Notes under the pieces: generated by a model
What the model was told of the DNA's origin: nothing
The model's database searches: none
The model's input: only the letters and a program-made list of their open reading frames with translations
Shown here: piece by piece, positions 1-64,000 of the stretch
Position numbering within the stretch: position 1 is the stretch's first letter
How the letters are laid out: each line of letters begins with the position of its first letter
Position numbers and translations under genes: made by a program
Assembly (NCBI RefSeq): GCF_019575955.1
Contig: NZ_CP080575.1
Location: forward strand, 434,001-498,000
Source: Nesterenkonia pannonica
Lineage (GTDB): Bacteria; Actinomycetota; Actinomycetes; Actinomycetales; Micrococcaceae
Direction: 5' to 3'
Length of the DNA stretch: 64,000 nucleotides

Positions 1-1
1 C

Positions 2-292
2 TTCTCCATCACCATGCCGCAGCTGCGGTACACCTTCATCACATCGTCCACCCTGATGCTGGTCGGCTCGCTCACCTACTTCGACCTCATCTACGTGCTC
101 ACCGGAGGCTCGCCCGCCAACGCGGTGCGCATCCTGCCGCTCGACATGTACATCGAAGGCTTCAGCGCCCACAACCTGGGCAACGCGTCCGTGATCGCGG
201 TCATCCTGGTGGCGATCGGCCTGGCGCTGTCGCTGATGCTGAACGTGCTGTCCGGCTCGACCAAGATGCAGTCCGACAAGGCAGGTGCCTGA
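2..292 (+). CDS. Sugar ABC transporter permease, MalF/LacF type (3' end only)
   Basis: The window opens inside this gene; only about the last 96 codons are present. It is an inner-membrane permease of a carbohydrate ABC importer. The visible part has two hydrophobic spans (LMLVGSLTYFDLIYVL and VIAVILVAIGLALSLML) and the TYFDLIYVLTGGSP stretch typical of MalF-type permeases just after the EAA loop, which itself lies off the window. The stop at 290-292 is four bases before the next permease start, so the two are co-translated. The substrate cannot be read from the sequence; the following GH3 enzyme suggests a beta-linked oligosaccharide. Confidence 0.85.
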   Translation, partial: FSITMPQLRYTFITSSTLMLVGSLTYFDLIYVLTGGSPANAVRILPLDMYIEGFSAHNLGNASVIAVILVAIGLALSLMLNVLSGSTKMQSDKAGA

Positions 293-296
293 ACCG

Positions 297-1243
297 ATGA
301 CCCACACCGCTTCCACGCAGGCTTAGCCAGCCCGACGCCGGACAGGCCCTGGACCCCAAGGAGCCCAAGGGCGGCGCCCAGGGCACCAAAGCCTTCGGCC
401 CCAAGGGCCGGGGCACCAAGCCCGCAAAGCCCTACGAATCCCCAACGTCGCCGCGGCGTCATGGGATGGGTCTGGCTGGGCATCATCATCCTGCCGATCT
501 ACTTCATCGTCATCACGGCGTTCCGGTCCCGGCAGGACCTTGCGGCCAGCAACCAGCTGATCCCCACCGCCGAACCGACCCTGCAGAACTTCGTCAGGGT
601 CATCGAGAACGACTTCTTCCACTTCTTCCTCAACTCGGTGATCGTGACCATCTCCACGGTGGTGGTGGTGCTCGCGGTGTCCGTGATGGCCGCCTACTAC
701 ATCACCCGATCCACCAGCTGGGGCGGGGTAGCTCTTCCAGGTGATCCTGCTCGGAATCGCAATCCCCGTGCAGGCCACGATCATCCCGGTCTACTACCTG
801 ATCCAGTATCTCAACCTGTACGACACCCTCTGGGCGCTGATCCTGCCCCAGATCGCCTTCGCCATCCCGCTGAGCGTGCTCATCATCGTGAACTTCGTCC
901 GGGACATCCCCAACGAGCTCTTCGAATCGATGAGGGTCGACGGAGTAAGCGAGTGGAGGATCCTGAGCTCGCTCGTGCTGCCCATGTCGATGCCCGCTCT
1001 GATGACCGTCGGCATCTACCAGGCGCTGCAGGTGTGGAACGGGTTCCTGTTCCCGCTGGTCCTCACCCAGTCCAGAGACGTCCGCGTGCTGCCCCTGAGC
1101 CTCTGGGAGTACCAGGGCCAGTTCGGTGTGGACACCCCCGCCACCCTGGCCGCTGTGGTGCTGTCCGCACTGCCGCTGCTGGCCGCCTACATCGTGGGCC
1201 GCCGCTACATTGTGGCGGGCCTGACCGCCGCTTCTCCAAGTAG
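297..1243 (+). CDS. Sugar ABC transporter permease, MalG type
   Basis: Second permease of the same importer. From ATG 297 a Gly/Lys/Pro-rich cytoplasmic tail of about 55 residues leads to a first span (WLGIIILPIYFIVITAF), and the ATPase-contacting EAA loop reads ELFESMRVDG.GEWRIL...LP. The frame breaks in at least four places: a GCCGGC scar at 321-327 (creating a false TAG), an indel near 450, one near 728 and a missing G at about 1229, where GLTAGFSK-stop becomes GLTAAS. GTAAGC at 945 reads V-S where the family has Ala at the first position, as GCCGGC would give. With these repaired it is one normal-length permease of about 310 residues ending at TAG 1241-1243. Confidence 0.85.
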
Positions 1244-1294
1244 GACGAGCACCTCTCCGCACTCCCCACCCGTGACACACCTGAAAGGGGCCTC

Positions 1295-3649
1295 GTGGCT
1301 GATCACGTGACCGGACCCTGGAACGACCCATCCCTCAGCGTCGACGAGCGCGTCGATGCGCTGCTGGCCAAGATGACCCTCGAAGAGAAGGTCTCCCAGC
1401 TCGGCGCACACTGGGAGATGGAGGACGGCAACGAGGAGGCCGACGGTGATGTCGCACCCATGGAGGATGCGATGTCTGCCGGGAAGCTTCCCTTCGACGA
1501 GGAGATCGTCGACGGGCTTGGGCACCTGACACGCACCTTCGGCACCAAGCCGCTGAGCGTGCCCGAAGGCGCTGCGGACCTGCGCAGGCGCCAGGCTGCG
1601 GTGGTCGAGAGCAACAGGTTCGGAATTCCTGCCATCGCGCACGAGGAGTGCCTGACAGGCTTCACCGCCTACCAGGCCACCGTCTACCCGACGTCACTCG
1701 CGTGGGGTGCCACCTTCGATCCGGAGCTGATCGAACGCATGGCGCGGGCCATCGGCGAGGACATGGCGGCCGTCGGCGTGCAGCAGGGACTCTCGCCCGT
1801 GCTCGACGTGGTGCGCGATGCTCGCTGGGGCCGGGTCGAAGAGACGATGGGCGAGGACCCCTACGTCATCGGCACCCTGGCCACCTCCTATGTGAAGGGC
1901 CTCCAGAAGGCCGGGATCATCGCCACTCTGAAGCACTTCGCGGCTATGCGGCCTCACGAGCCGCCCGAAACCACGCCCCCGTGCACATGGGCCGCCGCGA
2001 GCTGATCGACCTGATCCTGTACCCCTTCGAGATGGCGGTGCGCGACGGCAAGGTCGGCTCGGTCATGAACTCCTACGCCGACATCGACGGCGAAGCCCCG
2101 CGGCCTCGCACTGGCTGCTCACCGAGCTGCTGCGGGACGAGTGGGGATTCGAAGGGACCGTGGTGGCTGACTACTGGTCCGTCGCGTTCCTCGAAAAGAT
2201 GCACCACGTCGCCGCCGACCAGGCTGAGGCTGCTCGGCTGGCCGTCTCGGCGGGCCTGGACGTCGAGCTGCCGCACACCGGCGGCTACCGGACGCTTCCG
2301 GATCAGGTGCGCGACGGCCTGCTCGACGAGTCTGTGATCGACACAGCGGTCGCCCGGGTGCTCCGGCAGAAGATCGAACTGGGTCTCCTCGACGCTCCCC
2401 ACAAGGGTGAGTCCTGGGAGCCGACCATCGACGAGAGCCGGGACCTGGACTCGGAGGCCAATAAGCAGATCGCCCGCGACGTCGCCCAGAAGTCGCTCGT
2501 GCTGCTCCAGAACGACGGAACCCTGCCCCTGGCCCCTGCTGACGCAGCCGGGAAGAGGATCGCCGTGCTCGGCCCCTCCGCGGAGGACGCGCGCACCATG
2601 ATGGGCTGCTACTCCTTCCCCAACCATGTGCTGGCGAAGTACCCGCAGGGCCGGTTCCCGCACAACGGGCTCGGCGTGCCGGTCCCCACCATCCTCGACG
2701 CGCTGCGCGAGACCTACGCCGATGCGGAGATCACCCACGCCGTCGGCGCTCCGATCCTCGGATACGACGACTCGAACATCGCCGGCGCTGCCGAGCTGGC
2801 GGGCTCCGCCGACCTCGCCGTCATCACCGTCGGGGACCTGGTAGGCATGTTCGGCAAGGGAACCTCCGGCGAAGGCTGCGACGCGCAGGACCTGAAGCTT
2901 CCCGGAGCCCAGCAGGAGCTCGTCGAGGCGGCGCTGGCCACCGGCACGCCGGTGGTCCTGGTGCTCGTCGCAGGCCGCCCCTACGCGCTCGGCGGCATTG
3001 CAGAGCGCTGCGCGGCCGTCGTGCAGAGCTTCTTCCCCGGGCAGGAGGGCGGCCCGGCCCTGGCGCAGCTGCTCTCCGGGGCCGCTGAGCCCACCGGTAA
3101 ACTGCCCATCGGCATCCCCGCAGGATCCGGCGGCCAGCCCAGCGGCTACATCGCCGCCCCGCTCGGACAGAACAGCCAAGGCGTCTCGAACCTCGACCCG
3201 ACGCCCCTCTTCTCCTTCGGCCACGGTCTGAGCTACACCACCGTGGAGTACTCCGGCCTCAGCACGGAGGCCGAGCGCATCGCCGTGGACGGAACGACCA
3301 ACGTTCGCGTCACGGTCACGAACACCGGGGACCGGCCCACGGAAGAGGTCGTGCAGCTCTACTTCGGGGATCGGCATGCCCAGGTGGCCCGACCGGTCAA
3401 GCAGCTCCTGGCCTACCAGCGGACCCGCTCGCGCCCGGTGAGTCCAAAGAGGTCACCTTCTGGGTGCACGCGGACCGCTTCGCCTTCACCGGCGTCGACT
3501 ACCGCCGGATCGTGGAGCCCGGACTCATCGATCTGTGGGTAAGCCCCAGCGCTGGGGAGCTGCCGCTGTCGGCTGAGCTGACCCTCACCGGAGAGGTTCG
3601 AGAAGTCTCAGGGCCGCGGGTGCTGGACACCCCCGCGCGCATCAGCTGA
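1295..3649 (+). CDS. Glycoside hydrolase family 3 (beta-xylosidase/beta-glucosidase)
   Basis: Retaining GH3 enzyme of about 785 residues, probably cytoplasmic since no signal peptide is seen, hydrolysing short oligosaccharides brought in by the upstream permeases. The start is GTG 1295, preceded by AAAGGGG. The N-terminal TIM-barrel domain has the catalytic-nucleophile segment TVVADYWSV (Asp codon 2169-2171). The C-terminal domain has the GEGCD and LPGAQQELV stretches, and a fibronectin-III-like tail follows (TNVRVTVTNTGDRPTEEVVQLY). Single-base losses near 1945, 2097 and 3430 break the frame; GCCGGC scars lie at 2841 (DLVGMFG, expected DLAGMFG) and 3539. The xylose genes at 15-19 kb make a xylo-oligosaccharide role attractive, but glucosidase activity is equally possible. 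Confidence 0.88.
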
Positions 3650-3690
3650 CCACCGCACAATATCTGAACTTATAAACAAATAGATCTGAC

Positions 3691-3728
3691 GTGTGTGACG
3701 TCGCGTGACAGAACGCGGCGTCACACAC
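3691..3728. terminator. Strong hairpin between GH3 and the sulfate importer
   Basis: A 15-base arm at 3691-3705 pairs with 3714-3728 (one mismatch that becomes a G-U pair in RNA) around an 8-base loop. It is followed by a pyrimidine stretch (CTCTTCTCCTCT) rather than a clean T run. It probably ends the sugar operon; a 5' regulatory element of the next gene is possible. Confidence 0.5.
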
Positions 3729-3777
3729 CTCTTCTCCTCTAATCTGGGGCTTCGGCCCGATTCAGAGAGGAGGAGCT

Positions 3778-4806
3778 GTGCACGTCAGGCCTAAATATGT
3801 TCAGAGATTCCGCGGCTCCTGCCTCGCGCTCTCAGGCCTGACCCTCCTCAGCGGGTGCGCAGACGGCGACGTCGACGACCAGATCACCATGGTCGGATTC
3901 GCGGTCTCCGCCGAGGCCGACACGGCCGTGGCGGACGCCTTCGCCCAGACGCCTCAGGGGCAGAGCACCACCTACGCCACCTCCTACGGAGCCTCCGGCG
4001 ATCAGTCCCGCGCGGTCGCCAACGGGCTCCCCGGAGAGTTCGTCCACTTCAGCATCGAACCCGATCTCACGCGCCTCGAGGACGCCGGGATGGTGTCCGC
4101 CGACTGGGACGAGGGCCCCAGCGGAGGCATGATCACAGAATCCGTCGTCGTGCTCATCGTCCGCGAGGGAAACCCCAAGGGCATCACCGACTGGAACGAT
4201 CTGGTCCGAGAGGACGTCGGAGTCGTCACCCCCAACCCCGGCTCCTCCGGCGCAGCGCGGTGGAACATCCTGGCCGCCTGGGCCTCCGTCCTCCAGAACG
4301 GCGGCACCGAGGCTGACGCGGCCGACTACCTGGACCGTATGGTCTCCAACATCGAAGCGTTTCCCGGCTCCGGCCGCGACGCGACCACAGCATTCCTCGA
4401 CGGCACGGGCGATGTTCTGCTCTCCTACGAGAACGAGGCCATTCTGGGTAGGCAGGCCGGGGAGAATTTCGAGTACATCGTCCCCGACCGGAACCTGCTC
4501 ATCGAGAACCCGGCCGCCCTCACCGAGCAGGCGCCTCAGGCGGCGGAGGATCTTCTCGAGTTCGCCCTGAGCCCGGAGGGGCAGTCGGTGTACGCCCAGT
4601 ACGGCTTCCGGCCCCTGCGCCACCTGGCCGATGACGTGGACCCCGGAGAGGTCGACGGCTCCTCAGACCACTCCGATCCTTACCCGACGGTCGAGACGCT
4701 CTGGACGGTGGATGAGCACTTCGGCGGCTGGGACAGCGTGGTCGAGGAGTTCTTCGCCGAGGACGGCACCATCACCCGGGCGATAGAGCAGTCAGGGATC
4801 GGCTGA
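3778..4806 (+). CDS. Sulfate/thiosulfate ABC transporter substrate-binding lipoprotein
   Basis: Extracellular binding protein of the Sbp/CysP family, 342 residues. GTG 3778 follows a good AGAGAGGAGGAG ribosome site. A short leader ends in a lipobox-like LLSGC. Family blocks are clear: SYGASGDQSRAV near the N-terminus, VREGNPKGITDWNDLV, and the TPNPGSSGAARWNILAAW oxyanion-binding block in the middle. It overlaps the start of the first permease by one base (ATGA-type junction), so it heads a four-gene importer operon. Sulfate, thiosulfate or another tetrahedral oxyanion such as molybdate would fit; sulfate or thiosulfate is best supported by these blocks. Confidence 0.88.
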   Translation: MHVRPKYVQRFRGSCLALSGLTLLSGCADGDVDDQITMVGFAVSAEADTAVADAFAQTPQGQSTTYATSYGASGDQSRAVANGLPGEFVHFSIEPDLTRLEDAGMVSADWDEGPSGGMITESVVVLIVREGNPKGITDWNDLVREDVGVVTPNPGSSGAARWNILAAWASVLQNGGTEADAADYLDRMVSNIEAFPGSGRDATTAFLDGTGDVLLSYENEAILGRQAGENFEYIVPDRNLLIENPAALTEQAPQAAEDLLEFALSPEGQSVYAQYGFRPLRHLADDVDPGEVDGSSDHSDPYPTVETLWTVDEHFGGWDSVVEEFFAEDGTITRAIEQSGIG

Positions 4807-5601
4807 TGCGCACAGCATCCCTCACCCGTCCTGCGGCTCTGGCCCTGGGCATCTCCGTCCTGTGGTTCTCACTGCTGGTGCTGCTGCCGCTGGCGCTGGT
4901 CCTCGTCGCCTCGGTCGAGGACGGCTGGGGTCTTCTGGGCAACGCTCACCAACGTGCAGACCGCCAATGCCATCCGGCTCACCCTCACCGCAGCTCTGGC
5001 CGCCACCGCGGTCAACATCGTGATGGGCACGCTCATCGCATGGGTGCTCGTTCGGGACAGGTTCCCCGGAAGGCGGGTGATCGAGTTCCTCATCGACATC
5101 CCCTTCGCCCTGCCCTCACTGGTCGCCTACCTGGTCCTGCTGAGCCTCTACGGGCCCGACAGCCCACTGGGAATCAACGTTCTCGGCACGCCCTACTCCG
5201 TCTTCCTGGCGATCCTCTTCGTCACCCTGCCTTTCGTGGTCCGCACCGTGGAGCCGGTGCTCATGGAGCTGGACGCCGACGTGGAGAGAGCCGCCGAATC
5301 CCTCGGCGCCTCTAAGGGCGCCACGTTCGTGCGCATCATCCTGCCGTCGCTGGCGCCAGCTGTGGCTGCCGGAGCCACGCTCTCCTTCGCCCGCGGGGTG
5401 GGCGAGTTCGGCGCGCTCATCCTCCTCACCGGCAACAGGCCCAATGTCTCCGAGGGCGCTCCCGTCCGTATACAGGCGTACATCGAGACGGACAATACGG
5501 CTGCGGCGGCCGCCGTCGCCGTGCTCCTGCTGGTGGTCGCCCTGGCGGCCATCGGAGCCCTGGACCTGATCTCCCGGAGAGTGGCGCGGCATGAGGGCTA
5601 G
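4806..5601 (+). CDS. cysT: Sulfate ABC transporter permease CysT-like
   Basis: Inner-membrane permease, about 265 residues, starting in the ATGA overlap with the binding-protein stop. The EAA loop is ERAAESLGASKGATFVRIILP, followed by the conserved RGVGEFGALILLTGN segment seen in CysT/CysW and ModB. One base is missing near 4930 (expected VFWATLTNVQTANAIRLT), after which the frame is open to TAG 5601. It overlaps the next permease start by 11 bases. The gene order binding protein, T, W, A supports assignment to a sulfate-type system. Confidence 0.86.
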
Positions 5602-6387
5602 AGCTGGGGTGCGCGTCGGCCTCGTCGTCGCCTATGTGTTCCTCCTCGTCGCCTGGCCCCTGTGGATGGTGATCGAGGAGACCTTCCTCTCCGGAGAGAA
5701 CTACGTGGCCATCGCCCTAAGCGACCCCACCCTGCGCAGGGCCATCGGCGTGACGCTCGCCGCCTCTGCCTGCGCGGTGGTGCTCAACACGGTGTTCGGC
5801 GTCGGGCTGGGCATCCTGCTCGTCCGTCACCGGTTCCCCGGGCGGCGGCTGCTGTCCGCGCTGACCGACCTGCCCGCCTCGGTCTCTCCCATCGTGGTGG
5901 GCCTTGCCCTGCTGCTGGCCTACGGGCCGGTGAACGGCGTGCTCGGCGCGCCCCTGGCCGATGCGGGGTGCGGATCATCTTCAGCTTTCCGGGCATCGTG
6001 CTCGCAGTGACGTTCGTCTCGCTGCCCCTCGTGCTGCGCGCCGTCGTTCCGGTGCTCAGAGAGATCGGCGTCGAGCAGGAGACTGCCGCACAGTCGCTCG
6101 GCGCCTCGGGGCGGCAGGTGCTGGTGCGCATCACGCTCCCCGCGATCAAGTGGGCCGTCGCCTACGGGATGGTGCTGACGCTTGCGCGGGCTGTCGGCGA
6201 ATTCGGCGCGGTCCTGATCGTCTCAGGAGGCATCGTGAACCAGACCGAGACCGCCACCATCGCGGTGCAGCGCCTGCACCAGGGGTTCGAAACCGGGCAG
6301 GCCTACGCCGTCGGGTTTCTGCTGGCGCTGGTGGCCGTGGCCGCCCTGGGCATCGTCACCATCCTGCGTCCGCACGAGCGGCACTGA
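5591..6387 (+). CDS. cysW: Sulfate ABC transporter permease CysW-like
   Basis: Second permease of the importer, about 265 residues, paired with the CysT-like protein. It has the [19 protein letters not shown] core, an EAA loop [21 protein letters not shown] and the signature [18 protein letters not shown] is missing from the GGGG run near 5968, splitting the frame (expected [15 protein letters not shown]). The stop at 6385-6387 is 14 bases before the ATPase start, and the gap holds that gene's AAGGAGG site. Confidence 0.86.
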
Positions 6388-6401
6388 CCACAAGGAGGCC
6401 C

Positions 6402-7369
6402 ATGGGGATCGAGATCTCACAGCTGAGCAAGAGCTACGGCGACTTCGTCGCCCTGCAGGACATCAGCCTGTCCGTGCCCTCAGGAAGGCTCACCGCACTG
6501 CTGGGCCCCTCCGGGTCGGGGAAGACGACCCTGCTCAGGATCCTCGGGGTCAGGAGTCGGCCGACACCGGCACCGTGCAGATCGACGGCAGCGACGTCAC
6601 GGTCCTGCCCGCCCAGAAGCGCAGCATCGGGTTCGTCTTCCAGCACTACGCCGCCTTCAAGCACATGTCCGTGGCCAGGAACGTGGCCTTCGGCCTGGAG
6701 ATCCGCAAGGTGCCCAAAGCGCGGATCCGCGCACGCGTGGACGAGCTGCTGCAGCTGGTGCAGCTCTCCCAGCACGGGCACAAGCTCCCCTCCCAGCTCT
6801 CCGGCGGGCAGCGCCAAAGGATGGCCCTGGCACGGGCGCTCGCCATCGACCCCACGGTGCTGCTGCTGGATGAGCCCTTCGGCGCCCTGGATGCCAAAGT
6901 CCGCAGGGAGCTGCGGGACTGGCTGCGCCGACTCCATGAGGATGTGCACGTGACCAGTGTGTTCGTCACCCACGACCAGGAGGAGGCGCTGGAGGTGGCC
7001 GACACGGTGGTGGTGGTCAACGAGGGCAGGATCGAACAGGTGGGCACTCCTGATGAGATCTACGACAGTCCCGCCACCGACTTCGTCTTCCAGTTCATCG
7101 GCGAAGCCACCCGTCTGGGGCCTGTGCAGCTGCGTCCGCACGACGTCGTGATCCGGCCCGAGGCCGAGGGAGACGGATGGGCCGGACGGATCACCCGGTG
7201 GAACAGGATCGGGTTCGAAGTCCGGCTCGAGGTGACCCTCGACGCCTCCGTCCAGCCGGGCCCCGTGCAGGTGCAGCTCACGCGCACGGAGATGCAGGGC
7301 CTGGGCATCGGCCTCGGGGATGCGGTCCGTGTGGCGGCCCACCTGAACGCCGAGCTCCGCCCCGTCTAG
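6402..7369 (+). CDS. cysA: Sulfate ABC transporter ATP-binding protein CysA-like
   Basis: Cytoplasmic ATPase driving the importer, about 323 residues. ATG 6402 follows AAGGAGG. Motifs: Walker [11 protein letters not shown]-loop [14 protein letters not shown] (typical of CysA), signature [15 protein letters not shown], Walker [14 protein letters not shown]-loop [10 protein letters not shown], and a short C-terminal TOBE-like extension with [10 protein letters not shown]. One G is missing near 6549 (expected [17 protein letters not shown]). The TAG stop shares bases with the stop codon of the convergent ATP-grasp gene. Confidence 0.87.
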
Positions 7370-8269
7370 AGCGAGGTCAGACGCGCCGTGATCGCCGCAG
7401 CGAGCGCGTCAGCAGCCTCAGGGGCGCGATGCAGATTCAGCGCCTACTCGAACAGCTCGACCTCCAGCAGCACGGTGCCGTGCTGAGCAGCGGTGACGAT
7501 GTCCACACGGCCGTACAGGGGCGTGGTGCTGCCGGTGGCCTGCTCGACGGCCCGCATCACCTGGGCGCCGAAGGCCGCCTCCTCCTCCGCGGCCTCGACC
7601 GGCTGCGGATTCTCGAGGTACCGCCCGCCGAGGAATCCGCCGCCGCGGGCGAGGAGTGCCCCTTTGCGATGGTGTGGGTGTGCTTGCCGTCGATGAAGTA
7701 CACCGCCTTCTCCAGACCCTCGGAGAGCTCCGGGATCTCCGGCTGGATCATCACCGTGCGACCGGCCCCGAGGATGCGCGCACCGAGGGCCTTGGCCTCG
7801 AGGGAATCCGCCCGCAGCAGCTCCGTGTCCACCGCGCCCGCAGAGAGCGACGGCTTGATGACCACCCAGTCGTTCCCGTGAGCAGCCAGTGCTTACTCAA
7901 GCTCCGCAGGGCCGGTGACCCACTGCGTGGGCACGGTCGCCACACCGTGGTCCTCAAGCTCGCGCAGATAGAGCTTGTCGAGGTTCCACATCACCACCTC
8001 GGGCGGGTTGAGCACCGTGACGTGCTCCTGCGCCCTCAGCAGCCAGGAGCGGAACTCCTGCTCGCGCTGCGGATAGTCCCAGGGGAGCGCAGCACCAGCA
8101 GGTCGAACGCTGCTGCGAGCTCCGGGCCCATGGGCCACTGGTGCCACACCACGGGCTCCGCAGCGACGCCCCGCTCGCCCAGCGCGGCGATCAGGGGGCC
8201 GGTGTCCTTGTCCTCATCACCGGGCCGGTACTGGTCGGTGACGACGATGCCGACCTTCGCTTCGCTCAT
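7366..8269 (-). CDS. ATP-grasp domain protein (peptide or amide ligase-like)
   Basis: About 300 residues. An N-terminal domain ([23 protein letters not shown]...) is followed by an ATP-grasp fold: [31 protein letters not shown] and a metal-binding end [14 protein letters not shown]. This is the glutathione synthetase/RimK/cycloserine-ligase style; the substrate is unknown. Scars at 7891 (false TAA; GCCGGC restores LEPALAAHG) and 7442 (false TAG; restores FEPALNLH) strongly support reading through, since both give the same family-consistent P-A. Single-base losses occur near 7665 and 8086. The start lies two bases after the stop of the upstream EamA exporter, so the pair is coupled. Confidence 0.72.
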
Positions 8270-9164
8270 GGGGCTGGTCCTTTCGGGGGCGGTGTCTGGG
8301 GAGGAATAGGGATCGGGCCGGTCCTCAGCAGCGGCTCCCGCTTGCCGCCGCGCTGAGCCGCGGCGCCGGTGAGGACGACGATCGCAATGCCGACGCACTG
8401 CACCGCAGTCGGCACCTGGGAGAGGATGATCAGCCCCAGCAGCAGAGCTGCGGCGGGCTCCAGCGCCATCAGAGTCCCGAACGCGGTGGCGGTCATGCGC
8501 CGCAGGGCCGCCATCTCCAGGATGTATTGGATGACGGGGGCCATCAGTGCCAGGCCCAGGGCGATGCCCAGCACCCGGAGGTCCATGTTTCCGGCGGCCT
8601 GGGGTATGCCGAGGAATGAGGTGGCCACTGCGGCGATCGGCAGCACGATCGACAGGGCGCCCGCACCGGTGAACCGGTCCCCGACCTTCTGCAGCAGCAC
8701 GATGTAGGTTCCCAGCCCACGCCCGCGATCAGAGCCAGGGCGATGCTTGCGACGTTGGCCTCACCGTCCCACGGCTCAGTCATCAGCAGCACCCCGACCA
8801 GGGCGCCCACGGGCCAGACCATGGCTTTCAGCCCTCCGCTGCGGACGGCGGCGACCGTCAGGGGCCCGAGGAACTCGATGGCCACGGCCGTGCCCAGGGG
8901 ATCCGCTCCAAAGAGGCGAGGAAGGCCACAGTGGTGACCCCATCGTCAGTCCCAGCCCCAGCAGGACGGGCACGTCGCGGCGGCGCACGCGGCGCAGCGG
9001 AGGGGCGCCAGCAGGATCATCAGCAGTGCACCCATGCCGAGCCGCAGCCAGGCGGCGCTTACGGGCCCGACCATATCGATCAGCGGCACCGACAGTGCCG
9101 AGGTCAGCTGGATGAAGAAGATTGCGACCACAGCGATGAGCCAGGGCGGGCCCGGAATCTGCAT
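8266..9164 (-). CDS. EamA/RhtA-family drug/metabolite exporter
   Basis: Integral membrane protein of about 300 residues with ten predicted spans in two EamA halves. The second half includes GTLMALEPAAALLLGLIILSQVPTAVQCVGI, a hallmark of RhtA-like exporters of amino acids and small metabolites. I place the start at ATG 9164 because the earlier GTG lies upstream of a scar at 9170-9176 whose repair puts it out of frame. G/C-run losses near 9003, 8940, 8901 and 8710 split it into fragments. Its stop (8266) abuts the ATP-grasp start (8269), suggesting that the ligase product may be exported. Confidence 0.78.
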
Positions 9165-9242
9165 CAGGTGCTTAGCAATCACCAGGAGAGCCTAGGGGAT
9201 ATCGTGACCGCAGAAGACTCGCCCCTTCAAGGAGGTTCGATG

Positions 9243-10286
9243 ATGAACCGGCTGATCAGTTCTCGGCTGCCGCTGGCCGCCGCCCCTATGGCCGGAGGTC
9301 CGACCGGCCCGGACCTGACCGCGGCGGCCGCCCGAGCAGGAGCCTTCCCCTTCATCGTAAGCGGGTACAAGACCCCGAGGCGCTGAGGGAGGAGATCGAC
9401 GCGGCCCGCCTGCTCGGCGTCGGCTTCGGAGTGAACCTCTTCGTCCCTGAGGGCCGGAGCCCCGACCGCGCGGCCTTCCGCGCCTACGCGGCCCAGCTGC
9501 AACCCGAAGCGGATGCGTGCGGTCTCACCCTCAGCGCAGAGCCGGTGCTCGACGACGACCACTGGAACGCCAAGCTGCAGCTGCTCACCGGAGACCCCGT
9601 GCCGGTGGTGTCCATGACCTTCGGAATCCCCGATCCTGCAGCAATCGCTGCCCTGCAGGACAATAGCTCCCATGTGCTTATCAGCGTCACCACGGCCGAG
9701 GAGGCAGAATCGGCCCGCAGCGCCGGAGCCGACGGCCTCGTCGTCCAGGGGCCGCAGGCGGGAGGGCACAGTGCCGTGCATGACCCGCACCGGACCCCGA
9801 ACCGGTCGAGACGCCCGATGTGGTGCGGCAGATTCGCAGCCGCGTGCCGCTGCCCGTGATCGGCGCCGCGGAGTCGACGGCCCGCATGCGGTGCGCCGGA
9901 TCCTCGACGCCGGTGCGGAGGCCGTCGTCGTCGGGACCCTGCTGCTGCGCACGGACGAGGCAGGCACCTCGCCCACTCACCGGGCTGCCCTGTCCGATCC
10001 GCAGTTCGAGGAGACGGTGCTCACCCGCGCGTTCACCGGGCGCCCGGCTCAGGCGCTGCGCAACGGGTTCATCGACCGCCATCATGCGGCGGCGCCCACG
10101 GCCTACCCGCCCTGCACCACCTGACCAAGCCCATCCGAGCAGCTGCAGGCTCGATCGGCGACGCCCAGCGGCTGCACCTCTGGGCTAGGCACCGGCTGGC
10201 GGAGCGCCCCGGAGGGCCCTGCGGCACGTGTCTTTGAATGGCTGGCCGAAGGCGCAGACCGATCGGAAGGAGCCGGTCAGGACTGA
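9243..10286 (+). CDS. Nitronate monooxygenase family flavoprotein
   Basis: FMN-dependent TIM-barrel oxidase (NMO/2-nitropropane dioxygenase family), about 345 residues, oxidising alkyl nitronates or propionate-3-nitronate. AAGGAGG at 9229-9235 favours the second of two adjacent ATGs. Family blocks: AAAPMAGGPTGPDLTAAAARAGAFPFIAGGYKTPE (the AGGYK read from scar 9357), VVSMTFGIPDP, ADGLVVQGPQAGGH, and the C-terminal HLWAGTGWR restored at scar GCTAGGC 10184-10190. Single bases are missing near 9374, 9796, 9872 and 10110. The 3' end overlaps the convergent ABC ATPase by about 10 bases. Confidence 0.85.
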
Positions 10287-11061
10287 GCGGTGAGCAGGTC
10301 CAGCAGGTCGCGCCGCAGCGCGAGGTACTCCTGGCTGGCCTGGACGGTGTCGCGGTCCCGGGGCCGGGGAAGGGAACGCGCACGTCGCGCGTCACTCGCG
10401 CCTCAGGCCCCTGGGAAAGCACCAGGATGCGGTCTGACAGCAGAAGCGCCTCGTCCACATCGTGGGTGACCAGCACGAAGGTGCGGCTCTCCTGCTCCGA
10501 GAGGTGCAGCAGCTGCAGCTGCAGCGCGTGGCGGGTCAGAGCGTCCAGGGCGCCGAGGGCTCGTCGAGCAGAAGCACCTCGGACTCGAGTGCGAAGGCGC
10601 GGGCGATCCCCACCCGCTGCTGCATGCCCCGGAGAGCTGAGCGGGCTTCAGGTCCTTTGAATCCGACAGCTGCACCAGGTCCAGCCAATAGTCCGCGAGC
10701 TCCTCCTGTCCTTTGCCGAGCGGCCGGAGCGCCCATCGGCCTCCAGGGCGAAGAGCACGTTCTGCCGGGCGCTCATCCACGGCAGGAGCACGTGCTGCTG
10801 GAACACGACGCCGAGCCTGCGGCTGGGTCGAAGGATCGGGTCGCCGGTGAGCGTGAGGGTGCCCGCATCGGGAGTCTCCAGGCCCGCCAGCAGCTTCAGC
10901 AGCGTTGATTTGCCGGATCCTGAGGGCCCGATGATGGTGACGAACTCGCCCTGGTCGATGGAGAAGGAGGTTTCGCCCAGCACGGGCTGGAAGCCGCGTC
11001 CTCGACGCGGGAACCCCTTGGTGATGCCCTCGACGGTCAGGGCCGGTGCGGTGCTGGTCAT
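10277..11061 (-). CDS. NitT/TauT-family ABC transporter ATP-binding protein
   Basis: Cytoplasmic ATPase, about 260 residues, of the nitrate/sulfonate/taurine importer class. Walker A is IIGPSGSGKSTLLKLLAG, Q-loop LGVVFQQHVLLPWM, signature LSGGMQQRVGIARAFAL (split by a lost G near 10637), Walker B VLLLDEP, H-loop LVTHDVDEALLLSDRI. The QQHVLLPW and MQQRVGIARA variants are characteristic of SsuB/TauB/NrtD. It is third in the order binding protein, permease, ATPase on the minus strand. Further indels lie near 10750, 10560 and 10365. Confidence 0.85.
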
Positions 11062-11074
11062 GGTCGTGATCCTC

Positions 11075-11909
11075 TTAGCTCTTCGGAGTGAGCCGGTGCA
11101 GCTGGGCGATGGAGCGGTCCAGGACGAAGCCCACGACGCCGATGATGAGGATCGCGACGACGATGCTGTTGATGTTCATCGCGTTCCACTCGGTCCAGAC
11201 GAAGGTGCCCATGCCGCGGTTTCCGACGATCATCTCGGCGGCGACGATCACCAGCCACGCGGTGGACAGTGCGGTGCGCAGCCCGGTCACGATGCCGGGA
11301 AGGGTGGTGGCACCAGAATCTTCAGCGTTCGGTTGGCCGGTGTGGCCTCAAGGGTCCGTGCGAGGTCCAGGTACAGGGGGCTGACGCGGCTCACGCCGTC
11401 GATGGTGTTGATCAGGATGATCCACAGGCTGGCCATGAAGATGACGAACACGGCGGTGCCCTCCGCGTCCCGCAGCAGGGCAAGGCCGATGGGCAGCCAC
11501 GCCAGCGGGGAGACCGGCCTCAGCACCTGGATGAACGGGTCCAGAGCCGCGTTGATGCTGCGGTGAGTGCCCAGCAGCAGCCCCAGCGGGATCGCCACGA
11601 CTGCCGCGAGCCCGAAGCCCAGGGCCACGCGCTGGAGCGAGGCCAGCAGGTGGAAGAAGATGCCGACATCGTTCGGGGTTGTGCGTGAACGCGCCGCCGA
11701 GCACCTCGATGAGCCGCTCCCAGCTGGCCGCGGGGGTGGGGCCAGGCCTCCGTCGTCGTACCCCAGGGTCAGGAGCTGCCAGATGCCCAGGAATGCGGCG
11801 AGGGCAACCACGAACAGGGCGGCGGTCCGCACCCGGTGCAGAGTGCGCTCACGGCGGGCAGCGTCCTGCACCGCCTGAGGGGATGAGGCCTTCTGGGGAC
11901 GTTCGTCAT
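11075..11909 (-). CDS. NitT/TauT-family ABC transporter permease
   Basis: Inner-membrane permease, about 275 residues. The start ATG 11907-11909 lies in an ATGA overlap with the stop of the binding protein. After an N-terminal span (VVALAAFLGIWQLLTL) it carries the block ASLQRVALGFGLAAVVAIPLG, then IQVLRPVSPLAWLPIGLAL, diagnostic of the SsuC/NrtB family, an EAA region LEATPANRTLKILVPATLPGIVTGLR, and AWLVIVAAEMIVGNRGMG. Single-base losses near 11890, 11740, 11690 and 11310 disrupt it. It is followed after 13 bases by the ATPase. Confidence 0.84.
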
Positions 11910-13174
11910 GATGCGACCTGCTCGCTCCACTCAAGGGGATTCTCGGGACGGAAGGTTCGGCCTAGGACGGTCTCGGCGCTGCGCTCCTCGGTGACGCCGC
12001 CCAGCTCATCGAGCACAGAGGCCGCGGCGTCGGAGTCGAAGACCTCAGAGACCGTCGCGGAGAACTCCGCACCGGTGCTGAACTGCTGCCCGCCCGTCAG
12101 GTCCCACCGCTGCAGCGCATCGAGGATCCAGGTGCCGTAGGACTCGTGGGGGTAGGGCTGGAAGCCGATGCGCTCCGGTACCGAGAGCTCGGCCCCGTGC
12201 CGTCCGGGAACTCTCCGGTGAGCACCGCGGTGAGCACCGGCTCGGGCAGGCCCAGGTACGCGGGCTGGGCCATGAGCTCCGCGGTCTCGGCCCGATGGTC
12301 GTGGTCGTCGATGAACAGGGCGGAGTCGCCGATGGCGCGCAGCAGGGCCGTGTAGGTGTTCGGATGGGCGTCGGCGAAGTCCTGCCCCACGGCGAAGCTG
12401 CAGCAGGGGTGGTCCTCCCACAGATCCTTGGTGAGGGTGTGGATGAAGCCGATGCCCTCAGCGACGGCGCGCTGGTTGAACTGGTCGGGGAGGCAGAACG
12501 CATCGATCTGGTCCACGGAGAGCGCAGTGACCATATCCGCCGGACGCATAATGCGAAGATCCACATCCGAATGCGGATCGAGGCCCCCGGAGACGAGGTA
12601 GTCCAGCATCAGCAGGTAGTGCACCGAATACTCGAAGGGCAGGCCGATGCGCAGGCCTCTGAAGTCCTCTGGGCCGTTGACCTCGCTTACCAGCCGCTGC
12701 GAGACGGTGATGCCGTTGCCGTTGATGTTGGTGACGTAGGGCAGACGGATGTCCCGCTGGCCTGAGGCGAACCCGTGATGGATCGCCAGGGCATGGGCGC
12801 CAGGAGCTGGGTGGCATCGAGCTCCCCGGCGACGAAGGCGGTCCACAGCTCACCCCACCCGGTGTATCGGCGCAGGGTGACGTTGAGGCCGTAGTGGGCG
12901 TAGATGTCCATCGCCGCCGCATTGACGATCGGCGAGGCGCAGGTGATGGGCACGAATCCGATGGTGATGTCGGTCTGCTCGAGGTTCTCCGGGGTAGGCA
13001 GGCTGGGATCGAAGGCCCCGGCCGCTGCTGCGCCTGCGGTTCCGGGGCTTTGGGAGCCGCAGGCCGCCAGGAGGGCCGCCGCGGTGGTCCCGACGCCCAG
13101 GCCCAGCAGTGGCGCCGCGTCAGCAGCCTGCTGAGGGAAGGGTCCCCTCCGGCCGCCGCCGGGCGTGTGTTCAT
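11906..13174 (-). CDS. NrtA/CmpA-like ABC transporter substrate-binding lipoprotein
   Basis: Extracellular binding protein, about 420 residues. The N-terminus has TRRHLLGLG followed by LLAACG, so it looks like a Tat-type lipoprotein leader. The core (GFVPITCASPIVNAAAMDIYAHYGLNVTLRRYTGW, DFRGLRIGLPFEYSVHYLLML, HSDVDLRIMRPADMV, IDAFCLPDQFNQRAVAEGIGFI) follows NrtA/CmpA of nitrate/nitrite or bicarbonate importers more than SsuA. The ligand is therefore an anion but unproven. The scar at 12685 reads LVSEVN where LAGEVN is expected. Base losses lie near 13110, 12800 and 12190. It heads the operon, with the divergent OsmC gene 134 bases away. Confidence 0.8.
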
Positions 13175-13308
13175 GGTGAGAAGGTTAGAGACTGTGAACA
13201 TACAAGGCCAGCGTCGTCGTAACCTGGGAGACATTCTCCGCGCTCACAGCCGCGGCGACTAGCATCTCGGCTAAGGATCAGCCCTACCAGACCCCAGGAG
13301 AACCGCTG

Positions 13309-13893
13309 ATGACTGAGACCTCGGTGACAGGAACGTTCAACGGGATCGACCCGCAGGGCCTGGACAGCCTGGCCGCCAAGAACATTGAGAAGCCGGAGCA
13401 CGGGCACAAGGTGGTCAAGTCCAAGACAGTGCTGGACTCCGGATTCCGGAACTACAACTACGTGCGCGACCACGAGGGCTACCTCATCTCCGAGCCGCCC
13501 AAGCTGCTCGGCGACGACGAGGCGCCCAACCCCACCGAGATCGCCCTCGGCGCCCTGGGCTCCTGCATCTCCGTGGGACTCGTCGCCAACGCCACCAAGC
13601 GCGGTGTGACGCTCAGCAAGGTCGAGGTGGAGCTCGAGGGTCAGATCGACATCTCAGCCACCTGGGGAGTCGGCGACCTCGATGATGACAAGGTGCTCGG
13701 CGTCTCCCACGTCAACGTGCACGTATACCTCGACGGCGACGCGGATGAGGAGACGCTCAAGGCGATCACTGAGAACGCCGTCAAGTGGTCACCGGTGGTC
13801 AACACGTTCTCCCGCCCCGCTTCCTTCGACACCAGCCTCACCGTGGGCGGAGGCCACGCCGACGCAGACGGCTACGCCTCCTCCCACGGCTGA
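13309..13893 (+). CDS. OsmC-family peroxiredoxin-like protein
   Basis: Intact 194-residue protein; ATG 13309 follows AGGAG. OsmC/Ohr-fold proteins reduce organic peroxides with a reactive Cys. The first family Cys is in ALGSCISVGLVANATKRG; the usual second region reads SPVVNTFSRPAS, with no Cys there, so a two-Cys peroxidase mechanism is doubtful and a different thiol role is possible. It is five bases ahead of a flavoprotein dehydrogenase-like gene and divergent from the NrtA-like importer, an arrangement consistent with organosulfur or oxyanion use. It is one of the few genes here with no frame damage. Confidence 0.85.
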   Translation: MTETSVTGTFNGIDPQGLDSLAAKNIEKPEHGHKVVKSKTVLDSGFRNYNYVRDHEGYLISEPPKLLGDDEAPNPTEIALGALGSCISVGLVANATKRGVTLSKVEVELEGQIDISATWGVGDLDDDKVLGVSHVNVHVYLDGDADEETLKAITENAVKWSPVVNTFSRPASFDTSLTVGGGHADADGYASSHG

Positions 13894-13897
13894 CCGC

Positions 13898-14987
13898 ATG
13901 GCGCAGCGCACCCTCGAGGAGCCCCTGGCCTCCGTTGAGATCCCCGCAGAGGCGCTCGCCTCCGCTCAGGAGAACGCCCGGGCGGTCGATCAGGGCGACG
14001 CCTTCGCCCGCGAGATCTTTCCCGCGCTCGGGCGGGCCGAGCTGCTGAGCCTGGGCGCGTACCAACGCCGGCGGCGAGCTCCTGAAGCAGGCGGCGGTGA
14101 TCGAAGCGCTGGCCGAGCGCTCACTCGCCAGCGGGTTCGCCCTCTGGGGGCACCGCATGTGCATCGAGTACCTGGCCGCTGCGGACACCGACTGGGCGCG
14201 ATCGATCCTCCCGGACCTGCAGGCTTAGGCACCGTGCCCGGCGTCTCCGGCATGGCCTCGGCGTTCAAGACCTTCGCAGGAGTAGGCACCCTGGACCTGA
14301 GCATGGTCCGAGAGGGAGGCAGCGTGGTGCTCAGCGGAACCCTTCCCTGGGCCTCGAACCTCTACGCGGACGCGCTCGTCGTCTCTGCCGCGTGGGACAG
14401 GACCGAGGAGCAGACCAAGCGGTTCCCACCGTCGTCGCCTTCTGGCTCAGCACCGAGGGCGTCGAGGTGGGCAAGGATCTTGACCTGCTCGCCCTGCAGG
14501 GCACGGCCTCCACCTACGTCAAGGTCCAGGATGCGCGGATACCGGCGCAGCAGGTCCTCTCCACAGACTTCTACGACTTCCTCGGACGCTGCTTACCGAC
14601 CTTCGGCATCCTCCAGTCCGCGTTCTGCATGGGGCTGGCCACAGCGAGCTTCCGCATGGCGCGGGCGAACCTGCCCGGCCTCAACGAGGTGTTCTTCGAC
14701 GAATTCAGCGGCCTGCAGGATCAGCTGGAGGAGGCACGCAGCACACTGCGCGACTACGCCCGCTGCGTCGGCACGCCAGAGGCGCCGGAGCGCCGGGACG
14801 TGCTCCGGCTGCGCCTCAGGGTAAGCCAGCTCGCCGTCGCCCTGGCGGCGCTGGAGGGCAAGACCTCGGGAGGCAAGGGCTACGTGGTCACCTCAGACGC
14901 CAACCGGCGCCTGCGCGAATCGCTGTTCCTCCCGGTGCAGTCCCCTCAGAGGCGCAGCTCAAATGGGAGATCGCCAAGGGAAGCTGA
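13898..14987 (+). CDS. Acyl-CoA dehydrogenase-like flavoprotein (SfnB/DszC-like)
   Basis: About 365 residues with an acyl-CoA dehydrogenase fold: helical N-domain (LAERSLASGFALWGHRM), beta domain (VPGVSGMASAFKTFAG...VLSGTLPWASNLYADALVV) and C-terminal helices (RPTFGILQSAFCMGLATASFRMARANLPG). The beta-domain wording (G-T-x-P-W-x-S) is nearer to flavin monooxygenase relatives such as SfnB/DszC than to beta-oxidation enzymes, and I see no clear catalytic Glu. Scars: 14223 (GCTTAGGC, false stop; gives LQAGTVPG), 14591 (gives RPTF) and 14821. Further indels near 14058, 14424 and 14950. Adjacent importers suggest a sulfur-acquisition oxidoreductase, by inference. Confidence 0.7.
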
Positions 14988-15007
14988 GCTGATCCCCGGG
15001 CCTCGGC

Positions 15008-16477
15008 TCAGCGACGCTCAGCGTAGAGTGTTAAGCGGCTCGCGTAGAGCTCCCGGACCTGCGGGGTCGGCTCAGCGGTGAACGTCTTCAGCTCCGAGAC
15101 GGTCCACGAGGGCGGAGTCGGTCCGCCTGCGAGCACCCAAGCAGCCTGTCGTGCGGCGCCGTCGGCGACGTACTCGCCCGGCTCCGGGACCAGGACCTCC
15201 TGGCCGAAGATGGCCGGGGCGATCCGCTGCACAGCCGCGGAGCGGGCTGCTCCTCCGATCAGCTGGATCGAGCTGACCGGGACGCCCAGTGCCGTCTGCG
15301 CCTCGAGCCCATCGGCCAGGCCGCACAGCAGTCCCTCCACGGCGGCCCGGGCCACATCGGCGGGGTTCATCGAGGCCAGCGACATGCCCACGAAGGAGCC
15401 GGTGGCGTGCGGCAGGTTGGGCGTGCGCTCGCCTTCGAGGTAGGGGATCATCGTCAGGCCGTTCGCGCCCGGCTCGGCAGCCAGGGCCAGCTGGGCCAGC
15501 TGCTCGTGGTCGGCGCCGAGCATCTCAGCCACCCCGTCCAGAACTCTGGAGCCGTTGAGGGTCACGGCCAGGGGAGGTACTCACCGGTGGCGGAGGCGAA
15601 CCCGTTGATGAGGCCGGTGGGGTCCAGAATCGGTTTGGGGAGACCGCGGCCACCACGCCGGAGGTGCCGATGGAGATCGATACGTCCCCGGTTCCCATGT
15701 TGATGCCCAGCGAGGCGGCGGCGTTGTCGCCTGCCCCGGGACCCAGCACCATCTCGCCCCAGCCGCGGCTGGAGTCGCCGGTTCCGGCAGCCTCGTTGGG
15801 GCCCAGAACGCGCGGCAGGATGATGGCCCTGGCGTCGTCCTCGGAGATGCGCAGCGCCTGGGCGAGAAGGTCGTATCGGTACTGGTCCATTGAGGAGTCC
15901 CAGTAGCCGGTGCCCGATGCCTCGGACCGGTCCGTGGCGAGGTCCTCCAGCGAGGCCGAGCCGGAGAGCTTCCAGGTCAGCCAGTCGTGGGGAGGGCGAC
16001 GGCGGCCACACGCCGCGCGTTCGCAGGCTCCGCGTCCGCCAGCCAGCGCAGCTTGGTGACCGTCAGGGAGGCCACGGGCACCGAACCGGTCGCCTCGGCC
16101 CAGGCCGCAGCGCCGTTGACCAGAGCATTGGCAGTGTCTGAGCCCTCCGTGACGTGGCCCCGCTCAGCGATGAGCGCCTCGGCCGCCTCAGCGGAGCGGG
16201 TGTCGTTCCACAGCAGCGCATCGCGGATGACCTGGCCGTGCGCATCGAGGGCGACCATGCCGTGCTGCTGGCCTCCGACGGACGCGGCGGCCACGTCGTC
16301 GAGGCCGTAAGCCTGCTCGATGGCGCTCAGGAGGGCATCCCACCATGCCTGCGGGTTCACCTCGGTGCCGTTCGGGTGGGACGCCTGGCCCTGGCGCACC
16401 AGCTCTCCGGAGTCAGCGTCACGGATGACGACTTTGCAGGACTGGGTGGAGGAGTCGATGCCGGCGACGAGTGCCAT
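15008..16477 (-). CDS. xylB: Xylulokinase
   Basis: FGGY-family kinase, about 485 residues, phosphorylating D-xylulose to xylulose 5-phosphate in the cytoplasm. N-terminal phosphate motif [14 protein letters not shown]; substrate region [13 protein letters not shown] and LLWNDTRS; adenosine-domain motif [25 protein letters not shown]. It starts at ATG 16475-16477 behind GGAGACCTCT. C-run losses near 16002, 15640 and 15573 split it. A possible scar at 15030-15036 (GTTAAGC) makes the exact C-terminus uncertain. It follows xylA on the same strand, separated by a strong hairpin that could lower its expression. Confidence 0.9.
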
Positions 16478-16537
16478 AGAGGTCTCCTTGGAGGGGCGTG
16501 GGACAGGTGGGGTCAGTCTATGTGAGGCGAGGCACAG

Positions 16538-16574
16538 CGAAGCCCGAGCTCTGAACAGGTGAGCTCGGGCTTCG
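16538..16574 (-). terminator. Perfect 14-bp hairpin between xylA and xylB
   Basis: CGAAGCCCGAGCTC at 16538-16551 and its exact reverse complement at 16561-16574, loop of 9. It sits 18 bases after the xylA stop, in the 114-base gap before xylB. No T-run follows on the minus strand, so it is either an imperfect intrinsic terminator or an RNA stabiliser or attenuator setting the xylA:xylB ratio. Confidence 0.65.
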
Positions 16575-16591
16575 TCGCACGTCTGAGCAGG

Positions 16592-17774
16592 TCAGCCGAT
16601 GAGGTGGCGCAGTGCGAGCTGGTTGAGCTTCACGAATCCGTAGTTGCGCTCCGCGGCCTTGTCCACGTCGAAGTCCTCGTAGGCGGAGGAGTCGGCGAGG
16701 AAGTCCGAGACGGACTCGCCCTGAGCGATCGTCGGCTCGGCGAGCTCGTGGATGCCTGCGGTCCTGAACGCCTCCTGGACCTCCGGGTCGGCGCGGTAGG
16801 CCTTGGCCTTCTCCGCCAGGAGGGTCACCATCTCCACGTTCGCGGCAGCCGAGTCCCAGATGCCCTGCATGTGGTCGGTGCGCGACGGCTTGTAGTCGAA
16901 GTGCAGCCAGCCGTCGTAGGTGGGCCCGCCGTTGGGGAAGCCGTTGACGAGGAGGTCCACGGTGAAGAACGCGGAGATGAGGTCTCCGTGGCCGAAGACC
17001 AGGTCCTGGTCGTACTTGATGGACCGCTGGCCGTTGAGGTCGATGTGGAAGAGCTTGCTTAAGCCCACAGGGCCTGCGCGATGCCGTGGGTGAAGTTCAG
17101 GCCCGCCATCTGCTCGTGGCCGGTCTCGGGGTTCAGTCCGACGATGTCCTCGTTGTCGAGCTGGGCGATCAGGCCCAGCGCGTGGCCGATGGTGGGCAGG
17201 AAGATGTCGCCGCGGGGCTCGTTCGGCTTGGGCTCCAGCGCGATGCGCAGGTCGTAGCCCTTCTCCTTGATGTAGCTTACGATCGTGTCGATGCCCTCGG
17301 CGTAGCGCTCGTGGGCGGCGTTGAGGTCTTTGGCATTGTCGTACTCCGAGCCCTCGCGCCCGCCCCACATGACGAAGGTCTCGGCGCCGAACTCAGCGGC
17401 GCGGTCGACGTTGCGGAGGAGCTTGCGCAGGCCGAAGCGGCGCACGGAGCGGTCGTTGGAGGTCAGGCCGCCGTCTTTGAAGACCGGGTGGGAGAAGGTG
17501 TTGGTGGTGAGCATCTCCACCTTCAGGCCGACCTCGTCGGCCGCGTCCTTGAATCGGCTGAAGTACTTCTCACGCTCAGCGTCATCGGTGCCGAAGGGGC
17601 GACGTCGTCGTCGTGGAAGGTGACGCCGGATGCGCTAACCTCCTTCAGCTTGGGGAGGTAGTCCCATGGCTCGAGCTCGGGGCGGGAGGCCTCGCCGAAC
17701 TGGTCGCGGGCGGTCCATCCCACGGTCCACAGGCCGAAGGAGAACTTGTAGTCGTCTGCCGGCGTCGTTGCCAT
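16592..17774 (-). CDS. xylA: Xylose isomerase
   Basis: Metal-dependent D-xylose/D-xylulose isomerase of the shorter actinobacterial class, about 394 residues. Catalytic and metal features: GVTFHDDD (catalytic His), [16 protein letters not shown]-equivalent [35 protein letters not shown] and HFDYKPSR. Scars at 17057 (GCTTAAGC; restores [13 protein letters not shown]), 17275 (IVSYIKEKG, family IAGYIK) and 17634 (restores [12 protein letters not shown]) are among the clearest in the window because this family is so conserved. A C is missing near 17599. It is transcribed divergently from xylR. Confidence 0.95.
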
Positions 17775-17837
17775 GGGTGCCTCCGAGAAATCGTGTCAGG
17801 GTTGTGATGGGATCAGCGGGTGACCACTCTGTCGGGA

Positions 17838-17917
17838 TGTGATCCCCGACTCATTTTGTTTCTAGGTGAAACCTAATTGCTTCGGAGGCTAAGATCAAGT
17901 CTGTGATCCAGGGCACA
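17838..17917. promoter_or_regulatory. xylA/xylR divergent control region with operator-like repeats
   Basis: Within the 128-base gap and the first xylR codons: TGTGATCCCCGACTCA at 17838-17853; an inverted repeat GTTTC-N5-GAAAC at 17858-17872 inside TTTGTTTCTAGGTGAAACC, a plausible ROK/XylR operator; and TGTGATCCAGGGCACA at 17902-17917 overlapping the xylR start. The two TGTGA elements resemble a CRP/GlxR site (TGTGA-N6-TCACA), the second matching 9 of 10 fixed bases. Expected logic: xylose induction through XylR plus carbon-state control. Confidence 0.5.
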
Positions 17918-19316
17918 GCACAGCGCGACCCCGCGCGGACCAACGGGGTGCATACGAGCGCGCCCGCTTCCGCGGCACCGGTGCCCGGTCGGCTGGCGCG
18001 CCTCGGACGACGATCATTCTCCCGAGGGCTGGTGGCTGAGGCGCAGGACGGCGGCAAGAACGACTTCCAGCGGCCGCAGCGGCGCGACCGGCCCCGCAAG
18101 GGCGAGGCGCAGCGCCCCGGCGCCCGGCAGGAGACGCTGCGCGAGGCCAACCTGCTGGTGCTCACCGAGGAGATCTTCGCATCGGCCGAGCCTCTCTCGC
18201 GCGCCGATCTCAGCATCCGCACGGGCATGACGCGGTCGACCGTGTCGCGTCTGGTCGACGAGCTCCTGGCAGCCGGGATCGTCAGAGAGGGCTCCCCAGT
18301 GGTCGGGGGCACCCGCGGCCGTACGGCGGTGCCGCTGACTCCCGCCCGCAGGACGCTGGTGGGACTCGGAGTCGAAGTCAATGTGGACTTCATGGCCGCC
18401 CGGGCGCTGGATCTCACCGGCACGGTGCTCGCCGAGGAGATCATCGAGGGGACTACCGCAATTCGGATGCGGCAGAGGTGCTCCGCGCCGCGGAGCGATG
18501 GCCGGGCGGGTTGCCGCAGGCGCCCAGGAGTCGGGGCCCGCATCGTCGGCACAGTCGTTGCAATCCCGGGCCTGGTGGCAGCTGACGAACGCTCGCTGCT
18601 CTACGCGCCCAACCTCGGGTGGAAGTCGGTGGACGTCGTCGATGCGTTCACCGCGGGCTGGCCCGAGCGCGGCGGATTCGCCCTCGTGGTCAACGAGGCC
18701 AAGCTGGCGGCCCTCGCCGTCGCAGAGGAGCTCACCGCCGAGGACCGCACGGAGCAGACCTTCATCTACCTCTCCGCCCAGGCTTAAGCATCGGCTCTGC
18801 GGTGGTCGTCGACGGGGTGGTCGACGCGGGTCAGCACGGCTGGGCCGGTGAGATCGGCCACCTGACCGTGGAGCCCTCCGGCCCGCAGTGCGGATGCGGG
18901 TCCACCGGCTGCCTGGAGGTCTATGCTTAAGCAAGAGGAGCCTTCTGCTGGCCGCAGGGCTGAGCGCCTCGGCCACGGCCGACGACTTGGTCTCACTGAC
19001 TGAGTGGGACGACAGTGCGGGCGCCCAAGCATGTGCGGCCCTCAGCAAAGCCGGTGAGGCACTGGGAGTGGCTCTCGGGCGCGATGAACATGGTCGACGT
19101 CCACTGTGTGGTGCTCGGCGGCGAATTCGCCCCGCTGACGGACCTGCTGCGTCCCGGGATCGAAGCGCAGCTGCAGCACCGCGTGCTCGCGGCGGAGTTC
19201 TGCGAGTTCCGGGTCCGCGAATCCTGCAGCGGGCTCTCCCCGGCGACCACAGGGGAGCGCTCCGAGCCCTGCGGGCCGTGATCGACGCCCCGCAGAACTG
19301 GGTCCCCGCAGCCTAG
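17903..19316 (+). CDS. xylR: ROK-family xylose repressor
   Basis: Transcription factor of about 465 residues. After a long basic, low-complexity N-terminus comes a winged helix (SRADLSIRTGMTRSTVSRLVDELLAAGIV) and a ROK sugar-sensing domain: IPGLVAADERSLLYAPNLGW, IYLSAQAGIGSAVVVDG, GEIGHLTV and the zinc-binding CGCGSTGCLEVYAG. GCTTAAGC scars at 18782 and 18925 both create false stops, and GCCGGC restores A-G at each. Further indels near 18453, 18530, 19075 and 19250. GTG 17903 is taken as start; a later start near the helix-turn-helix is possible because the first 70 residues are not family-like. Confidence 0.82.
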
Positions 19317-19336
19317 GGCCTCGGAGGCGCGGCCGC

Positions 19337-20736
19337 TCAGGCGGGCGAAGTGAGCTCGAACTCCAGGGTGAAGTTGTTGAGCAGCCCCGGCATGCTTCCG
19401 GGCTCCAGGCTGTGGCTGGTGAGCGTGACGTCCTTGGCGCGGATGATCTCGGCCAGGAAGTTGCTCGTCAGCAGCAGCACCAGGTGCCGTCCGGGGCAGA
19501 TGGCCGTGCCCGCCGAGAACGGCATGAGGGGCCACTGGTCCCTGGTCCGCGGCTCCTCCCAGATCTCCGGCGAGAACGAGTGTGCGAAGTCCAGATTCCG
19601 CTCATCCCGGTGGAAGAACGGCGCGAAGATCAGCACGGACGTGCCTGCTTAAGCATGACACCGTGCTCGAACTCCACCTCCCGGGTGGTCTCTCGCAGGA
19701 TCATGGGCGTCGTCGCCCAGAGCCGCAGCGACTCGAGGACTGTGCCCCGCAGATGCTGCAGCATCGGAGCGGTCTCTGCGCCCTCGGCGGCGATCTGTTC
19801 GCGCGCCTTGGCCATGTGCTCCGGGTGCTCGGCGAGCAGCGCCAGTGACCGTGCGCTGGCCATGCCATGGGATCGAAGGCGAAGAACCACTGCGGCACCT
19901 GGTTGGTAGGCTGATCCTCCGGGCCGAAGTCCATATCCTTCATGAAGGCCGCAAGGCTGCCCGGCTCGGCCTTGCTGAGTGCGGCGCCGATCTGGTCCAG
20001 CAGCTCCTTGCGGCCGCCCTTGTCCACCGGCTTCAGGAAGGCCCAGTTGCCGTCCCCGGAGCTTCTCGGTGAGGTCGGTGATCTGACGGTCATCGCGATG
20101 GGAGTCGCCGAGCACCACGCGGCGGACCACGCGGAACCAGGCCTGATAGAAGTCCGGGTACTCCAGCGTCCCGCCTTTGGCGTCGACCTCGCGCAGCAGG
20201 CCCTCTGCCTCCTCGCGCACCGCCGGCATGAAGGACTCTGCCATGCGGTGGATCGGGTGATCGGTGTCGAGCGCCGCCTCGTTGAGCTGGCGGCGCTGAG
20301 TCCGCTCCTCGCCGTGGGAGATGAGCGAGACCTTCGGCTCGAAGTGCTTCAGCGCGTGCCGCTTGAGAGTCTCGGCGGTGGCGAAGGGCTCCGGCGATGC
20401 GTCGAGGATCCGGTGCACGTGCTCGGGGTCGAGCACCATGGCCATCTTCTTGGGGTGGAGAGCATCAGAGGGCCGGTTCCGTAGCGGTCCGCCACCTTCT
20501 GCATCCGCTTCACGGCTTGAGTCTCCCAGCCGGTGCGGGCCACCAGCTCCACCACCTTGGGGCGCCGGATGATGGGCCCCTTCGCGATCATGGGCAGCTC
20601 GACGTCCCGCAGAATCTGAAGAGTCTCCTGATGGTGGCCTGCGGAAGGGGTTCTGCCGGGAGTTCGCATCCGTGGAGGACACCGACGGAACGCGGCGGCT
20701 GCTGGGCTGGTCCTTCTCAGGAAGCGTCTGTGACAT
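19337..20736 (-). CDS. Cytochrome P450
   Basis: Heme-thiolate monooxygenase, about 466 residues. It has the ExxR helix (LESLRLWATTPMILRETTREVEF), the segment EHGVMPAGTSVLIFAPFFHRDE restored at the GCTTAAGC scar 19647, and the heme loop FSAGTAICPGRHL with the Cys ligand. The I-helix reads FFAFDPMAMASARSLALLAEHPEHM, lacking the classic A-G-x-D/E-T. Indels near 20641, 20459, 20065 and 19862 split it. No ferredoxin or reductase gene is adjacent. It is divergent from cstA and convergent with xylR. Substrate unknown. Confidence 0.85.
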
Positions 20737-20870
20737 AAGGTGTGCGGCTCTCTTGTCTTTCGGTGGTCGCTGCCGGTCCTACAGAATCAACCTCACCTGG
20801 GCGTCGGCTGATACTATGATCTGCGTCACAAACGAGCAATCTGCAGTGCACACACCCAGGGGGCGCACCG

Positions 20871-22603
20871 ATGGACAGCCTGAATTCGCTGGTGCTGGCG
20901 GGCATCGGCATCGTCATGCTGCTGGGCGGGTACTTCCTGTACTCGCGATTCCTGGCCCGCCGGGTCTACGCGCTCAGCGCGGACTTCAAGACCCCGGCCC
21001 ACACCCAGCGCGACGGCGTGGACTTCGTCCCCACCAACAAATACGTCCTCTGGGGACACCATTTCACCTCAGTCGCCGGGGCCGCCCCCATCGTCGGACC
21101 AGCGGTCGCAGTCATCTGGGGCTGGCTCCCTGCCTTCCTCTGGGTCACCATCGGCACCGTCTTCATCGCCGGCATGCACGACCTCGGAGCCCTGTGGGCC
21201 TCGCAGCGGAACAGAGGCCAGTCCATCGGCACCCTGTCGGGGCGCTACATCGGCCCCCGCGGACGCAACCTCTTCATCGTCGTGGTGTTCCTGCTCCTTC
21301 TGATGGTGATCTGCGCCTTCGCCGTCGTGATCTCCGACCTGCTGGTCGCCCAGCCCACCGCGGTGATTCCCGTCTGGGGCGCGCTCGCCGTCGCCCTGAT
21401 CATCGGTCAGATGATCTACCGCTTCAGGTGGAACCTCGCCATGGTCACCGTCGTCGGCGTCGTCGCGCTGTACGGGCTGATCCTGGTGGGCAACCAGGTC
21501 CCGGTGAGCCTGCCCGAGTCCGTTCTCGGTCTGAACCCCAACGGGCAGTGGATCATCCTGCTCTTCGTCTACGCCGCAGTCGCGTCCCTGCTGCCCGTCT
21601 GGGTGCTCCTGCAGCCGCGCGACTACATCAACGGGGTCCAGCTCTTCATCGGACTGGGCATCCTCTACGGTGCGGTGCTCATCGCGACCCCCACCATCGT
21701 GGCTCCCGCCATCAACACCAGCACCCCTGACGGCACTCCCAGCCTGGTCCCGCTGCTGTTCGTCACCATCGCGTGCGGCGCCATCTCCGGCTTCCACGGC
21801 ACCGTCGCCTCCGGCACCACCTCCAAGCAGCTGGACAAGGAGACCGATGCGCGGTTCGTCGGCTACTTCGGCGCAGTGGGCGAAGGGCTGCTGGCCCTGG
21901 GTGCGATCATCGCCACCACCGCAGGCTTCCAGACGCTCGCCCAGTGGGAGGACGTCTACAGCAGCTTCAACGATGCACCGGTCGCCAACTTCGTCTCCGG
22001 GGCGGCGCGATCGTCAACGCAAGCCTCGGCCTTCCTGAGTCTCTCTCGGCCACCATTCTGGCCACAATGGCCGTGCTGTTCGCCGCCACCACCATGGATA
22101 CGGGCATCCGCCTGCTGAGGTTCGTCGTCCAGGAGATCGGCGAGATCGGCAACGTCCGCATCAACATCTACGCAGCGACTGCCATCGCCGTCGGCGCGGC
22201 CGCAGCCCTCACCTTCTCGCAGGGCGCGGACGGGTCCGGCGGCATGCTCATCTGGCCGCTCTTCGGCACGACGAACCAGCTCCTGGCCGCACTGACCATG
22301 GGCATCATCACCGTCATGCTCATTCGTCGCCGCCGTCCCTTCCTGCCTGTCCTCATCCCCATGGGCTTCGTGCTGTGCATGAGTCTCTTCGCCGCAGCCG
22401 TGCAGCTGGGAGACTTCTACGCCGACGGCAACTGGCTGCTCTTCGTGCTCGACGCCATCATCCTGGTGGTAAGCACGTGGGTGCTGGTGGAGTCCGTCAT
22501 CGCCATGGTCGCAGCGCGGAAGAACCCCGACGGCGACGACGCTGACCTCGCTGCAGTAAGCCACCGGCACGACCCGTTCGACGACGTGAACAGCTGCTGC
22601 TGA
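20871..22603 (+). CDS. cstA: CstA-family carbon starvation protein / pyruvate transporter
   Basis: Polytopic membrane protein of about 577 residues, of the family that includes pyruvate (BtsT) and peptide-linked CstA transporters. Family blocks: DFVPTNKYVLWGHHFTSVAGAAPIVGPAVAVIWGWLPAFLWV, GAISGFHGTVASGTTSKQL, FAATTMDTGIRLLRF and WPLFGTTNQLLAALT. One G is missing near 22004 (expected VSGGGAIVNASLG). Scars at 22469 and 22556 read V-S in place of A-G. The Asp/His-rich tail (GDDADLAA..RHDPFDD) ends at TGA 22603. It is shorter than E. coli CstA, like many actinobacterial members. Confidence 0.88.
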
Positions 22604-22641
22604 CAGCGCGTCCCCGGCCAGGCGCTGTAGGGTCGGCCACT

Positions 22642-23316
22642 GTGGATGGACTCGAACGCGACCCGAGAGGCACGCCTGCCACGGAGCGCCTGAACTACAG
22701 CAGCTACCGCCTGAGCCGGGCGCTCGACCGCTTCACGGAGAACCTGGCGCTCGCCCACGGCGTCACGCTCTCCCAGTTCCTGGTCATGCAGGTCCTGGCG
22801 GAGGGGCTGCCGGTCTCCAACGCGCAGCTGGCGCGTCGGACATTCGTCAGCGCCCAGGCGGCGCATTCGGTGCTCGAAGAGCTGCTGAAGGCCGATCTGG
22901 TCGCCCGGAGCAGCCACCCCCAGAACCGGAGGGTGCGCCTGGTGCGGCTCACCGAAGCTGGCTGGACCCTCATCAGCCGCTGCTACGCGGAGCTCGAGGA
23001 GCTGGAGAGCAGGCTGACGGAGCGGCTCGATGCGGGCGCGCCCCTGGTGGACATCGTCCACACGGCAGCCGAGGCGCTGGTTTACGGCTACTTCGGCGAC
23101 GACGAGGCCGAAGCCGAAGCCGTGGCGCAGCGGGCCGTGACCAACCGCCCTCGCCATGTGCCCTCCCGCCTGGCTGCGGCGCGCCTGCGTCAGACGAAGC
23201 GTCGCGCATCCGAAGCCGGGGCGATCCGGAGCACTCCTGAGAGTAAGCCTCAGAGCCGCTCTTCGATGAACTCAGCAATCCTCTCCGGGATGCGCGCCGC
23301 ACCGCTGGAGCGCTGA
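22642..23316 (+). CDS. MarR-family transcriptional regulator
   Basis: About 220 residues with a winged helix: LSQFLVMQVLAEGLPVSNAQLARRTFVSAQAAHSVLEELLKADLVAR, wing SSHPQNRRVRLVRLTEAG. GTG 22642 is used as start. The last third is a low-complexity Arg/Ala tail crossing a scar at 23243 and overlapping the convergent dehydratase gene by 67 bases, so the true stop may be earlier. It lies at the distal end of the CoA-transferase/dehydratase operon, and MarR proteins often sense aromatic acids or CoA thioesters, but its targets cannot be read from here. Confidence 0.75.
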   Translation: MDGLERDPRGTPATERLNYSSYRLSRALDRFTENLALAHGVTLSQFLVMQVLAEGLPVSNAQLARRTFVSAQAAHSVLEELLKADLVARSSHPQNRRVRLVRLTEAGWTLISRCYAELEELESRLTERLDAGAPLVDIVHTAAEALVYGYFGDDEAEAEAVAQRAVTNRPRHVPSRLAAARLRQTKRRASEAGAIRSTPESKPQSRSSMNSAILSGMRAAPLER

Positions 23317-24488
23317 TCAGCGTTGTTAGCCCTGATCTCGAGCACGGGTATGCCGCAGTCCTCCAAGGCCTCCGTGATGAATCCGCTGCCCGGAGTGTCG
23401 TCCGCGACGAGGTGGACGACCCCGTCGACGCCGTGCGTCTGCGCCTCCTTGACATACCACTGCGAGGACCACGGCGGCACATAGAGAAGGTCAGTGAGTC
23501 CGACGAATCGCCCTGCCAGTGCGCGCAGCGGATCCTCTCCGTATCTGGCATAGCCGTCGGCGGCGATCGCCAGGTACATCGACCAGACGAAGACCGCACC
23601 GTGGGTGTCGTGAAATCGGGTGTAGAGGTCCATGTCGGACCACAGGCCCCGTCCGATCCACATGAGGCGGCGGCGCTCGCCCGGACACACGGCTGCTGAG
23701 CGGGACACCCTGTCCCGGACCTCCTCGTAGAGGCTGCGGGCTGCCTCGACCGCCCATTCGGTGCCGCGGTGCCACTGCGGGATCATGACGGTAAGCATCG
23801 TGTCGCGCACGAGCACCGGGGACGGGCGCGTCCGGGCGAGGAGATCTCGGGTGCGCCTGTTCCACTCGGCCTGAGCGTTGGCGCGGTCCATGATGGCGCT
23901 GAGGACGGTGCGGTCGAGCCGGCGGCCGGTGCGCTCCTCCAGCCACGCGATCAGCTCCTCCATCTCGGCCTGAAGAAGGTCGATCCGATCGCTGCCGAAT
24001 GCGGTCTCCCACTGCTCGGGCACCAGCTCCCACCAGTCGGTAAGCAGAGGGTCCGCGCCGGTGCGTGAGAGCAGAAACGTCTCCGTGCCCTCCCGGCTGC
24101 CCCACTGCTCGAAGATCTTCTGCGTCACGTCGCCGCTGCGCTCGGCGACGGCGAAAGCAGGCATGGGCAGCCCGCCCCACGGGCGCTCAGCCTCCGGCAG
24201 CAGCTGCTCACCCAGGGGCAGCGCGTCGTACTGGACGCTGAAGTCGGGCAGCCCCTGCTCATCGAGCGCGGCCAGCGCACCGGGACCGGCGCCCTTCGCC
24301 GCGATGATCGAGGACCACCATTGGGTCACCACATAGGGGATGTCCAGCGCGCGGAAGATCTCGTGCGGCGCATCGGCGTTCACGATAGCGATGGGCTCCC
24401 CGGCCGCCGCCCGGTCCTGAACCTCGCGGAACCACTGCTTCTGGTACGCCGTGGCGGAGACGGCGCTCTGAAGTCGATCGATGCTCAC
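23250..24488 (-). CDS. 2-hydroxyacyl-CoA dehydratase family subunit (cysteine-poor)
   Basis: About 412 residues, HgdB/FldC/BcrB-type fold: N-terminal Rossmann-like half (EPIAIVNADAPHEIFRALDIPYVVTQWWSSIIAAKGAG), middle helical part, and C-terminal half (THGVDGVVHLVADDTPGSGFITEALEDCGIPVLEIRANNADQRSSGAARIPERIAEFIEE) with the D/N-x-x-D-x-R ending of the family. Classical members bind [4Fe-4S] through three Cys; here only two Cys occur, in AAVCPGERR and EDCGIP, and the usual cluster positions seem occupied by other residues. Frame intact; scars at 23791 and 24040 are in frame. GTG 24488 overlaps the upstream subunit. Last gene of the operon. Confidence 0.75.
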   Translation of the reverse strand: MSIDRLQSAVSATAYQKQWFREVQDRAAAGEPIAIVNADAPHEIFRALDIPYVVTQWWSSIIAAKGAGPGALAALDEQGLPDFSVQYDALPLGEQLLPEAERPWGGLPMPAFAVAERSGDVTQKIFEQWGSREGTETFLLSRTGADPLLTDWWELVPEQWETAFGSDRIDLLQAEMEELIAWLEERTGRRLDRTVLSAIMDRANAQAEWNRRTRDLLARTRPSPVLVRDTMLTVMIPQWHRGTEWAVEAARSLYEEVRDRVSRSAAVCPGERRRLMWIGRGLWSDMDLYTRFHDTHGAVFVWSMYLAIAADGYARYGEDPLRALAGRFVGLTDLLYVPPWSSQWYVKEAQTHGVDGVVHLVADDTPGSGFITEALEDCGIPVLEIRANNADQRSSGAARIPERIAEFIEERL

Positions 24489-25562
24489 GGGGTGACTGCC
24501 TCTCGGGCTCAGGGAGCTCCCGGACGGCTGACACTGCCGCCGAGAGACCGTCGTGCGGGCGGATGCGCGTGCGTGCGGCGAGGGGCACAGACGTCGCCCG
24601 CAGAGCCGCACTCTGCGGCTGCAGGTCCCAGGCAGGCGCGTCGTCGTGCTCGCGAACCAGTGCCAGGACACCATCGCAGCGCATATCGCTGACCCGTCGG
24701 GCCAGATGCTCGGCGCGCTCGCCGCTGAGGGACCGTGCGGCCAGGGGCGGGCGCATCGCATGCCTCTCCGCCAGCCCTCGGAACACATCCTCCGGCGCCT
24801 CCTCGAAGACGGCGACGCCCATCCACGCCGCGTCCCCTGAGTCATGGTCCTCACCGACGATCAGCGCGCCCTCAGCCTCGACGGCCTGATAGAGCGTCTC
24901 GTCGGGGTGGGAGCTTCCGGTCATGAAGACGCGGCGCGCCGGGGCCCTTTCCGGGGAGCGCGCCGCATCCACCAGTCGCTCTCCCTCCGCGGGCGCTGTC
25001 CGGTTACCGCCCGGTATGCCTGCAGGGCCTGGGCTCCGGAGCACTGGTAAGCCAGGCGGCGTCGGCGGAGCCTGTCCAGAGCCTCGCCGAGGCGGTGCTC
25101 CTCCTCAGCCGCCTGCAGGGACGATGATGCGTCCATCGGGCGTCCCGCGGCTCCGGCGAACGCGGCGAGCCGGGCGAACTGCTTCGCGGCGAAGGCCGTG
25201 TGGTGAGGGGCTGTGCCGCGCGGAGCGTCGAGCAGATGCACAGGAAAGGTCAGCCTCCCCGCTGGGCGAGGATCCGGGCGACGTAGAAGAGGCGAAGATT
25301 CGCCATCGAGTCGTTGCACACGACCAGGCTTAGCCAATCCGGCGGCCTCCTCGGAGAGCAGGTGATCGAGCACCCGCATGCTCACCGCATCCGCGGCGCC
25401 CAGCAGCTCCTGCGACTCCTCGGACGCCTCCGCCTGCCACGAGCCGACGATCCGCTGCGGAAGAGTCTGCGAAGCGAGCAGGATGTGGCGCGGCGCGTCC
25501 GCGCCCACCACGCCGATGACGGGCTGCTCCGCCCCTTGCGTCTCCGAGGCCGCGTCGGTCAT
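24486..25562 (-). CDS. 2-hydroxyacyl-CoA dehydratase family subunit (partner)
   Basis: About 355 residues, partner of the next gene. Family-like segments: VIGVVGADAPRHILLASQTLPQRIVGSW, LAGLVVCNDSMANLRLFYVARIL, VFMTGSSHPDETLYQAVEAEGALIVGEDHDSGD, and VSDMRCDGVLALVREHDDAPAWDL, where a Cys expected after DGV is absent. ATG 25562 overlaps the CoA-transferase stop (ATGA). A scar at 25328-25334 and indels near 25265, 24985 and 24510 disturb the frame; the exact stop (24486-24510) is uncertain. Whether the pair dehydrates a 2-hydroxyacyl-CoA, reduces an aryl-CoA or does something else is unknown. Confidence 0.68.
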
Positions 25563-26792
25563 AGGACGCCGTCCTCCCCGAGGCTGGCGATGGTCTCCTG
25601 CGTGTAGCCGAGGTCGCTGAGTATCGACGCGGTGTGCTGACCCAGGTGGGGGCGGTGGGCTGAAGCTGGGCCGCGCTCGAGGAGTAGCGGAACGGCATCC
25701 CGGAGCCGAGCAGCCCGTCGAAATGGCCGAATTCAGGGTGCTCCAGGGGCACGACCTCGCGCCGCTCGGTCACCTGGGGGTCGCGGACGGCCTCCGCGGT
25801 GGTGCGCACCGGCGCGGCTTAGCGCCCCTCCCGGTCCAGAGCGCCCAGAGCGGCCTCGAGGGTCTGCTCCGCGGCCCACCCTGCGATGAGGCCGTGCAGA
25901 CGCTTGGAGTTGGTCACGCGGGCGTCCCGGGTTCCGAAGTCCTCGGACTCGAGGAGGTCGGGGCGGCCGATCGCCCGGAGCACGCCCGCGGCGAACTGAT
26001 CGGTGGGCGCACAGATGGCGAACCACCCGTCGACGGCTTCGAACGTGCCGAAGGGCGCGAGCCGGGGACGTAGGCCCCGGTGCGCAGCGGGAAGCCGACC
26101 GACTCCAGCGCATCGAAGGGCTCGCAGGCGACCAACGAGGTCAGGGCCCCGAGCATGGACACGTCGACGTGCTGGCCCTCGCCTGTGCGCTCCGCGTGGA
26201 GGACCGCGCCCAAGGTTCCGATCACTGCTGAGAGCGGAGCGACGAGGTCGCCCACGGGGAGGCCGAACCGCACCGGCGGATCGTCCGGCTCCCCTGCGGT
26301 GGTCATGATGCCGGACAGGGCCTGGACGATGGTGTCCATGGCCTTGCGGTCCCCGCTGTCCGATCCTGCGCCGAATCCGCTGATGGAGGTGTAGACGAGC
26401 CTCTCGTTGACGGTGCGGACGCTGGCATAGTCGATGCCCAGGCGCTTGGTGACCCCGGCGCTGTAGTTCTCCACGAGGATGTCCGCGTCCCTGATCACAT
26501 CCATGAGCACGGCACGGCTCTCAGGGTGCTTGAGGTTCAGCGTCATCGACTCCTTGCCGCGTCCGCGCAGCATCATCGACACGGACATATCCTCGGGCGA
26601 GGTGCGCTGGGCGCTCAGGCCCTCCGCCGAGATGTAGGGCGAATTGTTGCGCGAGGAGTCCCCTCCTCGCACCGGGTTCTCGACCTTGATGACGCGGGCG
26701 CCCAGTCCCGACAGAAGCAGCGTCGCGTACGGCCCGGCCAGGGCGGTGGTGAGGTCGACGACAGTCTTTCCGTGCAATGGCCCCTTGTTCAT
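25559..26792 (-). CDS. CaiB/BaiF-type (class III) CoA-transferase
   Basis: About 410 residues, transferring CoA between an acyl-CoA donor and a carboxylic acid. KTVVDLTTALAGPYATLLLSGLGARVIKVENP.RGGDSSR is the family N-terminus; the following LNLKHPESRAVLMDVIRDADILVENYSAGVTKRLGIDY contains the conserved E-N-Y/F with the catalytic Asp expected downstream; LVYTSISGFG and EGQHVDVSMLGALTSLVACE follow. An indel occurs near 26063 and a scar at 25817, whose repair gives GPAAPVRTTAEAVRDPQ, the standard late motif. The start overlaps the CapA stop (ATGA) and the stop overlaps the dehydratase start. Likely activates the acid handled by the dehydratase. Confidence 0.85.
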
Positions 26793-27921
26793 GCGTTTCC
26801 TTCCAGTGTCACGTGCAGACGGTCTGCGTCCCAGCCGAATCCGGTTCGCAGCCCGGCTTCCTGGGAGATGCTGATGATGTAGTCCCCGATGTCCTGGCCG
26901 CGTCCGGAGCGGGTCTCCGGGCGCGGCCTGCACTGCTCGTCGATCCAGCAGGGGATGAGCTGTGCGCCGGTGAGCCCGTCGTCGCCGAAGCGCAGCTCTG
27001 CCACGGCGGTGCGTCTGCTCTGCGGGTGGAACGGGTACTCGGGCATCCGCGGGTCGGGGTCGAAGCCGAATAGGCGGCGCCGCTCCCGTGCCCAGCTTCG
27101 GCGCTCAGGCGTCTGATCGGCGTCGCCGCTGAGCGCCGTCGTGACGGTGGCGAAGTTCCCCAGACCGTGGAAGATGGGGCGGCCGCGGTAGACCTCCACC
27201 CCTTCATGATGTGCGCGTGGTGGGACAGCACGGCGGCAGCACCAGCGTCGATGGCAGCGTGCGCCACCTCGTACTCGTAGTCGGCGATCTGCGCGGGCTG
27301 GTGCACCAGTCCCTTGTGGAGCGAGACGACGACGTCGGTGCCCAGGCCTGCGTGATCGGCGATGCGGTCGGCGAAGGCGCGCAGGGAGCGGGGCTCAGCG
27401 AACGTGTAGACCCTCGGAGGCCCTCCGGGGTTGGCGCCCCGGGGCTCGTAGTGCGTGACGATCTCGACGTAGGCGCACCCTGGCTTGGAGGTGCTTAGGC
27501 GTGGGACTCTCGCGGGCCGACGCAGTTCACGCTGAGCACCAGCAGCCTCCGCCTGCCGAGCTGCTGAACGGTAACTCCCATGCCTGCTCAAGATCCATGC
27601 CTACCCCGGCTGTGAGCATGCCTCGGTCCCGGCAGTGCCCGCGGGTGTCTGCGATGCCCTGCGCCCCGAAGTCGAACACGTGGTTTCCGGCGAGAGTGAG
27701 GACGCTGAAGCCCGCATCGGCGACCGCATCCAAAGCCTGCGGAGGGGCTTAGGCTGAGCGGCGACGTCGGAGGACATGACGGTCGACGCGTCGGTGTGGG
27801 GCACCTCGAGGTGGCCGATGACCGCATCGGCCTGCAGCAGGAGCGGGCGCGCCTCGCCCAGCAGCTCCGCGGGATCGTCGCGCTCCAGGACGAGATCACC
27901 GGTCGCCATGACGGTGCTCAT
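26789..27921 (-). CDS. CapA-family metallophosphatase-like protein
   Basis: About 378 residues, homologous to the PgsA/CapA (poly-gamma-glutamate capsule) calcineurin-like fold. Motifs: ATGDLVLERDDP (metal Asp), TLAGNHVFDFGAQGIADT (GNH), SLHKGLVHQPAQIADYEYEVAHAAIDAGAAAVLSHHAHIMKGVE and IFHGLGNF (late His motifs). No signal peptide or membrane anchor, unlike capsule-linked CapA. Two 8-base scars, at 27747 (restores AAQPAPPQALDAVADAG) and 27493 (restores ESHAGTSKPGCAYVEIV), plus losses near 27575 and 27205. It overlaps the ABC ATPase stop and the CoA-transferase start by 4 bases each, so it belongs to the catabolic operon rather than a capsule locus. Confidence 0.78.
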
Positions 27922-28721
27922 GCGCTCGCCCGGCTGGACTGGTGGCTGCTGCGGGCGAGGAACGTGCGGAGCTCCTCGGACTGGGGATCCTCGAAGAACT
28001 CCTGCGACGGCCGGTCCTCGACGATCCTTCCGTCGGCCATGAAGATGCAGCGGTCCGAGACTTGACGCGCGAACTCCAGCTCATGGGTCACCACCATCAT
28101 CGTGCGTCCCGAGACCGCCAGGTCCTGCATGGTGCGGAGCACCTCGTCCACCAGCTCCGGGTCGAGTGCGCTGGTCGGCTCGTCGAACAGCAGGACGCGT
28201 GGTTCGACGGCCACTGCCCGTGCGATCGCCACGCGCTGCTGCTGTCCCCGGAGAGCTGACGCGGGTAGGCGTGAGTCTTGTCGGACAGGCCCACGCGTTC
28301 GAGGAGCTCGAGGCCGCGCTTAACGCGCATCGGCCCTGGAGAGGCCGTGGGCGACCATCGGCGCCTCCGTGACGTTTCTGAGCACCGTCCAATGGGGGAA
28401 GAGGTTGAACTGCTGGAACACCATGCTCATCCGGCGACGCTGGATGCGGCGTGCTGAGTCGCTCAGAGTGCGCAGTCCGCTGCTGGTGCGCTCGTAGCCC
28501 AGCAGCTCACCGTCGAGGTAGATGGCTCCGGAGTCGATCTCCTCCAGCTGGTCGACGCATCGGACCAGGGTCGATTTGCCGGATCCGGAGCGGCCGAGGA
28601 TGGCGACGACTTCACGCTCATAGACGGTCAGGTCGACGTTGTCCAGGGCGGTCAGCTCGCCGAAGTGCTTGCTCATCGATCGCACGTCGACGACGGGGGC
28701 GGCGTCAGGGCTGCTTTTCAC
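27918..28721 (-). CDS. Polar amino-acid-type ABC transporter ATP-binding protein (GlnQ/HisP-like)
   Basis: About 265 residues. Walker A ILGRSGSGKSTLVRCVDQLE, Q-loop MVFQQFNLFPHWTVLRNV, signature [20 protein letters not shown] (one G lost near 28253), Walker B VLLFDEPTSALDPELV, H-loop VVTHELEFARQVSDR. These wordings are specific to the PAAT (glutamine/histidine/opine) class. The scar at 28318 (GCTTAAC) makes a false stop after SRADAR. GTG 28721 lies 17 bases inside the permease gene. Followed by CapA with a 4-base overlap. Confidence 0.88.
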
Positions 28722-29636
28722 GTGTCTTGCCTCGCGTTCTCGAACGGTGATGTGCGGGACGGTTCGTTCCGCGCCCGAAGTGGGCCTCGACTCGCCGCTG
28801 GACCAGGGTGAGGAGCGTGACGATGACCAGATACCAGATGACGGCCACGATCAGCATCGGAACCACGTCGTAGGTGCGGTTGTAGATGGTCTGGACGGCG
28901 TTGAGCAGATCGCCCATCGCGATGACGCTGACCAGGGAGGTCCCCTTCAGCAGGGCGATCACCTGTGACCCCGAGGGCGGGATGATCACGCGCATGGCCT
29001 GCGGTAGCACGATGGTGCTGAAGGTGTGCCATCTGCCGAAGCCCATGGCTGATGCGGCGTCGTGCTGGCCGTGGTCCACCGAGAGGAGCCCTGCGCGGAT
29101 GATCTCGGCCATGTAGGCCGACTGGTGGAGCGAGAGCCCGATGATGGCGGCCGTCAGCGGCGTGATCAGCGAGTTGGTGGACCATCCTGCAATCTCCGGC
29201 CCGAAGGGGACGCCGATGGAGATGCGGGGCAGCAGGTAGGCGAGGTTGAACCAGAAGATCAGCTGGACCAGCGGCGGGACTCCGCGGAAGAAGCCGACGA
29301 ACACCAGGCAGGCGAGTCGGTAGGGCCAGAAGTCGCTGAGCTGACCCGCTGCGAGCACTGTGCCCAGCAGGGTTCCCAGCGTCATGCAGACCGCGGTCAG
29401 CACCAGCGTCATCATGAGTAAGCCAGCACCGTGGGGGCGAAGAGGAACTCTGCGACCACGGGCCACTCGAACCGCTCGTTCGTGATGAGGAAGGCGGCCA
29501 CCCCGAGGGTGATCAGGCCCAGCAGCGCCGATCCCACGATGCGCAGGGGCATCACGCGGGGGCGGGCGTTCGCGGCGTCCGGCTCCTCAGCGACCTGGTC
29601 GTGGCGGAGGTGCGGCTGTGCGCTGACGGCCGTCAT
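28705..29636 (-). CDS. Polar amino-acid-type ABC transporter permease (GlnP/HisM-like)
   Basis: About 310 residues. A cytoplasmic N-terminus and first span (IVGSALLGLITLGVAAFLI) lead across a scar at 29418 (FAPTVLA | LMMTLVLTAV; GCCGGC plus one lost C gives FAPTVLAGLMMTLVLTAV) into the PAAT core: VFVGFFRGVPPLVQLIFWFNLAYLLP, SAYMAEIIRAGLLSVDHGQHDAASAMGF and VIIPPSGSQVIALLKGTSLVSVIAM. Without the repair it looks like two ORFs. ATG 29636 overlaps the binding-protein stop (ATGA). A single permease serves the importer, so a homodimer is expected. Confidence 0.86.
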
Positions 29637-30553
29637 GAGTCATCGTCCGACATGGGGTTCAGGGACGGCTCGTCGACGGAGGCGTCCTGCAGGTTCCAGT
29701 CCTCCATGACCCGCTCGTACTCACCGTTCTCGAAGATGGCCTGGAACGCCTCATACATGGGCTCGGCCAGGTCGTTGTCCCGTGGGAGGAACATGGCCAG
29801 CAGGTCTGTGCTTACTCCCTGCTCGTCCGACTGTGCGATGTAGCCGTACTCGTCAGGGCTCTGGCCCTGGATGTCCAGGGCTGCAGCCTGGGTGGTGCCC
29901 GCGTAGTCGGCGCGGTCGGAGTTCAGGGCCAGGATGGTCGAGTTGGTGTCCTCGAGGCCGATGAACTCGGGGCGTCCAGGCCGTTCTCCGAGCACCACTC
30001 CGTGTAGAGCTCCAGCTGACTCTCGGTGACGGAGCCTGTCACCCCGGCGACGCGTGCGCCGCACAGAGCCTCGGGGTCCTCCCGATCGTCGGCGGCCTCC
30101 TCCAGGTAGAGGTAGGACGTGCGGGTCGTCATCCATACGATGGCGTCGAAGTCCTCCTCGCGCTCGGGAGTGGTCCGAACGGGGCCGTTGAATGCGTGGT
30201 ACCGACCGGAGAGCATGCCCGAGAGCATCGCGTCGAGGCCCGAGGTGGTCTGGACGTCGAACGGCACGCCGAGCTGCTCCGAGAGCACCTCCTGCAGATC
30301 CGGGTCGATGCCGGTGATCGTCCCGTCGTCGGCGATGGTGCGGTACGGGGGTGGGTGTCTGCGGCGATGGTGATGCTGCTTAAGCGTCTCTGATCTCCTG
30401 GGGCAGCTCGTCGTAGAGGGGCGCGTCCTCGTTGGCCTCTCCCTGGTCTGCGGGCGAGTCCGAGTCGGTCTCCTCTCCGCCGTCAGCGCATGCCGTCATT
30501 GCCAGCGCTGCGGAGAGGAAGAGGGCCGACGTGGCCGGGATGCCGATTCTCAT
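29633..30553 (-). CDS. ABC transporter substrate-binding protein, family 3 (amino-acid-type)
   Basis: About 305 residues, secreted lipoprotein: leader ending LAMTACADG, then an acidic linker. Family-3 blocks: GSITIAADTHPPYRTIADDGTITGIDPDLQEVLSEQLGVPFDVQTTSGLDAMLSGMLSGRYHAF and CGARVAGVTGSVTESQLE. The GCTTAAGC scar at 30378 cuts off the leader; GCCGGC gives IRDAGSITIAADT. The scar at 29810 is in frame, and an indel lies near 29975. ATG 30553 follows CAGGAGG. First gene of the seven-gene minus-strand operon. Ligand unknown; downstream genes suggest a hydroxy or amino acid that is converted to a CoA thioester. Confidence 0.82.
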
Positions 30554-30569
30554 AACAGCCTCCTGAATT

Positions 30570-30585
30570 TGTGATCCCCATCACA
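30570..30585. promoter_or_regulatory. Perfect CRP/GlxR-like palindrome TGTGATCCCCATCACA
   Basis: A 16-bp site, perfect inverted repeat TGTGAT-CCCC-ATCACA, matching TGTGA-N6-TCACA exactly. It ends 17 bases upstream of the binding-protein start codon, so it probably overlaps the promoter or transcript start and would act as an operator. A near copy lies at 31897-31912. Confidence 0.6.
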
Positions 30586-30762
30586 TTTGATGAGTGGACG
30601 AAGAATATCATGCAGATTGATAACTGTCCCGGGTCGGATGCCGAAGGGCTGCGGTGCGCTCTGCCGCATGCTGCGCGCTGCGACTCAGGATGAGGAGGTG
30701 TGAGGGTCTGACTCTATCCGGTCACGAGGGTACCGGAAGCATGTCAAAAATGTGCTGGAGCG
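30586..30762. other. Intergenic spacer upstream of the catabolic operon
   Basis: The gap between the PaaX-like gene and the minus-strand operon. The part next to the operon is unusually A/T-rich for this genome (GAAGAATATCATGCAGATTGATAACTG at about 30600-30626) and is the likely promoter. I see no ORF or convincing terminator. Confidence 0.4.
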
Positions 30763-31832
30763 TCAGTAAGTGAAATACAAGTGCTCGTTGGCGGACTGCT
30801 TCGCCATGGCACCTGCATCGGCAACTCTGTGACTGCTGACGAACGTCATGTGCGCCCGTGAATGGCGCTCCACGGCGTTGTGGACCATGGAGCTCGCCAG
30901 CGGCTCGAGCTGGGCGTAGAGCGTCGAGAAGAGCTCGGCGGCCTCCTGGCGCGGCCAGGGCTGGGGAGCAGTCCCAGGGGCAGGCTCGGGTCTGCACGCG
31001 GAAAGCACCGCCACACGTTGATGAGCTCTGTGCGCATGACCAGCGCCTCGGCTGCGGTGACCTTCCCTCCGACACGCGCTGCAGGGCCTGCCCAGCCTCA
31101 TCCAGGAATCGGGCGTACTGATCCTGCAGGGTCGGAATGGACCAGGCGTCAGTGGGCTGCCCGTAGGTGAGCCCCGCGCTGTAGGCGGTCGCCTCGAAGA
31201 CGGTGGCGGAGCTGATCTCCTGCGACTTCAGCAGCGCATCGACCTGCTCCCGGGCGGCCTGCGGGCTGACCCAGACGCCGTCATAGAGCGGCGCGAAGCC
31301 CATCCAGCGCAGTCCCTTGTGCAGGCGCAGGCGCCGTGTGCGCATGCCCTCGGGCACGGAGAACATCAGGCAGGTCCAGATGAAGGGGTCGGGCTCCTTC
31401 TCCGCGCCGAAGCGGGCGATGGCGCTGAATCCGGAGACGAGCCTGCGGCGCGACCCTGGGGCGATGCTGTAGAACGTGCGGCGGCCCTCTTTGAAGGATT
31501 CGAGGCGGCCCTGTCGGCACAGCTTACTCAGCAGCGTCCGTGTTCCGCTGGGCGGCACATCGAACTCCTCCAGCAGGTCCACCAAGGCCCCTGAGGGCGC
31601 GGACGCCCCTGGAGTGATCCAGTAGTCGGCCATGAGGGTGACCAGCAGCTGGCGAGGCCTGGGGCCCTCGGCCATCTCGGCGCGCAGCCCTTCGAGAAAC
31701 CTCTTCTGCACAGCTACCTCATCGTCAGTATCAGCGGGATATTCCAGGGTCCGAGGATACTCGGGCGCCCTCTGCGCCCGGTCCTCCCCGGTGCGCCCGC
31801 TGCTGCCGATGGTCTGCTCCGCGACTTTCATG
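30763..31832 (-). CDS. PaaX-family transcriptional regulator
   Basis: About 355 residues. N-terminal winged helix: GPRPRQLLVTLMADYWITPGASAPSGALVDLLEEFDVPPSGTRTLLSRLCRQGRLESFKEGRRTFYSIAP, then FSAIARFGAEKEPDPFIWTCLMFSVPE...RLRLHKGLRWMGFAPLYDGVWVSP, the PaaX-like central block, and a PaaX C-terminal domain (LINVWRCFPRADPSLP...LYAQLEPLASSMV). Known PaaX responds to phenylacetyl-CoA, so a CoA-thioester effector is plausible. An in-frame scar at 31521 changes R to K; base losses near 31067 and 30960. It lies between two oppositely transcribed transport operons. The ATG at 31832 lacks a clear ribosome site; a start further upstream is possible. Confidence 0.8.
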
Positions 31833-31838
31833 GGAGCA

Positions 31839-31912
31839 ACAATAATCGTCAATCCCTTGACGCGCGACAAAAAGTTGACAACAATGATCGACGAAATGTG
31901 ATCCAGATCTCA
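31839..31912. promoter_or_regulatory. Divergent promoter/operator region between PaaX-like gene and FbpABC-type operon
   Basis: Contains a direct repeat AACAATAATCGTCAA (31839-31853) and AACAATGATCGACGA (31880-31894) with a 41-base period (three mismatches), a TTGACA box at 31875-31880, TGTGATCCAGATCTCA at 31897-31912 (9 of 10 fixed bases of TGTGA-N6-TCACA), and the inverted repeat CCAGAT-CTC-ATCTGG at 31903-31917. This density fits a shared promoter bound by PaaX and/or a CRP-type regulator. Confidence 0.5.
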
Positions 31913-31948
31913 TCTGGTTCCGGACAGTTCGGACAGGCGGAGGTTTCA

Positions 31949-33112
31949 GTGGAGCCTGCAGTACAGATCGATCGGCTGACCAAAGAGTTCACCCGCAGGG
32001 ACGGCACTCTGGTCAAAGCGATCGATGACGCGGACCTTGTGGTGGAGCCCGGCGAATTCGTCGTGCTCCTGGGTCCCAGCGGATGCGGCAAGACCACGCT
32101 GCTGCGCACCATCGCAGGACTGGAGACTCCGGACCGGGGCCAGATCCGAGTCAGCGGCAAGACCGTCTTCTCCAGCGATGAGCGTGTGCTCGTCACGCCT
32201 TCGCAGCGCAATCTCAGCATGATGTTCCAGTCGTACGCGCTCTGGCCTCACATGACGGTGCGCAACAACGTGCGCTATCCCTTGGAGAACCGACGCGCTT
32301 AAGCAAGATGTCTCGCAGCCAGATGCAGGAGAAGGTAGAAGACTCCTTGGCCACAGTCGGCATCTCGGACCTGATCGATCAGTACCCCGGGCAGCTCAGC
32401 GGCGGCCAGCAGCAGCGCACAGCCCTGGCCCGTGCCCTGGTGGACGGCTCGCGGGTGGTGCTCTTCGACGAGCCCCTCTCCAACGTCGACGCACAGGTCC
32501 GCGAGCAGCTGCGCATCGAACTGCTCGCCACGCAGCGTCGTCTCGGCTTCACCGCGATCTTCGTGACGCACGACCAGGCCGAAGCGATGGAGCTTGCCAC
32601 CCGCATCGCCGTGCTGGACCAGGAAAGGTCCAGCAGTTCGGCACGCCGGAGGAGATCTACCGCAGCCCCGCGACCGAATATGTCGCCACCTTCATCGGCT
32701 CGACGAACCGGATGGCCGGTGCGTGGGATTCCTCGGCGGGGTGTTCCGCACGTCGCATGGGCCGATCCGAGTGGGGACGGCTTAGCCCACGCCGAAGCAG
32801 GCCAACCTGCTGTGGCGGCCTGAGGACGGCGGCCTCTCCCAGGAGGACCCAGGCACGACGAATGCGATCAGCGGCACGGTGCAGGCCATGCTCTTCATGG
32901 GGTCGCACACGGAGTACATCGTGCAGTGCGGCGAGGACCGGATGCGCATCTGGAGCAGCTAACCCACGTCGCTCTCCGTCGACGATCACGTGTGGATCAC
33001 TCTGGATCCCGAGTGCGTCATGGTCTTCGAGGACTCCTCGGACAGCCGCCCCTCGGATGAGGCTGGGAGCACCGAGTCCGCAGCAGGGCGCTCCGCAGAG
33101 GTCGTCTCATGA
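31949..33112 (+). CDS. ABC transporter ATP-binding protein, FbpC/PotA type
   Basis: About 385 residues. GTG 31949 is chosen because GGCGGAGG sits just upstream; the open frame begins at 31898. Walker [20 protein letters not shown]-loop MMFQSYALWPHMTVRNNV, signature [15 protein letters not shown], Walker B VVLFDEPLSNVDAQVRE, H-loop IFVTHDQAEAM, then a C-terminal TOBE region (ISGTVQAMLFMGSHTEYIVQ). GCTTAAGC at 32297 splits the ATPase domain (restores ENRRAGKM); further scars at 32780 and 32958 and an indel near 32628. The stop overlaps the permease start (ATGA). Class substrates include ferric iron, polyamines, phosphonates and organic acids. Confidence 0.85.
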
Positions 33113-34842
33113 AGACCATCACGCCGCTGGTCAGGCCCGGGTCCTCACTCAGGAGCCGCCACTCATCGCTGGACATCGTTGCCCTGCTGATCGCCCTGAC
33201 GCTCATCGCCATTGTGTGCGTGCCGCTGATTCAGGTCGTGGTGGGGATGGTCTGGAAGGACGGAGGCTTCTCCCTCGAGGCCTTTGAGCGCACACTGGCC
33301 ATTCCGGACCTCGGATCGCTGGTCTTCAACACGCTGGTCGTCGTGGTCGTCTCCAGCGCATGCGCGGTGGTGATCGGCTTCCTCCTCGCCTGGGCGAACC
33401 AGAGAACGGACGCGCGGCTGGGGATCCTCAACGACATCCTTCCCTATCTGCCCTTCCTCCTGCCCCCGGTGGCGGGCGCCGTGGGATGGACCATGCTGCT
33501 CTCACCGCGCGCAGGGCTGCTCAACGCCTGGATCCGCGACGCGCTGTCGCTCGTCGGCATCCATATGGAGTCAGGCCCCTTCGACATCAACTCCTGGTAC
33601 GGCCTCATCATGGTCTACACCATCTACGCCGTGCCCTATGTCTATATGAATGTGGCGGCAGCCCTCGCGTCGTTCGACTCGAGCCTCGAGGAGGCATCGC
33701 GCCTCAGCGGGGCAAGCTATCTGCGCACCCTGCGGAAGGTGACGCTGCCGACGCTCGCCCCGTCGGTCGGGGTAGGCTTCCTGCTCTGCACCTGGTTCGG
33801 GTTCGGCATGTTCTCCATCGCCGCGATCATCGGAACCCCGCGCAGATCGACGTCATCGCCGTGCGGATCGTGAACCTGCTGACCTTCAGCTATCCGCCGG
33901 ATGAGGACCTTGCCCTGGGACTCAGCGCCATCGTCATGGTCTTCGTGGGCATCTCCTACTACGTCCAGTTCCGCATTCTTCGCTCCGCACGCTTCGGCAG
34001 CATAGGCGGAAAGGGCGGCTAAGCACGGCATCATCAAGCTGGGCCCCTGGAAGCCCGTGGTCCGCGGCCTGGTGCTGCTCTATGTGCTGGTGTCGACCAT
34101 CCTTCCCATGGCTAAGCCTCTTCATCGTCGCGCTCAACGGCTACTGGACGCCCAACGTGGACTGGTCGGGGCTGAGCTTCGAAGCGTTCGCCACCACGCT
34201 GGTGAGGGACCCCAGCACCCGGGAAGCGTTCATGAACAGCATGGGACTGGGCATCGTCGGCGGCTTCATCGGCATCATGGCTGCCGCACTCGTGTCCCTC
34301 TACGTGCAGCGCCGACGAACCCTCCTGGCCCAGGGAATCGATGTGGCGATCAAGATGCCGGCGTCCATCTCCAACATGGTCATCGCCGTCGGCATCCTGC
34401 TGCTGCTGGGCCGGGAGCCGTTCAACCTCGGCGGAACCTGGATCATCCTCCTGATCGGGTACCTGGCGCTCTACCTGCCGCAGGCCTCGATCGCCTCGGA
34501 TGCGTCCGTGGCAGTGGTGGGCAAGGAGCTGGGAGAGGCGTCCACCGTATCTGGCGCCAAGGACTGGAAGACGTTCTTCCGGGTCTACGCCCCACTGATG
34601 CTGCCGGGCCTCGTCGGGGGCTGGGCGCTGCTCTTCATCCGCATCGTGGGGACCTGACCGCCTCGGCGATTCTCTCCGGCACGGAGAACGTGGTGCTCGG
34701 CTTCCGCATCCTCGAGGTGTTCAACGGCGGCTCGTACGCCGAACTTGCTGCCCTTTCGTCCACCCTCGTCCTGATCACGGGAACAGTGCTGTTCTTCGTG
34801 ATCGTCATCTCAAAGCGCTTCGGCGTATCGAAAACCCAATAG
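33109..34842 (+). CDS. Two-domain ABC transporter permease, FbpB-like
   Basis: About 577 residues: two fused permease halves, as in ferric/phosphonate FbpB systems. Half 1 has ILPYLPFLLPPVAGAVGW and EAA loop EASRLSGASYLRTLRKVTLPTLAP; half 2 has AIKMPASISNMVIAVGILLLLG and EAA loop EASTVSGAKDWKTFFRVYAPLMLPG, then IRIVGDLTASAILSG. The halves are joined across two GCTAAGC scars, at 34018 (SIGGKGGRHGIIKLG) and 34111 (ILPMAGLFIVALNG), which otherwise look like a stop and a new start. Base losses near 33838 and 34653. An intact GCCGGC occurs at 34357. Confidence 0.84.
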
Positions 34843-34871
34843 TCCTCGCACGCTCTATGAAGGGAACAACT

Positions 34872-35898
34872 GTGAAAACACCACGCATCGCCATCCCCAC
34901 GATTTCAGTCGCCGCCCTGGTCCTCACCGGATGCGGCGGAGGAGACGCCGACGAGGCCGAGGCCGCCGACCAGGGCGGAGGAGACCACAGCGAAGAGGTC
35001 CAGGCGCTCGTCGATGAGGCCCAGGACGCAGGGGCGGTCACCTTCTACAGCATGATCGACGAGTCCGCGCTGCGGACCATCGCCGAAGAGTTCACCGAAG
35101 AGTACGGCGTGGAGGTCCGGCCGGTCCGGCTGGTGACCGGAGACCTCACCCAGCGGTACTCCGCCGAGGCCGACTCGGGCTCCGCTGTGGCAGACCTGAT
35201 CCTGATGACGCAGTCCCCTTCTTCGCCGAGGCGCTCGAGAATGAGTGGCTGACCCCGTCGACGAGCTCGACATGCCCGAGATGGCCGACGAGCTCCCGGA
35301 GGAGTTCTGGGACGATGAGGAGCCACTCCCATCGCCTCGCTGATCCCCACCGACGCGGTGATCAACACTGAGGAGGTCAGTGCGCCTCTGGAGCAGTGGG
35401 AGGACTACGCGGACCCCGAGTTCGCCGGAAGCCTGCTTCTGGCCGAACCTGACTCCTCGCCCGCGAACGCCTCCTTCTGGGGGCTGATGCGTCAGGAGTT
35501 CGGCGACGAGTTCCTCGAGGGGTCGCTGACAACGACCCCACGTGGTTGGACAGCGCCGTGCCGGTCACCCAGGCCGTGGCAGCGGGCGAAGGCCAGATCG
35601 GCCACCCCGGAGTCAGCGCCATCGTCAACAACCTCATCGAGCAGGGCGCTCCGGTGGAGATCGTCGAAATGTCGCCCACCACCGGACCTGAGGCTGCGAT
35701 CGGCATCTCCAACGACTCCCCAACCAGGCAGGGGCGCAGCTTCTGGCCGCATACCTGATGGGCGAGGAGGGCAGCACGCTGCTCAACGATGTCACCGACG
35801 CGATCTCTCCCTACGACGACGAAGGCATGGACCGGTTCACCCGGACCAGCGAGATCGAGGATCCTGACACGGACGAGATCAACTCCTGCTGGGGCTGA
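34872..35898 (+). CDS. Extracellular solute-binding protein, family 1/iron(III)-type
   Basis: About 340 residues, lipoprotein: VKTPRIAIPTISVAALVLTGCGGG, then an acidic linker. GTG 34872 is taken as start, as GAAGGGA lies just upstream. AVTFYSMIDESALRTIAEEFTEEYGVEVRPVRLVTGDLTQRYSAEADSGSAVADLILM is the FbpA-like opening; ISNDSPNQAGAQLLAAYLMGEEGSTLL is the family C-terminal block. I do not see the paired Tyr ligands typical of ferric FbpA, so an organic ligand is possible. Base losses near 35218, 35327, 35532 and 35725. Five bases separate its stop from the first P450, suggesting one operon. Confidence 0.8.
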
Positions 35899-35902
35899 AC
35901 TG

Positions 35903-37102
35903 ATGGATCACCAGACCGCACTCGACGTAAGCCGGGACCGGCACGACTTCGACCCCCAGGCCCCGGAGACCTTCGACAGCGCACACCGGGATCTCGGCGA
36001 GGTGCGTTCGCGGTGTCCGGTGGCCCGCAGCCAGGCCTTCGGCGGCTTCTGGGCGATGCTCGGCTACGACGAGCTTCTGGAGGTCATCACCGACATCTCC
36101 CGGTTCACCACGACCAAGCAGAATGCTGTGCCGGCCTTCTCGTTCACCGGTGTGAGGCCTCCGCTGCATCTGGATCCCCGGAGCATATGGCCTACAGGCG
36201 TGTCATCAACCGGTTCTTCACTCCGCCCAAGATGCGGGCGATGGAGCCGAAGGTCCGGGAATGCTCCACCCAGCTGCTCACGCCGCTCATCGAGAAGGGC
36301 GACGCCGATGTGGCCACCGAGTACGCCCAGAAGCTGCCCGCCCACGTCTTCGCCGAATTCTTCAACCTGTCGGTGGAGACCAGCAGCGAGATCAAGAGTG
36401 TGAGCGGCGAATATGTCGACGCGATCCAGGTGCTGGACCACGACACGGTCAAGCGTCTGAGCAAGAGGCTCTACGAGATCGCTCAGGACATCATCGACGC
36501 GCGCTCGCAGGGGATTCGACCCGAGGAGGATCTGACGGCGGGCCTCCTGGACGCTGAGTACAACGGTGCTCCGCTGCCCGCCCCGATGGTGCTCGGCTGC
36601 GTGCGGCAGCTGATCGTCACCGGCATGGTGGCCCCCTCGGTGTTCATCGGCAACATGTTCGTCCACCTCTCCCGGGACCCGGAGCTGCAGGATGAGCTCC
36701 GGGCCTCGCCGGAGAAGATCCCGGCGGCGGTGGAGGAGTTCCTGCGCCTGTACAGCCCCTATCGGGGCATGGCCCGCACCGCGCGGGAGGACACGGAGGT
36801 CGGTGGGCAGACGATCCGTCAGGACGACCCCATCGCCCTGGTGTACACCGCGGCCAACCGAGACCCACGCGTCTTCGAGAATCCCGATGAGTTCGTGCTC
36901 GAGCGGGAGAACATCGCCGACCACATCAGCTTCGGACGCGGAACGCACAGCTGCCCGGGTGCCCCCTGGCGCGGATCATGCTGCGCGTCACCCTCGAGGA
37001 GGCGCTGTCCCGCTCGGAGTTCTCCCTGACGGGGAACCCTGGGATGGCGATGTGGGCCGAGTGGGGCACCAACTCCGTCCCCTGGAGTTCATCTCGCTCT
37101 GA
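35903..37102 (+). CDS. Cytochrome P450 (atypical I-helix), first of a tandem pair
   Basis: About 400 residues, soluble bacterial P450. Landmarks: LDPPEHMAYRRVINRFFTPPKMRAMEP (C-helix region), EEFLRLYSPYRGMARTAREDTEVGG (ExxR equivalent E-x-x-R in EEFLR), and heme loop ISFGRGTHSCPGAPLARIMLR. The I-helix is IVTGMVAPSVFIGNMFVHLSRD; the usual Asp/Glu-Thr pair for O2 activation is replaced by V-A in G-M-V-A-P. Indels near 36177 and 36965; in-frame scar at 35927. It starts five bases after the transporter binding-protein stop. Substrate probably the imported compound. Confidence 0.85.
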
Positions 37103-37149
37103 CCCTCCCGCATTCGACGCTCACGAGCCTTCACAGAAGAGAGGCAACG

Positions 37150-38331
37150 ATGGCACGCACTGTTCCGGCAGACTTCACCCTCGGCACCGACGACCCGGCG
37201 GCTGCCCATGAGGTGTACGACAGGCTGCGCAGCGGCTGTCCGGTGGCCTACACCGCAGATCAGGGAGGGTATTGGGCCCTGACCCGGCACGAGGACATCC
37301 GACGGGCAGCCGCCGACTCCGAGACGTACATCTCCTCGGTCAAGGCCGTGGTTCCCAGCGACCCGCGGGGCATACGCCGTCCTCCTCTGAACTTCGACGC
37401 GCCTCGGCACACTCCGTTCCGGCGAGCGCTGAGCCGGACCCTGTCGGCCCAGCGGGTGGAGTCGCTCCTGGGGAGCTGCGCCCCATCGCCGAGGATCTCC
37501 TCGCAGCCTTCGTGCAGGAGGGCGGGGCAGCATCACCAAGTCCTTCGGCACCTCCCTGCCTGCTCAGGCCGCCTGCCTCTGGCTCGGGCTGGAGGAGGAG
37601 AGGAGCAGCTGGCTTGCCGAGACGGCCACGCTCTGGGTCGATGCGTGGCGGCGGCAGAGCGGCGAGGAGGTGACCCAGCACAGCGAGCAGATGTACGAGG
37701 TGGCCCGCTGGCTGGTGGAGGATCGGCGTCAGCATCCCCGGGATCCCCACACTGATCCGGCATCCTCGCTGCTCCATGAGCGGTACGAGGGCGAGCCCTT
37801 GGCCGAGGATCTCGTCGTCGGGGCTCTGCGGCAGTCGCTGGTGGTCGGGATGGTGGCGCCGCCGCTGCTCATCGGTTCGATGGTGGTGCACCTGCTCGAG
37901 TCCCCGGAGCTTGCGGAGCAGCTGAGGGCTCAGCCGCAGCGGCGCGCAGCGGCGCTGGAGGAGTTCATCCGTCTGTACTCGCCGTACCGGGGCTTCGCGC
38001 GCACCGTGAGTGAGCCGATCACGCTCCGCGGCAGGCGGATTGAGCCGGGGAGCCGGTGACGATGACCTACGCGGCAGCCAACAGGGACCCTGCCGTGTTC
38101 GAGGATCCGCACGAGTTCAAGCTGGACCGGCCGAACGCTGCGGCGCATCTCGGCTTCGGCCGCGGTAAGCACCAGTGCGTGGGCATGCATCTGGCCCGCG
38201 GTGTCCTCAGCATCGCCTTGGATGTCCTCCTGGACGCCGACGCGGAGCTGCGGCTCGAGGCCTCGCCGGAGCCCACCCGCATGCCGGAGCTGGGGTACCA
38301 GGAGGTGCGCGTCTCCGTGCATTCGCGGTGA
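37150..38331 (+). CDS. Cytochrome P450 (atypical I-helix), second of a tandem pair
   Basis: About 395 residues; ATG 37150 behind AGAGAGG. It resembles the preceding P450 (LNFDAPRHTPFRRALSRTLS; LEEFIRLYSPYRGFARTVSEPITLRG; heme loop LGFGRGRHQCVGMHLARG, with R rather than K if the scar at 38165 is GCCGGC). The I-helix LVVGMVAPPLLIGSMVVHLLESPELAEQL again has G-M-V-A-P in place of the acid-alcohol pair, so the two form a duplicated, diverged pair. Base losses near 37475, 37530 and 38052. No ferredoxin or reductase is encoded nearby. Confidence 0.84.
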
Positions 38332-38526
38332 GGCGCCGACGCCCTCGCCGTGCGCATCCAATAGCACACAGCTGGTCACACCTGAACATATGACGGCATG
38401 TGAACTTTGGTGAACTCTGATTGGCTCTCTCCTTGATCTCCTCCATAGTGTTGTTCAGAAAGGTTTGAACATATAAGTGCCGTCCCCTCATGGGCTAAGC
38501 AGCAGACCATCGGGGAGAGGGCCTTC
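38332..38526. promoter_or_regulatory. Intergenic region with repeated TGAAC/GTTCA elements
   Basis: A/T-richer gap ahead of the sulfurtransferase. TGAAC occurs at 38383, 38401, 38411 and 38466; TGAACATAT occurs twice (38383-38391, 38466-38474); and GTTCA-N8-TGAAC forms an inverted repeat at 38453-38470. The set looks like a multi-site operator. Read on the minus strand, GTTCACC-type units recall a PHO box, but the spacing is 10 rather than 11. Confidence 0.4.
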
Positions 38527-39690
38527 ATGAGCACAGAGAGCAGCACCACGCCGAAGAGCACGTCCGGCGGCTCCGGACTGAAGACGGGAATCGCCGTCGT
38601 CGCCGCAGCAGCGCTCGCCGGCACCGGCGGATACCTGGTGGCCAACAGCGGCGATGACGCCGGATCGCAGTCGCAGACCGCCCAGGGGTCCTCCGATGCC
38701 GAGGCCGCTGAGACGGTGGCCGTCGCCGACGTCGCCGGTGAGAGCCGCGGCTTCGACGACGTGCACACCGACGAGCCGCTGGTCTCGACGGACTGGCTGG
38801 CCGAACGGCTGGACGAGGGCGACCTCGACGAACAGGGCATCGTGCTCCTGGACGTCTCCGAGGAGCTCGCCTCCTCAGAGCTGACCCCTACTCCGAGGCG
38901 CACATCCCCAGGCCCAGTCCGTGAACTGGTCGAGCGAGTTCACCCAGGCCAATACGCGAGAGTTCATCTCCGAAAGCGAGTTCACCGAGCTGGCACAGAG
39001 CTTGGGCATCGACGACGACTCCACCGTGGTCATCTACGGCGACAGCAACAACTGGTTCGCCGCCTACGCAGCGTGGGTCTTCAACCTCTACGGAGCCGAG
39101 GACGTCCGGCTGCTCGACGGCGGTCTTCACAAATGGGAGGCCTATGACGGCCGCGAGCTCTCCGAGGAGAAGCCCTCAGTGGAGGCGGGGTCCTTCGAGG
39201 CGCAGCCGCAGAACCACGACATCCGCGCGCTGCAGCCCGAAGTCCTCGAGGTGGCCGAGACCAATGCGGAGGCCGACGGTGAGAACGCCGGGGACTACAA
39301 CCTGGTCGACATCCGAAGCGCCGAGGAGTACACCGGCGAGATTGGGGTTGACCCAGAAATCTTCGAGGGGAGGGCGCCTCCATCTGGGGGCACATTCCCG
39401 GAGCGGTGAACGTGACGTGGTCTGCGATCGTCGACGAGGAGACCGGAGAGTTCCTGCCTGAGGACGAGATCCGAGAGATCTACGCCGACGCCGGAGTCGA
39501 CTTCGACAAAGACATCATCACGTACTGCAGGATCGGAGAGCGTGCGTCCCACACCTGGTACGCGCTGAGCCAGATCCTCGGTGAGGACGTGCAGGTCTAC
39601 GACGGCTCATGGTCCGAGTGGGGCAACAGCGTGGGACTGCCTGTGTCCAACACCAGCGGCGAGCGCGGCGGCGTATGGGGAGGATCCTGA
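38527..39690 (+). CDS. Secreted/anchored tandem-rhodanese sulfurtransferase
   Basis: About 390 residues: cytoplasmic Ser/Thr-rich start, a hydrophobic span (GIAVVAAAALAGTGGYLVA), an acidic linker and two rhodanese domains. The first ends in VVIYGDSNNWFAAYAAWVFNLYGAEDVRLLDGGLHKWEAYD, with Asp where the catalytic Cys would be (inactive domain). The second has IPGAVNVTWSAIVDEETGEF and the active-site loop ITYCRIGERASHTWYAL with Cys. It transfers sulfane sulfur, for example from thiosulfate, outside the membrane. Base losses near 38886 and 39372. A YeeE-type transporter follows. Confidence 0.86.
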
Positions 39691-39734
39691 GGCCTCTGCT
39701 TAAGCGCTCAGGCGCGGCACGGCTGTGAGGGGAC

Positions 39735-41013
39735 ATGATGACGACTGAGACTCCGAGCATGACGGTTGAGGTCAGGGCCGATCGGGCACTGGGCTGGACC
39801 AGGGCCGACACGGTGCGCACAGCGGTGGCAGCCGTCGTGGCGGCTCTGCTCCTGGGAACCGCCTGGTACCTGCACTCCACATCCGGCGAGGGGCTCGGCG
39901 GCTCGAACGCGGCTCTGATGCTGCTGGTGGGCGCCGGGCTGGGCATCCTGTTCGAGAGGGGTCGCTACTGCTTCTTCTGCATCTTCCGGGACCTGTTCGA
40001 GAAGGGGATTCGCGGGGATGTACGCCATCCTCGTCTCGATCGCGGTCGGGATGATCGGGTACGCGATCATCTTCTCCACCCGGGTGCCCGATCCGCAGTC
40101 GAGCACGGTGCCGACTGACGCGCACATCGCCCCGGTCTCGCTGGCACTGGTGATCGCCGGGGTCGCGTTCGGGGTCGGCATGGTGATCTCCGGGGCTGCA
40201 TCGCAGGCCACCTCTACCGCCTCCCGGAGGGGCATCTGCGCTCGATCCCGGCCCTGGCGGGTGTGATCCTCGGCTTCGCTTAGCGGCTTCCTCTCCTGGG
40301 ACTTCATGTACTCAGGCTTCATCCTCGGGGCCCCAGCCCCATGGCTGCCCATGCGGGGGCTACGTGGTGGCCGTGCTGCTGCAGCTGGGGGTCCTGGCCG
40401 GTCTGGGCGTGTGGCTGCTGAAGTGGAACCCGCCGGTGCTGGGCCGGGGACGCGGACGGTGGATGCGCAGGAGGTTCGCCGTCTGGTGTTCTTCAAGCGC
40501 TGGCCCGCTTTGGCCACTGGCGCCGGAGTGGGCCTGCTGGCCGTGGTGGCCTACTACAAGGATCAGCCGCTGGGAGTCACTCAGCAGATCTCGTCCTCCG
40601 CACGGACCGGGATGACGGAGGCCGGGCTGCTGGATTCCTTCATGCCGGGCCTCGATGAGCGTCTCGCCGGGTGTGTGGCCATGGTGGTGGATACGATCAC
40701 CACCAACGGGTGGCTGATCGTCGGCATCATGCTCGCATCCCTGGCCGCTGCGCTGCCGGGTCGGCGGGCTCGCATCGAGCGTGCCACCGGCTTCAGCTCT
40801 GCGACGGCGCTCTTCGGCGGTGTGCTGCTCGGATGGGGCGCGATGATCGGTCTGGGGTGCACCATCGGGGTGCTCCTCTCCGGGACGCAGGCCATGGCCC
40901 TGTCCGGGTGGGTGTTCGGCGCCGCCGTCCTCGTCGCGGCAGGGATTGCCTTCCGGGCGGGACTGCACCGCTGGTCAGCGCCCGGGGCCTACCCGGGAGG
41001 ACCTGTCAGCTGA
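39735..41013 (+). CDS. YeeE/YedE (TsuA-like) thiosulfate/sulfur transporter
   Basis: Membrane protein of about 420 residues with many spans. TsuA-type proteins move thiosulfate using conserved Cys; here Cys lie in ERGRYCFFCIFRD, VISGACIAGHLYRLPEG and IGLGCTIGVLLSGTQAMALSGWVF, matching the YeeE repeat pattern. A scar at 40278 gives a false stop (restores GFAGGFLSWDFMYSG); base losses near 40008, 40203, 40355 and 40447. A GCTTAAGC scar also sits in the gap at 39698. It pairs with the secreted sulfurtransferase and overlaps the convergent HAD gene by 8 bases. Confidence 0.83.
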
Positions 41014-41887
41014 GGACGGAGCGCAGAACCTGCGCCAACCCATCCTCGTGGACGCTGCCGGTGACCTCATCGGCGGCGTCCTTCACCTCGTCGATCGCCT
41101 GGCCCATCGCCACGCCGCGGTGAGCCCACTGCAGCATCTCCACATCGTTGAGCCCGTCCCCGACGGCCACGGTCGCCTCCCGCGGGGCACCGATCCGCGC
41201 TCGCAGGCCCTCCAGGGAGGATGCCTTGGTCACGCCCTGCGCCGCCACGTCCAACCATGCGGACCATCCGACCGAGTAGGTCACGCCCTGCAGTCCGATG
41301 CCGCGGACGGCGTCGGCGAAATCGTGGGCGGTGGAGTCCTCGGAGTTCACCACCAGCCGGACCGCCTGGGTGCGCTTCATCTCTTTGAAGCTTGTGGGCT
41401 CGGCGACCAGCCCGAAGCTCCGGTCCTCGAACCGTTCGGTGGCCACGAAGTGGCTTACCGCGTCCTCGATGGCGAACCGTGCCGTCGGCAGCTGCCCTGC
41501 GAGGGTTTCGAGCGCCTCAGCGGGGTCGAAGACCTGTCGGTCGATGACCTCGTAGTTGTCCTCCAGGGCCGTGTCGATGCGGAGGGTCACGCCGCCGTTG
41601 GAGCACACCGCGAAGCCGTGCGTGATGCCGAACGCCTCGATGATGGGCAGGGTGGCCAGCAGGGACCGCCCGGTGGAGATCACCACGGTGTGCCCCGCAG
41701 CCACCGCGGCGCGCCCGGACTCGCGCACAGCGTCGGTCATGTGCCCGTCGTGATCGACGATGGTGCCGTCCACGTCCAGGCACAGCATGCTGGTGCCCTC
41801 GACGAACTCGAAGGTGCCGCCTTCGCCCGCAGCAGGAACGGAGAAGTCGGCCGGGCGGGTGGGGTCGGACAGTTCGGTCGGTCTCAT
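41006..41887 (-). CDS. HAD-superfamily (Cof-type) phosphatase
   Basis: About 293 residues, undamaged frame. Motif I MLCLDVDGTIVDHDG, motif II VVISTGRS, motif III Lys in GVTKASSLEGL, motif IV VAVGDGLNDVEMLQWAHRGVAMGQA: a Cof/YidA-type sugar- or cofactor-phosphatase with a C2B cap. An in-frame scar at 41453 reads DAVSHFVATE instead of DAAGHFVATE. I use ATG 41885-41887; an upstream in-frame start near 41926 exists. Substrate unknown. Confidence 0.85.
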   Translation of the reverse strand: MRPTELSDPTRPADFSVPAAGEGGTFEFVEGTSMLCLDVDGTIVDHDGHMTDAVRESGRAAVAAGHTVVISTGRSLLATLPIIEAFGITHGFAVCSNGGVTLRIDTALEDNYEVIDRQVFDPAEALETLAGQLPTARFAIEDAVSHFVATERFEDRSFGLVAEPTSFKEMKRTQAVRLVVNSEDSTAHDFADAVRGIGLQGVTYSVGWSAWLDVAAQGVTKASSLEGLRARIGAPREATVAVGDGLNDVEMLQWAHRGVAMGQAIDEVKDAADEVTGSVHEDGLAQVLRSVLS

Positions 41888-41977
41888 AGGGACTAATCTA
41901 TCCGGGGAGAACACGTGGTTCCTCACGCTGGATGCTGACGGCCCAGCGGAGGAGGCCCCAGATCAGAGGAGCTTCAC

Positions 41978-42881
41978 ATGTCGAGGACGGCGAAGACGGT
42001 CACCATCACGTCCGGCGAGTACACCGCAGAGATCGCCCTGCGGGGCGGGCAGCTTCTGACGCTGACCAGCGGCCATGACAGTCTGGTGGTCCCGGCGCAG
42101 GCCGCCGAGGGCGCCTTCCCGGGGCGGTGCTGGCCCCGTGGCCCAACCGGGTCGCAGGCGCGAAGTATCTGCACGAGGGGCAGAAGATGCACCTGAGCAT
42201 CACCGAGCCGGAGACGGGCTCGGCCATCCACGGGCTGCTCACCGACGTGCGGTTCGACATCCTGCTGCGCCGGGCCTCCGAGGTGCACCTGCAGGGCTTC
42301 ATCCCGCCTGCCGAGGGGTACCCGTTCCCGCTCGAGGTGGTTATCATCTACCGGGTGGGCGCGGCGTTCGGCATGGCGGTGACGCTGATGGCCCGCTATG
42401 TGCCGCAGGAGGGCGATGAGCGCTCGCTCGCCGCGGCACCCTTCGGAGTCGGCTTCCATCCTTACCTGACAGTAGGCGAGGCGCCCCTGAAGGAATGCCG
42501 TCTGCGGCTGCTTAAGCCCGCACGGTGGCTCAGACCAAGCCCTCGGGCAAAGTGGTGGACAAGCTCCCGGTGTCCGGGGATCTGGACCTCACCGGCGGGC
42601 CGCTGCTCACCGGTAAGCGCATCGATCACGCCTACACGGATCTTCCGAAGGAGGGGTGGACGGCGGAGCTCACCCATGGGCCCTCGGGCCTCGGCGTCCG
42701 CATGATCTCCGACACCCCTTGGGCTCAGGTGTACACCGGGGACCGCATCGGTCGGGCCGGTGTGGCCGTGGAGCCGATGAGCTGCCCTCCCAACGCGTTC
42801 AACAGCGGGGAGGATCTTGCGTTCCTCTCACCTGGTGAGTGGTCCAGGACCGGCTGCTCCATCGAGGCGATCCGCACCTGA
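41978..42881 (+). CDS. Aldose 1-epimerase (galactose mutarotase) family protein
   Basis: About 300 residues. VLAPWPNRVAGAKYLHEGQKMHL contains the N-R substrate motif, SAIHGLLTDVRFDIL the conserved His-Gly, PFGVGFHPYLTVGEAPL the second His, and GVAVEPMSCPPNAFNSGEDL the catalytic Glu and the C-terminal P-N-A-F. It interconverts sugar anomers and fits the sugar-use genes elsewhere in the window. GCTTAAGC at 42510 causes a false frame (restores RLPARTVAQTKPSG); a base is lost near 42120; scar 42613 reads K for R. Confidence 0.88.
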
Positions 42882-42927
42882 TCGGCGCTGACCCGGTGAT
42901 CGGCCGCCTTCCCGTGAGCGCAGAGGC

Positions 42928-44104
42928 GTGACGCCGCCGCGCGTCAGCGCCGCCTGGGCCCGCGGGGCTGTCGTCGCTGCCCAGGGGATCCCCGCCCCGG
43001 GCGGCCCAGGCGAGCACCGCGACGCCGCTGAGGTGCTGCGAGAGCTCGGACTGATCCAGCTGGACCCGCTGACCCGGGTCTCCACCGCCCAGCGGCTGAC
43101 CTGCCTGACCCGGCTGTCCGGCCATGCGCGTGCGGAGCAGGTGGACGCGGCGCTCTGGCCGGATCCGGCCGTTTATGGCCCTGCCTCCTTCGAAGCATTC
43201 ACGAAGGTGGCGTGCGTCTTCCCGGTGCAGGACTGGCCGCTGCTGCGCCTGCGCAGGGAAGCGGTCCGAGCCCGTCACGGCCACAAGGTCGAGGCGGGAG
43301 TGCGCGATCGGATCCTGGAGCTGGTGGCCGAGCACCCGCAGGGCGTGGCCACCGGAACTGTTGAGAGCGAATTCGGGCCGGAGCGCACTGCCGGATGGCA
43401 GTGGTCTCAGGTGAAGAAGGCGACGGAGCTCATGGTGCGCATGGGGATCTGGTCATCACGGCGCGCCGAGGTGCGGTGCGGCTGTTCGATCTGCCGGAGC
43501 GGGCGCTGCCGCCCGGAGTGCGCGAGGCCGAGCAGCTGCCTGCCGATGAGCTCAGGGCCGGTTTGGCCCGCCGCGCCGCCGGCGCGCTGGGGTGATGACA
43601 GTCGCCGACTTCGCCCATCACTATCACGTCAGCCGGGCCGATGCTGGCCAGGGCGTGGAGGCGGCAGGCCTGCTGCCGGTTGCGGTCGAGGGCTGGAAGG
43701 ATCTCGCATACGTGACGCCTGAGACGGTGGAGCGCGGCGCACCGGAGCCCGGTTTGGGTCCGGTCAGCCATGCGCGGCTGATCGGGCCCTTTGACCCTCT
43801 GCTGAGAGATCGGGGCCGGGCCCAGCGGATCTTCGGCTTCGACTACCGGTTCGAGGCGTATGTGCCCCGCGATCAGCGGATCTACGGCCACTACGTCATG
43901 GGGCTGCTCTCCGGGAACGAGCTGATCGGGCGAGCAGACGTCCGGCGCCGCGCCGGGGAGCTGGTGGTGGGTCAGACCTGGCACGAACCGGGTGTCCGGC
44001 GGCGCAGCGCAGAAGCTCGCAGCGCAGCTGCCGCCGCCACACTCGCCCGCCAGCTGGGCGTGCAGATGGTGCATCAGCCCAGCGAAGGCGGGATCGATGA
44101 GTGA
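42928..44104 (+). CDS. YcaQ/AlkZ-like winged-helix DNA glycosylase family protein
   Basis: About 392 residues. Members unhook DNA crosslinks or bulky N-alkyl adducts. The N-terminal Q-x-D motif is present in LGLIQLDPLTRVSTAQRL, and the C-terminal block reads IGPFDPLLRDRGRAQRIFGFDYRFEAYVPRDQRIYGHYVMGLLSGNELIGRADVR, strongly family-like. One G is lost near 43446 (restores MGDLVITARRG). It uses GTG 42928 and overlaps the following acetyltransferase by 8 bases. An intact GCCGGC at 43578 shows that not every copy of the motif is miscalled. Confidence 0.84.
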
Positions 44105-44696
44105 GCGGAATCTTTGCCTGGCCGCGCCGCCTATGGAGCACGGGCCTGTGCGGCTGGAGCCGCTCGCCGCGGAGCACGCTGCGGACCTGGCAGAGGCGGT
44201 GGTGCCCGGTGAGCTGTGGCGCACCTGGTATGCCTCTGTTCCGGCGCCCGAAGCCGTGGGGAGGAGATCGAGCGGCGCCTGCAGAAGCAGGCCGAGGGCG
44301 ACATAGCCGCGTGGGCGGTCGTCGAGCGTCGCACCGGCAGCGCGGTCGGGATGACCACCTATCTGAACTTTGACCTGGCTCATCGACGTCTGGAGATCGG
44401 CTCCACCTGGCTCGGTCAGAAGGTGCAGGGCACCGGCATCAACCCCGCGATGAAGCTGCTGCTTCTGCAGCGGGCGTTCGAGGAGCTGGGCTGCATTGCG
44501 GTGGAGTTCCGCACGCATTGGCACAATCACCAGTCCCGTGCGGCGATCGCCAGGCTCGGAGCCAAGCAGGACGGGGTGCTCCGCAACCACCGAATCCTGC
44601 CGGATGGGACGCTGCGGGACACCGTCGTCTTCTCGATCCTTGATTCGGAGTGGCCCGCGGTGAAAGTACCTCCACCATCGGCTCACCAGGCGCTGA
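44097..44696 (+). CDS. GNAT acetyltransferase (RimJ/RimL-like)
   Basis: About 200 residues, N-acetyltransferase of the ribosomal-protein/small-molecule type: MEHGPVRLEPLAAEHAADL, WAVVERRTGSAVGMTTYLNFDLAHRRLEIGSTWLGQKVQGTGINPAMKLLLLQRAFEELGC, VEFRTHWHNHQSRAAIARLGAKQDGVLRNHRILPDGTLRDTVVFSIL, the acetyl-CoA-binding loop being Q-x-T-G-I-N. A G is lost near 44258. I place the stop at 44694-44696 (KYLHHRLTRR-stop) assuming another indel near 44665; unrepaired, the frame runs on to 44821 into the next promoter, which is unlikely. Confidence 0.8.
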
Positions 44697-44776
44697 TCCC
44701 TCAGCTGATGCTGAAGGCGCGGCGAGCTCTGCCGCAGGTAAGAGGCCGGAGACCGCAGACAGGTGCGTTCCGCATA

Positions 44777-44792
44777 TTACGTAATTACGTAA
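44777..44792. promoter_or_regulatory. Perfect 16-bp palindrome TTACGTAATTACGTAA (operator)
   Basis: The sequence equals its own reverse complement and contains tandem TTACGTAA units, strikingly A/T-rich in this genome. It lies 18 bases upstream of the ArsR-like start codon, overlapping where a -10 element would be. The likely operator for autoregulation by that ArsR-fold protein. Confidence 0.75.
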
Positions 44793-44810
44793 AACATGTA
44801 TTATGTCGCC

Positions 44811-45312
44811 ATGAGTCATGACGAGCGCATAGCTGCCCTGGAGCGGCGGGTGGCCGCACTGGAGGAGCAGCGGCATGCTCCGGTCGAGACTGAGGCCGGG
44901 TCGGGGCCGATGGCACCCTCTGGGCTCTGGACGGGCTGCGTTCCCGTCTCCCCGAACCGGGCGGGGTGCTCATGGTTTACTCCGTGCAGACGCCGAACGG
45001 GGCCAATGCGCGCTGGCAGATGGCCGCGCCTGCTGAGGCGTTCTTCGACTCGGACTTCGCGGAGCGCGCCGAAGCGCTCTCCGCTCTGGGGCATCCCGCA
45101 CGTCTGCGGATCGTGCAGCGGCTCATGAGCGACGCGGACACGGTGCAGGATCTGGTGGGCACTGGCGAGTTCGGCACCAGCGGGCAGATCTACCACCACA
45201 TCAAGCAGCTCACCGCCGCAGGATGGCTGCGCTCCGTCGGCGGCGGGCGGTACGAGGTGCCCGCCGCTCGCGTCGTCCCCTGCTGACCACTCTGCTGGCG
45301 GTCGACCGATGA
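44811..45312 (+). CDS. ArsR-family winged-helix regulator
   Basis: About 167 residues. After a coiled-coil-like start (DERIAALERRVAALEEQ) and a linker comes AEALSALGHPARLRIVQRLMSDADTVQDLV.TGEFGTSGQIYHHIKQLTAAGWLRSVGGGRYEVP, an ArsR-type DNA-binding domain, with C-terminal LLTTLLAVDR. I see no paired metal-binding Cys, so the signal is not obviously a metal. Base losses near 44916 and 45276. The stop overlaps the next start (ATGA). Heads a three-gene unit with a small membrane protein and an M23 peptidase. Confidence 0.8.
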
Positions 45313-45494
45313 GGCGGATGATCGCACGCCTGAGAAGGCTGTGGACCGCGCTGCTGATGGCTGCGCTTCTGAGCATCCTCGCCGACATGCTGGGGCTCAT
45401 TAGCCCTCCCGGAGGACTCGTATGGGTCCTGGCCGTGATCGGGGCGATCGTGCTGCTCTCCGCCGCCATGGGGTGGCCCCGCGCGCGCCGGTGA
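45309..45494 (+). CDS. Small two-span membrane protein of unknown function
   Basis: 61 residues, undamaged: basic start RRMIARLRRLW, span 1 TALLMAALLSILADMLGLI, short loop with PPGG, span 2 LVWVLAVIGAIVLLSAAMG, basic end. It overlaps the ArsR stop by 4 bases and the M23 start by 4 bases (GTGA), so it is almost certainly translated. No family recognised; it may anchor or assist the peptidase. Confidence 0.65.
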   Translation: MRRMIARLRRLWTALLMAALLSILADMLGLISPPGGLVWVLAVIGAIVLLSAAMGWPRARR

Positions 45495-46191
45495 AGGAGC
45501 CCGTCGAGGTGGCCGCCCCGGTGCGAGGACGATGGATTGCCGTGAACAGTCCGGGCCAGAAGATTCCGAGCCACGGCGGCGCACGGTCGCGGGGGCAGCT
45601 GAGCGCCGCGGACATCACACACCCGACCCACCATGAGCCCGACGAGAACCCTCCGCTGGTCCGGCGGGGCTGGCGGGGCAGCCGACCTGAGGAGTTCACG
45701 TGCTTCGGCGCGCCCATCCGTGCGATGGCCGACGGCACCGTGACGGAGACGGCGGACGGCCAGCGCGACCAGCGTGCGCGCAACACATGGCCGACTCTGC
45801 TGTGGATGATGACTGTCGAGGGGCGGTGCGCGAGCTGCTGTTCGGCTATCGGGGCATCTTCGGCAACCGGGTGGTGATCGCACACGACGACGGCACCTGC
45901 GCCGCCTACGCCCACCTCAAGAGGGGCTCCGTCACGGTGCGGCCGGGCCAGCGCGTCGCCCAGGGCGACCTGATCGGACGGCTCGGGAACACCGGCAACA
46001 CGTCGATGCCGCACCTGCACGTGCAGCTGATGGACCATCCCGTCATCGATGCCGCAGCGGGCATCCCGATGCGCTGGACGAACATCGAGCTGGAGGACAT
46101 CGACCCCCAATGGCAGAAGCACGCCAAGGCGCCTGAGAGGTCAGCCCTGGAAGGCATGCCGCGCGACGGTCAGATCTTCCGTGCGTTGTAG
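45491..46191 (+). CDS. M23-family metallopeptidase-like protein
   Basis: About 234 residues, LytM/M23 fold. The metal/catalytic end is SMPHLHVQLMD (H-x-H) after GNRVVIAHDDGTCAAYAHLKRGSVTVRPGQRVAQGDLIGRLGNTGN, and the earlier SHGGARSRGQLSAADI supplies the H...D pair. This version usually acts as a peptidoglycan or peptide hydrolase. No signal peptide is evident, so access to the wall would need the small membrane protein or it acts inside. A base is lost near 45823. Confidence 0.78.
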
Positions 46192-46232
46192 GCTGAACGC
46201 CGAGTCTTCAGACCCCACACCAAGGAGGAGCC

Positions 46233-46718
46233 GTGGCGACAGTCCGCGACGTGACCATCGAAATCCCTGCCGGATCCCGCGTGAAGTACGAGATCGACCA
46301 TGAGACCCACCGCCTCCGCCTGGACCGGGTCCTCTTCACGTCCATGCAGTACCCCACGCACTACGGGTACTTCGACGACACCCTCGGCGAGGACGGCGAC
46401 CCCCTCGACGCGCTCGTCTGCATCCCCGGCGTCGACCTGATCCCCGGCGTAGTCGTCGAGGCCCGCACCATCGGCATGCTGAACATGACCGACGACGGCG
46501 GAGGCGACGCCAAGCTCATATGCGTCCCGGACGACAAGCGCTTCGACAGCATCACCGAGCTCTCCGACCTCGACGAGCAGCTGCTCAAGGAGATCGAGCA
46601 CTTCTTCACCCGCTACAAGGACCTCGAGCCGGGGAAGTGGGTCAAGATCGAAGGATGGGAAGGCCGTGAAGAGGCCGAAGCCGAGCTGCAGCGCAGCATC
46701 GAGCGCTACAAGGGCTGA
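46233..46718 (+). CDS. ppa: Inorganic pyrophosphatase
   Basis: Undamaged 161-residue family I soluble pyrophosphatase: PAGSRVKYEIDHETHRLRLDRVLFTSMQYPTHYGYFDDTLGEDGDPLDALV contains the E, K/R, Y and the D-x-D-P-x-D metal signature; DDKRFDSI and HFFTRYKDLEPGKWVKIEGW complete the site. It hydrolyses PPi to drive biosynthesis. GTG 46233 follows AAGGAGGAG. A strong terminator follows directly. Confidence 0.95.
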   Translation: MATVRDVTIEIPAGSRVKYEIDHETHRLRLDRVLFTSMQYPTHYGYFDDTLGEDGDPLDALVCIPGVDLIPGVVVEARTIGMLNMTDDGGGDAKLICVPDDKRFDSITELSDLDEQLLKEIEHFFTRYKDLEPGKWVKIEGWEGREEAEAELQRSIERYKG

Positions 46719-46736
46719 GACGCCCCTGCTCCATGA

Positions 46737-46774
46737 GATGAGCCCGCACCCACCGGAAGGGGTGCGGGCTCATC
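46737..46774. terminator. Perfect 15-bp hairpin after ppa
   Basis: GATGAGCCCGCACCC at 46737-46751 pairs exactly with 46760-46774 around an 8-base loop. It stands 18 bases after the ppa stop and just before the convergent peptidase stop, so it may serve both directions. No T-run. Confidence 0.8.
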
Positions 46775-46798
46775 CGCGTCTGAGCCTCGACGGGCCGA

Positions 46799-48978
46799 TC
46801 AGCGCACGGGCTCAGCGGCCCCCAAGTGATGTGCGAGGAACGCGTAGTCCCAGGCGCGCTCCCTCCACTGCTCGTACCGTCCCGAGGCGCCGCCGTGGCC
46901 GCCGTCCATCTCACATTTGAAGACGATGGGCGCCTGACCCTGCTGATGCTCGCGCAGGGCCTGCACCCACTTGGTAGCTCCACATAGAGGACGCGGGTGT
47001 CGTGCAGCGAGGTGACGGCCGCGATCGCCGGATATGCAGTGTCACGGACGTTCTCATAGGGGCGTAGGACTTCATCAGCTCATAGACCGCCGCGTCCTCG
47101 ATGGGGTTGCCCCACTCCTCCCACTCCAAGGCTGAGAGCGGCAGGTTCGGATCGAGGATGGTGGTGAGGTTGTCGACGAACGGCACCTGCGCCACGATCG
47201 CCCGGTACTTCTCAGGAGCCATGTTCGCCACAGCGCCCATCAGGAGTCCGTAAGCAGAGCCGCCGAGGGCGGCCACACGGTCAGCCGCGCCCCAGCCCTG
47301 GGCGACGAGGTGATCGGTGGCGGCGATGAAGTCGGTGAACGTGTTGGTCTTCGCGAGCTTCTTGCCCGCCTCGTACCAGGCCCGGCCCAGCTCGCCGCCG
47401 CCGCGGATATGCGCGATCGCGAACACGATCCCGCGGTCCAGCAGGCTCAGCCGGGCGATGCCGAAGACCGGGTTCATGCTGATCTCGTAGGAGCCGTACC
47501 CGTACACCAGCAGCGGGTTGGTGCCGTCGGCGGTCACGTCCCGGTGGTGGATGACCGTGACCGGCACCTGGGTGCCGTCCTCGGCCGTGGCCCACACGCG
47601 GCTGGTCCGGTAGGCGTCGAGGTCGACATCATGGACGGGCGTCTGGCGCCGAAGGGCCGGCGCGGCCACATCGTCGTGCGCGATGTCGTAGATGCGCGGC
47701 GGGGTGAGCCAGGAGGTGTAGACCACCCGGAAGATCGGAGCCTCATACTCGGCCGCAGCGAGGCTGAGCGTGTACAGCTCCTCCTCAAACTGCGGAGAGT
47801 CCAGTGAGGACGGCGCCACCGGCGCCCCGCCGTCGCGCACCTGCCGGATGGTGTCCAGGGGGAGCAGGAAGACCGACTCGACCGTGTCGACCCGTGCGGT
47901 CACCAGCACCTGGGACGCGGTGACGATCAGGTGCTCATCGACCTTCACCGTGTCCTCATGGGAGAGCAGGGGCCTGCCGGGGCTGAAGGTCTCAGCGCCG
48001 ATCTGGGCCTCCAGCTCCTCCGCAGTGGTCAGGGAGACTGAGTTGTTGGGCCCCTCGGCGCTGTGGACCAGGACGATGCGGCGCTCGCCGTCGAGCTCTA
48101 TGGGCTCGGCGCTGTGCAGCAGGCGGCGCGTCTCGGGGACGAGGAGCCGCGGCTCGGCGGAGGGGTCGGAGACGTCGAGGGTGCGGGTGGCGTTGTACTC
48201 CGAGTTGCCGGAGACGATGACCAGCTCCTTCTTGTCCGCGGAGAGGCCGAACCCGGTCCACAGCTGCTCGTCGCCTATCTCGAGCAGCAGCCGGTCCTCC
48301 TCGGCGGCGGTGCCCACCGTGTGCTGGTAGAGCCGGTATGGACGCCAGGCGGCGTCCGCCACCATGTAGTAGACGCGCTGGCCCGTCGGCTCGAGCAGGC
48401 CGCCTCCGTGGACGCTGTCGACCTGCTCGGCCAGGTTCTCGCCCGTGGTGAGGCTCCGCAGGCGCAGGGTGTAGTGCTCATCTCCGCTGGTGTCCTCGGT
48501 GTAGGCCAGCAGGCTGCCGTCGGCGCTGATGGAGAGTCCGCCGATGGAGTAGAAGGGGTGCTCGGCGGCCTCGGCGTTGGTGTCGAAGTAGACCTGCTCA
48601 CCGTCGAGCTCCACGCCCGCCTCCACCTGCGGTGGCTCCCAGGACTCCGGGTCCTCAACGGGCACCCGGCAGAAGATGGGGTGCTGCTCGCCCTCGATGG
48701 TGCGGGAGAAGTACCAGAAGCCTCCTCGGCGGGATGGGACGGAAAGGTCGGTCTCGACGGTGCGGTGCCTGATCTCTTCGAAGATCGCCTCACGCAGCGG
48801 CTGCTGCTCGGCGGTGACCGCATCGGTGTAGGCGTTCTCGGCCTCCAGGTGCGCACGGACCTCGGGAGTCCTTCTCGCGCAGCCACTCGTAGGGATCGGT
48901 GAACGTGTCGCCGTGATGGGTGCGCTCGACGGGCACCTGCTTGGCCTGCGGCGGAGTGGTCGTCGTCATGACTGCCAT
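46799..48978 (-). CDS. Prolyl oligopeptidase family serine peptidase (oligopeptidase B-like)
   Basis: About 725 residues: N-terminal DPYEWLREKDTPEVRAHLEAENAYTDAV, seven-bladed propeller, then alpha/beta-hydrolase. The nucleophile motif reads AALGGSAYGLLMGAVANMAPE; the family has GGSAGG, and the scar at 47250-47255 (GCTTAC for GCCGGC) exactly explains the Y. Asp in TSLHDTRV and His in DGGHGGASGRY complete the triad. It cleaves oligopeptides after basic residues. Base losses near 48870, 48700, 47060, 46977 and 46825. The start is 5 bases after the response-regulator stop. Confidence 0.9.
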
Positions 48979-48982
48979 TCCA

Positions 48983-49637
48983 TCAGAGATCGAGGCGCGC
49001 CTGAGCCACCAGCACGGCCAGCTGTGCGCTGGAGTCGGCGTCGACCGCGCTCATCGCCCGGCTGATCGTGCTCTTGACGGTGCTGGGGAGATGAACAGCT
49101 CCTCGGCTATCTCGCCGTAGGTCATGCCGGATCCGACCAGCTGAGCGACCTGGATCTGCCGCTCGGAGAGCTTCTCCGCCTGGGCGCGGGCATGCTCGCA
49201 GACCGGGTCGGTGCGCGGAGCGATGTAGCTGGAGATCAGCCGGGAGGTCAGGGCTGGGAGATCATCGGGTCCCTGCACGGGCCATCCGGATCGCTGAGGC
49301 GAGGCGTTCGGCGGCATCGTTCTTCAGCAGGAACCCGGCGGCACCTGCTTCCAGGGCGCCGCGCATGTACACCTCGGTGTCGAAGCTGGTGACCGCAAGA
49401 ACAGCGGGCGGGCTCAGGGAGCTGCGGAGCGCGGGTCGCCTCCACTCCGTCCATCTCCCCGCGCAGCTGCAGGTCCATGAGGACGACGTCGGGCCTGACG
49501 GTGCGGACCAGCTGCAGGGCGTCGACGCCGGTGGAGGCTGTGCCGACCAGGCTGAGGTCGGAATGCTCGGAGAGGATGCGTCGGAGCGAGTCGAGCACCA
49601 GCGGGTCGTCGTCCACCATCGCCACCGTGATCTGCAC
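48983..49637 (-). CDS. NarL/FixJ-type response regulator
   Basis: About 217 residues. Receiver: MVDDDPLVLDSLRRIL (acidic pocket) and VVLMDLQL with the phospho-acceptor Asp near residue 55, then VLAVTSFDTEVYMRGALEAGAAGFLLKND. LuxR-type helix-turn-helix: LSERQIQVAQLVGSGMTYGEIAEELFISPSTVKSTISRAMSAVDADS. Indels near 49090, 49270 and 49410-49440 split it. Partner of the sensor kinase 49 bases upstream. Confidence 0.86.
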
Positions 49638-49685
49638 GCCCGGCAGTCTATCGGCTGGCTCGGATGAGCCGCAGGCGGGTCAGTC

Positions 49686-50936
49686 TCAGGGATCCGGAGG
49701 GCCCCAGGGCAGCTCGACCCGCAGGTGAAACATGTGGTCCTCGTGGGTGACGTCGGCGCGGCCGCCCAGCAGCTCGGCGCGTTCCCGGATTCCGATCAGC
49801 CCGGTGCCTGAGCCGCCGGCGAAGGTGCTCGGGCCGCTGCTGCGGCTGCTCACCTCCAGGCGCACCCCGCGCTCCGGGTCGCCCACGATGCGGCAGTCTG
49901 CGGCACGGTCCGAGCTGTGGCGCAGGGCGTTGGTGAGAGCCTCCTGGGTGATGCGGAAGATGCCGCGCTGCAGGGCCTCAGGCGCGGAGGAGTATCCGTC
50001 CAGCAGCACGTAGGGCCGCAGGCTGAGCCCCGCAGAGACAGCATCCTCGAACAGGTCCTGGAGGTCTTGGCCCCGGCGGGCGCTCTGGTGGGAGCCGAGG
50101 AGCGGCGCCGCCCTCCCGCAGTGAGGTGAGCAGAGTCCTGAGGTCGAGCAGGGCCTGATCGGCGTAGCTGCGGGTGGTGCGCAGCGCGTCGTCGAGATGC
50201 TGGACCTCGCCGCGCTGAGCGCTCTTCTCCAGGCTGCCCACCTGCAGCGACAGTCCGGAGAGCCTGCCCGCCAGCGTGTCGTGGACCTCGCGGGCCAGCT
50301 CCTGGCGTTCCCGCTCGCGAGCCAGTTCGCCGCTGAGCTCCTCGGCGCTGTCCTGGGCCGTTCGGGCCTCGACCGCAGCCTGCTGCGCCGAGCGGCGCAG
50401 CCGCGCCCAGAGCGCGATGCCCACCACCAGGCCCAGGCAGATCACGGCCATCGCGGCGACCAGCAGCTGGCCTGTGCGCTGGTAGTCCTCGTCGGGCCAC
50501 CCCTCAGGGCATTGAGGTGGATGGCGGCATTCGCCAGGATGGCGGCGACTCCCGCTGCGGCCACCGCCCCATGCCAGCGCTGGCGCGCCCGTGCCATCCA
50601 TACGGTCAGGCCCACGGCCAGGACCAAAGGATCAGCCTGCACGATGAGTGCGTTCGCGGCGCCGGCGCACAGCAGCAGGCTGGGCAGCCGCCGGTACCAG
50701 GGGAGGGTGAGCAGCACGAGCGTACCCAGCATGAACTGGACCACGCCGAAGTCGGTGACCTCGTCCGTGTGCGGGTCGATGGCCCGGACGGACGTCATCA
50801 GTGAGCTGGTGAGCAGCAGAATGCCGACAGCGATCATCAGCACGACCGCAGCGCCTGAGAGCAGTGCGCGCAGAGCGGCTCGGCGGCGGCTGCTGGGGTC
50901 ATTCCGCCAGTCTACTGAGCGCGCCGGGCCTCTCAT
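49686..50936 (-). CDS. Two-component sensor histidine kinase (HisKA_3/DesK class)
   Basis: About 415 residues. Four to five spans in the N-terminal half (AAVVLMIAVGILLLTSSL, FMLGTLVLLTLPWY, LLLCAGAANALIVQADPLVLAVGLTVWM, LLVAAMAVICLGLVVGIALWA), a coiled linker, the phospho-acceptor ELAREVHDTLAGRLSGLSLQVGSLE, then HATPase: ITQEALTNALRHSSDRA (N box) and GSGTGLIGIRERAELLGG (G box). Little outside the membrane, so the signal is probably membrane-borne. Base losses near 50505, 50105 and 50065. Start taken at ATG 50936. Confidence 0.83.
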
Positions 50937-51075
50937 CAGGCCGGATCGGGGCGCGCACTGTGCCCGATCGGGCATCCGGGTCCGCCTGATCCCCGTCCAG
51001 CGGGAGCTTAAGATCCGGGCAGGCTGAGCAGCAGCGCAGACCGCGCACTTCTCGTTCCCTACTGAAGACAGGTGC

Positions 51076-51920
51076 ATGATGACCTCCCACACCAGACCGA
51101 GGCCCCCAGCTCGCCGCCGAAAGCCCCAGCAGAAACACCCTGGGCATCGTCGCCCTCATCATCGCGTTGGTGGGCGCCGTATTCGCCTGCATCCCGGGTG
51201 CGCTCATCGTCGGCTGGGTCCTCCTGCCCATCGCCTTCATCCTCGGCCTCGTATCCCTCTTCCTCAGGGGAAGGCGGCGCGGCGCGGCATCGCCGCCGTC
51301 ATCGTGTCGGTCATCGGCACGGTCATCGGCGTCGTCATCTTTCTGATGGTGGTGGCGGACGCCTTCGATGAGAGCTTCAGCACCGAGACCACCGCCGAGG
51401 CGCCGGATGATGCTGAGGGTGAGAGCGCAGAGGGCGCCGCGGAGCCCGAAGACGAGGCGGAGGAGCCGGAGGAGGAGGGCGGCGCCGAGGTGGAGGGCAC
51501 CCGCGAGAACCCCCATCCGCTGGGCACCGAGGTGTCCAGCGGCGATTGGACAGTCACCGTGAACAGCGTGGACCTCGAGGCCACAGATGAGGTGATGGCC
51601 GAGAACCAGTTCAACGAGGCCCCTGAGGACGGGCAGACGTACATCCTGGTGAACATCACCGCTGAGTACGTCGGCAGCGATGCAGAGGGCGACATGCCCT
51701 GGGCAAGCGTCGAGTATGTTTCGCCCGAGGGGAACACGTTCACCGAAGGCGATGCCCTGATTGTGGCCCCGGACGCCTTCGACTCCTCACCACCCTCTAC
51801 GAGGGCGCTTCCGAGACCGGGAACATCGCCCTTCAGGTCCCCGCGGACGACGTGGACGCCGGAGTGCTGGCTGTCACCGCCGACATGTTCGGCGACACCG
51901 TCTTCGTCTCAGTCAGCTGA
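51076..51920 (+). CDS. Membrane-anchored acidic protein with DUF4352-like domain
   Basis: About 280 residues. After a Pro/Ala-rich start, two spans (LGIVALIIALVGAVFACIPGALIVGWVLLPIAFILGLVSLFL; AAVIVSVIGTVIGVVIFLMVVA), an Asp/Glu-rich linker and a beta-sandwich: NPHPLGTEVSSGDWTVTVNSVDLEATDEVMAENQFNEAPEDGQTYILVNITAEYVG, the DUF4352/telomere-repeat-like extracellular fold. Function unknown; common in actinobacterial cell envelopes. Base losses near 51130, 51270 and 51785. Confidence 0.68.
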
Positions 51921-51990
51921 TCCGAGCGAATCGGATGGTTCGCCGAGTGGCGTGGGCGGCGTGGGGCTGCTGCCGTTCTACCCTGAGGGG

Positions 51991-52640
51991 ATGAGCAGCC
52001 CCCGCCGTCCTCGCCCCAGGTGGCCCGTCGTCGCCAGCTGGTGGCCGCGGTCCTCGGTGTGCTTCTGCTCGCCCTGGTGATCTGGGTCGTCAGCTCACTC
52101 ATGGGCACCGGTGAGGACGAGACCGACCAGCAGGACGCCTACCAGAGCCAGGACGACATTCCGGCGCCTGAGGGCGGGGACTCGGAGCAGGACGAGGACG
52201 CTGAGACCGGCAACGCCGATCAGCCGGACGAGGTGCCCGAGGGGCACTGCCACCCCGACGATGTGCTGGTCACCGCCAACACCCACGCCGAGGCGTACGC
52301 GGCCGATGAGGCGGTGCGGATGATCATGCAGGTCCGCAATGTCTCCGGCAGCGAGTGCACGATCGAGGTCGGCACCGCGGAGCAGACGTGGAGTGTCTCC
52401 CACAACGGCTCCGAAATCTTCACCACAGAGGAATGCGACATCGCTTACGAATCCTTTGAGCGCGACTTCTCCGCCGGTGAGACCGTCCGTGCGGACCTCA
52501 ACTGGCCCTGCTCCGACTCCTCCGAGGACTGCTCCGCACCGGCAGCGATCCCCAGCGGGGAGTACCAGCTGACCGTCAGCGTCTCCGGCACTACTTCCTA
52601 CCCGCACGCCTTCACTGTGGAAGGGGCTGATCCCGAATGA
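51991..52640 (+). CDS. Secreted or membrane-anchored acidic protein of unknown function
   Basis: About 216 residues: basic start, one span (LVAAVLGVLLLALVIWVVSSLM), strongly acidic linker, then a beta-rich domain with four Cys (HCHPDD, GSECTIEVG, TEECDIA, WPCSDSSEDCSAP) suggesting disulfides, and the ending YQLTVSVSGTTSYPHAFTVEGADPE. It resembles DUF4232-like secreted domains in outline only. Indel near 52017; the scar at 52443 reads DIAYESF for DIAGESF. It overlaps the next gene by 4 bases. Confidence 0.6.
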
Positions 52641-53170
52641 GTCGGCGCAGCGCGGACCCGCCCCCGCCCTACAGCATCCGGCCCGCCCGCACGCGGGATG
52701 TGCGTGCCATCCTTACGCTGTCCGAGCCCCTGGTCGATCAGCGCGTGCTCGTCCCCAAGGACGCGGTGGCCTACTACGAGGACATCCAGGAGTTCCTCAT
52801 CGCTGAGGACGGCCACGGGGAGGTGGTCGGCTTCGGCGCCCTGCACGTGATGTGGGAGGACCTCGCCGAGGTGCGCACCTTGGCGACCAGCCCCACCACC
52901 CGCGGCAGCGGTCTCGGAGCCGCCCTGCTGCACCAGCTCCTCGACCGCGCCCGGAGCCTCGGCGTCACCCGGGTCTTCTGCCTGACCTTTGAGACCGCGT
53001 TCTTCGCGCGCCACGGCTTCGAGCCGCTGGGCGAAGGGCAGGAAGCGGTGGACCCCGAGGTGTACGCGGAGCTGCTGCGCTCCCCGGACGAGGGCGTGGC
53101 CGAATTCCTCGACCTCGCGCGCGTGAAGCCCAACACGCTGGGCAACACGCGCATGTTCCTCACTCTCTGA
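52637..53170 (+). CDS. argA: Amino-acid N-acetyltransferase (N-acetylglutamate synthase, GNAT type)
   Basis: Undamaged 177-residue GNAT of the short actinobacterial ArgA class: YSIRPARTRDVRAILTLSEPLVDQRVLVPKDAVAYYEDIQEFLIAEDGHGEVVGFGALHVMWEDLAEVRTLATSPTTRGSGLGAALLHQLLDRARSLGVTRVFCLTFETAFFARHGFEPL. R-G-S-G-L-G is the acetyl-CoA loop; LTFETAFFARHGF is typical of ArgA. It makes N-acetylglutamate, the first arginine-pathway step. ATG 52637 in an ATGA overlap. Confidence 0.82.
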   Translation: MSRRSADPPPPYSIRPARTRDVRAILTLSEPLVDQRVLVPKDAVAYYEDIQEFLIAEDGHGEVVGFGALHVMWEDLAEVRTLATSPTTRGSGLGAALLHQLLDRARSLGVTRVFCLTFETAFFARHGFEPLGEGQEAVDPEVYAELLRSPDEGVAEFLDLARVKPNTLGNTRMFLTL

Positions 53171-53193
53171 CGGGGCCTCGCAGCCCTCCATCT

Positions 53194-53226
53194 GTTCCCC
53201 ATACGTTCATCTGTCGTTCACGCATG
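53194..53226 (+). promoter_or_regulatory. PHO box: three 11-bp direct repeats upstream of pstS
   Basis: GTTCCCCATAC (53194), GTTCATCTGTC (53205) and GTTCACGCATG (53216) form three consecutive 11-base units beginning GTTC, the arrangement bound by actinobacterial PhoP. They lie about 170 bases ahead of pstS. Another GTTC unit (GTTCGCCCCGC) occurs near 53267. Expected effect: induction at low phosphate. Confidence 0.7.
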
Positions 53227-53395
53227 AGCTGACTGCCGGTCATCTGGCGTCCCTAGCCTGACATGCGGTTCGCCCCGCGCACCTTGTTCTCAGGCGCCAG
53301 CCGACCAGGACGCGGGAGGGCCGAGAAGAGCACGACAAGGGCTCCGTGAAGCACCTGATGGGCACGGAGAATGAATCCTTCAGAGAGGGACACCA

Positions 53396-54606
53396 GTGAA
53401 CGTTTTGGCTTTGGGCCGCGCTGCGGCCATCATGTCCGTCGCATCTCTGGCACTTGTTGCCTGCGGTGACGACACGGGCGACGCCGAGGAGAACGGCGAC
53501 ACCGGCGACACCGGCGTGGAGGAGAACGGCGGCGAGGAGAACGGCGCCGCAGAGACCGGCTCCGAGGACGGTGCAGGAGACGCTGAGGCCGCCGCTTACG
53601 AGCTCGACATCGACTACTCCGCCTTGTCCGGGAACCTCTCCGGCTCTGGTGCCTCCAGCTTCCAGCTCGCCATTCAGGAGTGGACCGCCGAGTTCGAGAT
53701 CGAAACAGGCGTCCCTGTCGACTATGACGCCGTCGGCTCAGGAGACGGCCGGTCCAACTTCCTCAACGGTGCCGACTCCTTCGCTTACTCCGACGCCCTG
53801 ATGGACGAGGAGGAGTACGAAGCCTCCCTCGAGCGCTGCGGCGACGAGGGCGCCTTCCACGTGCCCGCCGCCATCATCCCCATCGCCGTGGCCGTGAACC
53901 TGGACGGCGTTGACGAGCTCAACCTCGACGGCGACACCATCGCCCAGATCTTCTCCGGAGAGATCACCGAATGGGACGACGAGGCCATCGCAGAGCACAA
54001 CGACGGCGTCGACCTGCCTTCGGAATCCATCACCGTGGTGCACCGCTCCGACACCTCCGGCACCACAGAGAACTTCACCGAGTACCTCGCTGAGGGCACC
54101 GACGAGTGGGACTACGAGGCGGACGGCGACTGGCCCAGCGAAGTCACCGCAGAGACAGGCGACGGCACCACCGGCGTGCTGAGCACCGCAGAGTCCGTCC
54201 AGGGCGCGATCACCTACTCAGACGCTCAGCAGGTGGAGGACGCGGGCCTCACCACGGTCAACGTCCAGGTCGGCGAAGAGTACGCCTACCCCAGCCCCGA
54301 AGCTGCTGCGGAAGCCCTGGCCGCCTCTGACACCGAGAGCGGCGGAGCGGACAACAACTTGGGCTTCGACCTCGCGCGCGACATCGATGAGGACGGCACC
54401 TACCCCATCATCCAGGTGACCTACACCATCTGGTGCAACCAGTACGACGACGAGAACGAGGCCGAGCTGGCTCGTGCCTTCGCCGCCTACATCACCTCTT
54501 CGGAGGCCCAGCAGCTCGCCGCCGACATCGCTTAAGCGCAGCACCGCTCTCGGATGAGCTGATCGAGCAGGCCCACGAGTCCATCGACCAGATCTCCGCA
54601 GGCTGA
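53396..54606 (+). CDS. pstS: Phosphate ABC transporter substrate-binding lipoprotein
   Basis: About 402 residues. Leader ending LALVACGDD, then a long acidic linker (E-N-G-D-T repeats). Phosphate-binding blocks: LSGSGASSFQLAIQEW, YDAVGSGDGRSNFLNGADSFAGSDALM (A-G read from scar 53783; the sequence shows A-Y), SITVVHRSDTSGTTENFTEYLAEG. The GCTTAAGC scar at 54530 makes a false stop; GCCGGC continues to LSDELIEQAHESIDQISAG and TGA 54606. A further scar at 53594 is in frame. GTG 53396 follows GAGAGGGA. First gene of the pst operon. Confidence 0.93.
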
Positions 54607-54718
54607 TCATCGACGCTGAGCACATCGCGGTGAGGTGGTCGGGCGCACGCGTCCGGCCGCCTCACCGCTTCCTGCACCGCAGTCCGCACATCGCACCGCC
54701 TCTGGCACAGGAGACCTG

Positions 54719-55701
54719 GTGACCACCACCGACCACAGCACACCCGGCACCGCCTCGGCCCCGAGCCGCAGCGAGAACCGCCTCATCTCGGGGACCGGAT
54801 CGGAGCGCGAGTCGATCGCAGCTTCGCCCGACTGGCCATGTCCGCTTAAGCATTCTGATTCTCGTCATTCTCGCCTTCGTCGCGATCTTCCTCTCATACA
54901 ACTCCATCGGTGCGGTGTATCAGGAGGATGAGGGATTCCGCGTAGGAGAGTTCCTCGGATACGCGTGGCCCTTCGCCATCGGCACAGTCGTCGCCGCCGT
55001 GATGGCACTGATCCTTGCCACTCCCGTCGCCGTAGGCGTCGCCCTCTACATCTCCCACTACGCCCCGCCGAGGGCATCGAAGACGATCGGGTACATCATT
55101 GACCTGCTCGCCGCGATTCCCTCGGTGGTCTACGGGGCGTGGGGCTGGCTGGTCCTGGCTCCCCAGATGGTCGGGTTCTACCAGTGGCTCAGCGACAACC
55201 TCGGCTTCATTCCCTTCTTCGGCGGAAGCCCCTCCGCCACAGGGCGGACGATCGTCACCGCCTCGGTGGTGCTGGCGGTGATGATTCTGCCCATCATCGC
55301 CTCCGTCAGCCGCGAGATCTTCATCCAGACCCCCAAGCTCCACGAGGAGGCCGCGCTCGCACTGGGCGCCACACGGTGGGAGATGATCAGGATGGCCGTG
55401 CTGCCCTTCGCTCGGGCCGGAATCATCTCCGGAATCATGCTCGGGCTCGGACGGGCGCTCGGCGAGACCATGGCCGTCGTCATGGTGCTCTCGGGTGCGG
55501 GCTTCTCGCTCTCACTGATCTCCGCGTCGAACTCCACCATCCCCGCGAGATCGCCAACCAGTTCGGGAGGCGCCGCCGCTGTCGACGCTCTGGAACGAGC
55601 TGATTGCTCTGGGGCTGGTGCTCTTCATCATCACCCTGGTCGTGAACGTGATCGCCCGCTGGGTGGTCTCGCGGAACAAAGAATTCTCGGGAGCCAACTA
55701 A
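54719..55701 (+). CDS. pstC: Phosphate ABC transporter permease PstC
   Basis: About 325 residues. GTG 54719 behind AGGAGA. Span 1 LILVILAFVAIFLSYNSI is reached across a GCTTAAGC scar at 54844 (MSAGILIL). PstC blocks: YISHYAPPRASKTIGYIIDLLAAIPSVVYGAWG, EEAALALGATRWEMIRMAVLPFARAGIISGIMLGLGRALGETMAVVMVLSG. Base losses near 54824 and 55547. The stop TAA shares its last base with the pstA start. Confidence 0.92.
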
Positions 55702-56954
55702 TGTCTGAGACCGACACCAGAATCCCCACAGCCACGTCCGTGGCGGGCCCTGCCGGTCCCCTGCTAAGGGGCCGGGCAGCCCCACCCGCATGATTCGCCC
55801 GGGATCCCTGCGCGGAAACAGCATGCTTACCTGGTTCACCCCTGCGGCCGCCGCGGCGGGAGTCGCAGTCGGCTTCGGACTGGCCGTCTTGGTAGGAACA
55901 GCCAACACAGGCTTCGAGTCCGTGGAGTACTCCTGGTCCTGTGGGTCATCTTCTCTGCGGCCTCGTTCGTGGCGATCAGCTACGGAGTGCAGCGTCGAAG
56001 GCTGGGCAGGCGCAAGGCAGTCGACGGCATGTGGCGCATCCTGATCCACCTGGCCTTCGGTCTTGCGCTCATCCCCTGATCTCCGTGATCTGGTCTGTGA
56101 CGGCCGACGGGATCACAGGCCTGATGAACACAGGGTTCTTCACCCAGGACATGCAGATGCACGCCCGGCGCAGCTCTGAGATGGCGATCCACGCGGGCGA
56201 GGAGCCGATGGGCGGAGGCATCCGACACGCGATCGTCGGCTCGCTGATGATCACTCTGACGGCTACTGCCATCTCAGTGCCCATCGGCCTGCTCACATCG
56301 ATCTACCTGGTCGAATACTCCCGCGGCGGCCCCTGTCCCGCGGCATCACCTTCTTCGTGGATGTCATGACTGGAATCCCTCGATCGTGGTAAGCCTCTTC
56401 GGTGCGGCGGCGATGCAGAGCATCCTCGCGATCGGCGGGCAGATCGGTCTGTGGAGCTACGGAGCCGGAAACTACGGGATGGGCATCACTGCCGCCGTGG
56501 CACTGTGCGTGCTGATGATTCCCGTGGTGGTCCGCACCACCGAGGAGATGCTCCGTGTGGTGCCCAACGAGCTCCGTGAGGCCTCATACGCCCTCGGTGT
56601 GCGCAAGTGGCGGACCATTCTCAAGGTGGTCATTCCCACGGCCATCTCCGGCATCGCAGCGGGAGTGACCCTCGCCATCGCCCGCGTCATCGGGGAGACC
56701 GCCCCGATCCTGCTCACCGCCGGCACACTGAGCCGCGTCAACTGGAACATGTTCGACGCCTCCGGAATGATGTCGCTGCCGGTCTTCATCTATCAGACCT
56801 TCCAGTATCCCTTCGGCGGTCCGGGGAGCTGGAGTACCTCTCGCAGGAGCGCGCCTGGGGCGCTGCTCTCGTGCTGATCCTCATCGTGATGGTGCTGAAC
56901 CTCATCGCTCGGCTCATCGCGACCCTGTTTGCGCCGAAGACGTCCGGCCGCTGA
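55701..56954 (+). CDS. pstA: Phosphate ABC transporter permease PstA
   Basis: About 415 residues, with a longer N-terminus than usual. Blocks: GGGIRHAIVGSLMITLTATAISVPIGLLTSIYLVEYSRGGPLSRGITFFVDVMTGIPSIVAGLFGAAAM (A-G from scar 56389) and REASYALGVRKWRTILKVVIPTAISGIAAGVTLAIARVIGETAPILLTAG. Scar at 55825; base losses near 55938, 56080, 56330, 56380 and 56826, making it one of the most fragmented genes here. Ends TGA 56954, 39 bases before pstB. Confidence 0.9.
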
Positions 56955-56993
56955 GCCTAACCCAAGCTCCCGAAGAAAGTGTGACCTGAACAG

Positions 56994-57773
56994 ATGTCGA
57001 AAAGCATCACCGCCAAGAACCTCAACGTGTACTACGGCGACTTCCTTGCTGTGAAGGACGTGAGCATCGAGGTGGCGCCCAAATCCGTCACCGCGTTCAT
57101 CGGGCCCTCGGGCTGCGGAAAGACCACATTCCTGCGAAGTCTGAACCGGATGCATGAAGTCCTCCCCGGTGCCCGCGTGGAGGGCGAGCTGTACCTCGAC
57201 GACGACAACATCTACGGGCCCGGAGTGGACCCCGTGACCGTCCGGTCGATGGTCGGCATGGTGTTCCAGCGGCCCAACCCGTTCCCGACTCAGACCATTC
57301 GGGAGAACGTGCTTGCCGGGTACAAGCTCAACGGGGCCCGGCTGTCGAAGTCCGATGCGGACGACATTGCCGAGCGGGCGCTGCGCGGCGCCAACCTGTG
57401 GGCCGAGGTCAAGGATCGGCTCGACAAGCCCGGCTCTGGGCTCTCAGGAGGTCAGCAGCAGCGCCTCTGCATTGCACGAGCCGTGGCGGTGGAGCCCGAG
57501 GTGATCCTGATGGACGAGCCCTGCTCGGCTCTCGACCCCATCTCCACCTTGGCCATTGAGGACCTCATCGCCGAGCTGAAGGAGCAGTACACCATCGTGG
57601 TGGTGACCCACAACATGCAGCAGGCCTCTCGCGTCTCGGAGAAGACGGCCTTCTTCAACATTCGAGGCACCGGTGAGCCGGGCGAGCTCTTCGAGTACGA
57701 CGACACCGCCACGATCTTCAACAACCCCAGCAACCCTGAGACAGAGCGGTACGTCACCGGTCAGTTCGGCTGA
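56994..57773 (+). CDS. pstB: Phosphate ABC transporter ATP-binding protein PstB
   Basis: Undamaged 259-residue ATPase. Walker [24 protein letters not shown]-loop [18 protein letters not shown], signature [22 protein letters not shown], Walker [24 protein letters not shown]-loop [20 protein letters not shown], all exact PstB wording. Completes pstSCAB. No phoU follows; a convergent DUF47/Pit pair takes that place. Confidence 0.96.
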
Positions 57774-57783
57774 GCAGAGGCCG

Positions 57784-58795
57784 TCAGACCAGGGTGCTCA
57801 GCCCGGCCGTGATGGCGGCCGCCGCGCCGATGCCGACCAGGGGCGTCACGGCCCAGTAGAGGACGATGCGTCGGAACTGCCGCCAATTCACGGTGGCGAA
57901 GCGCTGGTTGGATCCGGCACCGATGATCGCTGATGCGGCGGTGAACGAGGTGGACAGCGGAAGTGCCGCCGCCAAGGATCCCACCACCAGCAGTCCGGCC
58001 GTGGTGGTGGTGCTGACCATGCCGCGCAGCGGGTCCATGGCCACCAGTCGGTGGCCCAGCACGTGCCCGATCCTCCATCCCCGTTGAGGCAGCCCAGCGC
58101 GATCATCAGAGCGAAGGTCAGTGTCAGTGCCGCGAGGATCGGTGCGCCCTGCGGAATGTCGGCGGCGCTCAGGGCGATCAGCGCCACGATGAGGAACCGC
58201 TGCCCCGCCTGGATCCCTGTGCCGAAGCTGGTCAGCCCGGCGCTGACGCACTGGGCCGCCCGTGAGGTGCGATTGATCTGCTCGGCCTCTTCGCCGCGCA
58301 CGATGCGGGCGGCGGCGAAGACGAGCAGGTAGGCCACCAGGAACGCCGCCACCGGCGAGACGATCAGCGTCAGCAGGGGGTTGAGCCACGGCAGGCGCAG
58401 GATTTCGGAGCCGTCCACCCGGAGATGAGCCCTGCGGCAAGGGTTCCGCCCAGCAGGGCCGAGAGCAGCACATGTGTGTTCGAGGTGGGCATGCCCTGGA
58501 AGTACGTGTGCGTCTGCCACCCCAGGGCCGTGATCAGCGCTGCCAGCACCACGCTCAGAGTCATGGCGGGAGGCATGTCGGGAACGTCGAACCAGCTGTA
58601 CAGGTACAGGCCCATGGGCAGGGCGGTGAGGACGCCTGCGGCGGTGCACCCGGCGGCGAGGCGCGTGGCAGCCCTGGCTGTCAGCGCACGGGTGCGCACA
58701 GGGATGGCGATGGCGTTGGGCACATCATGCAGGCCCGCCAGGTACAGGGTGGGGAGCATGAGCGCCCCCACCAGAATCAGCAGGAGGACTTCCAC
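57784..58795 (-). CDS. pit: PiT-family low-affinity phosphate transporter
   Basis: About 335 residues, ten or so spans. ALMLPTLYLAGLHDVPNAIAIPVRTRAL is the first PiT signature (H-D-x-x-N-A); LSTSFTAASAIIGAGSNQRFATVNWRQFRRIVLYWAVTPLVGIGAAAAI is the second. MPTSNTHVLLSALLGGTLAAGLI also matches. Base losses near 58413 and 58080. GTG 58795 lies 5 bases after the DUF47 gene stop, so the two are co-translated. Convergent with pstB. Confidence 0.86.
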
Positions 58796-58799
58796 CTGC

Positions 58800-59435
58800 T
58801 CAGGACTCCCGCACCACGATGGAACCGCACACGGTGGCCACGTCGTCGCGCAGCGCGTGCATTGCGGCGAGGATCTCCGAGGCGAGCTCCGCGTGCTGCA
58901 GTGCGACGCCCGGCTGCAGCGCCCCGTCGGTGGAGGTGGACCATTCGCGATGGCCGCGGTTCGCCTGCTTGGTGAGCCGCTGGGTCTGTGACCAGTACTC
59001 CTCAAGATGGTCGAGATCGTCCAGGCGCCTCAGCGCAGAGGCGGTCAGCTCCACCTCCCGGCTGAGGACCTCAAGCTGCTGGTGAGCCTGCTCGGGCAGA
59101 GCCAGCCCCGAGCGGGTGATGAGCAGATCCCCACAGCCATCAGGTGCTCCATGGCGCGGTTGAGGTAGGCGGAGATCGAGTAGACGTCCTCACGCGGAAT
59201 CGGGGTGAGGAAGACGCTCCGGATCTGGGTCATCAGAGCCAGGTGCTTGTCCATGGCCCGGCCTTCCAGCGAGAGCAGCCCTTCGCGCCGGGAGAGGCGC
59301 TCTGAGGCGGAGGTGCCGAGCAGTTCGGCGAGGAGTGCGGTTCCGGATTGGAGCTCGTCGGCTATTTCCGCGAGCAGGTTGGCTTAGCCCATCATGGCGC
59401 GCCCTGTTCAGAGCAATCATGCGTCCCCACAGCAT
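58800..59435 (-). CDS. DUF47/PhoU-like Pit accessory protein
   Basis: About 212 residues, all helical: LLAEIADELQSGTALLAELLGTSASERLSRREGLLSLEGRAMDKHLALMTQIRSVFLTPIPREDVYSISAYLNRAMEHLMAVG then EQAHQQLEVLSREVELTASALRRLDD. The segment TPIPREDVYSIS is a DUF47 hallmark (T-P-I/F-x-R-E-D). The scar at 59382 (GCTTAGC) hides the true N-terminus; GCCGGC gives MIALNRARHDGPANLLAEIADEL from ATG 59435. A base is lost near 59130. Probably gates the PiT transporter. Confidence 0.84.
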
Positions 59436-59697
59436 TAGGAATGAATATCAGGTGAACTACGGGTACTGAGTCTATAGCCCGCAGGTGAACAGCTGAGGGG
59501 AGGGTGGGTGCCGGACTGGGAACGCCTCACGGCGCGTGGCCGCTCGAAGCGGCTAATGGTTGGAGCCCGGGGTTACCAGCAGCCCGGCACCGCCCATACA
59601 GTCTGGGGCCTGTGATCCCAGGCCGTCAAGCGGTCTGAGGCGGCGCTCTGCCCCGTCGGCGGGCAGGCCACGGTGGCCTGCGATGGGCTATTTGATG
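59436..59697 (-). promoter_or_regulatory. Promoter region of the DUF47/pit operon with PHO-box-like repeats
   Basis: On the minus strand GTTCACC occurs at 59490-59484 and at 59457-59451, the latter followed at the 11-base step by ATTCATT (GTTCACCTGAT ATTCATTCCTA), a partial PHO box close to the DUF47 start. The rest of the gap holds a short inverted repeat GGCCTG-N6-CAGGCC (59607-59624) near the end of the nucleoside permease gene and no ORF I can support. Confidence 0.5.
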
Positions 59698-60961
59698 TAC
59701 GGAGTTCCGTTGGCCGCGGGAGGCCGGACCCTGCCGACGAATCCTGCCACGGCGAAGATGGTGATGACGTAGGGGAGCATCAGCAGCATCTCGGAGGCGA
59801 CGGGGTCCCAATCGCGGAGAGAGTGTTGCCCAGCGAGGTGGAGAAGCCGAAGAGCAGCGCCGCCAGCAGGGCGGACACGGGCTTCCAGCGGCCCAGAATC
59901 ATCGCAGCGAGGGCGATGAAGCCTTGGCTTACGGAGATCTCGGGGCCGAAGGCGAGTCCCTGCCCGATGGTGAAGGCGGCTCCTCCGAGCCCTGCGATCG
60001 CGCCGCCGAGGATGACGTTGCGGACGCGGGTCCTGTTCACGTTGATGCCGACGGTGTCTGCGGCTTTGGGGTGCTCACCGACAGCGCGGATGCGCAGCCC
60101 CACCGCGAACGGAACAGCATGATCTGCAGAATGATGACGACGGCGTACATCAGGTAGACCAGCACCGTTTGGTTGAAGAGCACGGGGCCGATGACCGGCA
60201 CCTCAGACAGCAGCGGAATCGGCAGTCGGTCCAGCTGCTGGCGAGCGTTCCACACGCCGGGGTTCTCAGTGAGCAGGGTGGAGTAGAAGAAGCTGGTCAG
60301 CCCTATGACCAGAACGTTGAGGACCACGCCCACGATGATCTGGTTGACGTGGTACTTCACCGAGAAGAACACCAGCATCGCGCCGACTGCTGCGCCGGCG
60401 AACGGGGCGGCGATGAGCCCGAAGTAGGCGTTGGTGACCAGCGAGGCGGCCACGGCGGCGAGGAAGGCGCCACCAGCAGCTGAGCTTCGATGGCGATGTT
60501 GATGACTCCGGAGCGTTCGCCGACGAGCCCGCAGAGCGCCCCGAAGATCAGCGGTACGGATAGGGCCAGGGCGCCGGTGAGCATGGTGGTGAGCGGTATG
60601 ACCGCTCCGCTGCCGGATCCGGCCCACAGCAGGAAGGCGAGCACGAAGGTCACCCCGAAGAGAATGGGCACGAACAGCTGCGTCCTCTGCCGGGCCGCTG
60701 CCCGCCTGAAGGCATAGCCGGTGAGGGCCGCCAGGAGCGCCGCACACACGATTCCGCCCGCCAGTGAGGGGACGGTGATCGGCGGTATCTCGATGAAGTC
60801 CCGGGCGCTGGCGACCCGGAACACGGTGGTGCTGCCTGTCGAGGCGGAGAGCGGGAAGAGCACGCTCACCAGGGCGAGGATCAGGTAGGTGATCGGGTAC
60901 TTCCAGCTGATCGGCTGGAGTGGGGCGGGCGCAGTGGCCTCTCCTGGGCGGTCACACTCAT
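59698..60961 (-). CDS. BMP-type nucleoside ABC transporter permease (YufQ/NupQ-like)
   Basis: About 420 residues, second permease of a purine-nucleoside importer. MLTGALALSVPLIFGALCGLVGERSGVINIAIE is the family opening (E-R-S-G-V-I-N-I), then HVNQIIVGVVLNVLVIGLTSFFY, RAVGEHPKAADTVGINVNRTRVRNVILGGAIAGLGGAAFTIG and [34 protein letters not shown] (A-G from scar 59927). A long N-terminal extension contains about four extra spans. Base losses near 60920, 60472, 60112 and 59808. ATG 60961 overlaps the first permease stop once that gene's tail is repaired. Confidence 0.86.
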
Positions 60962-62224
60962 GCGGAGACCTCCTGTGAGCGCTTGGCGCCTACTGTCGGA
61001 TCTTTCTGCCCGGCCTCTCCGGATCAGGGAGGAAGAAGATGGCGCGCACCAGCGGCGGTGCCGCGATCAGCAGCACGATAACGGACTGGACCACCAGAAT
61101 GATGTCGATCGGCGTTCCAGTGGAGGCCTGCATGAGCACGCCTCCGGCCTGCAGTCCGCCGAAGAGAAGGCCCGCGAGGAATGTGCCCAGGGGCTTGGAG
61201 CGGCCGAGCAGGGCCACGGTGATGGCATCGAACCCCAGGGAGCCGCGACTCCGCCGGTCAGGGAGTACTGGGTGCCCAGCACGTGGGCGGCTCCCGCGAG
61301 CCCGGCGAGCCCGCCGCCGATGATCAGCACCATCGCAGTGGCTTTGGGCACCGAGATGCCGGCGGTCCTGGCGGCGTGAGGGTTCTCGCCGATGGCGCGC
61401 ATCTCGAATCCGAGGGTGGAGCGCTCCAGCAGCCACCAGACGAAGACGGTGGCCAGGATGGCCAGGAGGAAGCCGGCGTGGAGCCGGAACCCGTCGCCGA
61501 GCAGCCCGAACAGGCGAGCGGATTCGTCGACGCCGGTGGACCGGGGCTGGTTCGATCCGGTCTGGACGAACCACTGCTGCTGAAGAAGGTATGCGAGCAG
61601 GTAGAGGGCAATGTAGTTGAGCATGATCGTGACGATCACCTCGTTCGCGCCGGTGCGCGCCTTGAGCACGCCCGCGATGCCTCCCCATATGGCCCCGCCC
61701 AGCAGTCCGCCGAAGAGGGCGAAGAGCATGTGGACGCCTACGGGCATGCTGAGCGTGTAGCCCAGGAAGCCTGCAAACGTGGCGCCCAGGATGATCTGGC
61801 CCTGTCCGCCGATGTTGAGCATCCCGGACCGGAAACCGATGGCGATGCCGAGGCCGCACAGGATGAGCGGCACCGCGTTGGTCATCGTCTCGGTCACGGG
61901 GCGAACCGCACGGGAGAACTCGGGCGCGGTCCAGTCGAAGACAGCGCCGCGGAAGAGGGCCGTGTAGGCCTCCGAGACGGTGGTCCAGCTGGTGACGAAG
62001 AAGTCGCCGGGCCGGGCGAAGAAGTAGCTTACGGTGGACCGGACACTGGGATCCGCAGCGAGGATCAGCAGTGCGCCCACCGCAAGGGCGATGACGACCG
62101 CCAGCAGGGAGACGACTGCAGAGGACTGGCCCATTTCTCTGAGGGCCCGGGCGAGCTTCGATTCGGCGTCCGCGAGCGAGGCGCCGTTCTGCTCGGGCTT
62201 CTTCGGGGCGTGTTCCTGACTCAT
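60958..62224 (-). CDS. BMP-type nucleoside ABC transporter permease (YufP/NupP-like)
   Basis: About 422 residues. FRSGMLNIGGQGQIILGATFAGFLGY, ARTGANEVIVTIMLNYIALYLLAYLL, RAIGENPHAARTAGISVPKATAMVLIIGGGLAGLAGA and FDAITVALLGRSKPLGTFLAGLLFGGLQAGG are standard family blocks. RSTVSYFFARPGDFF at scar 62027 should read STAGYFFARPGD. As printed the frame stops at TAG 60990; restoring GCCGGC at 60988-60993 and one G near 61012 extends it to a TGA at 60958-60960, giving an ATGA overlap with the next gene. Another base is lost near 61243. Confidence 0.87.
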
Positions 62225-63786
62225 CCGTCCACTTCCTCGTCCACCTCGGAGAGCGCCGTCTGGTGCTCTGCGGCAGTGCGTGCTGCCTCATCGGCGGGGA
62301 CCCCGGCCATCATCAGTCCGATGACGTCGCGGGGCGTGTCCGGGCCGACGATGCCGACGACCCGTCCGCGGTACATCACAGCGATGCGGTCGGCCAGGTT
62401 GAGCGCCTCATCGAGCTCGGTGGAGACGATCAGGCAGGGGTGCCCCGGTCACGCTCTTCGATGATGGTGCGGTGCACGAACTCGATGGAGCCGACGTCCA
62501 GCCCGCGCGTGGGCTGGGAGGCGACGAAGAGCTTGAGGGATCTGCTCATCTCCCGGGCCAGCACGACTTTCTGCTGGTTGCCGCCCGAGAGGGTCCTGAT
62601 GGGGTCGTCGACGGTTCCCATGCGCACGTCGAAGCGTGCGGTCTGCTCCTCGGCGGCCGCGCGCATCACCGAGGGCCTCATGGTTACCCGGAGGCGTAGG
62701 GCGGCTGGTCATACATGTCCAGGACGAAGTTCTCGGTGATGGAGAAGCCCGCAATCACCCCGTCGGTCGATCTGTCTTCCGGCACGAAGCCCAAGCCCGC
62801 GTTCAGCCGCTCCTTGATGCTGCGCGCCCTGAGGCTGGTGCCGTTGAGGAGGATGTCGCCCGAGGCTGGCTGTCGGGCGCCCAGGATCGTCTCCGTCAGC
62901 TCGGTCTGGCCGTTCCCGTCCACACCGGCCACGGCCAGAATCTCTCCTGCCCTCACGTCCAGCGTCACGTTGTCCAGCGTCACCTTGCCGGTGCTGGAGA
63001 GCACGGTCAGGCCCTGAATCTGCAGTGCGGGCTCACCGGGCTGTGCGGGCTCCTTCTGCGTGGTCAGGCTGACCTCGCGTCCGACCATCATGGAGGCGAG
63101 CTCCGTCTCGGACGCGCTGGGCGGCGCGGAGCCGACCACTTCGCCCCTGCGGATGACGGTGATGGTGTCCGCCACTGCCTTCACCTCGCGCAGCTTGTGC
63201 GTGATGAAGAGGATGGAGGTGCTTAGCCTCCTTCAGCTGACGCATGATGCTGATGAGCTCATCCGTCTCCTGCGGGGTCAGTACGGCGGTCGGCTCATCG
63301 AGAATCAGGACCTTCGCGTCCCGCGCGAGGGCCTTGATGATCTCGACGCGCTGCTGGACGCCGACCGGAAGCTCTTCGACGGTGGCGTCGGGGTCCACAT
63401 CGAAGCCGAATCGGGCTGAGATCTCCTCGACCCTGCGGCGGGCGGCGGCGAAGTCGAGCATGCCGACGCCGGAGGTGGGCTCGTAGCCCAGGGCCACAGA
63501 TTCGGTCACGGTGAAGACCGGGATCAGCATGAAGTGCTGGTGCACCATGCCGATCCCGGCCGCCACGGCGTCGCCGGGGCCGTCGAAGCTCACGTGCTCA
63601 CCGTCCAGGAGCATGTCCCCGAGGTGGGGAATGCATGCCGTAGATGGTGTTCATGAGGGTCGACTTGCTTACCCTGTTCTCACCGAGCAGGGCGTGGATC
63701 TGCCCAGGCTCAACGGTCAGGCTGATGCTGTCGTTGGCGGTGAAGGAGCCGAACCTCTTGGTGACGTCCCGCAGCTCAAGTTTCAC
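62221..63786 (-). CDS. BMP-type nucleoside ABC transporter ATPase (tandem domains)
   Basis: About 520 residues, two fused ABC domains as in RbsA/YufO. Domain 1: Walker A LLGENRAGKSTLMNTIYGM (A-G from scar 63667; R where most have G), MVHQHFMLIPVFTVTESVALG, signature region LPVGVQQRVEIIKALARDAKVLILDEPTAVLTPQE, KEAGTSILFITHKL (scar 63221). Domain 2: VAGVDGNGQTELTETILG, LSGGNQQKVVLAREMSRSLKLFVASQPTRGLDVGS. MLIPVFTVTESVALG is diagnostic of nucleoside/BMP systems. Base losses near 63640, 62690 and 62440. Stop overlaps the permease start. Confidence 0.88.
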
Positions 63787-63836
63787 GTCGGCGACCTATG
63801 CGTTGCGTGCCTGGGTCCGGCGCTCGTACAGACTCG

Positions 63837-64000
63837 TCACTCGTCCTCGTCGGCGTCGCCCTCTTCGGCCTCAGCGTCATCCTCGGAGGGGCGTTCTCAC
63901 TGTCGATGACCGTCTCGCCCGAGATGATCTCCTCGGTGATCTGGTCGAGGGCGTCCATGACGTCCTCCGGGACCTCGTCCTCGAAGTCGTGGAAGGGCGC
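63837..64000 (-). CDS. BMP-family (PnrA-like) substrate-binding lipoprotein, C-terminus only
   Basis: Only the last 50 or so codons are inside the window: PFHDFEDEVPEDVMDALDQITEEIISGETVIDSEN, the usual C-terminal helix and I-x-x-G ending of BMP/PnrA nucleoside-binding proteins, followed by an acidic tail EDDAEAEEGDADEDE. One C is lost near 63893. Its stop is 51 bases before the ATPase start, fitting the usual order binding protein, ATPase, permeases. Confidence 0.78.

Follow-up and report, generated by a model that had tools for sequence, protein, structure and literature searches.

A conserved palindrome upstream of an ArsR-fold regulator and its exchangeable partner genes suggests an autoregulated operon in actinobacteria

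Within the 64-kb window, the whole stretch of Nesterenkonia DNA that was analysed, the 16-mer TTACGTAATTACGTAA is its own reverse complement and thus a perfect 16-bp palindrome. As a preliminary description of the locus had stated, it stands out from a GC-rich background, lying in an AT-rich island with a GC content of 29% (44770-44804) vs 68% in 44000-46200. The palindrome is followed by the gene for an ArsR-fold regulator which, by an ATGA overlap at 45309-45312, runs into the gene for a membrane-anchored M23 metallopeptidase (Table 1). Allowing up to 3 mismatches, TTACGTAATTACGTAA has no second match within the window, and 100 shuffles gave none. A genome-wide search, proposed in the preliminary description as a check, found it to be unique at up to 2 mismatches across the whole 2,699,453-base genome, and a looser operator pattern added one extra weak site, at 2139324. 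In a literature search we recognised no paper describing a regulator-M23 operon, and the exact 16-mer appeared in none; tentative S. coelicolor locus numbers led to one paper, PMC4255298, with nothing relevant in the part available to us.

Table 1. Features of the operon in the window
Feature	Position	Strand	Remarks
Operator TTACGTAATTACGTAA	44777..44792	.	Perfect palindrome; site kept upstream of relatives; putative auto-operator
-10 element TATTAT	44799..44804	+	6 nt before ATG; putative leaderless promoter; same geometry in 68/79 relatives
ArsR-fold regulator gene	44811..45312	+	Two frameshifts, near 44910 and near 45280; tblastn pieces; single ORF in relatives
Membrane-anchored M23 metallopeptidase gene	45309..46191	+	Two frameshifts, near 45480 and near 45830; tblastn pieces
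N-terminal TM hairpin of the M23 protein (the "61-aa membrane protein")	45309..45494	+	tblastn alignment

A listing of the open reading frames 3' of the palindrome yields fragments only, and the frames were then inspected one by one. With the unbroken Nesterenkonia muleiensis (L062) proteins, regulator and M23 peptidase, as tblastn queries, we found the window regulator to be spread over three frames (about 44811-44910, 44912-45280 and about 45280-45309) and the M23 gene likewise (45309-45488, 45473-45820 and 45838-46188), with PF01551 recognised on the last M23 piece (E 2.3e-17, 63.4 bits). The locus had previously been read as three complete genes, each overlapping the next by 4 bases, the second encoding a separate 61-residue membrane protein. 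Only the overlap between the regulator and the next ORF survives this analysis. The 61-aa protein aligns with the first 61 of the 311 residues of M23 from N. muleiensis, and at all eight loci of the genus where M23 is the partner (L004, L006-L012) the TM hairpin and the M23 domain form a single ORF of 288-311 aa; the regulator is likewise one ORF at those eight loci. Because hairpin and M23 domain are fused in the genus orthologues, we rejected an independent 61-aa protein and regard both it and its overlap with the peptidase as frameshift artefacts. The earlier in-frame ATG at 44796, which the preliminary description had chosen, is a less likely start for the regulator. As read from these alignments, the true unit is a regulator, an ATGA overlap and a membrane-anchored M23 peptidase, and the window copy is the same operon with frame breaks. 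Given that the source genome is rated 62.5% complete despite being a single contig, sequencing indels are the simplest and likely cause of these breaks; alternatively, the frame-broken genes may be real pseudogenes. Neighbouring AlkZ-like, GNAT acetyltransferase and prolyl-oligopeptidase-like genes (window 42928-48902) also appeared by eye to be split between frames, which fits an indel-rich assembly.

In the AlphaFold2 model of the regulator (mean pLDDT 91.5), two helices, one at 2-24 and one short, are followed by a beta-hairpin (52-74), a winged helix-turn-helix (HTH) and a C-terminal helix. Using Foldseek, about 90 residues aligned to CadC, Rv0081, CzrA and SmtB with a probability of 1.00 and a best E of 1.7e-3 (none at or below 1e-3). 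PDB profile matches reached E 7e-7, and the matches to all 14 solved chains begin at position 83 or later. The first family member scored 27.3 bits against the PF12840 cut-off of 27, and 24 of 25 members matched this model at E up to 0.1; no Pfam model matched the first member before residue 87, and a few members gave weak matches to NdhS (4/25, best E 0.0015), MerE and coiled-coil models. Together these data identify an ArsR/SmtB-type winged HTH, as previously described, and the reported coiled-coil N-terminus is also recovered, the first frame piece of the window regulator being coiled-coil-like. The remark that no metal-binding Cys is visible holds across the family: Cys occurs in just 3 of 48 members, one each, and the sole Cys of the correct-frame pieces in the window would sit in the frameshifted tail. 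No metal-binding Cys motif was found, and NCBIfam HTH_metalloreg scored 31.5 bits against a cut-off of 55. Because Cys is nearly absent and the NCBIfam metalloregulator models fall below cut-off, we class the regulator by its fold and reject its identity as a metalloregulator. The family is patchy in the phylum, with E<1e-20 matches in 10 of 296 genomes; 141 of the 296 match the regulator alignment at E 1e-3, mostly via a short HTH stretch.

The regulator thus resembles the ArsR/SmtB repressors CadC, CzrA, SmtB and Rv0081 in the winged HTH fold of about 90 residues and presumably in governing a local autoregulated operon. It differs from them in carrying about 75 additional N-terminal residues, which form a coiled coil and a beta-hairpin, in its scarcity of Cys and in its site, a 16-bp sequence whose two ACGT cores lie 8 bp from each other. 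Another autorepressor of the ArsR family is CdsR of Bacillus thuringiensis, whose target is likewise an envelope protein, the holin-like LrgAB (PMC11009283). Unlike the present regulator, CdsR has 95 aa and lacks the N-terminal extension; according to that paper it represses lrgAB directly, lrgAB is absent from its listed neighbour genes, and the part of that paper available to us names no palindrome of the present type.

To define the site in relatives we scanned named genomes with the regulator alignment, which gave at least 584 confirmed stretches; the best 80 were analysed, a set that consists of the nearest relatives and is not a random draw. By title these belong to actinobacteria: Nesterenkonia, Dietzia, Georgenia, Actinoplanes, Actinomadura, Micromonospora, Nocardioides, Streptomyces and other genera. 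A site close to TTACGTANTTACGTAA lies upstream of the regulator in these best 80 of at least 584 loci, scoring at least 11/15 in 78 of the 80 vs 13 of 1600 dinucleotide shuffles (none above 11), although the consensus was built from the same 80 best-scoring loci and other tests therefore weigh more than this count. The two loci below threshold were L064 (score 9) and L116 (score 7), the latter misanchored and its site visible on inspection.

Eight M23 relatives come from genomes of the family that gave no regulator match; none of the eight has the site, the best scores over 900 bases being 7-9. Of 296 genomes of the class, four contain the exact pattern, each time at the operon described here. 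Where the gene order is reversed to M23 then regulator (G804), the site stands ahead of the first gene, and a looser-pattern match in G859 led to a new family regulator whose gene overlaps the accessory SecA gene behind it by 4 bases. A copy on a Deinococcus plasmid carries TTCCGTAATTATGTAA ahead of the regulator, and the site also stands before the regulator where the partner is a serine hydrolase, an ABC protein or SecA. Among 29 Micrococcaceae relatives, seven (L013, L015, L016, L018, L019, L020 and L024) have a weak or altered site, as does a Kocuria plasmid copy, and no site was visible at one distant Streptomyces plasmid copy, which is partnerless. The preliminary description had let its reading of the palindrome as an operator stand or fall with presence upstream of orthologues; the site is present there, which favours that reading.

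We also considered a wider regulon in the genus and rejected it: the looser pattern with 2 mismatches matched 19 of 30 genomes, but the reversed control matched 14 of 30, making the search noisy. Ten of the 19 had a match at an operon of the regulator family and nine only elsewhere; G165 and G276, which encode the regulator with a serine hydrolase, gave no looser-pattern match at their operons because their sites have diverged. A phage origin was likewise rejected, as 36 pattern matches in viral contigs yielded 0 confirmed cases. A second palindrome, TTGCGTAAGTACGTGA, recurs without mismatch in six of the 30 genus genomes; G188 and G089, which belong to these six, gave no regulator match, and in L179 the palindrome lies at 1501-1516, outside any long ORF. 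It is perhaps the site of another regulator. Separately, in L021 (G146) an inverted repeat with perfectly matching 27-bp arms around a 2-bp centre lies upstream of the operator, at about 1218-1273 on the regulator strand.

We evaluated the promoter by taking the first in-frame start codon past the site as the start at 79 loci (the best 80 of at least 584, with L116 omitted). In this set, TANNNT ends 6 or 7 nt before the start at 68 of 79 loci (34 each) vs 7% in shuffles, and a Shine-Dalgarno-like motif is seen at just 1 of the 79. A TTG-type -35 element is present at 36 of the 68 TANNNT loci. The transcript is apparently leaderless, and the operator would overlap the core promoter, as repression would predict.

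The gene that accompanies the regulator varies. Among the best 80 of at least 584 loci the partner is an M23 peptidase at 63, a PF00144 serine hydrolase at 14 and an accessory SecA at one (Compostimonas, L125, the same pair as in G859); none was found at two (L074 and L131). The M23 partners were recognised by motif at 59 loci and by tblastn at L075, L086, L114 and L116, the genes at L075 and L116 being apparently frame-broken. The 14 serine hydrolases form one BLAST cluster, from which two were tested and both matched PF00144; a simple SxxK match was missing from L063 and L124 among six inspected. By inspection, 29 Micrococcaceae loci comprise 15 with M23, 12 with a serine hydrolase and 2 with an ABC ATPase, and at the one ABC locus read further a 505-aa hydrophobic protein comes next. 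Regulator and M23 genes overlap by 4 bases at 14 of the 59 motif-recognised loci and by 1 base at 4, the others being gapped. A conserved third gene was rejected, the commonest neighbours occurring at only 24 and 20 of the best 80 loci (of at least 584) and kilobases away.

In a regulator tree of 104 rows, from which L116 and six family loci duplicating named loci were omitted, the well-supported branches require at least 4 changes for M23 and at least 5 for the serine hydrolase, one of the latter perhaps reflecting just the partnerless L131; single joins are uncertain because long branches meet. M23 and serine hydrolase partners are both present inside the genus. On the evidence of these sequences, partners have been swapped several times and the effector is interchangeable and envelope-associated. 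On a Deinococcus plasmid (L175, 3513-6060) the gene after the regulator is an apparent multi-TM M23 gene split by a transposase gene pair, and in a Nesterenkonia-group genome (L188, 1744 onward) an accessory SecA gene is coupled to a family regulator.

The M23 partner carries the PF01551 domain (70.9 bits vs a cut-off of 28.7), and a Foldseek search with its model (mean pLDDT 87.3) gave matches to LytM, lysostaphin, ShyA and EnvC at about 1e-7 to 1e-6. It shares their H...D...H...HxH pattern, with H89, D101, H202, H235 and H237 invariant across 39 M23 rows; by LytM chemistry these are the putative zinc and catalytic residues. The first His lies 12 residues before the Asp, an unusually long spacing compared with 4 residues in LytM, and in the window copy this spacing is longer by one residue still. 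Unlike LytM, lysostaphin, ShyA and EnvC, the protein also has a long insert with a hydrophobic helix (161-178) and a two-TM anchor with a domain predicted to be cytoplasmic. Two hydrophobic segments precede the M23 domain in 56 of 59 proteins. Across the 59, Lys/Arg averages 3.0 before the hairpin, 0.2 in the loop and 2.6 after it, and is higher after the hairpin than in the loop in 50; Asp/Glu averages 2.3 after the second segment, leaving a small net charge there. Since Lys/Arg flank the hairpin and are nearly absent from the loop, the positive-inside rule, applied with the hydropathy of these proteins, predicts that the M23 domain is on the cytoplasmic side. In the part available to us, a 2022 review of M23 enzymes names the cytoplasm for pre-lysis phage endolysins and in general terms, but for no resident M23 enzyme (PMC9662197).

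These data allow us to propose a probable two-gene, negatively autoregulated operon, in which the ArsR-fold regulator represses itself and the membrane-anchored M23 peptidase via the palindrome. The regulator, probably as a dimer, would bind TTACGTANTTACGTAA, where operator and core promoter of its leaderless transcript overlap, and would thereby keep both its own gene and the M23 metallopeptidase gene behind it from being transcribed. Repression would be lifted by a signal, probably not a metal, that may act through the coiled coil and beta-hairpin at the N-terminus. Other lineages would use this regulator-site pair for a different effector, which is a serine hydrolase, ABC transporter or accessory SecA.

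What the operon is for can be read in several ways. A wall-remodelling or envelope-stress module, as the preliminary description had suggested, is possible if doubtful; wall damage would then be the signal, and peptidoglycan would be cleaved by the M23 enzyme on the outer side of the membrane: the fold matches and the five invariant residues agree with it, as does the alternative PF00144 partner, from a family that includes DD-peptidases, but Pfam reported no wall-binding domain and the predicted cytoplasmic position of the catalytic domain conflicts with direct wall cleavage. Rather tentatively, the M23 protein may instead be a membrane-tethered intracellular peptidase acting on cytoplasmic peptides, wall precursors or the co-encoded repressor, forming a regulator-protease feedback signalling pair. 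It is unlikely that the operon serves detoxification or resistance, with the regulator sensing an antibiotic or peptide and the effector destroying it (M23, serine hydrolase) or exporting it (ABC transporter); local repressors of ArsR-like type commonly control resistance genes and the partners include PF00144 proteins and an ABC ATPase with a membrane protein, but the accessory SecA fits poorly. It is very improbable that another transcription factor binds the palindrome while the regulator acts elsewhere, since, although further ACGT palindromes such as TTGCGTAAGTACGTGA exist, the site tracks the regulator over four partner types and is missing where the peptidase stands alone.

The autoregulated operon proposed here places a regulator family, its operator and its promoter geometry, all defined from sequence alone, in many actinobacteria, including Streptomyces. 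The choice of effector appears modular. The finding is broader than the preliminary account of the locus. A cytoplasmic M23 peptidase, if true, would be unexpected and could point to a feedback pair rather than to a wall-hydrolase operon.
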